DNA of 30,838 nucleotides, from the IMG/VR virus record IMGVR_UViG_3300012936_000093, positions 1 through 30,838 of that record. One strand, written 5' to 3'. The translations under genes and the position numbers were made by a program. The stretch's first letter is position 1. Each line of letters begins with the position of its first letter. Below, piece after piece: positions 1 to 30,838 of the stretch. The notes beneath the pieces were generated by a model. The model was not told the DNA's origin and did no database searches. It worked only from the letters and a program-made list of their open reading frames with translations. Origin of the DNA: a virus.

Positions 1-513
1 AGTGTTGAGAATACTGTTACCGTCCTGTTGGTATACGACACACTTCTGAGTCTTAAGTGCTATCCGATCCCTCCTGATCGATTCGTAGTCACAGACACCA
101 AGAGGGAATGCTACAAAGAATCGATTGGGCAAGAACCAAGAAGAGAGGGAGGCACCGACACGGAATGCTATGAGGCATCCGACAAGGATACTCCACGATA
201 GACTGGTTCGTCCCTTGTTTCTGTCATAGGGTGGAATTGGAACATAGTAGATAGGAATTTCTTTTCGTAAGTCCTTCCTTCCACTTGTTCTGGCATAGTC
301 GGAGGGATCGTGTACCCAGTCACCGACGAGTTTTCGTGCCACTCCTATGTCCTCGTATGTCGAGACAATCCAAATGGTATCACAACCGGCATGGGCACAT
401 TGATACACAGCATTCTGTATTGCTGATACATTCTTGGATACAGGTGCTATTGTGTCATGCCAGAGTTGACCGTGGTGTGACTTACTATCACTCAGCGGGA
501 TTATCCCAGCCAT
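1..513 (-). CDS. Nucleotidyltransferase-like phage protein, 3' part cut by window edge
   Basis: The frame is open from an ATG at 511-513 to the left edge, giving 171 residues with no stop, so the C-terminus lies outside the window. The protein starts MAGIIPLSDSKS and continues with AIQNAVYQCAHAGCDTIWIV, then GDWVHDP and IPIYYVPIPPYD. The 'A-[IL]-[QE]-x-A-V-x-x-C-A-x-A-G-C-x-T-I-W-I-V' stretch looks like the first Rossmann-like unit of sugar-phosphate nucleotidyltransferases, and I recall proteins of this pattern in T4-like marine phages, where the function is unproven. Its start lies 26 nt inside the end of the preceding gene, so the two are probably translationally coupled. The stretch from about residue 104 (SLSWSILVGCLIAFRVGASL) is fairly hydrophobic. 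The family assignment is an inference; the coding call is firm. Confidence 0.75.
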   Translation of the reverse strand, partial: MAGIIPLSDSKSHHGQLWHDTIAPVSKNVSAIQNAVYQCAHAGCDTIWIVSTYEDIGVARKLVGDWVHDPSDYARTSGRKDLRKEIPIYYVPIPPYDRNKGRTSLSWSILVGCLIAFRVGASLSSWFLPNRFFVAFPLGVCDYESIRRDRIALKTQKCVVYQQDGNSILNT

Positions 514-1312
514 GTGATTCTCGTAATTCTTCTTCTTCAAATGGACTTCCTAGTAGTTTCTCAACTGAATCATTATATTTCTTTTCCCTTGCTTTGTTAA
601 GGTAGTCATCAGTGGGGAAACTGATTTTGTCGGTGCTCTCATAAGTCTGGGATGTTAATTCGTGAGTTTGTCTCCCCATCCATTCGAGTTGGATTGCCCT
701 TCGTTTTTGTAGATTCTTTTTATAGTCCATCCCGTTCTTTGAACCAAGTATGCCTGCTTCCTTAAGCATTCTCTTGGTTTTGAGACGGGCATATGCTTCG
801 GAGAACTCGGTGTCGTATAACTGACTTTCTTTAAGTTTGGTAAAACAGCAGATGTCTTTGTTAGGTGAGTGCTGTCTCTTGCCTTTCATATTATTGTAGA
901 AAAGTATCTTGTTTACCAAGTCATGCTCTTCATCAAGAATAACTTCGTGATTGTGTGGTTCGACAAATCGTAAATCGAAGTAATCAAGGACGAGCATTTC
1001 TTTATCCACTTTCCCAACTGGTGGTGGTAGTCCCGATACCTTATTGTCGTTGAAGACGTAGACATGCTCGTATGGTACTCTTACGACGGCATTGTCGGTG
1101 GTGACGACAGCAAGTTTGCCGTCTTCAATTCGTAGGGTATCTATGTTGCCAAGGCAGGGGAACAATCCACGGAAGGAGAGGTGAGTTGCTAACCTGTTCC
1201 ATAAAGGCAAGTTCTCGTCGAATTCGTGGGGACGAATACCAGACGAGTATAAAGGAATGCCCTCTGAGTACGAGAAACAGAGGGCATTAAGTGAGTGTCC
1301 GAGGACAATCAT
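488..1312 (-). CDS. Conserved-type phage protein of unknown function (274 aa)
   Basis: I do not recognise a defined domain. The N-terminus MIVLGHSLNALCFSYSEGIPLYSS has a beta-strand/turn/helix look, like the start of a dinucleotide-binding fold but without the GxGxxG signature. The middle has beta-rich segments (residues about 60-115), including LAVVTTDNAVVRVPYEHVYVFND. The C-terminal 100 residues are charged and helical with many Lys/Glu (DYLNKAREKKYNDSVEKLLG). The ATG overlaps the stop of the ParB-like gene by 4 nt (ATGA), and its own 3' end overlaps the nucleotidyltransferase-like gene by 26 nt. The three genes therefore form a coupled unit behind the promoter at 2468-2496. No membrane segment or signal peptide is evident. 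Confidence 0.75.
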   Translation of the reverse strand: MIVLGHSLNALCFSYSEGIPLYSSGIRPHEFDENLPLWNRLATHLSFRGLFPCLGNIDTLRIEDGKLAVVTTDNAVVRVPYEHVYVFNDNKVSGLPPPVGKVDKEMLVLDYFDLRFVEPHNHEVILDEEHDLVNKILFYNNMKGKRQHSPNKDICCFTKLKESQLYDTEFSEAYARLKTKRMLKEAGILGSKNGMDYKKNLQKRRAIQLEWMGRQTHELTSQTYESTDKISFPTDDYLNKAREKKYNDSVEKLLGSPFEEEELRESHGWDNPAE

Positions 1313-2379
1313 TTACGTTTACTGCTTTTCTTTTTCTTTGCTGCCTTAAGTTTTGTTTTCTTATTCTTCTTATATTCCGGAGAGAATTTCTTTAAAACTG
1401 CTGTCGTCGGAACTTTACCTACATATCCAGATATGATCTCTGCCTCGACCGCTTGACGAAACATCTTCAACAAACCCCTGGCAGCAGAATAGTCAGCATG
1501 GTTGTGGATGTTGCCACCCTCATTTTTTGCCTCGGAAGCAAAACTCTTCAAGGAAGCAACACTAACTCGACTGGAAAACCATTTGCGAAATACGGTGTGG
1601 TATGCCAATGCTGGAACTGACACATAGATCTGAGTCAATCCTCCCAAGAGTTCATTGGGGAATTTAAAACCTATCTCCCGTTTGTGTGTCTTGGCAGCTG
1701 ACATAATCGTATCTACTGCCTGGGCAGCAAAATCCAAATTGTGCTCGGAGAAGGATATAACTTTCTTCAAAGCAACTACACCAACCGAAGGACCGTCTAT
1801 TTTCCCTACAATGCCTCCCGATTCATGAGAGCAATAAACCGAACATCCGATCTCTTCTATCTTTTTGCACAAATCTATTGCCTCTGGGTTTTTGCCATGA
1901 ACCTCGTGGACAAAGATCTCTTCTTTCGTCAAAGGGGTGATGCAAGTGCTATTAACCTTGACGAACTCATTATGAATCTCTGCTTTTGATTCGAATTCCT
2001 TGACACGAACTGGCATTCTTTTTGCTTTTGGGAAAAACATCCTGTAAAGTGCTCTACTGTGATCTCCATCATATAGCAACATATCTCCATTCGGCAAACG
2101 TCCAACGAGAGGTGGATTCCACATGCTGAAATCGAAACCATTTCCGTTTTTGATGAGTTTTTTTATGACAGTATCGCAAGTGTCTCGGTTGATCAATGAT
2201 GGGACATCAATCGAGATTAACTCTATGGAATTCAAGTATGCCTTCAGGGTACTTGATAATTTTTTATCAGGTGCATATTTTAAAGGAAGTTCCCCTCCGT
2301 ATGCTTTGCTCACTTCTTTGGCCAAGTCTTTGACAGAAATTGGACTTCTTGTTATTTTTCTAACTACATTGTTGCTCAT
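1309..2379 (-). CDS. ParB/sulfiredoxin-fold-like protein with lysine-rich tail
   Basis: This 356-aa protein contains a ParB-like domain at about residues 50-130: strand (LISIDVPSLI), a helix, then PPLVGRLPNGDMLLYDGDHSRALYRM and MPVRVKEF. The core GDHSRALY (about 105-112) corresponds to the G[DE]HR-type motif that binds CTP or acts in catalysis in ParB-fold proteins; here Ser replaces the first Arg position. A following KVNSTCITPLTKEEIF segment fits the usual helix after the domain. The last 25 residues are almost all Lys/Ser/Ala, suggesting nucleic-acid contact. The ATG at 2377-2379 is chosen over the upstream TTG at 2383-2385 because AGAAAGGAG ends 6 nt before it. It is the first gene after a consensus promoter. 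Whether it is a nuclease, a transcription factor or a partition-like protein cannot be told from the sequence. Confidence 0.7.
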   Translation of the reverse strand: MSNNVVRKITRSPISVKDLAKEVSKAYGGELPLKYAPDKKLSSTLKAYLNSIELISIDVPSLINRDTCDTVIKKLIKNGNGFDFSMWNPPLVGRLPNGDMLLYDGDHSRALYRMFFPKAKRMPVRVKEFESKAEIHNEFVKVNSTCITPLTKEEIFVHEVHGKNPEAIDLCKKIEEIGCSVYCSHESGGIVGKIDGPSVGVVALKKVISFSEHNLDFAAQAVDTIMSAAKTHKREIGFKFPNELLGGLTQIYVSVPALAYHTVFRKWFSSRVSVASLKSFASEAKNEGGNIHNHADYSAARGLLKMFRQAVEAEIISGYVGKVPTTAVLKKFSPEYKKNKKTKLKAAKKKKSSKRK

Positions 2380-2523
2380 ATGCAACTCCTTTCTTCTACG
2401 GTTAATACCGTTCTTTGGTTATGTATACCCTATTTGATCCTTAAGAGGATATTTTCGGATATGACTTATTATACAGGATCACTTTTATAATGTCAAGCCC
2501 ATGTTTAAAGTTTTTTTCATTTT
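2380..2523 (-). promoter_or_regulatory. Leader region with two short inverted repeats (possible operator or mRNA hairpins)
   Basis: Gene-free 144-nt spacer containing the promoter described separately. Between the start site and the ribosome-binding site lie two small inverted repeats: ACGGT-TAAT-ACCGT (2398-2411) directly before the Shine-Dalgarno, and ATCC-TTAAGA-GGAT (2437-2450). Either could be a leader hairpin or a repressor site. Both arms are only 4-5 bp, so support is modest. Confidence 0.35.
2468..2496 (-). promoter_or_regulatory. Consensus sigma70 promoter
   Basis: On the minus strand TTGACA (2491-2496) is followed after exactly 17 nt by TATAAT (2468-2473). Both hexamers match the bacterial housekeeping sigma consensus perfectly. 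The predicted start is near 2460, about 80 nt before the ATG of the ParB-like gene. A perfect host-type promoter in a T4-like phage is the usual signature of immediate-early transcription by unmodified host RNA polymerase. It is the only promoter of this quality I found. Confidence 0.85.
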
Positions 2524-2709
2524 TTACAAATATTCTGTAAATGGTAAATTTATCATGGAGGAAGCAATGTCGATAAATCCCAGCACAAAATCTATACAGA
2601 GATTATAAACTCCGGTAACGAAATAGTAAACCAAATCGGATATATCTCTACTCAGAATTACAGAAAAAAACAATAACGCCAGTGGCAGACATACTGCCAA
2701 CAGCTTCAC
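2524..2709 (-). CDS. Small two-helix membrane protein, start uncertain
   Basis: The frame from about 2709 to the stop at 2524 encodes two hydrophobic stretches: LLAVCLPLALLFFSVIL, and a longer one beginning LVYYFVTGVYNL and ending near IDIASSMI. The product is probably an inner-membrane protein of about 60 residues. The open frame extends upstream into the preceding gene (to 2856) but that part is antiparallel in character to nothing and simply shadows the DUF3293-like gene. No ATG lies in the non-overlapping part; a GTG at 2707-2709 is the best simple start, with a GGAAGG about 15 nt upstream, and rare ATT starts nearer 2740 are possible. The function is unknown; small membrane proteins at such positions often affect superinfection or lysis timing, but nothing here proves that. 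Confidence 0.5.
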   Translation of the reverse strand: MKLLAVCLPLALLFFSVILSRDISDLVYYFVTGVYNLCIDFVLGFIDIASSMINLPFTEYL

Positions 2710-2752
2710 TGTTTCGTTTGAATGGTCCCTTCCCTCAATCGAAATTTCTTTC

Positions 2753-3346
2753 TTACGATAGATTCCTATTTCTTGTTTCCTCAACAAGTTTAGAAACAGC
2801 CCATTTAGAGTTTTTGGAAAGTTTATCGTATGTTTCCAAATCTTCTTTAAAGGCAAATGGTCTGTTCTTAACTTTGGTCATAAACTCTTCCTCTTCACCC
2901 ATCTTGAGATCTCCTACCTTGATGGTCTTGCCATAAGGGGGGAAATCATTACCCTCTCTAGTACCGATAAGGTAAGCACCTTTAGTACCCTGTGGGATGA
3001 TAAGGACAGAATCTTGTCCGTATTCCTCACCAAACGTTTTAATTGTGTTGATGAAGTCCGGATCGTCTCCTCTGTTAGAAACGAACAAACTTGCCTCTGA
3101 AACCTCCATAGCAGTAGGTTGGGTAAAGTTTTCGATGTATGAACCCTTTACCTTCGTTACTCCATAACCCTTTTTAAGGAGCACTGCCTTGAGGACTCTG
3201 TTGTTCTCGTAATTTTCTTCTTTGCTTCTTTCACCACGAAAACTTGTGATGATAGCACTATCGTGTTCCATCATATGCTTGTAAAGTCTAGACAGAGATG
3301 ACTCTGCTAAAAATTCTCTCCAGTTTTCGTAAATCTTTTTTGTCAT
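2753..3346 (-). CDS. DUF3293-like protein (197 aa), N-terminal WREFL motif
   Basis: The protein reads MTKKIYENWREFLAESS, then a region DSAIITSFRGERSKEENYENNRVLKAVLLKKGYGVTKVKG. This is the pattern of the DUF3293 family (an AIIT strand, N-x2-L-x2-L helix, G-[YF]-x-V-x-x-V-x-G strand). A second conserved-looking part follows: EASLFVSNRG, FGEEYGQDSVLIIPQGTKGAYLIGT. The biochemical role of the family is not known to me. The short NWREFL segment at the extreme N-terminus recurs on many marine T4-like phage proteins, which is recollection rather than a search. The ATG at 3344-3346 is chosen over a TTG at 3361 because it forms an ATGA overlap with the GroES stop and has GAGG 7 nt upstream. Confidence 0.7.
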   Translation of the reverse strand: MTKKIYENWREFLAESSLSRLYKHMMEHDSAIITSFRGERSKEENYENNRVLKAVLLKKGYGVTKVKGSYIENFTQPTAMEVSEASLFVSNRGDDPDFINTIKTFGEEYGQDSVLIIPQGTKGAYLIGTREGNDFPPYGKTIKVGDLKMGEEEEFMTKVKNRPFAFKEDLETYDKLSKNSKWAVSKLVEETRNRNLS

Positions 3347-3615
3347 TTCGTTACCTCGCAAAGAACGTAATTTGCTTGTAATAAATAGTGTTCTTCGCCT
3401 TCAATATCCACTTTGCGTAACATATTGGACTCTGCCACAATGTGATTGCCTACAGAAAATTCTTCTTCGACAGACTTGTGAACTGCCAATATCTTTGCAA
3501 TTGTGAACTCTTTCATTGGCCTGTAGTCGTCAGGAAGAAGGACGGCAGGTTTATCATCCTGCTCGTCTTCTACCAATTCAACTAATAGGTGTCTGTTTTT
3601 GGGAGATACTTTCAT
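3343..3615 (-). CDS. GroES-like co-chaperonin
   Basis: A 90-residue Cpn10 protein: N-terminal strand RHLLVELVED, the characteristic VLLPDDYRPMKEFTIAKILAV segment, VGNHIVAESNMLRKV, and C-terminal HYLLQANYVLCEV closing the barrel. The length matches GroES (about 95 aa). The region that forms the GroEL-binding mobile loop (about residues 16-26, EDEQDDKPAVL) is short and acidic compared with bacterial GroES. Phage Cpn10 proteins such as T4 gp31 replace host GroES on host GroEL to fold phage proteins, classically the major capsid protein. No GroEL gene is in the window. ATGA overlaps link it to both neighbours. Confidence 0.85.
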   Translation of the reverse strand: MKVSPKNRHLLVELVEDEQDDKPAVLLPDDYRPMKEFTIAKILAVHKSVEEEFSVGNHIVAESNMLRKVDIEGEEHYLLQANYVLCEVTK

Positions 3616-3905
3616 CGTACACCTCTCTTCACAACATCATATAGGTCAGTCAGTTGTTCCCAATCTGTCTCATCCTTGAGCATGCGATATGCCTTCATAG
3701 CAAGTTTAATTTCCTGCTTATCCAGCCACCCATTCTCAACATAGTTTGTTTTAAGGTCTTTTTTCTGGTCCTTGAAAGGTTGAATACAATCATCAATTGA
3801 GGCAACTGATTTAATATAATTGATAATCCTCTCTTCTTTCGAGACATCATCTTCTTGCTTATGTTCTTCAAAGTTAGGTCTTACTACTTTAAATGTTTTT
3901 CCCAT
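3612..3905 (-). CDS. Small helical protein of unknown function, GapR-like pattern
   Basis: 97 residues, nearly all predicted helix and strongly charged. Residues about 26-75 (IINYIKSVASIDDCIQPFKDQKKDLK, then ENGWLDKQEIKLAMKAYRMLK) have the spacing of the GapR/DUF2312 DNA-binding fold: a helix, an E/D-K-K-D-L-K turn, a G-[WF]-[DL] break and a second helix. That resemblance is by eye and may be coincidental. The gene begins 9 nt after the RNR stop with a GTAGGAG ribosome-binding site, and ends in an ATGA overlap with GroES, so it belongs to the same transcript. Confidence 0.7.
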   Translation of the reverse strand: MGKTFKVVRPNFEEHKQEDDVSKEERIINYIKSVASIDDCIQPFKDQKKDLKTNYVENGWLDKQEIKLAMKAYRMLKDETDWEQLTDLYDVVKRGVR

Positions 3906-3914
3906 TACTTACTC

Positions 3915-5789
3915 CTACTTTACTTCACAGGCACCACCAGCACATGCTAGTTCACCTGATAGGTTGGTATTATCGTCATCTTCGACTACAAAACGTAAAT
4001 CAATTGACGATAATGATTTTATCATACTTTTGTATGTATTTTTATCACAATCTTCAAAAGGTGCTTGAACATATGTTCCACCGTCGTACGGAAGGATAGA
4101 TAGTCCATTAAAGTGTTCTCTATTTTTCCACATCCATTCTCCCACTGTTTCCCAATCACCCTCTTTTACGGATACCGTAGCAGAGATGTTGTGAGTGTTC
4201 TGCCCTTTTTTGTGACCTGGTTGTACCCAATTCTGGTTAAACCACTTCACCCTCTCCAGGAGGTCTAGAGCATCTTCGTGCCTCAGTATCGCACCTTCTG
4301 GTGCTTTTTGAGGAATACTGATTACTGCTGTGTCGTGAGGTCGGAAGTATTCATCTTCAATCAATTCCGGATGCCACTTGGCAAGATAAGAATAGATTGC
4401 TTCATTCTTTCCGACACGAATACGACGAATGTAATAATCATTGTGCCATGCATGTATACCAGAACTACAACCCAATGTCAAGGAAGAAGTTCCAGCAGGT
4501 TTAATTGTAGTAACACGGGCAGCAGGTTTGATACCAATGAGACTAGAAATTCTCTTATTCTCGTCAATGGCTGCTTGTGCTGCTGCTTGTAAGTCGTACT
4601 GCTGTGCTTTACCGGAACCAATTCCTGTGAGTCCAACTCCCAATAGAGCATCTTTCTCTGTGGTCTTTTTCCAAATGGATCGAAGATAGTGAAAGTCGGT
4701 GTATCCTGCTTGAAGGGTGCCGATAAATGCTGCTGCTGCGGTTCTCTCTTCCAAATCTTCTTGACTTTCGATATTGGAAACATTCACTTCACATAAATTA
4801 CAGAACTGAAATGGTCTTAGTCCAATTTCACAACATGGGTTTGTACCCCACTCTTTGTCGTTAGAGAGATAAATTCCTGGTTCTCCACTGTTGGAGAGTT
4901 GAATTTTCTTCCACAAGTCCATAAAGAATGACTTTTTAACTTGGTGACGAAGGAGGACAGCACTGTTGTTTGCTCTTCCTCGTTGTGGATTTGTTTCCCA
5001 CCAATTGCCAAACTTGCAAGAAATCATCTCCTCATCGTCAGCAGAAAATAAAGATATAAGAGCAGCACGACGAATACCGCCACCAAGAACCGCATCCGCA
5101 ATATGACAGATAATATCATGTACCTCAATTGACGAAAGTTGTTCACCATCTTGTTTCTCGTTTAGAATAGACTTAATTTGTCGAATACAAATCTTTAAAG
5201 GTTCGGGTCCTGGTGCTTTACCACCAGAAGTAACTAGCTTTGCTCCCTTGGGACGGATATCTGAGAAATCAAAATTAATCTCTGCTCCACCAGTGAAGTA
5301 AGATTTCATGAGATATTTCACAGCATCTGCCCAACCTTCGATGGAGTCACTGACTAAAAACCTGCGAGTCCTATCTCTTCTTGGTTTTCTAATTTCTGGT
5401 AGTTTCTCGACGTGATGCTTCTGGACCGAATACCCAACACCTGTGCCTCCTAGAAGTAGAAATAGTGTTTCTCCAAATGCTCTCCAGTCGTCAATAGGGA
5501 TGAAGGCACAATTATACACACGATTTGGAGAAATCTCAATTGGTTTGCCACCAAATTGTAATGACCGCATCGAAGGTAAAATCTTTTTGTCATAGACAAG
5601 TTTATAAACTCTCTCAATCTCCAGTTTTAATTCCGGATATTTCCTTTGGTGCATCTCTTTGTTACGAGTTACAATCTCGTCCCAGGTCTCTCTTCTGCCC
5701 AAAGTTTCGTTATATTTTGCGTATTTCATGAACACTGTGATGTCACTTAAGATACTTGCTGCTACCCCTGATTCTGTTTCGTCGGTCAT
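3915..5789 (-). CDS. nrdJ: Adenosylcobalamin-dependent (class II) ribonucleotide reductase
   Basis: A 624-aa monomeric class II enzyme that reduces ribonucleoside triphosphates using B12. Visible signatures: PSMRSLQFGG and NRVYNCAF with the active-site Cys at about 94; GGTGVGYSVQ at 114-123; NPCCEIGLRPFQFCNLCEVN at 317-336, giving the radical-site Cys (about 319), catalytic Glu (about 321) and the second redox Cys (about 330, 11 residues later, the same spacing as C408/C419 of the Lactobacillus leichmannii enzyme); KPAGTSSLTLG at about 431; and a C-terminal C-x4-C (616, 621) that passes reducing equivalents. It is shorter than the 739-aa Lactobacillus protein, as phage versions often are. The start at 5787-5789 (MTDETESG) has AGGAG 8 nt upstream; an in-frame ATG at 5828 lies inside the helicase gene and is rejected. 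Expected to need B12 from the host. Confidence 0.95.
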   Translation of the reverse strand: MTDETESGVAASILSDITVFMKYAKYNETLGRRETWDEIVTRNKEMHQRKYPELKLEIERVYKLVYDKKILPSMRSLQFGGKPIEISPNRVYNCAFIPIDDWRAFGETLFLLLGGTGVGYSVQKHHVEKLPEIRKPRRDRTRRFLVSDSIEGWADAVKYLMKSYFTGGAEINFDFSDIRPKGAKLVTSGGKAPGPEPLKICIRQIKSILNEKQDGEQLSSIEVHDIICHIADAVLGGGIRRAALISLFSADDEEMISCKFGNWWETNPQRGRANNSAVLLRHQVKKSFFMDLWKKIQLSNSGEPGIYLSNDKEWGTNPCCEIGLRPFQFCNLCEVNVSNIESQEDLEERTAAAAFIGTLQAGYTDFHYLRSIWKKTTEKDALLGVGLTGIGSGKAQQYDLQAAAQAAIDENKRISSLIGIKPAARVTTIKPAGTSSLTLGCSSGIHAWHNDYYIRRIRVGKNEAIYSYLAKWHPELIEDEYFRPHDTAVISIPQKAPEGAILRHEDALDLLERVKWFNQNWVQPGHKKGQNTHNISATVSVKEGDWETVGEWMWKNREHFNGLSILPYDGGTYVQAPFEDCDKNTYKSMIKSLSSIDLRFVVEDDDNTNLSGELACAGGACEVK

Positions 5790-5800
5790 ACTGATTTCTC

Positions 5801-7171
5801 CTATATTTTGTCTTTTAAAGATTTCCATTTTTCGGCAAGTGCTTTTGCCTTTTTTCTGTCGGATTGCTCTTCAACCATAGCAATTGTTTCACCATTGTTT
5901 TTAAGAACTTCTAGATATACTTTTGAGGTGTCTATCTTCATAGGCAAGACGAATCCATCTGGTCCGTTTCTGTTTTTAGCAACGAACATCAGACCTGTGT
6001 CTGCCTGTTTATCTTCCGGTGTTCGAGAGATAGAAATTATGAAGTCTGCTGGAAAACACTTGTTAAATGCCTCACTTATAGACTCCATAGTGATTACTTC
6101 AGCATTTAAAGCACCTCGGTTTGTTTGCGATGCAGTCCAGACTGGACACTTGTATATCATCGCAGTACCTCGAAGTGTTTCATAAATTTCTTCCAACTCG
6201 TTTCTCTTTTCTTTCAGATATGAAGCAGGTTTGAGTAAATCTCCGTAATCTACTAATACCAAATCTACCTTAAAGTCTTCCCGATCTTTCAACGACTCCA
6301 GATGATTTCTTATCGTCTGGACTGTTGCCGTTTTTGTCGGGTATTCTTTAATTATGAGATTGCCGATAGAAGAGGAAGTTAATTTTTCATAAATATCATC
6401 TTTTAAGTGAAAAAGTGATTTGAGTGCAAACCCAGTGATGGCAGCATCGAAGCGAGAGGCAACAACTGTGTCGGCAAGCTCCAGTGTATAATATACTACA
6501 TTTAAACCATTTAGCAGTGCTTGTGCTCCAAGGTGGACGAGTGCCATTGATTTTCCAGCACCTGTAGGTGCTACAACTACACCAAGTTCACCAGATCCGA
6601 GTCCACCACCGGTGATCCGATCTACTTCACCCCATCCGGTGGAAATTGGATTTCTTGCCTTGACCTCAAATCTTTTTTCGAAGTCTTTCATATAATCATA
6701 TCCGGCATTATTGGTACTGCCCAATTTGAATGCTTCGTCTAATATCGTCTTTACATCGTCAAGTTCCTCGTCTCCTTTTAATTTCTGTGCTGCTTTTACA
6801 AAACCCTCTTTAATCTTCTGTCGTCGGCAAAAGGTGAGTGCTTCATCTTTAATGTATCCATCGTCGTTTGCTTTTTCATCTGCTAGGCATCGGGCAAAGA
6901 AGGTTCTAACTCTATTCTGAGTTACTTCCGACTCTTCGTCTAATTTGTTCATCACCTCTGTTTCCATAATGGTTTTTCCAGGATGGGAAGAGTACTTTTG
7001 CTTATAGTCAAATATAAGTTTGATAAAAACCTGCAAGTGTTTAGACTCAAAGTAATTTACGTCTAATACTTCCGTTATTTGATCGCAAAAGGATCTCTCA
7101 CGGAACATAATGGAGGCAAGCTTTTCTTGAAACGATGGACTAAATTTAGAAAAATTCTTTATTTCTGTCAT
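5801..7171 (-). CDS. Replicative DNA helicase, DnaB/T4 gp41-like
   Basis: 456 residues. A helical N-terminal domain (1-150) precedes a RecA-fold motor: STGWGEVDRITGGGLGSGELGVVV, Walker A APTGAGKS (201-208), the strand VVYYTLEL, Walker B VDLVLVDYGDLL (302-312), and WTASQTNR (sensor Q/R) followed by ISEAFNKCFPADFIISI with an R-finger-like region. This layout is typical of hexameric 5'-3' helicases of the DnaB/gp41 group, which unwind DNA ahead of the polymerase and recruit the primase. No primase gene is visible in the window. Its ribosome-binding site (AGGAGGG) lies within the last codons of the exonuclease gene; the two genes are 2 nt apart, and the RNR gene follows 11 nt after its stop. Confidence 0.9.
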   Translation of the reverse strand: MTEIKNFSKFSPSFQEKLASIMFRERSFCDQITEVLDVNYFESKHLQVFIKLIFDYKQKYSSHPGKTIMETEVMNKLDEESEVTQNRVRTFFARCLADEKANDDGYIKDEALTFCRRQKIKEGFVKAAQKLKGDEELDDVKTILDEAFKLGSTNNAGYDYMKDFEKRFEVKARNPISTGWGEVDRITGGGLGSGELGVVVAPTGAGKSMALVHLGAQALLNGLNVVYYTLELADTVVASRFDAAITGFALKSLFHLKDDIYEKLTSSSIGNLIIKEYPTKTATVQTIRNHLESLKDREDFKVDLVLVDYGDLLKPASYLKEKRNELEEIYETLRGTAMIYKCPVWTASQTNRGALNAEVITMESISEAFNKCFPADFIISISRTPEDKQADTGLMFVAKNRNGPDGFVLPMKIDTSKVYLEVLKNNGETIAMVEEQSDRKKAKALAEKWKSLKDKI

Positions 7172-7173
7172 AT

Positions 7174-8133
7174 TCAGCCCTCCTGTGTTAATTTTAATCT
7201 TTTGTAGAATGTGAATAAATCATTCCAGTTGCCTACATTTATACCATCTTCAATCATCATCTTTAACACAAAAGTTTTACTAAAATGCTTTGGATAATTA
7301 TCTATTGAATATCTAACTCTTTGTTGCGTCTGATAAGAAATGTTTGGTGAGTACAGTTGCATAATTTTGTACCCTTTTGTGATCTGCTTTTTACCATCTG
7401 CGATCTTTTGCAGCATCTTATCTTCAGGATACTGATTGCAATAATCTATCAACTCCTCTATCGTATAGGATCTCTCTTCAGAGAGGAAAGGCAATTTTTT
7501 GAGTATCGTTCCCATTCCTATTCCCTGAACTCCTGGTAGATTATCTGATTTATCTCCAGCCATTGATCGAGCAAGGGCAAAGTTGTTAGGGTGAATTTTG
7601 TGATCTTCCAGTATGGTTTTCCGAGTAACAAACTTCTTCTTAATTGGTTGATAGATGATGGTCTTGTCGTCGCAACATTGTAAGAAATCCTTATCTGATG
7701 ATAGAATTATCTTCTGGTCTTCGGCAAACTCCGGCATTTGAGTTAGATAAGCAATAATATCGTCTGCCTCTACTTGCTCTACAAGAATTTGGCACACGGG
7801 CATGAGATTGAGATACTCGATTAGTCTAGTTTGCTGCCAAATCTTATTCTCTAATTCTGCATTCTCGTCTAGAAGGCGTACATTGCGATTTAAACGGACT
7901 GGAGAACGACCCTCCTTGTACCCTCGGTCAATCTTTTTCTTCTTCGTAGAACCTCCTGGTCCGTCCCAGATGATGAATACATCGGTAGGGTTCATCTCTC
8001 TACAATTCTTTTGCAAAGAAGAGAGAAATCCCTTAACTCCACCGATGGGTTCTCCGTTGTCTGTTAGACTAGGGTTGACGACATAGTTCCGAAGATATGT
8101 GTTAAGGGCATCTATAATTAATATTCGTCTCAT
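7174..8133 (-). CDS. 5'-3' exonuclease / flap endonuclease, T4 RNase H-like
   Basis: 319 residues with a PIN/FEN core: MRRILIIDALNTYLRN (first metal-ligand Asp at 8), DVFIIWDGPGG (Asp 57), KKKIDRGYKEGR, VEADDIIAYL (Glu 122, Asp 124/125), ILSSDKDFLQCC (Asp 147/149), then GDKSDNLPGVQGIG (193-206), the helix-hairpin-helix/H3TH DNA-binding turn with Asp 194/197. This acidic cluster and order are those of the T4 RNase H/FEN family, which removes RNA primers and flaps from Okazaki fragments. The start at 8131-8133 overlaps the lipoprotein stop (ATGA) with AAGGA 7 nt before it; upstream in-frame ATGs would add 6-18 unrelated residues. It sits directly before the helicase, consistent with lagging-strand processing. 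Confidence 0.92.
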   Translation of the reverse strand: MRRILIIDALNTYLRNYVVNPSLTDNGEPIGGVKGFLSSLQKNCREMNPTDVFIIWDGPGGSTKKKKIDRGYKEGRSPVRLNRNVRLLDENAELENKIWQQTRLIEYLNLMPVCQILVEQVEADDIIAYLTQMPEFAEDQKIILSSDKDFLQCCDDKTIIYQPIKKKFVTRKTILEDHKIHPNNFALARSMAGDKSDNLPGVQGIGMGTILKKLPFLSEERSYTIEELIDYCNQYPEDKMLQKIADGKKQITKGYKIMQLYSPNISYQTQQRVRYSIDNYPKHFSKTFVLKMMIEDGINVGNWNDLFTFYKRLKLTQEG

Positions 8134-8399
8134 CCGCATTCCTTGAGCATTAGTTCCCATTCGCAACCAGACTGGTGATAGGTGCAATAATCGTATCTAC
8201 AAATTCCTCCGTCGGGAGAGTCAACATCCCAAGAACAACAAGTGCCATAAGAATTACTCTCACAAGTGTCCGGCGGCGTTTCAAATGGATAATTTTCACC
8301 ATCGCATACCTCCGGTTCCGGATCGGGTGCTGCGATGTATTCTGGCATTGGTTCTACACAACCCATACTGATAATTGCTAGTATTAAAATCATTCTCAT
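8130..8399 (-). CDS. Small cysteine-rich lipoprotein-like secreted protein
   Basis: About 89 residues: a basic start (MRMILILAIISMGC) with a short hydrophobic core ending in Gly-Cys, which looks like a lipoprotein signal with a non-canonical -3 residue (Ser), followed by an acidic, Pro-rich linker (VEPMPEYIAAPDPEPE) and a compact domain with eight Cys (VC, TC, TCC, IC, YC, GC, EC). Eight cysteines would allow four disulfides, expected only in the periplasm or at the cell surface. The gene is sandwiched by overlaps between a coiled small protein and the exonuclease. Secreted phage lipoproteins commonly mask receptors or block superinfection; that role is a guess here. ATG at 8397-8399 is chosen, 5 nt after GAGGAG; an upstream GTG (8405) and a later ATG (8393) are alternatives. 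Confidence 0.7.
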   Translation of the reverse strand: MRMILILAIISMGCVEPMPEYIAAPDPEPEVCDGENYPFETPPDTCESNSYGTCCSWDVDSPDGGICRYDYCTYHQSGCEWELMLKECG

Positions 8400-8401
8400 T
8401 C

Positions 8402-8656
8402 TCACTCCTCTAGCATTAACTTTTCGTATCTGCCATCTTTCTTCATTTCTTCAATGTGCTTCTTCATCCCATCAATGTTGTCATCGCAGAGAGTTAGCCA
8501 ACTCTTTTTGTAATAGATTCTTTCCCAACATTCTTCTAATAGTTTCCTATCTTTCGAGATTTTGTTACGAAGTTCGTTAATTGTCTTCCTTAGTCCGGCA
8601 GATTCGTAACTGAGTCTGTCGTACTCTGCTCTATAAAAGTGTTCATTGCTTTCCAT
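8402..8656 (-). CDS. Small coiled-coil protein of unknown function
   Basis: 84 residues from MESNEHFYRAEYDRLSYESAGLRKTINELR onward, with heptad-like hydrophobic spacing and alternating Lys/Glu, so mostly helix and likely coiled coil. A WERIYYKKSWLTLCDDN segment separates two helical halves. I recognise no family. Start at 8654-8656 has GGAG 6 nt upstream, inside the end of the methylase gene (14-nt overlap); an ATG at 8683 gives nine more residues but lacks a good ribosome-binding site. The stop GAGGAGTGA contains the ribosome-binding site of the lipoprotein gene. Confidence 0.65.
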   Translation of the reverse strand: MESNEHFYRAEYDRLSYESAGLRKTINELRNKISKDRKLLEECWERIYYKKSWLTLCDDNIDGMKKHIEEMKKDGRYEKLMLEE

Positions 8657-9518
8657 ACTCTTCTCCGTAAAATCTTTTTTCATACTTTCTGTTTGGTACT
8701 GTTTTCATATCCTCGTGTATCTGAGTTGTTAGTTGTGGCTCCTCCCTCTCTACAATGGAGGAACATTTTGATATCCTATTTTTTGCGAGTTTGAAGTATT
8801 CTAAATCCTTCTCCACTCCAATGAAATGTCTTCCTGTCATCTTGCATGAAACTCCGGTAGATCCAGAACCCATCGTAAAATCAAGAACTGTATCTCCTGG
8901 ATCACTATATGTCATGATAATCCAATTTAGCAGATTGGTTGGTTTTTGAGTTGGGTGCACCGTTTGTTGAGCGGAAAAGTTCCTAGAAGCATGCAAGATG
9001 CTTTTTGGATATCTAGTTCCCGAATTCGACATGTGCATAGTCTTCTCATTTCCGAAACCGTATCCGTGACTGTTTTTCCCAGTACCGTACCCATCCTCTG
9101 ATTTACAATTCCTAACGTATGGTTTTCCACTCTCCATAATAGGGTTGTATTTTGCTCTTTTTCCATTTTTTGTAAAAATTATAATATTTTCATGAACCTT
9201 GAGGGGTCGGTATTTAGCTAATCCAGGGGAACCACATTTGTTTTTGTTCCATACCAACTCGTATTTAAACCAATTTTCTTTTGAGCAAATCAATTTAGAT
9301 GTGAAAGGTTGAGATCCAAAGAAAATAATATTAGAACCGTCTTTGACAACCCGATCCAGTTCTTCCCATATCCTATCAAACGGAAGAACACTGTCCCACT
9401 TAATCGAAGTTGTCCCATAGGGAGGGTCACATAAAACCATATCCACCGAGTTGGGTTCCAAGAGACTCAATTGTTCCAGTGCATCTGAATTATAGATCGA
9501 TGTTTTTACTTTTTTCAT
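8643..9518 (-). CDS. DNA methyltransferase, beta class (N6-adenine or N4-cytosine)
   Basis: 291 residues. Catalytic motif IV LCDPPYGT (DPPY at 31-34) comes before the AdoMet-binding motif I DFTMGSGSTG (about 213-222), with HPTQKP (188-193) just ahead of it; this circular order (IV, then X, then I) defines the beta class. ELVWNKNKCGSPGLAKYRPLKVHENIIIF matches the region after the target recognition part. DPPY points to an exocyclic amino group target, more often N6-adenine. The recognition sequence is not readable from the sequence. No restriction endonuclease lies next to it, so self-protection against host restriction is the likely role. The ATG has GAGGAG upstream, and the gene follows tRNA-Arg with a 15-nt gap, suggesting co-transcription with the tRNAs. 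Confidence 0.9.
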   Translation of the reverse strand: MKKVKTSIYNSDALEQLSLLEPNSVDMVLCDPPYGTTSIKWDSVLPFDRIWEELDRVVKDGSNIIFFGSQPFTSKLICSKENWFKYELVWNKNKCGSPGLAKYRPLKVHENIIIFTKNGKRAKYNPIMESGKPYVRNCKSEDGYGTGKNSHGYGFGNEKTMHMSNSGTRYPKSILHASRNFSAQQTVHPTQKPTNLLNWIIMTYSDPGDTVLDFTMGSGSTGVSCKMTGRHFIGVEKDLEYFKLAKNRISKCSSIVEREEPQLTTQIHEDMKTVPNRKYEKRFYGEEYGKQ

Positions 9519-9533
9519 TTCTTCTCCTCAAAT

Positions 9534-9610
<77 letters not shown>

Positions 9611-9739
9611 TTAATCTTTTTTGTTTATTTTTTCTTTTATCTTATCGTAGAGATAAAGGCATGTCAAGGTAAAAGTAAAAACTACAACAAAATTTATAAC
9701 AGTTATAACTGCTAAATCTTGTAAGAATGCGAAACTCAT
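9611..9739 (-). CDS. 42-aa single-pass membrane protein inside the tRNA cluster
   Basis: Starts MSFAFLQDLAVITV and ends KIKEKINKKD, with one strongly hydrophobic helix (about residues 8-31, VITVINFVVVFTFTLTCLYL) followed by a Lys-rich tail, so N-out/C-in topology by the positive-inside rule. The ATG has a strong ribosome-binding site (GGAG, 6 nt upstream), and the reading frame is intact to a TAA that directly touches the first base of tRNA-Arg. The gene fills the space between the tRNA-like element and tRNA-Arg exactly, which supports it being real. The function is unknown. Confidence 0.72.
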   Translation of the reverse strand: MSFAFLQDLAVITVINFVVVFTFTLTCLYLYDKIKEKINKKD

Positions 9740-9765
9740 ATTATCTCCTAGATGTAATGATAAAT

Positions 9766-9846
9766 TGGAAGGGGTTGCCGGAGTTGCACCGGCTGTAACA
9801 TATCGTCTATGCTTTAGATACCGTCGTATCTCTTGCTTTTACCCCC
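9766..9846 (-). ncRNA. CCA-ended tRNA-like cloverleaf with non-canonical D and anticodon arms
   Basis: 81 nt lying one base after tRNA-Thr. Its 3' half is tRNA-like: a perfect T arm GCCGG-TGCAACT-CCGGC, acceptor strand AACCCCT, discriminator T and CCA. The 5' end GGGGGTA pairs with the acceptor over six bases with one A.A mismatch at the base. The rest is odd: eight unpaired bases (AAAGCAAG), a six-bp hairpin AGATAC-GACG-GTATCT where a D arm should be, and a five-bp hairpin AGCAT-AGACGAT-ATGTT where the anticodon arm should be. That 7-nt loop lacks U33 and would read ACG (Arg). U8 is also missing. It could be a divergent tRNA, a decayed tRNA, or a tRNA mimic. No functional tRNA identity is claimed. 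Confidence 0.6.
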
Positions 9847-9847
9847 A

Positions 9848-9922
9848 TGGAGCTGGTGAAGGGATTTGAACCCCCAACCCCCTGCTTACAAGGCAGATGC
9901 TCTACCGTTGAGCTACACCAGC
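9848..9922 (-). tRNA. tRNA-Thr (anticodon UGU)
   Basis: 75-nt complete cloverleaf with encoded CCA. Acceptor GCTGGTG/CACCAGC (all Watson-Crick), D arm GCTC/GAGC, anticodon arm TCTGC-CTTGTAA-GCAGG (anticodon TGT), T arm GGGGG-TTCAAAT-CCCTT with two G.U pairs, discriminator T and CCA. It decodes ACA. The tRNA starts 6 nt after the stop of the preceding small gene, so it is processed from the same transcript. Confidence 0.96.
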
Positions 9923-9928
9923 AAAAAT

Positions 9929-10144
9929 TTACACTTTCTTCATATACCAATGTTCCGCACCAAAACGCAGAACTTGGTTATTAAATAGTACTAAGAAATC
10001 TGTACCTTCTCTATCGACGAGAAGACCATATTTCCAAGCACTTTCGTCTGTGTCCCAGTCTTCATAATATCCAGCAAACTTAATTAAGTCACCAGGAGAC
10101 ATATCTGCGGTAGTGTCTTCGATGTTTCTGAATGGTAATTCCAT
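9929..10144 (-). CDS. Small beta-rich protein of unknown function
   Basis: 71 residues: MELPFRNIEDTT, then MSPGDLIKFAGYYEDW, YGLLVDREGTDFLVLFNNQVLRFGAEHWYMKKV. The pattern (P-G-D-L-I-K, then V-D, then F-L-V-L-F, then final W-Y) is that of small SH3-like barrels common in T4-like phages, where the role is unknown. ATG at 10142-10144 is chosen because AGGTGG lies about 6 nt upstream; a GTG at 10153, directly after the previous stop, would add three residues. Confidence 0.65.
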   Translation of the reverse strand: MELPFRNIEDTTADMSPGDLIKFAGYYEDWDTDESAWKYGLLVDREGTDFLVLFNNQVLRFGAEHWYMKKV

Positions 10145-10153
10145 TTGTGCCAC

Positions 10154-10363
10154 CTATTGTTCTCCAAAGTGATGTTCTAAAGTTTCTAGTGCATCCTCTG
10201 CTTCTGCGATGGTACATAGTAACCCCTCCATCTCCTCAACAAGAGCAGAGTGATCAGCAACAGCAGACGGTCGAGTTAAGTAAAGTTCCAAAGTAGCAAT
10301 ACCAGACTCTCTTTTTGACTCTAGTTTTGCTTTTAACGCATTGTAAAATTTATTGTCTTTCAT
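10154..10363 (-). CDS. Small helical protein of unknown function
   Basis: 69 residues, helical throughout: FYNALKAKLESKRESGIATLELYL, a break at RPSAVADHS, then a long helix ALVEEMEGLLCTIAEAEDALETLEHHF. This two-helix hairpin is a familiar small protein in marine T4-like phages by recollection only. It has AGGAAAAAAG before the ATG and an 8-nt gap to the gene before it. It contains no recognisable motif. Confidence 0.65.
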   Translation of the reverse strand: MKDNKFYNALKAKLESKRESGIATLELYLTRPSAVADHSALVEEMEGLLCTIAEAEDALETLEHHFGEQ

Positions 10364-10371
10364 CTTTTTTC

Positions 10372-10590
10372 CTATTCATTAATAAAGTCTGGTGGAGTTA
10401 TCTTTCCTCTCATATATTCCAGCACATCAAACACACCACCATATGTAACAACTATATCATACACCTCATCATTGTACTTGTCAAGCATTTCTTTTCGATA
10501 TTTCTCAACATCCTGCTTTCCTCTTGCTGTGTGTCTTTCAACGATAGAAAGAGATCCTCTTTTGATGACGACGATAGAATTTACTGCCAT
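10372..10590 (-). CDS. Small protein of unknown function (72 aa)
   Basis: Begins MAVNSIVVIKRGSLSIVERHTARGKQD and ends MRGKITPPDFINE. A beta strand pair at the N-terminus is followed by a charged helix (VEKYRKEMLDKYNDEVYDIVV). No family is recognised. The start overlaps the end of the Dam-type methylase gene by 10 nt with a GGGGAA upstream, so it is probably translated by coupling. Confidence 0.6.
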   Translation of the reverse strand: MAVNSIVVIKRGSLSIVERHTARGKQDVEKYRKEMLDKYNDEVYDIVVTYGGVFDVLEYMRGKITPPDFINE

Positions 10591-11582
10591 TCATAGTTCC
10601 CCACTAACAACTCTTTCTTCATAGTCATCTCTCTCTGTCCTTCTTCGTTAGTTTTAAAGCTCATTCCATAACGGATATCCCAGACCTCTTGATTATAGTG
10701 AGCATATCTTTCTTTGAGAACATCTGAATTATTATAAGTCATATTCCAACTTACACTTGATTTATCTAAATCTTCAACGAGTTTTTCGTGAGGGAAACCG
10801 ACATGCATATTGCCGTCTTGGCCATAGAGTGCATTTGTTGCCTCGTTTGGTTTAGACTTTTTCTTCTTGAGAATATCATACGGAGGGTCAAGGAATACAT
10901 ATACATCCTTATCTCCCGTCAGTAATTCAGAGTAATCTAAGTTTGTTATCTTGGTACCCTGGATGAGTTCTGAAACTTGGGGCAATTTGTTGATACTGGT
11001 ATCTGTAAAGTTCTGGATAGATGCCTGCGGGGAGAAAGAACTGTCTAGTTTCTTCTTTGTATTCTTGGTGTTTCCACTTCTTCCTACTTCGGAGATGCCA
11101 GAGTAAGAACACTTGTTGATGATGTAGAAGTAGTGTGCTACCTCTAATTCTGTCTCAGCATCACCGATATTAGCAATTGCTTCCTTGAAGAGTTCTCTTG
11201 CCTTGACCGTACCCTCTTTGATAAGTTCGGAACGATTGGGATACTTTACCTTCTTCTTGTCCTTCATAGCTAAGAAAGCATCTTGTGATTCCCTGTACTC
11301 GTCTTTCGACTTTTGTATCATCTTCTGTAGGTCTGTCGGATTATCTCTCAAGACTTTCCAGAAGCAGTAAAGGTGATAGTATTTATCATTGATCCAGAAC
11401 TTTGCTTCTGGATATTTTTGCTTCATCTCGATAAACATTGAACCTCCACCAAGGAATGGTTCACGAAACTCTGTGAATTTTTTTGGTGTCTTTGTGGTGA
11501 GGTACTTCAATGCTCTACTTTTACCACCTGGATATCTCAGGGGACTCTTGATTGGATGTAGTTTAACGTCTTTGTTACTCAT
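10581..11582 (-). CDS. Dam-type adenine-N6 DNA methyltransferase (D12 class, alpha group)
   Basis: 333 residues. Motif X SPLRYPGGKSR (13-23) and motif I EPFLGGGSM (41-49) come first and the catalytic VFLDPPYDI (DPPY at 232-235) comes later, the alpha order of the D12/Dam family. INKCSYSGISEVGRSGN in the middle fits the family region after the target recognition part. The product methylates the N6 of adenine, perhaps in GATC, but the target is not deducible by eye. The start overlaps the UvsX stop by 8 nt. With the beta-class enzyme at 8643-9518 this gives two unrelated adenine-type methylases within 3 kb and no cognate nuclease, so anti-restriction or marking of phage DNA is likely. Confidence 0.92.
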   Translation of the reverse strand: MSNKDVKLHPIKSPLRYPGGKSRALKYLTTKTPKKFTEFREPFLGGGSMFIEMKQKYPEAKFWINDKYYHLYCFWKVLRDNPTDLQKMIQKSKDEYRESQDAFLAMKDKKKVKYPNRSELIKEGTVKARELFKEAIANIGDAETELEVAHYFYIINKCSYSGISEVGRSGNTKNTKKKLDSSFSPQASIQNFTDTSINKLPQVSELIQGTKITNLDYSELLTGDKDVYVFLDPPYDILKKKKSKPNEATNALYGQDGNMHVGFPHEKLVEDLDKSSVSWNMTYNNSDVLKERYAHYNQEVWDIRYGMSFKTNEEGQREMTMKKELLVGNYEWQ

Positions 11583-12726
11583 TTGCTACCTTTGCTTTCT
11601 CATCGTCTCCGTCAATATCGTAAAATTTAGATGCGTCACCTTCTCGTTTCTCAAACTTGAGAATGACCTCTTCATCAATAATGTGTTGTGCTGCTTCTCT
11701 GACTTCTTCATCTTTTTTATAAAGAGCAGCAAACTCAGCGGCATAGAACTTCTTGGTGATACTACCGTCATTCTTTACGAGGGAATAGTAGGCACCACCC
11801 TTCTTGACCCTATCACTTTCCTTGATAGCAGCAAAGATGCTGTCTTCGTCCATAATCCTAATTTCTTCTCCACCCCAAAGGATTTTAAAGATACATTCAC
11901 GACCTTCAGTACCGAAACGAGACTTCTTAAGTTTTGCCTTTACTTCAGATCCGGCACGAAAACCTTTATCGTCGTAAAAGTAGGATGCCTTAGACTTTCG
12001 ACCTGTGAGGTAAATTCGAAGTGATGAAGCATAGTGCATTGCTTTGCCACCTGGTGTCACATAAGGATCAATCATCGCAGCAGCAACATCTCTCGTGATA
12101 TTGGTCTTAAGTTGATTGAGGACCAAGAAAGTGCTGCTAGTTTCGTTAAGTGGAACGGTTAATTTAGTCATTGCTTTCGAAAGAATACGTGCCTTCATAC
12201 CAATACTTTCTTGTGGATTGAAGGTACCTTCTACGTCGGTGACTGTTGGAGTGTTGGCAAGAGAATCCCAGATAAACAACACCTTCTTCTTCCCACTAGC
12301 TAAAATTGATTCGACTGCCTCCAGTACTTGCTCAACACTGATAGCAGTGATATACAAAAATTTACCCTCTTTACACCCCATTCTCATGAGAAAGTCTTCG
12401 TCGATAGCAGCTTCGGAATCAAAGTAGATAACCTCGATATCCATATCGTTGGCATTGCCAGCAATTTGTGCTGCCATATACGATTTACCCGAACCTTCGA
12501 GTCCTGCGATTTCTGTAATTTTACCGACTGGGATGCCTGCTCTTTTGCCTCGACAAATAATGCTGTCTAACCAAGTAGAACCAGTGGGAATCCACTCCCT
12601 CACATTAGTGGGGTTCTCTCCACTTTTGAGATGTCGAGCTACAGTCATGCCTGCTTTTTTGTTTAGCAGTTCTCTGATATTGTCAAGGGATAGTTTACCC
12701 GGTGTTTGATTCTTTTTCTTTGCCAT
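11575..12726 (-). CDS. uvsX: UvsX/RecA-like recombinase
   Basis: 383 residues. Walker A GLEGSGKS (75-82), EVIYFDSEAAID with the catalytic-base region near 103-108, Walker B VLFIWDSLA (149-156), the L1-like region after TPTVTDVEGTF, and TFLVLNQLKTNI (sensor Gln), then VTPGGKAMHYASSLRIYL, the typical RecA/UvsX L2 end and strand. Forms filaments on single-stranded DNA and drives strand exchange for recombination-dependent replication and repair. The C-terminal part is acidic and charged. It sits just downstream of the gp32 terminator with its own AGGAG, and overlaps the Dam-type gene. Confidence 0.93.
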   Translation of the reverse strand: MAKKKNQTPGKLSLDNIRELLNKKAGMTVARHLKSGENPTNVREWIPTGSTWLDSIICRGKRAGIPVGKITEIAGLEGSGKSYMAAQIAGNANDMDIEVIYFDSEAAIDEDFLMRMGCKEGKFLYITAISVEQVLEAVESILASGKKKVLFIWDSLANTPTVTDVEGTFNPQESIGMKARILSKAMTKLTVPLNETSSTFLVLNQLKTNITRDVAAAMIDPYVTPGGKAMHYASSLRIYLTGRKSKASYFYDDKGFRAGSEVKAKLKKSRFGTEGRECIFKILWGGEEIRIMDEDSIFAAIKESDRVKKGGAYYSLVKNDGSITKKFYAAEFAALYKKDEEVREAAQHIIDEEVILKFEKREGDASKFYDIDGDDEKAKVANE

Positions 12727-12737
12727 TTAAATCTCCT

Positions 12738-12772
12738 AAAAATAAAGTGAGGCATCTGTAATCCCATGCCTC
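12738..12772 (-). terminator. Rho-independent terminator after the gp32 gene
   Basis: In the minus-strand transcript a 7-bp stem GAGGCAT/ATGCCTC (12749-12755 with 12766-12772) with a 10-nt loop is followed by ACTTTATTTTT (12738-12748). It begins 18 nt after the gp32 stop. The T-rich tail is interrupted by single A and C, so it may terminate partially, letting some transcripts run into uvsX. A 63-nt gap holds it together with the uvsX ribosome-binding site. Confidence 0.75.
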
Positions 12773-12789
12773 CCTGCGGATATATTGCT

Positions 12790-13560
12790 TTACGCAGACA
12801 TTAAGTCATCAAACGCACCATCAACAGAGGACACTGCATTGGCAGCTGTACTTGCTGTGGTAGTGGACGATACACGAGTTTCCGAAGAGACCTCTTCAGC
12901 ATCGGCACCATCCGTCATTGCTTGTTGTACAAGTTGACGAATTTCATCAGATGACTTCTTTTCAAACAAGGAATCAAATTCCGGAATCTTGTCCAAGAGA
13001 TCTTGGCACTCGGCACCGGACAGATCTTGACACATTGCAGTTGTGCGTCGTGAAGGTTGAATATTTGTTTGCGGAAATGAAGCACCGGCTGGTTTGCCGT
13101 ACTGCAAATTCAAATCAGTACCACTATCCGGATCAGTGATGTCACCGTACTCTGGGTTTAGTACTAATTGCAACAATGTTTCATACACCTTCTTGCCGTA
13201 ACCCCAAACTTTAGGACCTTCTGCTTCCTCACCTCGGACGAGGACGGGAGAGAAGAATCTTTGACGAGCAGTGAAGTCTTTGGCAAGACGGACACTTCCC
13301 TCATCACCCTCTCGGAAAAGTTCTTTAGTGAGATTACATGCTGGGCAATCTTCTCCAAAGTTTTTATTGAGACACAAGAATCCTGAATTCTTCCCAATGT
13401 TGTAGTGAAAATGGTATGCCTTGAAAGGATCTCCATCTTCCGTTGGTAGAATACGAATTGTTTGCTTACCATCCTGGGGTCTCCAGAAGTTATTCTTTCC
13501 TCCACCCTTGCTGTTAAGTGTATCCAATTTTGCTTTCATTTTATCTAGATTAATTGCCAT
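12790..13560 (-). CDS. Single-stranded DNA-binding protein, T4 gp32-like
   Basis: 256 residues. Basic N-terminus (MAINLDKMKAKLDTLNSKGGGKNNFWRP) for cooperative self-binding, a core with a zinc site of the T4 type: His50-x12-Cys63-x8-Cys72-x2-Cys75 (GFLCLNKNFGEDCPACNL), and a Ser/Thr/Ala-rich linker ending in an acidic tail (GAFDDLMSA), which in T4 contacts helicase loader and polymerase. The protein protects template and recombination intermediates. A hairpin lies just before its ribosome-binding site (AAGGAG) and a terminator after the stop; both fit a gene that must be strongly and separately controlled. It is one gene from UvsX and three from the polymerase. Confidence 0.92.
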   Translation of the reverse strand: MAINLDKMKAKLDTLNSKGGGKNNFWRPQDGKQTIRILPTEDGDPFKAYHFHYNIGKNSGFLCLNKNFGEDCPACNLTKELFREGDEGSVRLAKDFTARQRFFSPVLVRGEEAEGPKVWGYGKKVYETLLQLVLNPEYGDITDPDSGTDLNLQYGKPAGASFPQTNIQPSRRTTAMCQDLSGAECQDLLDKIPEFDSLFEKKSSDEIRQLVQQAMTDGADAEEVSSETRVSSTTTASTAANAVSSVDGAFDDLMSA

Positions 13561-13584
13561 ATTTTATTTTCTCCTTGTTAAGTA

Positions 13585-13608
13585 CATCATAGCAAATGTC
13601 CTATGATG
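13585..13608 (-). promoter_or_regulatory. Hairpin in the gp32 leader (candidate translational operator)
   Basis: Perfect 8-bp stem CATCATAG/CTATGATG (13601-13608 with 13585-13592) with an 8-nt loop, ending 8 nt before the AAGGAG of the gp32 gene. It uses the stop codon of the preceding gene. T4 gp32 represses its own translation by binding a folded element in its mRNA leader, so this position is where an analogous element is expected. No pseudoknot pairing was found for the loop. Confidence 0.55.
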
Positions 13609-13855
13609 CCAGTTTTTCTTTTTTAATGTTGGAGTATTTAACGACTTCTCCAACAGTAGTCGCATAGTTGTAGATACGGAAATTTGAGTTATCGATATCC
13701 CAAACGAGTTCCTTATCTTCACCAAGATCGTTTTGCTTGCCGGTACCTTTTAGTTTAGCAGATAAAAACTCATTTGGCAAGTCTTTTGTTTTAATAAATT
13801 TCATAGTTCGTTGCGAACCATCTTTTTTGACGAATGTTCCTTGATATACAATCAT
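13601..13855 (-). CDS. Small conserved-type phage protein of unknown function
   Basis: 84 residues: MIVYQGTFVKKDGSQRTMKFIKTKDLPNEFLSAKLKG..., with ELVWDIDNSNFRIYNYATTVGEVV near the end. Beta strands alternate with polar turns; it looks like a small SH3-like or beta-barrel protein. The stretch resembles a small protein found with replication genes in marine T4-like phages (recollection), and its place between gp32 and the polymerase supports a replication-related role, which is inference. The ATG overlaps the previous stop by 4 nt (ATGA), with CAGGAG upstream. Its stop codon is part of the gp32-leader hairpin. Confidence 0.7.
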   Translation of the reverse strand: MIVYQGTFVKKDGSQRTMKFIKTKDLPNEFLSAKLKGTGKQNDLGEDKELVWDIDNSNFRIYNYATTVGEVVKYSNIKKEKLAS

Positions 13856-14688
13856 TTTCTCTCCTGTATTGTACTGGTTTTTGCTACTACGATAACCTGT
13901 GGTTCCTCGTAAGTTGTTTCATGAACACTATAAGTTGCTACTACCTCACCTCCCTTAAGAGCATTTACTTGGTTTCTGATTTTCTTAATGAGTGACCCGT
14001 CGGTCTTCAACTCTTCGCTATTGATACCATAATAATAGTGCTTTCTGCGAATATTTTTAAGGGGGAAAAACAACTTTTCTTGCTGTTTCTCTATATCCAC
14101 CAAACCATATGTGCCAATATTCTCTAGTGGATTACTATCACCCCTGGTTTCCGCAACAGGTTCTGTGTTGGAAAAATAATCTACCAACTGAACTGTGGTG
14201 GAAACAGTGTCTTTCAACACATTGTAATAGTTCATCAAAGATACTTCACCAATTGCTTTCTCCACTTCGTCTGACTTAAACACATAAAAGTTTCTCAATA
14301 GACCAGAACGAGCATACTCTTGTAAAACATGAAAAGCAACATTTTCGTTTTTTCCAACAACACCTTTAAGGTCTATCTCCTCTGGGTGGATGTAAAAAAC
14401 ATTCGTGTTCTTATGATCCATGCCCTGTAGAACTTTTAAAGAAGCTGCTGATGCAGGGTCTCTGCCTTCTACAAAGAAGTGACTATCACCTCGCACTTGC
14501 TTTAGGAAGTAATTCATAGAAGGACACTTATCTTCAATCTTTTCCGGATCTGAGTGTTTTACCAACCCCCTGGAATTCTTTGTTTTAGAGAGATCAAAGT
14601 CAATCTTGTATGAATTATATTGAGATTGATTTGAGAATCTGTCTGATATATCACAGGAGAACTTTCCTAATCCTACTACACTAACCAA
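13852..14688 (-). CDS. Putative tubulin/FtsZ-fold-like protein, TTG start
   Basis: 278 residues. N-terminus MVSVVGLGKFSCDISDRFS followed by NSYKID resembles the first strand and nucleotide loop of tubulin/FtsZ-type proteins (V-x-G-[LV]-G-x-x-x). HFFVEGRDPASAASLKVL is at the place of the glycine-rich tubulin loop but lacks GGGTGxG. TNVFYIHPEEIDLKG, NENVAFHVLQEYARSGLL and NFYVFKSDEVEKAIG, then NYYNVLKDTVSTTVQLVDYF, follow the FtsZ order of strand-helix-strand and long core helix. So it may be a degenerate, perhaps non-hydrolysing, member; this is by eye. TTG at 14686-14688 is the start because AGGAG lies 7 nt upstream, inside the polymerase stop (8-nt overlap). The C-terminal 60 residues are basic and beta-rich. 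Confidence 0.55.
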   Translation of the reverse strand: MVSVVGLGKFSCDISDRFSNQSQYNSYKIDFDLSKTKNSRGLVKHSDPEKIEDKCPSMNYFLKQVRGDSHFFVEGRDPASAASLKVLQGMDHKNTNVFYIHPEEIDLKGVVGKNENVAFHVLQEYARSGLLRNFYVFKSDEVEKAIGEVSLMNYYNVLKDTVSTTVQLVDYFSNTEPVAETRGDSNPLENIGTYGLVDIEKQQEKLFFPLKNIRRKHYYYGINSEELKTDGSLIKKIRNQVNALKGGEVVATYSVHETTYEEPQVIVVAKTSTIQERK

Positions 14689-15856
14689 TTTTCAACTCCT
14701 TTAGTTTACCAAAGTTTTTACCTGCACTAATCTTACAGGGAAAGACACCCAATGGGGTTTTAGAAAAAGTGTCACGAATATCGTAAATGAGATCTCTGTC
14801 TTCGTCACAGAAGTCGATCACGATAGAATCGTGTAAACAAAATTTTACACTACTTTTACGATCTTTTAAGAGGTGGAAGATTTTTAGAGTGTTGCGAAGT
14901 GCAATCTCTGCGGCAGTGGACTGAATCGTGTAATTCACCGCATGGAACTCGTCCGACTTTATCTTCCTTCCGTACAGATTTACAATCTCTTCTCTTTCCG
15001 GATTGAAGTGCTTTCTTTTCACGTTTTTCACGTTGTACAATGCTTCTAATTCTCCAACGTCGTAATTCTTGCTTCCATACATATAAGCAATAACGGATCT
15101 CTTTGCTTGTTGCCTGTCCGTTTTTAAGAAAGTCGAGTTCCATTTATGTAGGTCTCCTTGCGGCTGGTCGTGTCCTGATAATCCAAGGAAAACACGCAGT
15201 TCCGCAGCATTGTAATCAATTTCCAAAATCCAGTCATTGGTGGGAAGCACAACGTCCCTCAACTCTTTATCTAGTGTCATAATTGGAAAAGAAGACGGAG
15301 TTACAGACAATCTCCCGGTGACACTAGAGAACTGCTTGTACTGAACTTTGTTTTTTGTTTTCATGTCTCTTATCTTCTTTTTATAGTAATACCTGCTTAT
15401 GAATTCATGGTCTAGTTTTATGGGTGCTGTAGACATCTCTTGTAACATCTCATGTAATCTGCAATCATAATCATAGTTCTCTGTCTTGGGAGTGTTTTCA
15501 TAAATGTGCTTCATAATCTGCTCACGAACAGAATAGTAATCCAGGAGAAATTGTTGAGGGACAAGATCAAAAAAGCAGTTCTCGTCTAGACTGACTTGTG
15601 AAGTGACAAAAGACTTATAGAAGGCTCTTAATTTAGAGTCTACCCTCTCGAAGTCCTCCTTGAGTTCTAAGGGGCAAACTTCCGCTATGCTATCTGCCCT
15701 AGCAAGGACAGAGATATACTCATACAGACCCGAGGAGAGAGTCTCAGAGTGCTTCCAAGTTACCTTCATCTCGTCAGGTTGATTATCATAATATAATTTA
15801 CCGTTTTGGTAGAAACCGAAACAGTCTTTTTTGTTGTCAAGTACACTAAAGTACAA
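14681..15856 (-). CDS. Family A DNA polymerase, polymerase domain only, TTG start
   Basis: 391 residues carrying all family A motifs: TGRLS (180-184), motif A EIDYNAAELR (catalytic Asp 214), motif B R-x3-K-x7-YG (Arg 248, Lys 252, Tyr 260), NYTIQSTAAEIAL (308-320, the Q[GS]TAAD helix), and motif C CLHDSIVID (His 342, Asp 343; Ser replaces the usual Glu). The part before motif A (about 175 residues) has no DEDD/exonuclease motif I (DxE), so a proofreading domain is absent here. T4 itself uses a family B polymerase. The fingers segment between motifs A and B is short (about 30 residues). Start is a TTG at 15854-15856, two bases after the previous stop, with AGGA 7 nt upstream; no ATG or GTG is better placed. 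Confidence 0.9.
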   Translation of the reverse strand: MYFSVLDNKKDCFGFYQNGKLYYDNQPDEMKVTWKHSETLSSGLYEYISVLARADSIAEVCPLELKEDFERVDSKLRAFYKSFVTSQVSLDENCFFDLVPQQFLLDYYSVREQIMKHIYENTPKTENYDYDCRLHEMLQEMSTAPIKLDHEFISRYYYKKKIRDMKTKNKVQYKQFSSVTGRLSVTPSSFPIMTLDKELRDVVLPTNDWILEIDYNAAELRVFLGLSGHDQPQGDLHKWNSTFLKTDRQQAKRSVIAYMYGSKNYDVGELEALYNVKNVKRKHFNPEREEIVNLYGRKIKSDEFHAVNYTIQSTAAEIALRNTLKIFHLLKDRKSSVKFCLHDSIVIDFCDEDRDLIYDIRDTFSKTPLGVFPCKISAGKNFGKLKELKIG

Positions 15857-15857
15857 T

Positions 15858-17054
15858 CTAGATCCTAAATTCTGGTTTTTTCGTGTTTTCTAAATCTGGG
15901 ACGGATGTTTCTTTATCAATATACATTATCGATGTTCTTAAGTCAAGTGATTTTTGATAATTTAATGCAATCTGGACTTTTCCGTTGAATTCATCCTGGG
16001 TTGCGAAGATATTTGCCTCTCTCATGCGAACAGAACAATAAAGACGAAGTGTCTTCTCCATGCCCAGTCTGTCAAACAATGGATGACAGTTGTCCACTAA
16101 TATTTTTTCTCTATCCTCCACAGTCAATGATGGATTATTGCCGACATAAGACAATTTAAGATACTGTGGTTGATCATACGTTAGTTTTCTGTAAATGTCA
16201 ATTACCATTTTAGTAAAAAGTTCAAAATTGACAGCTGTAGGGTCGATATACACATTGTCTATGAAATTAGAAAAACTTTTGTATCCAGCGTCTTTCAAAG
16301 TTTGCAGCATTTCTGCGGAGTTGGGGTTGATCGCAAATCTCCACGGGACGTGCTTGTCCACTATCAGTCCATTAAAAGCAGCCTCAGTTAAAAGTTTGGG
16401 GTAGGCTGTATCAAGAATGTAATTTTTAAACTTACCCTCATCGTCGGAGGCATCGTCGGAAGCAAACTCGACGAACATACCAGAGATCATGGGATCACAG
16501 AATCGTGAAACAAGATAACTCTTCAAGGTGAAAACAGAATATGGGGTAGTTTCTGAAACAAAATCTTCAAAAACGTTAATATAATTTGAAAATGTTTTTA
16601 TATCTTGCTCTCTATATCTTTGTTCAAAAAACTCTAAAAACCCTTGACGTAAATTTTCAACGTGTTGTTCATATTCGTCTTCCCAGAAAACCAACGACTT
16701 TCTGGGTTGTAGGGAGGCAAAAGTGCTGTCTTCCGATATCTGGTTACGGATGGAAAGATACCCGTCTTTAACAAATCTGTCTGTCATATCTTTTATAGCA
16801 GGTTCAAGAAAGGAAAATGTATAAACATCTGTTTTTGGAACCCTCTTGATTAATCCACTTGACAGAAGAAATTTCTTTCTTGGCAGAAGAATGGGATTGC
16901 CTCTGGTATCCACTTTTCCAAATAAGTGAAACATCCTAAAATCTATTTGCTCCTGGTATAAAGAATCCATAAAAGCGACTCCATCATACAGGTTTCTTTC
17001 TGTGTATGCACTCGCAGGACCAGACAAGTTGTTGCCGAACGTTATTGTCGTCAC
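15858..17054 (-). CDS. Protein of unknown function, probably virion-related (398 aa), GTG start
   Basis: 398 residues with no domain I recognise. Segments such as LFGKVDTRGNPILLPRKKFLLSS, PYSVFTLKSYLVSRFCDPMISGMFVEF and KLSYVGNNPSLTVEDREKILVDNCHPLFDRLG suggest a compact mixed protein; no membrane helix, no long coiled coil. It follows the 1041-aa hub-like protein directly (the GTG at 17052-17054 touches its stop, with GGAGGAGG just upstream) and precedes the polymerase, so by position it may be the last tail gene. The SLYQEQIDFRMFHLF segment near the start is hydrophobic and could be an assembly interface. I would not assign a function. Confidence 0.65.
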   Translation of the reverse strand: MTTITFGNNLSGPASAYTERNLYDGVAFMDSLYQEQIDFRMFHLFGKVDTRGNPILLPRKKFLLSSGLIKRVPKTDVYTFSFLEPAIKDMTDRFVKDGYLSIRNQISEDSTFASLQPRKSLVFWEDEYEQHVENLRQGFLEFFEQRYREQDIKTFSNYINVFEDFVSETTPYSVFTLKSYLVSRFCDPMISGMFVEFASDDASDDEGKFKNYILDTAYPKLLTEAAFNGLIVDKHVPWRFAINPNSAEMLQTLKDAGYKSFSNFIDNVYIDPTAVNFELFTKMVIDIYRKLTYDQPQYLKLSYVGNNPSLTVEDREKILVDNCHPLFDRLGMEKTLRLYCSVRMREANIFATQDEFNGKVQIALNYQKSLDLRTSIMYIDKETSVPDLENTKKPEFRI

Positions 17055-20000
17055 TTACTCACCTCCTCCAAAAACCATCATCGTTGGTTTCCTAATTGGC
17101 AACCCAAAACGATCTTTTGGGGTATTGCCATGTGTTTGGTTTGGTTTCTTGGGTCCAATATATCTAGCGACAATTTTTGTTTCATATGTTCCTGCTTGAA
17201 TATAATTCTCTATTTTAGTGACGGCATAGTATCCTGAAATACCCAAGAGCTTGTCTATTCTCTTGCTGGTGGGACTTTTTTCATTACCCAGCCCTAATGC
17301 TAGGGGATTAACATATACATATGAATGCGGTGCCATAAACACATTGCCAAACATCGTTATATTGACTTGAAATGTGCCTCTAATTGGCAATCTTGGTCCC
17401 TCTGATGAGGCTGTGTTTAAGTACGCATCGTTTAGAAGTGCTTGGTTTTCCTGAAGAGAGAAATTTATACTCTTCACTAATCCTGAATCTGCTCCCACGA
17501 AGAAGTGTGGAATACCCTCTTTAGAATCTTTTTCATAATCCCCTTCTCTGTCAAGAACACTATGTCCCCTAGAAGATAAGATGAAGTAATTAATCACTTT
17601 TACTTTCTTGTCTTGGTCAAGGAGTTCTGTTTCGTGGAAAACCATATCACCTGACTGACGCAGGGATACAGGGTCTTCACTGCCATTTTTTTTAGTAATT
17701 TTATCTAATCTTCTTCTGCCACCATGGGCATGTGAAAAGTGGGGAACCTTTTTACCCTTTTTATTTGAAAATCCAAAGTAATCAGTGCCGGCCTCGTCGT
17801 TGCCTGTTTTCTTAGTTTTGACAACGGCATACTGATATTGCGGAGAGATGTTTTGTGTGGGTACAATGCTTAGTTGCGTCTTGTCTCTGGCAGTGGCAAC
17901 TTTGTTGACAAGAGAAAAGGTTTGTCTCAAGAAGTTATCAAACGAAAAATTGAAAGCTCCCTTTTTGATATAAGTGCTGTTGAACCAATTGATGAAAGAG
18001 TCTAGTGAAATTGGAATATCTGCCATGTTTACAGCATGCTCTTTTCTTTCTATTTTTGTAGAAACCTCTTTAATCTTTCTTCTCTTCTCGTTCGTACTTA
18101 TTTGATCACCGGAGGCAAGTTCCAATTGCATAAGAGAATTTCCTGATGTCTCCATTTTGCTCAAAAGATCAATCTCTTTAACAGCATAATTGTTGATTGC
18201 TACTGGTCCGACGATTGGTCGAAGGTTTGGTCCGTCACCGGACTCCTCGTACTTACTGTAAAAGAGTCTAAACACAACGTCGAGTAAGTCACCATAATAA
18301 AAATACTTAATCGAGTAAGTTCCATGTTCTTGTCCAGGTTTCTTATCAAACGTGGGGGCAGAAAACTTCTTGAAATAATCTGATATGATTGTTTTATCGT
18401 CGAGACTTGTGATAACATTTTTATTCATCATTTCGTTGAGTGCCTTCTGTGATTTTTCATCAAGAGTGTTTTCAAGAGTATCAACGTTGCATATAGAAGA
18501 TTGTCCTCTTGCTTTTTGTACTTCTTTCTGTGCTTCGATTATTGTGCCTCCGCCGGTGTAAGAATCCAGAGTTTCAGGTAGATCTTCATGCATTATCATA
18601 TTAACTCTTCTCCTGCCAATAGTGACGGGAGAGAAAGTGGTGGAACCGGGAGGATAAAAATAGTAAGCAAATTTACCTGTCTTCTTGTGCTTCATCATTT
18701 TTAGTTTGCCGCCTGCTTTTTCGGCGTCGTAAGATAATGCACTGTTCGCGGAGGGGCCATCGATTGAACTCTGCTGCGCCTGGGAAGAGGGATTCTCAGT
18801 GGGAGCAGGTGTTGCCAATATAGATGTCGGAGGCACGTCAAGGACACCAATTGCCTCATATCCATCTGCGACACCTTCAAGATTGAAGCACTCTGGATTT
18901 ACAATTTGCATGCTGTCGTCTAAATAACTGCCCATGTCTGCTTCCGGATTGAGTGCTGCTAGAAGTCTCTTTTCCTTGAAACTAAAAACTCTAACTCTCT
19001 TTTCTTCTAGAAGATTTTTTATAATAATTGATAATCTTTGATTTACATCAATTTGCAGATTCTTTAAATCCCCATTCATCTGCGATATCTGCTCCTTGAA
19101 AACTGCGTTGTTTTTATCATAAATCTTCTTTTCCTCTGGTGGGAGGTCATCAAGTTTGCCACCTGCTATTTTTTTGAAGGTGTCTTTAACTGCACCCTGT
19201 GCTCTTTGAGTACCGTCTATTTTTTCTCTAATTTTTTTAATTTCTTCTTTTATCTTTTTTTGATCAAGCCCGTCGAAGATAGCATTTGTTTCCGGATGAT
19301 CTAGTAACTTCTGCATATGCCCTACATAACTTATTGTCATGCCGACACTTCCGTTTTGTTGAATATCTAAATCCATCTTTGTTACATTTAGGTGAATCGT
19401 TGTTTTCTGCTCTCTGATGATGTCTAGTGCCGTGGTTGCGGCATCTGTGTTGAGAGACTGGTTTTCAACCATATTTTTTGGGACACTCCATCCTACTTCC
19501 ATCTCAATGGTGTAGTATTGTTCGTTTAGATCTCTCTCGTTTTTATCATCTTTGTCCTCACTATTCATAGAAGGGAGGTACCTATCTGAATGGTTGAAAA
19601 GGTCTGAGTAGTTTGCCTCTTTGTCACCAGGTACATCAGAAAAGAAGTCAGACATCCTCTCCGCATACAATTGAAGAGTAACATCTAGTAAATTCTTTTC
19701 CCTATAGGCATTTCCTCCCATAAATCTCCACTCAACATTTCTCAAACCTATATTAGGCTTGTCTGAAGGTTCAAATATTAATCTATTTTTGTACCTTTTA
19801 TCAACGTCCGAGGTCATAGAGGTTGGAAAAGTGATTTCTCTTCTTCCGGATGCTTTGTGCTTCTTGTTGTTAACATCGTAAGTTACCTTGTAGAACCTTA
19901 TTGATGGCACCAGAGAAGAAAAGTGCGATGTTTTTAAATTGTCGATAGGTCGAAAGTCGAACCCCATGATTTTTGATGTGAATGTACCTGGATCGTCGTC

Positions 20001-20180
20001 CTCAACGCACAGGAAAGATTCATATCCATCAGGTGCAAACTTTGTCCTGTTTAGTTTGACAAGTTCCTCTATGTTCAACATCAGTAGAGATTGTGAAAGA
20101 AGTTTTAGCCTACGAGTTTTCTCTTCTACTTCTTTCTGGACTTCCGCATCAGTCTTGTCGGTCTTCTTCTGTTCTACCAT
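17055..20180 (-). CDS. Very large base-plate/tail hub-like protein (1041 aa)
   Basis: 1041 residues, the largest gene here. Beta-rich N-terminal part (to about 230) with DNLKTSHFSSLVPSIRFYKV; GMTISYVGHMQKLLDHPETNA (about 280); a coiled stretch of Lys/Glu (about 300-375, KKIKEEIKKIREKIDGTQ and FKEQISQMNGDLKNLQIDV); a low-complexity Ser/Ala/Gln linker near 480; and a C-terminal hub-like module, GTFQVNITMFGNVFMAPHSYVYVNP, then LLGISGYYAVTKIENYIQAGTYETKIVARYIGP, the strand pattern at the end of many tail-hub (gp27/gpD type) proteins. Its place after LysM/gp53-like and before replication genes fits a base-plate hub, but the length is far above T4 gp27 (391 aa). The start ATG has a GAGAGA site 8 nt upstream. 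Confidence 0.75.
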   Translation of the reverse strand: MVEQKKTDKTDAEVQKEVEEKTRRLKLLSQSLLMLNIEELVKLNRTKFAPDGYESFLCVEDDDPGTFTSKIMGFDFRPIDNLKTSHFSSLVPSIRFYKVTYDVNNKKHKASGRREITFPTSMTSDVDKRYKNRLIFEPSDKPNIGLRNVEWRFMGGNAYREKNLLDVTLQLYAERMSDFFSDVPGDKEANYSDLFNHSDRYLPSMNSEDKDDKNERDLNEQYYTIEMEVGWSVPKNMVENQSLNTDAATTALDIIREQKTTIHLNVTKMDLDIQQNGSVGMTISYVGHMQKLLDHPETNAIFDGLDQKKIKEEIKKIREKIDGTQRAQGAVKDTFKKIAGGKLDDLPPEEKKIYDKNNAVFKEQISQMNGDLKNLQIDVNQRLSIIIKNLLEEKRVRVFSFKEKRLLAALNPEADMGSYLDDSMQIVNPECFNLEGVADGYEAIGVLDVPPTSILATPAPTENPSSQAQQSSIDGPSANSALSYDAEKAGGKLKMMKHKKTGKFAYYFYPPGSTTFSPVTIGRRRVNMIMHEDLPETLDSYTGGGTIIEAQKEVQKARGQSSICNVDTLENTLDEKSQKALNEMMNKNVITSLDDKTIISDYFKKFSAPTFDKKPGQEHGTYSIKYFYYGDLLDVVFRLFYSKYEESGDGPNLRPIVGPVAINNYAVKEIDLLSKMETSGNSLMQLELASGDQISTNEKRRKIKEVSTKIERKEHAVNMADIPISLDSFINWFNSTYIKKGAFNFSFDNFLRQTFSLVNKVATARDKTQLSIVPTQNISPQYQYAVVKTKKTGNDEAGTDYFGFSNKKGKKVPHFSHAHGGRRRLDKITKKNGSEDPVSLRQSGDMVFHETELLDQDKKVKVINYFILSSRGHSVLDREGDYEKDSKEGIPHFFVGADSGLVKSINFSLQENQALLNDAYLNTASSEGPRLPIRGTFQVNITMFGNVFMAPHSYVYVNPLALGLGNEKSPTSKRIDKLLGISGYYAVTKIENYIQAGTYETKIVARYIGPKKPNQTHGNTPKDRFGLPIRKPTMMVFGGGE

Positions 20181-20194
20181 TATACGTCTCTCTT

Positions 20195-20530
20195 CTAATA
20201 TCCGTAGTAAGATAATACCGTTTGAATTGGACCTGGAATATAGACAACATCTCCTACTTTATAGTGAGCATCTGTCGGTTTTCTATTGAACCAGGCAATC
20301 ACCCACCACAACTCTGGATTATTATAGTGCTTGTGGGCTAATTTGTAAAGCTTATCTCCAGTTTTCCATATAACGTTGTTTACTTCAAGATTTTTAATCT
20401 GTTCTACAGTTAATTGTTTTAGGTCTGGAGTACCAAAGTGTCTGATCCCTTTCAGGTCTCTTGCCTTGAACTGGGGGTCGTATATTTCCTTCGTGTTCAT
20501 ATATGTTATTCTGTTGTCATATCTTTTCAT
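20195..20530 (-). CDS. LysM-like base-plate wedge protein, gp53-like
   Basis: 111 residues. The C-terminal half, VIWKTGDKLYKLAHKHYNNPELWWVIAWFNRKP followed by YKVGDVVYIPGP, is a clear LysM-type fold: G-D-x-L-[YW]-x-[LI]-A-x-x-x-Y, then W-x-[VI]-x-x-x-N, then G-[DQ]-x-[VL]-x-[IV]-P. In contractile-tail phages (T4 gp53, Mu, P2) such a small LysM protein sits in the base-plate wedge or joins tube and hub. The start overlaps the previous stop (TAATG), with GGGGAAC upstream; gene order after the tube-initiator-like protein agrees. Confidence 0.82.
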   Translation of the reverse strand: MKRYDNRITYMNTKEIYDPQFKARDLKGIRHFGTPDLKQLTVEQIKNLEVNNVIWKTGDKLYKLAHKHYNNPELWWVIAWFNRKPTDAHYKVGDVVYIPGPIQTVLSYYGY

Positions 20531-21339
20531 TAGTTGTTCCCCGTAATATTATCTTCCGCTGCTTGAGTTTGTGCTTGACCAACATCGTTATCTACCGAAT
20601 TTGGTGCGGAGTTAACAGGATCGGGTATCGTCTGCGCGAGACCGAAAGGAAAATTTTTATTGATAGGTCCAGCATCCGTGAATCCCAGGTCGTGAGTGTG
20701 AACAACAGTGAACTGGCAAGCTAGTGAGATAGTTTGAGGTATTAACTGTACTTCGTCCACATCGGGATCACCTAAATCTCCGTTTTGATCGACAGGAACC
20801 TCTAAAAAACCAGAGGTCATATCTGGGGAATAAGAAAATCCACTAATTGTTCCAAAGAGACCGTCTGCTTGAGCAGAACCACCGGTTCCTGATGAATTAC
20901 CCCCCGTATTTCTGATAAGGTTTGCAAACTTCATTTTAAAAACTGGTGGTGCGTTTAAAATATTTCCTTTGCTCGACGGACTTTTTTCATAAACTGGATA
21001 TAGCATGTTCATTAGTCTGGCACACTTTTTCATATTCTCAACTGCTTCGTGCTCGGATGCTGATGGGACATCCCACCCTAATCCAATCTGCCTGGTGGTT
21101 CCCTTATAAACTTGAATACTATCCATTCTACCGAACACTTCTTCTGAACCGAATTCCGACTGAAACTGATCATCAAATTGAGTTACAAATGCTTTAAACT
21201 GAACACTGTCTCCACTGGGAACGTGAAATATGTCTATATAAAAACTATTCTTGTTTGCGTATAAATCATCCCTGGGATCGTAATTATATGTTCCGGGACC
21301 TTTAATCGGGTCGGTTGATCGAAAAAATGGTTTTGTCAT
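20530..21339 (-). CDS. Tube-initiator/base-plate protein, gp48/gp54-like
   Basis: 269 residues. VQFKAFVTQFDDQFQSEFGSEEVFGRMDSIQVYKGTTRQIGLGWDVPS fits the strand-turn pattern 'F-x-A-F-[IV]-x-x-[FL]-x-[DQ]-x-[FW]-x-...-[VI]-[YF]-G-R-x-D-[PS]-[IV]-x-[VT]-Y-x-x-T-x-R' found in proteins that start the tail tube or line the base-plate centre. Long polar linkers (GGNSSGTGGSAQADGLFG) and an unstructured Asn/Gln-rich C-terminus follow. Position between tape measure and LysM protein matches. The ATG lies one base after the tape-measure stop, with GAGGGGG upstream. Family membership is by pattern only. Confidence 0.68.
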   Translation of the reverse strand: MTKPFFRSTDPIKGPGTYNYDPRDDLYANKNSFYIDIFHVPSGDSVQFKAFVTQFDDQFQSEFGSEEVFGRMDSIQVYKGTTRQIGLGWDVPSASEHEAVENMKKCARLMNMLYPVYEKSPSSKGNILNAPPVFKMKFANLIRNTGGNSSGTGGSAQADGLFGTISGFSYSPDMTSGFLEVPVDQNGDLGDPDVDEVQLIPQTISLACQFTVVHTHDLGFTDAGPINKNFPFGLAQTIPDPVNSAPNSVDNDVGQAQTQAAEDNITGNN

Positions 21340-21340
21340 A

Positions 21341-23869
21341 TTATGCCCCCTCTATTACTTTCTCAACTGTGACGTTGAATAAGTCTCTTAGTTTTCTGTC
21401 ATCGACGTTGATGGATACTGCCACCTTTGTTTCTGGGATCGATTGCGTATTCGCAGGTTGCGAATAGGGTGCGCCGCCAGTGCCGTAAAAGTCTGCTGGA
21501 ATAATCTGTTCTCCCTTGTGGAGATACATCAGTCCATCTTCGAGCATGCCCATGTCGCCGAATCTTTTTGTCTTTGTTGCATTTGGTTTGACAAGATTTT
21601 GTAATTCAGTGAGTTCTGGTGCATCTTCCATCTTTTCGTTTAGATTGTACGTTGAAGTACTAAGAAGTGCCATAAGAAAACCACCGAGGCCTCCGACGAG
21701 AGCACCTGGTAATGCTCCTACTCCAGCACCAGCTGCACCAATGGTGCCGCCGTAGAGAGCACCTGATCCGGCGGCAGATGCGAGAGCTGCAAGTTGAAAT
21801 CCGCCTTGATCGAAGACAACGTTGTCTTGAAATTCTTTTACTTGATCACCAAGTATTGCTTCTGCCTCACTCCTGCTGCGTTTAGCTGCTTCGTTGAGTC
21901 TATCTATCTCTTGCTTTCTTTTTTCGATTTCGTCATCTGAACCGGTCATGTTTTTTCCTAATTTTCTTGCCCTGCCTTCATTTACTGCTGCTGATGTCAC
22001 TAACCTCTCTGCCCGTTCTCTCTCTAGTTCTTCCGGATCAATCCCCAGGGCGCTCTGTAGTATTTTGCTATTTATCAGTCCATTGAAGAATTGTTTCGCT
22101 GTGTCGATGATTCCCGGTAAATCAACCTTAAGAAACGGGACAAAATCATTCATGATAGTGCCGCTCAAGTCGTTCTTAATAAATTTCTGCATTTCATCAA
22201 GAAGTCCCGACAAACCTTTCCCGGCAAACTGATCGAAACCGAAAGCTATGGCAAACTGCTCTGCGACCTGCATGAGCATACTGCCAATGCGCTCTAATAT
22301 AGTAAGAGTTGCGTTACCTTTTTCGATTAACTTGTCAACAGGTTGTGATGCGTTCTCTATATCGTCAACAAGTCCCAAGTCAACATTGGATTCCATCATG
22401 TTTCTTAACTCGTTCATCGGTATGCCGAGACTGTCGGCGATGCCTTCACGCATAGCAAAAGACAGTTCATCAAAACTCTTACCTGCCATGCCAATAGAAT
22501 CTTTAAGTGCCATTGCTACTGCATCAGGACCTTCTTCCGCTCGTAATCGCATCATTTCTAACGGATCTAGAGAAGCACCAACCATGTGATTGAATTCTGC
22601 CACGAATCCAGCAGAGTCTTCAAACGTCTTAAACTTGTCACTCATGCTCAAGACGGTGCCTAACTCAACACCCATTTGACGAGCGACTGAAGAAGTGCGT
22701 AGGAAAACTTTTTGCATGTTTTGCCCAAAGGCGGCGAAAGTAGCACGATTAGACATAAATTCACCAGAAAGTTCGCTGAAGTTTCTGCCCATTAGTTCTG
22801 CTGCTTTGTTCAGGTTGGAAAATGCCGACTCTGCTTCTTCTGCCGACATTTGTCCGCCGGTCATGGAGTCTCTCATAAATAAACCGGTTTCCTCAACAGA
22901 AACTCCCATGCGTTCAGCAGATACTGCGACTGCCGCAAATGAAGCAGCGGTTTCATAACTGATGCCGTTTACGTTCCTTAATTGATTGCCTAAAGAAACA
23001 ACAGCAGGAGTCATGGTTTCGATGGTAGCTGTGGCACCTCTCGTATTGTTCGCAAGATCAATCGTTTGCTCTGCGAATTCTCTTCCGTGTCCTGTTGTTT
23101 TTGCAATTGATGCCCCAAGGGCGTCGAACTTTAGAACGAAATAAATAATTGCTTCGACGGCAGCTTGTAGAATTCTTGTGAATCCACCAATGCCCATAGA
23201 AACAAGCGAAACAGGATTCATTAAAGATTTAAATCCTTTTGCTAATCCACCAAATGCTGCTTTTCTGCCGTCTTTACCACCGGCAATTATGTTGGAAAGA
23301 AGTCCCGTCATTCCACCTGGCTTGTCTCTAAGTCCCACCAGTGAACCAATCGACTTTGCGATGTCTTCTCCGAGTGCCGCTTGGTCCTCAGCAAGTTCTT
23401 TTTTTTGCTGCTCTATCTTAAGAAGTTCTTCTTGTTTCTTTTTTTGCTTGTCCAGACCTTCATTGTTTTTAGCAATTGCTTTATTAGCATCTTCTTGAAG
23501 TTTTAGATTATCTTCCAGAACCGTATTGCCAACGAGTTGGAGTTCTCTAAGTCTTTGCCTCAGTTCCTCCTCTTCTTCGGAAAGTCCCACAGCTGTCCTT
23601 TTTTTTTCATTTAATTCTTCGAACAAATCGTTTTGTTGCTGTTCACCTAAGACGGCAGCATCGTTAACCATTTGGATTATTTTTAATTGTTTTTCATATT
23701 CTTTGTTCTGTTTCTCTACGTAACTGAGAGCATCGAGTTGTCCCGGAGTGCTTGTTGGGGTGGGTCCTGTAGACGGGGAAATAGTGGGACCGGAGGTTCC
23801 TCCTGATCCTAATTTATTCACCAGAGCATTAATAGCATCAGTTAATTTTCTTGCATCTGTTGGATTCAT
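21341..23869 (-). CDS. Tape measure protein
   Basis: 842 residues, extended and helical. A Pro/Ser/Thr-rich N-terminal linker, a coiled coil (about 45-180) heavy in Gln/Glu/Lys, a hydrophobic segment around ILQAAVEAIIYFVLKFDAL (about 230-250), helical blocks without obvious enzymatic motif (no lysozyme or peptidase signature seen), then a Gly/Ala-rich hydrophobic region (LAALASAAGSGALYGGTIG..., about 705-750) that could insert in the host membrane. The C-terminus contains a short domain after YLHKGEQIIPADFYG. With about 0.15 nm of tail per residue it predicts a tail near 125 nm, longer than T4's; the rule is general and the figure is only arithmetic. It has tube and chaperone genes upstream, as normal. 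Confidence 0.9.
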   Translation of the reverse strand: MNPTDARKLTDAINALVNKLGSGGTSGPTISPSTGPTPTSTPGQLDALSYVEKQNKEYEKQLKIIQMVNDAAVLGEQQQNDLFEELNEKKRTAVGLSEEEEELRQRLRELQLVGNTVLEDNLKLQEDANKAIAKNNEGLDKQKKKQEELLKIEQQKKELAEDQAALGEDIAKSIGSLVGLRDKPGGMTGLLSNIIAGGKDGRKAAFGGLAKGFKSLMNPVSLVSMGIGGFTRILQAAVEAIIYFVLKFDALGASIAKTTGHGREFAEQTIDLANNTRGATATIETMTPAVVSLGNQLRNVNGISYETAASFAAVAVSAERMGVSVEETGLFMRDSMTGGQMSAEEAESAFSNLNKAAELMGRNFSELSGEFMSNRATFAAFGQNMQKVFLRTSSVARQMGVELGTVLSMSDKFKTFEDSAGFVAEFNHMVGASLDPLEMMRLRAEEGPDAVAMALKDSIGMAGKSFDELSFAMREGIADSLGIPMNELRNMMESNVDLGLVDDIENASQPVDKLIEKGNATLTILERIGSMLMQVAEQFAIAFGFDQFAGKGLSGLLDEMQKFIKNDLSGTIMNDFVPFLKVDLPGIIDTAKQFFNGLINSKILQSALGIDPEELERERAERLVTSAAVNEGRARKLGKNMTGSDDEIEKRKQEIDRLNEAAKRSRSEAEAILGDQVKEFQDNVVFDQGGFQLAALASAAGSGALYGGTIGAAGAGVGALPGALVGGLGGFLMALLSTSTYNLNEKMEDAPELTELQNLVKPNATKTKRFGDMGMLEDGLMYLHKGEQIIPADFYGTGGAPYSQPANTQSIPETKVAVSINVDDRKLRDLFNVTVEKVIEGA

Positions 23870-23884
23870 CTATTCAAGTAACTC

Positions 23885-24211
23885 CTATTTGAAAGGCCAC
23901 TTGATTTTAGTGCTTCTCTCAAAGTTTTTTACCGCAGAGTTCAAGCTTGCTCGGTTGCGGTGAGTTAGGGGGTTGTCTAAACCGTATCTTTGATATGCCT
24001 GGAGGTATCTCTTTTCTCTTCCGAGTACCTTTGCAAAATCTCCGATTTGCCTCTTGGTTCCCTTAACATTGACAGGGATGGCAACATCGTCACCGAAGAC
24101 ATACCTCATTGCTGTTTTAACGAAACTGCCGAACATCTTCAAGAAAGACTCGTTGAGTTGTCCATCTGCGTGAGCATTAAGATTTATAGTTGTTTGTTGT
24201 TCTTTGTCCAT
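23885..24211 (-). CDS. Protein of unknown function in the tail operon (108 aa)
   Basis: Begins MDKEQQTTINLNAHADGQLN, contains SFLKMFGSFVKTAMRYVFGDD and a basic segment VKGTKRQIGDFAKVLGREKRYLQAY, and ends STKIKWPFK. No family is recognised. It sits between the chaperone ORF and the tape measure, so a role in tail assembly is plausible. Start at 24209-24211 has GGAGG 8 nt upstream; a GTG at 24226 is in frame but forms part of that site. The leader contains TACTATTTA repeated elsewhere. Confidence 0.65.
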   Translation of the reverse strand: MDKEQQTTINLNAHADGQLNESFLKMFGSFVKTAMRYVFGDDVAIPVNVKGTKRQIGDFAKVLGREKRYLQAYQRYGLDNPLTHRNRASLNSAVKNFERSTKIKWPFK

Positions 24212-24256
24212 AAGGTAGTCCTCCACCTAATAAATAGTAAATAGCATAGAAAGCAT

Positions 24257-24499
24257 CTATCTTCTTTTCATTGCTTTTTCCTGTGCTTCTTTCTCGTCTT
24301 CGAATTGCTTCACGAGTCTTCTAAGAAACCATCTTCGGATTTGTATGGGTAAATTGTATGCCTCAACGAAACTCCAACCTCCATGATGTTTGAGGGCGAA
24401 GAACTCTTCGTAGATAGATTCAATGTATTTATCTGTCAGGCCAAAAAAACGTAGGATTGATGGGAACCTCCACGGTCCCATCGTGGCCACAGTGATCAC
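24257..24499 (-). CDS. gp51/chaperone-like ORF, probably made as a frameshift extension of gp26
   Basis: The frame contains FGLTDKYIESIYEEFFALKHHGGWSFVEAYNLPIQIRRWFLRRLVKQFEDEKE, an aromatic/helical stretch typical of small tail-assembly or base-plate-hub-assembly proteins in T4-like phages (gp51 type). It overlaps the end of the gp26-like gene by about 70 nt in the +1 (equivalently -2) frame. Neither GTG (24499) nor ATG (24481) has a Shine-Dalgarno site, whereas the T7 run at 24443-24449 lies exactly where the two frames can join. I therefore infer that the 61 residues after the run are produced mainly as a C-terminal extension of gp26. Independent initiation at 24481 remains possible. Confidence 0.65.
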   Translation of the reverse strand: MITVATMGPWRFPSILRFFGLTDKYIESIYEEFFALKHHGGWSFVEAYNLPIQIRRWFLRRLVKQFEDEKEAQEKAMKRR

Positions 24500-25286
24500 A
24501 ACTATAGTTGTGTTCTAGTTGTGCTGTGGGATTTAAAATCTTGTATGTACCTCGAATAAACTTGGAGTCCATCGCAGGTAAGTGCTCTACAAACTGGTGG
24601 ATGATGCTGGGGTCTGTATTGTCATTCACAGACAAGATCATTCTCTTTAGAATGTTCGTGTAGATACTGTCACCCAATTTATGCTTCTTTGCCTTCTCTT
24701 GAATTTCTTCTAAATCTTTCTCGTCTTTAGCAGTCATAAATCGCATCTCAATCGTGTATCCCGACTTGGGTAGGGTAAGTTGGGGATAACCTCTAGAACT
24801 CATTGTAACTTGTTCTACGTCCTCTATGGTGTCTTTTACTGCACCTGTCATGACAAGTGCTTCTTCTAGGTTGACTTCCTCTTCGTTAGACTTTCGGCAC
24901 GCAGGACAAGTAACCATCGCATTGTAATCTGAACCATATCCTGAGATTCTAGCAGCAACCACTAACGCATTCTTGTCTCCAATAAGCAAGTCATTAGTTT
25001 TTACACCCGGTTCTAAGATAAGGTTATCAAGCATTCTATCGATTGCGATGCCTTTTTTTAGGAGAGAGGGGGAGTTCAAGATATCCTCCTCTTTTGCTGT
25101 CATATATTTTATTTCTAATGTGTCCTTGCCGTGGAGGGGATGATCTTCTGGATAGTATCTACCACCGGATGGCAAGTCTACGAACTCTGTGGGGATTGCA
25201 AAATTAAATCCTCCACCAGAAAAAGAACTCGGTGAAGAAGCATCAACCTCTCCACCGATTCTGTCGGAATTATTTCTTTTTGTCAT
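24429..25286 (-). CDS. T4 gp26-like base-plate/tail-assembly protein with two zinc-type CxxC pairs
   Basis: 285 residues of the T4 base-plate (gp26) family pattern: FAIPTEFVDLPSGGRYYPEDHPLHGKDTLEIKYMTAKEEDIL, then LKKGIAIDRMLDNLI, LLIGDKNALVVAARISGYG and MVTCPACRK (Cys 127/130); a second copy-like part MRFMTAKDEKDLEE; then YSCDHCGHDG (Cys 263/266). The two CxxC pairs probably bind zinc. The C-terminus NPTFFWPDR ends 12 nt after a T7 run. Ends at 24429 in zero frame. Role: tail-tube/base-plate assembly chaperone or hub component, as in T4-like marine phages. The start is ATG with a weak ribosome-binding site. Confidence 0.85.
   Translation of the reverse strand: MTKRNNSDRIGGEVDASSPSSFSGGGFNFAIPTEFVDLPSGGRYYPEDHPLHGKDTLEIKYMTAKEEDILNSPSLLKKGIAIDRMLDNLILEPGVKTNDLLIGDKNALVVAARISGYGSDYNAMVTCPACRKSNEEEVNLEEALVMTGAVKDTIEDVEQVTMSSRGYPQLTLPKSGYTIEMRFMTAKDEKDLEEIQEKAKKHKLGDSIYTNILKRMILSVNDNTDPSIIHQFVEHLPAMDSKFIRGTYKILNPTAQLEHNYSCDHCGHDGTVEVPINPTFFWPDR
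24443..24449 (-). other. Candidate programmed frameshift site (T7 run) in gp26-like gene
   Basis: The codons ACG TTT TTT TGG contain seven T. Slipping +1 (or -2) here joins residues 1-281 of the gp26-like protein to GLTDKYIESIYEE... of the downstream frame, a 342-aa fusion. A -1 slip instead hits TGA after two codons. The zero-frame stop lies 12 nt after the run. Confidence 0.55.
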
Positions 25287-25310
25287 TCAATACCAATCTT
25301 TCTGGGCTTA

Positions 25311-25922
25311 TTAACCTTGACTTTCGTCTTCGATTGCAGCTGCGGTGGCATCACTCGATCTTTGACCGAAGAATCTGTCCTGTCCTGCTGCTCTATCTAC
25401 ACCTGCGAAGTCTGTGCGACACTCTGCCCAATCATATCTTATCGTAAGTGTAACATTTGTTAAGTCATCTGATTCATAATTTAACTCACCCCAATCAACA
25501 TTAGTGATAAAAGCATTCTTAAGAGTCCACTCTTCTACCTTGTCACTAATATCTGTACCAAACTGGGTGATGACTACATTACCAAGAGCATTTACTGCCT
25601 TCTCTTTTGTAATCGATGTGGTTAAGTTGCCGTTTTGAGGTAAGTGATAACCGGAACCTTCAAGGATCTTGGACATCAATCCAGCAGCATTTGGTTGTAC
25701 AGGATCAACAAGAGTAATGTTAACTGTATCCCACTCAATACGACCAGGGTAATAAAACGTGTGGTTTAAGTACTTGTGACTTACCTCACCTACGGTTGCG
25801 GCAGGTTTTTTTACCTGAGTTACCAACCAAGTGTTGTCTGTTCCGATACCCCCGACGGAAAGCATAAATCTATAACTTCTCTTAGGGGAGGTAGAAGATT
25901 GTGTCCAAAAGTTGTTTGCCAT
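25311..25922 (-). CDS. Tail tube protein, gp19-like
   Basis: 203 residues: FWTQSSTSPKRSYRFMLSVGGIG, WLVTQVKKPAATVGEVSHKYLNHTFYYPGRIEWDTVNITLVDP, and EWTLKNAFITNVDWGELNYESDDLTNVTLTIRYDWAEC. These are the strands and loops of the gp19/Hcp-type tube protein (the 'P.....' turn, 'W..V.I.L.D', and 'L.NA.I....' strand). Hexamers stack to form the inner tube. It sits downstream of the sheath with a strong ribosome-binding site (AAGGAG, 10 nt upstream). The mRNA leader has a 5-bp hairpin (GTATA/TATAC). Confidence 0.92.
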   Translation of the reverse strand: MANNFWTQSSTSPKRSYRFMLSVGGIGTDNTWLVTQVKKPAATVGEVSHKYLNHTFYYPGRIEWDTVNITLVDPVQPNAAGLMSKILEGSGYHLPQNGNLTTSITKEKAVNALGNVVITQFGTDISDKVEEWTLKNAFITNVDWGELNYESDDLTNVTLTIRYDWAECRTDFAGVDRAAGQDRFFGQRSSDATAAAIEDESQG

Positions 25923-25969
25923 TTTTTAATGTCTCCTTGTATAGTAATAATTATACACTTGTTTATTTT

Positions 25970-28810
25970 TTAGTCATCAAAAGATGCTCCACTGCGGAGG
26001 ATTGTGAAATCAATCGCAATAAACTCAGCAGTTCTGGTTGGTTTTAACAAGATTTTAGCATACATAATATTTCTATCTACTAAATCTGGTGTTGTGGTTG
26101 TTTCGTCGAGAACAACACGGAAGTCTTCCAGACCGAACTGGTTTCTGATTTCTTCCAAGAATGGATTTGCTTGGTTCAAGAATCGTTGCCATGTTGCGTT
26201 CACGTTTGGTGTGAAGAGCAACGTAGAAGCAATTCTGGAAATTCCTTTTTTGACGTGAATCATCAAACGACGAACGTTGATTCTGTCAAGTGCGGAAGGG
26301 GTAGTTTGAAGTGTCTTTTGACCGAACACTACAATACCTTCTGCTGGGAACTTAGCAATTGGATTTACGTTTCTTTCATAGAGTTTATCTCTATCTTTTC
26401 TAGAAAGGTGCTCACGGACACCGACAACAGGGATACCTGCTGAACCGTCTGTTAATCCACCTCTAGTAAATCCTGCTGGTGCGAACCAAGGTGCGTTCTT
26501 TCTATCGTTACTTGAGAAAGTGCCCAGTGCTGCGACAGAAGGTGGCATCCAAAGTAGATTTCCTGTACCAAGAGTATCTCTCACCTGTACCCAGGGATGG
26601 AAAGCACAAGCATAACTTGTGTTTAATCCACGAGTCTTTAAGTTGTCGATGACACTCTTGGTGGAACCTAGTCTGCTTTGCTCAGAAGCAGTGGACTCAT
26701 ACAATGATTCGTAACCACCTTTTAGGTCAACAATTGCTAATGCATCTGCTCGGGACTCACAAGTATTGATCAGGTGGTCTGTAATGGTAGATTCTGTAAT
26801 ACCAGGAATAGAAGCTAAGTTCATCTCTACAACTTCTGGATCTGATATTGAATCAACTGCTCTTTTTACCGAATAGCAAGCATAACTGTTCTGATCTGTC
26901 TTTCCTTCCAACAAGCTGTTGCGGAAAGGATCTCTTTCTGTGATATTCAATCCATCGGAACCACCGAAGATTGGCATAGTGAAAGAGTCAAAACCTGCGT
27001 CAAGCACTGATGTAAATGACCCCGAGAAGGTAAGTCCGGGACTAGGTTTTCTTCCGGTCGCGCCGGCAGTAATTGCTGTACCGTTCTTGCGAGCATTAGC
27101 ATCATACTCTCCGTGAAGAGTCACTCCACCAGAAGCAGAGTGATACTGAACATTATCGAGAGAGAAAACGTGATGATAATTATCGACGCTTGTTCCCGAT
27201 AAATGAGTGTTGTAGGCAACTGGGTTTGGACGGAGTAAGTCGAGAACACTCTTTTCGAATTTGTTGTTAAGTTTCTGTGTGGTGTCCATACCAAAATAAG
27301 CAACGGATGGGTCAGTTAGACCTCCTTCCGTAGTATTGCTTCTTAAAGCAATCTTTGGGAATACCATTCTTGCAGATGTAAGTCCGCCACCGTTGGTGTT
27401 CATATCTACTGCTGTACTAAGAACGTCTCCGGGGGGAACATCCGCACCTGTAGAAATTGGTGCTCCAACGTTTACTACATTAGAAGTGTATATGCTGTCT
27501 TCCAACCTAACTGGTCCGAAGAATCCGAAAGGCAAAGAGAGCGGGTTTTGTGAACCGTTCTCTACTGCTTCTGTCAATTCTACTCGAACATACTTGGACA
27601 TGTTGTTATAACTTCCTAATTCGAGATATCTTTTCTTGTCGTTATCCCACACCATTCTCTTATCACCAATCTTTTGAGCAATAAAACTAGGGGAGTTAGG
27701 ATCAAGGTTACAACCTGTGAAAGATTCAAGAACTTTTCTAGAACCGTCGTGATCTCTAATATCACGAACTTCAACAGTAAAAGTTCCATATGGTTGTTCT
27801 GTTGGATTCAAAGATGCTTTGATGTCGGAAATTGAAATTTTAATTTTTCGTTGCACTTCCTCACCGGCATCGACAGCAACTAATCTGAATAACTGGTCCA
27901 TTGCGGCAGGATTATAGTTTGAATTGTCGGCAGAAAGGTCCTGCGCAATGACATATCCTGTCTTTGCTTCTGTGAATTCTCTTTTATGATTGTGACCATT
28001 TACAATTGGGGCAACAAACGCAAAAGAATTGGAAGTACTTACTGTATCTGCAAGATTTCTTTCAAAAGTCTCTCCGAGAAAGTATGTTTTCGCAGAAGAG
28101 TTGATTTCTCCTAAAGCAGTCGGGTCTGTGTTAAAGACGTTTCTGATGTAGAGATCAGAATTTGGATCGAAATTAAATGATGCGGTAAGAACAGCTGAAG
28201 TGTCGTTAACGATGACTGCTTTATACTGATTGTTCCCACCTTGACTTCTAACAACATCCATGAGACCGTTGGTAGTTGCAGCACCAGCTGCTGAATTATC
28301 TGCGTAGTTGCCTTCTAATTTAACATATCCGCCATTAACATACCAGACGGCAGCAAGAGTTCCTGTAAGATTGTTCGAACCAGATGGCATGACCCAAAGA
28401 CCGTAAGCACCGCCAGCGTTTGCAGCACTGGTGCCTACACTATCTACGTCCCAACCTGCTTGACCTGTGCCAGTCTCTGCTTCGGGATGTTCGGCACCAA
28501 GTAGTCTCACAATGGTAAGAGCACTTGTGTTCTTTAACCATGCCTGAGCAGCATAGGTTGCATACATGGGAGATGTTCTGTTGCCATTTCTCCATACGTC
28601 TCCAGTCTCACCACCTGAAACTGGTTCTCCGAAAAGTTCAATAAACTCTGCCATGGACTCAACACGAACTGGTTTTAATCCTGGTCCTCTGAGAGTACGA
28701 CCAATTATAACTGGTCCTACCTGGTCTGGGGTTCTTGGGAGTTGGGAGTTGTCAATTTCGTCTAAGAAAACTCCGGGGGAAACAAATCTAAATTTACGAG
28801 TATCTGCCAT
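25970..28810 (-). CDS. Tail sheath protein, gp18-like, unusually long
   Basis: 946 residues against 659 in T4. The N-terminal part is typical: KFRFVSPGVFLDEIDNSQLP, VGPVIIGRTLRGPGLKPVRVESMAEFIELFGEP, AAQAWLKNTSALTIVRLLG. The C-terminal part is also typical: GIPVVGVREHLSRKDRDKLYERNVNPIAKFPAEGIVVFGQKTL and INVRRLMIHVKKGISRIASTLLFTPN. Between them, about residues 130-620 hold an expanded protruding domain with many Thr/Asn/Gly and AxxxTG turns. This outer region is where extra length normally sits in sheath proteins. It has AAGGAG upstream. The contractile sheath drives the tube through the host envelope. Confidence 0.93.
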   Translation of the reverse strand: MADTRKFRFVSPGVFLDEIDNSQLPRTPDQVGPVIIGRTLRGPGLKPVRVESMAEFIELFGEPVSGGETGDVWRNGNRTSPMYATYAAQAWLKNTSALTIVRLLGAEHPEAETGTGQAGWDVDSVGTSAANAGGAYGLWVMPSGSNNLTGTLAAVWYVNGGYVKLEGNYADNSAAGAATTNGLMDVVRSQGGNNQYKAVIVNDTSAVLTASFNFDPNSDLYIRNVFNTDPTALGEINSSAKTYFLGETFERNLADTVSTSNSFAFVAPIVNGHNHKREFTEAKTGYVIAQDLSADNSNYNPAAMDQLFRLVAVDAGEEVQRKIKISISDIKASLNPTEQPYGTFTVEVRDIRDHDGSRKVLESFTGCNLDPNSPSFIAQKIGDKRMVWDNDKKRYLELGSYNNMSKYVRVELTEAVENGSQNPLSLPFGFFGPVRLEDSIYTSNVVNVGAPISTGADVPPGDVLSTAVDMNTNGGGLTSARMVFPKIALRSNTTEGGLTDPSVAYFGMDTTQKLNNKFEKSVLDLLRPNPVAYNTHLSGTSVDNYHHVFSLDNVQYHSASGGVTLHGEYDANARKNGTAITAGATGRKPSPGLTFSGSFTSVLDAGFDSFTMPIFGGSDGLNITERDPFRNSLLEGKTDQNSYACYSVKRAVDSISDPEVVEMNLASIPGITESTITDHLINTCESRADALAIVDLKGGYESLYESTASEQSRLGSTKSVIDNLKTRGLNTSYACAFHPWVQVRDTLGTGNLLWMPPSVAALGTFSSNDRKNAPWFAPAGFTRGGLTDGSAGIPVVGVREHLSRKDRDKLYERNVNPIAKFPAEGIVVFGQKTLQTTPSALDRINVRRLMIHVKKGISRIASTLLFTPNVNATWQRFLNQANPFLEEIRNQFGLEDFRVVLDETTTTPDLVDRNIMYAKILLKPTRTAEFIAIDFTILRSGASFDD

Positions 28811-28836
28811 TACTATGATCTCCTTGATGCCTTATT

Positions 28837-28854
28837 AGCAAAAAACATTTTGCT
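28837..28854 (-). promoter_or_regulatory. AT-rich hairpin in the sheath leader
   Basis: AGCAAAA-TGTT-TTTTGCT, a 7-bp stem with a 4-nt loop, about 30 nt before the sheath ATG. There is no T run after it, so it is not a standard terminator. It may affect mRNA stability of the most abundant late transcript. Support is the stem only. Confidence 0.4.
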
Positions 28855-28896
28855 CTCTATCTAAATAGTAGGTTTCTTTTCCAAAATCAAGGTTTC

Positions 28897-29706
28897 TTAC
28901 ATTTTCTTGGTGGTTGATTCACCCAGAATGGTTTTTTCTCCACCAATCTTCACCTTTGCCGTACCCTCTTGTTTAAAAACCTTGGGACTATTATCGTTAG
29001 TACCCTCTCCATACAGGTATGCTAGTACATTAATGGTAACTTGAGTTTGATATATTCTCTCTTCGTTGTTTAGTGATGCCACGTTATTTTGCGGAGCATA
29101 ATCTGGCTGAATAAAAGCTTCGTATCGATGTCCGTCTTTTTCAATCATGAAACTGTTAATGTTTCCCGTCTTGACCACAAAGGGTTGAAGCACTTCGTTC
29201 ATCTGTTGTTGATACTCTGTTCTTAGGGTAATGAGGTAGGACATATCAACATAAGTTGGAGTCTTGATGTAGTAGTTTTCATGTACCACGTTGGGGTTAT
29301 CGAATGGAAAGTTTTCTTGTCCAAAACGTTCTTTAGAATTAGCATTAGCAAAATTAGAACTTTTAGTTTGTTTTACCATCTTGTGGACATGGTAATTAAA
29401 ATTGTTGTACTTGTTGATTGGGGGAAGATATGCCTGTAAAGAACCTCGACGTGATGGGTTCTTGTTGATTGCTGTTCTTTCAACAGAGATGACTGGAAAT
29501 ATCAATGAACCTTCCGCATCCCGCAACTCTTTTCTATTCTTTATTTGGAAGGATCTTTCTCCACTTACCCACACAACAGGGACTTTGCCGAAACCTTTAT
29601 TGGTGGTAGCATGGATATCCATAGTTTTGTCTACCCACTCATAGAGGGCAAAGTCAACTGTCTCTATCTTTGAGGGTTCCAGTGCTAGTACTTCTTCTTT
29701 TGCCAT
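28897..29706 (-). CDS. Tail sheath stabiliser / tail completion protein, gp15-like
   Basis: 269 residues, the length of T4 gp15 (272). Shared features: an early VPVVWVSGERSFQIKNRKELRDAEGSLIFPVISVERT (gp15 has a comparable 'PITY-S-E-x-F' and 'LPRINLHLV' pattern), MSYLITLRTEYQQQMNEVLQPFV (gp15: a 'LSIFTRYEDDMFQIVEQILPYF' helix), and ERIYQTQVTINVLAYLYGEG near the C-terminus (gp15: a similar final strand). gp15 caps the sheath at its end near the neck after assembly. It lies directly upstream of the sheath gene, fitting this role. The match is by eye. Confidence 0.7.
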   Translation of the reverse strand: MAKEEVLALEPSKIETVDFALYEWVDKTMDIHATTNKGFGKVPVVWVSGERSFQIKNRKELRDAEGSLIFPVISVERTAINKNPSRRGSLQAYLPPINKYNNFNYHVHKMVKQTKSSNFANANSKERFGQENFPFDNPNVVHENYYIKTPTYVDMSYLITLRTEYQQQMNEVLQPFVVKTGNINSFMIEKDGHRYEAFIQPDYAPQNNVASLNNEERIYQTQVTINVLAYLYGEGTNDNSPKVFKQEGTAKVKIGGEKTILGESTTKKM

Positions 29707-29722
29707 ATATTAATTAGTTCCC

Positions 29723-30838
29723 TCATTCAGATGCGAACGGACTATCGTACCATTCACCGTTTTCATTAAAATAGTATTTATTTGCCATATCAAATGGTCC
29801 AATCGCACCCGTAGATCCTGTGTTGGACAAGTAAACCACTCGTCCCGAGTAGGAACCAGAATTAGAATTAAATCCAGTAAGAATTGCTCTATCTTCTTCG
29901 TTGTTGCCATCGAGAGTGAGTACATCATGTAGATCTGGTAATGATATGCTGCCAGTAGAAACATTAGACGGAGGGTTTGCTGTAAAAAACGGACTTGGGT
30001 GCCAAACTCCATTTTCGTTAAAATAGAATTTGCGAGGAATTTGAAAAGACTGAACTGGTGAGGATCCAGTGTTTGCAAGATACAAAATCTTACTAGAGTA
30101 AGAACTAGCACTGACATGGTATTTCTCAAGTAATGCTCTGTGAGTTCCTCCAGGTCCGTCGTCTGATATAGTAAGAATACCATTACCAACTGTGATGATG
30201 GTGTCTCCTCCTCCACCTCCGCCTCCGGAGCCTAGAAGTGCCCAGGCACCGTTTTGATAAAACTGAAATGCATTATCTGTAGTGTTATATATAATCGTGC
30301 CGTTAACAGCAGAGAGAGAATTTCTCTGCGTTGTTGTCATACGGGGAAATATAACTCCTCCTGTGGTAGAGTTTACTTCTAGTGTGCTCCCATCAAAAGT
30401 TAAATTTGCTTCTCCGTTTATCGTATTACTATTGACAGAAGTCAATATTCGATTATCTGCGATGTTATTGATTGTTAGACTTCCACTTAGTCCACCGCCG
30501 GAACCTGTCATATCAACGGTCATCTTACCGACGTAAAGAAATCCTCTTGCGTGTGTTGGGACTCTATCTGATCTAAAGTCTTGCAAAAAGACGATACCAC
30601 TGTAGTAATCTATTTGCCAATCAGTTTCATCTAGAGATGTAATTTCATTCGTGGCATCAGTAGGATCACCTTTGTACAATTTTAGAAAATAAGGATTTGC
30701 CCCTTCATTAGAAAAGTTTGGTGGTACTAACTGAACTTTGCCCAAAGTTTCATAAACAACTCTGTCGTTGTCATAGTTTCCGTTGCCCTTAAAAGAGTTG
30801 CTTGATAGTGATTCGTAATTACCAGTCATCACGAGTTG
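29723..30838 (-). CDS. Fibre-like virion protein with duplicated C-terminal module, 5' end cut by window edge
   Basis: The frame is open to the right edge (CAA CTC before a possible GTG/ATG), so the N-terminus is likely outside. VQLVPPNFSNEGANPYFLKLYKGD, DWQIDYYSGIVFLQD and GFLYVGKM form an N-terminal attachment-like domain; GLSGSLTINNIADNRILTSVNSNTINGEANLTF and VIFPRMTTTQRNSLSAVNGTIIYNTTDNAFQFYQNGAW resemble trimeric-fibre beta repeats. A GSGGGGGGGD linker is followed by two copies of one module ending in KFYFNENGVWHPSPF and KYYFNENGEWYDSPF. Likely a fibre or head/tail decoration trimer. Residue numbering depends on the missing start. Confidence 0.7.
   Translation of the reverse strand, partial: QLVMTGNYESLSSNSFKGNGNYDNDRVVYETLGKVQLVPPNFSNEGANPYFLKLYKGDPTDATNEITSLDETDWQIDYYSGIVFLQDFRSDRVPTHARGFLYVGKMTVDMTGSGGGLSGSLTINNIADNRILTSVNSNTINGEANLTFDGSTLEVNSTTGGVIFPRMTTTQRNSLSAVNGTIIYNTTDNAFQFYQNGAWALLGSGGGGGGGDTIITVGNGILTISDDGPGGTHRALLEKYHVSASSYSSKILYLANTGSSPVQSFQIPRKFYFNENGVWHPSPFFTANPPSNVSTGSISLPDLHDVLTLDGNNEEDRAILTGFNSNSGSYSGRVVYLSNTGSTGAIGPFDMANKYYFNENGEWYDSPFASE

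What the first reader, a model, noticed from the sequence alone, without database searches (positions are those of the whole stretch)
9766..9846. Non-canonical, CCA-ended cloverleaf in the tRNA cluster
One base after tRNA-Thr lies an 81-nt element whose T arm, acceptor strand, discriminator and CCA are intact, but whose D arm is replaced by an 8-nt linker plus a perfect 6-bp hairpin with a tetraloop, and whose 'anticodon' loop lacks U33. U8 is absent. Conservation of pairing in all four arms despite loss of the usual tRNA bases argues against simple decay and suggests a tRNA mimic (for example a decoy or an aminoacylated or processed RNA), or a tRNA with a rewired core. The pairing is seen directly; the role is inference.
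Basis: partly seen in the sequence, partly recalled or inferred. Interest (0 to 1): 0.75.

Follow-up and report, generated by a model that had tools for sequence, protein, structure and literature searches.

The report
Non-decoding tRNA-like RNA beside phage tRNA
Beside a normal tRNA gene, a phage carries an 81-base RNA gene with the amino-acid-accepting half of a tRNA but two simple hairpins where the code-reading half should be, so it probably does something other than translation, as phage T4's long-unexplained RNA C may do.

Summary
The observation largely holds. On the minus strand (9846..9766), one base after a CCA-encoding tRNA-Thr, lies an 81-nt sequence that folds as described (-28.2 kcal/mol, z = -3.6; the two genuine tRNAs give -1.9 and -1.2). 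Corrections: the T loop is UGCAACU (G55 replaces U55), and the acceptor has a G1-U72 wobble and an A7-A66 mismatch. It is not a tRNA by ARAGORN or Rfam down to E = 10, nor any other Rfam family. No homologue turned up in phage and plasmid records, in pattern scans of IMG/VR and GTDB, or in covariance searches; the one syntenic relative (L016) lacks both tRNA-Thr and the element. Conservation is therefore untested and pseudogene decay cannot be excluded.

Best reading: a non-decoding RNA with a tRNA top half, excised with the tRNAs and carrying a CCA end. The closest known case is T4 RNA C (species 1, function unknown). I show that RNA C has an exact tRNA top half, an encoded U-CCA end in two Klebsiella phages, and two non-tRNA arms joined by a covarying kissing loop. 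The window element shares that plan, but neither its sequence nor its kissing loop, and sits in a myovirus that is not T4-type.

The parts
9766..9846 (-). the whole 81-nt tRNA-like element
   Evidence: sequence; fold -28.2 kcal/mol, z -3.6; covariance model R1 built on it
9840..9846 (-). acceptor 5' strand GGGGGUA
   Evidence: pairs with 9770-9776: G-U wobble, four G-C, U-A, then A-A mismatch
9832..9839 (-). 8-nt linker AAAGCAAG in place of U8-A9 and the D arm
   Evidence: sequence and fold
9816..9831 (-). arm 1: 6-bp hairpin AGAUAC-GACG-GUAUCU
   Evidence: pair probabilities 0.94-1.0
9797..9813 (-). arm 2: 6-bp hairpin AGCAUA-GACGA-UAUGUU, one G-U
   Evidence: pair probabilities 0.67-0.85; 11 of 18 positions shared with arm 1 in an 18-nt register, significance not established
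9777..9793 (-). T arm GCCGG-UGCAACU-CCGGC; loop has G at position 55
   Evidence: pair probabilities 0.997-1.0
9770..9776 (-). acceptor 3' strand AACCCCU
9766..9769 (-). discriminator U73 and encoded CCA
   Evidence: sequence
9848..9922 (-). tRNA-Thr(TGT), CCA encoded, one base upstream of the element
   Evidence: ARAGORN, Rfam RF00005 71.4 bits
9534..9610 (-). tRNA-Arg(TCT), CCA encoded, downstream in the same transcription direction
   Evidence: ARAGORN, Rfam RF00005 70 bits
9611..9739 (-). 42-aa ORF whose ATG lies 26 nt after the element; shared with L016 (71% identical)

Best explanation
A phage-encoded, non-decoding tRNA-like RNA. Transcribed on the minus strand with tRNA-Thr and tRNA-Arg, its tRNA top half (acceptor plus T arm plus CCA) lets the host's RNase P and 3' trimming enzymes cut it out as a discrete CCA-ended RNA of about 81 nt. 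Two hairpins with GACG-containing loops stand where the D and anticodon arms would be, so it cannot read codons in the normal way. It would act either by engaging tRNA-handling factors (RNase P, CCA enzyme, EF-Tu, a synthetase, or a tRNA-targeting nuclease) or by presenting the two hairpins on a stable scaffold. It is built like T4 RNA C but is not homologous to it. Shown: sequence, fold prediction, position, absence of any tRNA-model match. Inferred: transcription, processing, stability and role.
For: Strong, single predicted fold, better than the real tRNAs beside it. tRNA-specific layout in a tRNA cluster, one base after tRNA-Thr, with the encoded CCA that both neighbours also have. No tRNA, tmRNA or other Rfam match. 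A conserved precedent with the same plan: T4 RNA C, top half plus two non-tRNA arms, inside tRNA arrays, with U-CCA encoded in two Klebsiella phages and 31 of 54 pairs changed on both sides across 16 phages.
Against: Found once only; no homologue and absent from the syntenic relative L016, so no covariation and no sign of selection. The mismatch A7-A66, G1-U72 and G55 could be marks of decay. No expression data. The usual elbow partners G18/G19 are missing, so recognition by RNase P is not assured.
Confidence: 0.5

Rival explanations
1. Remnant of a tRNA gene: a tRNA (perhaps a tRNA-Gln, UGGGGUA..GCCAAG..) rearranged or decaying in the phage tRNA cluster. The inner hairpins arose by chance or by local duplication and nothing is selected.
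For: Singleton, absent in L016. A7-A66 mismatch, G1-U72, G55. The best match of model R1 is an ordinary tRNA-Gln (26.2 bits), and tRNA-Gln ranks first among 243 phage tRNAs. Arms 1 and 2 share 11 of 18 positions, as a local duplication might leave.
Against: The tRNA-Gln score is not above a null with shuffled middle (13.5 against a 95% point of 14.9). Decay should break stems, but T stem, arm 1 and arm 2 pair fully and the fold is better than that of intact tRNAs. CCA kept.
Confidence: 0.33
2. A processing or leader element in cis: the tRNA-like fold serves as an RNase P and 3'-nuclease cutting mark that frees tRNA-Thr and sets the 5' end of the message for the 42-aa ORF downstream; the excised RNA itself has no role.
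For: The element ends 26 nt before the ATG of an ORF conserved in L016, with AGGAG upstream of the ATG.
Against: L016 keeps the ORF without the element. tRNA-Thr already provides such a mark. No promoter or terminator evidence above chance.
Confidence: 0.11
3. A real decoding tRNA with a rewired core, for example an Arg tRNA with anticodon ACG read from an opened arm 2 (5-bp stem, loop AGACGAU).
For: ARAGORN with its threshold lowered to 60% reports a tRNA-Arg(ACG) there.
Against: That call uses a different 5' end, and the same lax setting also calls a tRNA-Gln on the other strand. No U33, U8, D arm or G18/G19; no RF00005 match at E <= 10. Mitochondrial ARAGORN modes find nothing at default thresholds.
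Confidence: 0.04

Closest known systems
Phage T4 RNA C (rnaC, species 1 RNA), conserved in Straboviridae, function unknown (PMC9697503, PMC3014915, PMC12685909)
   Same: tRNA top half (acceptor, T arm with 7-nt loop, U discriminator; CCA encoded in Klebsiella phages EI and MY02), two non-tRNA arms in place of D and anticodon arms, GACG in the loop of arm 1, location in a phage tRNA cluster.
   Different: 141 against 81 nt; arm 1 is a long composite hairpin; arms joined by a kissing loop that the element lacks; no sequence or covariance match (R2 12.3 bits, below an ordinary tRNA-Arg at 15.2). Host phage is not T4-type.
Bacillus cereus pseudo-tRNA tRNA-Other (PMC3399842)
   Same: A tRNA-like element thought to act outside translation (abstract).
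   Different: There a recognisable pseudo-tRNA flanking a genomic island and part of a larger regulatory RNA; here no tRNA model match and a phage tRNA cluster.
tmRNA and viral 3' tRNA-like structures
   Same: tRNA top half combined with non-tRNA parts.
   Different: No covariance match for the element itself, no tag reading frame identified, no pseudoknotted acceptor.
Ordinary phage tRNAs that replace tRNAs cut by host defences (PMC10264068, PMC11555353)
   Same: Location among phage tRNA genes; CCA end.
   Different: Those are decoding tRNAs; this has no anticodon arm of tRNA type.

Membership tests
Canonical tRNA (RF00005) | match to the tRNA covariance model or a tRNA caller at normal thresholds | tested here: not met
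   ARAGORN default; Rfam gathering and E <= 10
Canonical tRNA (RF00005) | anticodon arm with 7-nt loop and U33; D arm with G18/G19; U8 | tested here: not met
   sequence and fold
Canonical tRNA (RF00005) | 7-bp acceptor, 5-bp T stem with 7-nt T loop, discriminator, CCA | tested here: inconclusive
   layout present, but A7-A66 mismatch, G1-U72 wobble and G55
T4 RNA C family | match to a covariance model of RNA C (R2, six phages) | tested here: not met
   12.3 bits, misaligned through tRNA-Thr; an ordinary tRNA-Arg scores 15.2
T4 RNA C family | 6-nt kissing interaction between the loops of arms 1 and 2 | tested here: not met
   element loops GACG and GACGA are not complementary; RNA C loops UUGACG/CGUCAA are, with two different compensatory changes
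T4 RNA C family | tRNA top half plus two non-tRNA arms, inside a phage tRNA cluster | tested here: met
   a likeness of plan, not of descent
T4 RNA C family | accumulates as a discrete stable RNA in infection | not testable with these tools
   no RNA data for this phage
tRNA pseudogene | recognisable similarity to a particular tRNA beyond the top half | tested here: inconclusive
   tRNA-Gln ranks first but not above a shuffled-middle null
tRNA pseudogene | stems broken by uncompensated changes | tested here: inconclusive
   one acceptor mismatch; T stem and both inner arms fully paired
tmRNA / viral tRNA-like structures | Rfam match | tested here: not met
   none on the 84-base stretch; only 11.6 bits to permuted tmRNA over 230 nt, E 3.4

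The most novel reading that the evidence does not exclude
A new type of minimal phage tRNA mimic: a processed, CCA-ended RNA whose decoding half was replaced by two hairpins, used as a decoy or inhibitor of host tRNA-handling or tRNA-cutting enzymes, evolved independently of T4 RNA C on the same plan.
Probability: 0.2. Interest if true: 0.75.

Novelty: new variant of a known kind. Interest (0 to 1): 0.45.

Why it matters
Why phages carry tRNAs is still debated (codon supply, or escape from tRNA-cutting defences: PMC10264068, PMC11555353). RNAs that keep only the half of a tRNA seen by processing and loading enzymes cannot serve codon supply, so they would help separate the two ideas. T4 RNA C has no assigned function (PMC3014915, PMC9697503); a second case on the same plan in a phage of another type would suggest a recurring strategy that tRNA annotation software passes over. 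The structure model of RNA C given here, with its kissing loop, can be tested directly in laboratory T4.

Tried and rejected
Homologue searches that led nowhere: exact 3'-half pattern in IMG/VR, 0 hits; linker plus loop pattern, 120 or more chance hits, none with arm 1 fully paired; tRNA-Thr 3' end followed by GGGGGT, 54 hits, none a tRNA-Thr by ARAGORN; T-arm pattern in GTDB genomes, 4 hits that do not look like tRNA-like elements; tRNA-Thr body pattern, 56 loci, no element; the 42-aa ORF, only L016's contig; blastn in phages and plasmids, nothing meaningful; R1 on whole records of 50 loci, two weak hits (E 0.07 and 0.19) not followed. Rejected: tmRNA remnant (I noticed UACGACGGU resembling the tmRNA 5' motif UUCGACGGG, but there is no covariance support); tRNA-Gln ancestry as proven (not above the null); membership of the RNA C family. 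My early assumption that the window phage is T4-type was dropped, and with it the wording in my notes: it has a family-A DNA polymerase and a DnaB helicase.

Full report
WHAT IS THERE. The element reads, on the minus strand 9846..9766, GGGGGUA AAAGCAAG AGAUACGACGGUAUCU AA AGCAUAGACGAUAUGUU ACA GCCGGUGCAACUCCGGC AACCCCU U CCA. It folds into acceptor, two hairpins and a T arm at -28.2 kcal/mol, z = -3.6, and the centroid equals the MFE structure. Pair probabilities are 0.94-1.0 in arm 1 and the T stem, 0.67-0.85 in arm 2 and 0.69-0.92 in the acceptor. The plus strand folds no better than shuffles (z -0.87). The neighbouring tRNA-Thr and tRNA-Arg give z of -1.9 and -1.2. Its phrase 'intact T arm and acceptor' needs correction: G stands at T-loop position 55, A7-A66 does not pair and G1-U72 is a wobble. 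The 3' acceptor strand could also pair with the GGGGGUU of tRNA-Thr's T arm (7 of 7), but tRNA-Thr's own fold needs that stretch.

IS IT A tRNA? ARAGORN at default settings finds only tRNA-Thr and tRNA-Arg, Rfam likewise. At E <= 10 on 84 bases only two short snoRNA matches far below their gathering scores appear. Mitochondrial ARAGORN modes find nothing at default thresholds; at 60% stringency it reports hits on both strands, including a tRNA-Arg(ACG) with a different 5' end. The element therefore lacks the features that let a tRNA read codons.

IS IT MORE THAN CHANCE? A descriptor (acceptor at least 6 of 7, T stem 5 of 5, T54/C56/A58, NCCA) run over 6.06 Mb (both strands) of phage loci returned, outside ARAGORN's 243 tRNAs, only 12 places. 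Several of these are odd tRNAs or what looks like a tmRNA 3' end. The inner 47 nt fold as well in 9 of 5000 dinucleotide shuffles; two perfect hairpins of 6 bp or more occur in 0 of 5000 shuffles but in 1.8% of 47-nt windows of this phage. So the whole is well above chance, while the two inner hairpins alone are only moderately surprising.

CONTEXT. The record is a 30,838-base IMG/VR fragment from a contractile-tailed phage with DnaB helicase, RecA/UvsX-like recombinase, family-A DNA polymerase, ribonucleotide reductase, tail sheath and tail tube. All the long ORFs and both tRNAs are on the minus strand, so the order of transcription would be tRNA-Thr, element, a 42-aa ORF, tRNA-Arg. The only syntenic relative, L016, shares the small ORF (71% identical), tRNA-Arg and genes around, but has neither tRNA-Thr nor the element; other sequence fills that slot. 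Thr plus element is thus an insertion in this lineage or a loss in L016.

HOMOLOGUES. None found: blastn in phage and plasmid collections, pattern scans of IMG/VR and GTDB, and covariance model R1 (built from this one sequence) on about 2.2 Mb of loci and on the whole records of 50 loci. The best R1 hit is an ordinary tRNA-Gln in L289 (26.2 bits). Alignment to 243 phage tRNAs also ranks that tRNA-Gln first, but the score does not exceed a null with a shuffled middle. Ancestry from a particular tRNA is therefore open, and covariation could not be tested. A model built from a single sequence and exact patterns reach only fairly close relatives, so absence of hits is not proof of absence.

THE CLOSEST KNOWN CASE. 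T4's tRNA cluster carries rnaC and rnaD, RNAs of unknown function (PMC9697503, where RNAC was validated by northern blot; PMC3014915; PMC12685909). I compared rnaC across 16 phages, mostly Straboviridae. It has tRNA top-half geometry: a 7-bp acceptor frame (with two U-U mismatches in 15 of 16 sequences), joined directly to a 5-bp T stem with a 7-nt loop, then U and ACA, or U and an encoded CCA in Klebsiella phages EI and MY02. In several phages it lies between annotated tRNA genes. Two non-tRNA arms replace the D and anticodon arms; 31 of 54 pairs show changes on both sides (shuffles: mean 19.6, none of 500 as high; slid controls 5 to 11). The alignment was fitted to the structure, which favours it, but an independent MAFFT alignment of six phages gives the same picture (22 pairs). 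The loops of the two arms are complementary over 6 nt and covary at two different positions: UUGACG/CGUCAA in most, UUGAUG/CAUCAA in fHe-Yen9-01, UUGGCG/CGCCAA in EI and MY02. A scan of Rfam finds no family for it. The window element follows the same plan but is not a member: model R2 gives it 12.3 bits, less than the ordinary tRNA-Arg of the same window (15.2), and its loops do not kiss. From memory, not checked here: species 1 RNA was sequenced in the 1970s and some tRNA-like features may have been described then.

MECHANISM. Most likely the top half lets RNase P and 3' processing enzymes excise a CCA-ended RNA, which then engages tRNA-binding factors or displays its hairpins. RNase P and other factors read the tRNA elbow (PMC4810234), and the element lacks the usual G18/G19 partners; that the GC of the linker might pair with the GC of the T loop is a guess. 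Excision and role are inference. The main rival is an unselected tRNA remnant (0.33); a processing element for the small ORF (0.11) and a decoding tRNA (0.04) are less likely.

VERDICT. A real, well-folded, tRNA-like element without decoding features, found once. It is a new variant of a little-understood kind typified by T4 RNA C; its function, and even its expression, is unproven.

Noticed in passing
L097:1406-1546 (T4 rnaC, minus strand) and homologues in L335-L339, L342-L351: T4 RNA C (species 1 RNA, function unknown) is a conserved tRNA-like RNA: tRNA top half, encoded U-CCA in Klebsiella phages EI and MY02, and a 6-nt kissing loop between its two non-tRNA arms that covaries at two positions (UUGACG/CGUCAA, UUGAUG/CAUCAA, UUGGCG/CGCCAA). 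No Rfam family matches it.
   Followed up: yes
L343:22-132, L347:76-213, L351:2-175: In three records the rnaC region is annotated as hypothetical protein genes (Citrobacter phages Ursula and NM4.3, Klebsiella phage EI), probably misannotations of the RNA.
   Followed up: no
L114:2157-2270: In a 328-kb viral contig with many tRNAs: a 114-nt CCA-ended element with 7 of 7 acceptor pairs and a perfect T arm (loop UUCAACU) but an 80-nt non-tRNA middle; no Rfam family at gathering score, fold z only -1.2, no blastn relative in phages.
   Followed up: partly
L114:8371-8447: Odd tRNA-like gene missed by ARAGORN (Rfam tRNA 43.4 bits), with anticodon GCA reading and T loop UGCGAGG, that is G55 as in the window element, and no GG in the D loop.
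   Followed up: partly
L313:7323-7414: What looks like the 3' end of a phage tmRNA (GGACGCGGGUUCAAUACCCGCCGCCUCCACCA).
   Followed up: no
window 2753-3361 (-): Protein matching the S-adenosylmethionine lyase family PF23780 (E 1.4e-14), a possible anti-restriction enzyme, in a phage that also has two DNA methyltransferase genes (8643-9518, 10581-11582).
   Followed up: no
window 14681-15856 (-): Family-A DNA polymerase match covering only part of the family in a 391-aa ORF, next to ORFs without any match; the polymerase may be split or very divergent.
   Followed up: no
window 3343-3615 (-): 90-aa protein matching the Cpn10 co-chaperonin (E 2.7e-5), possibly a phage GroES-like protein.
   Followed up: no
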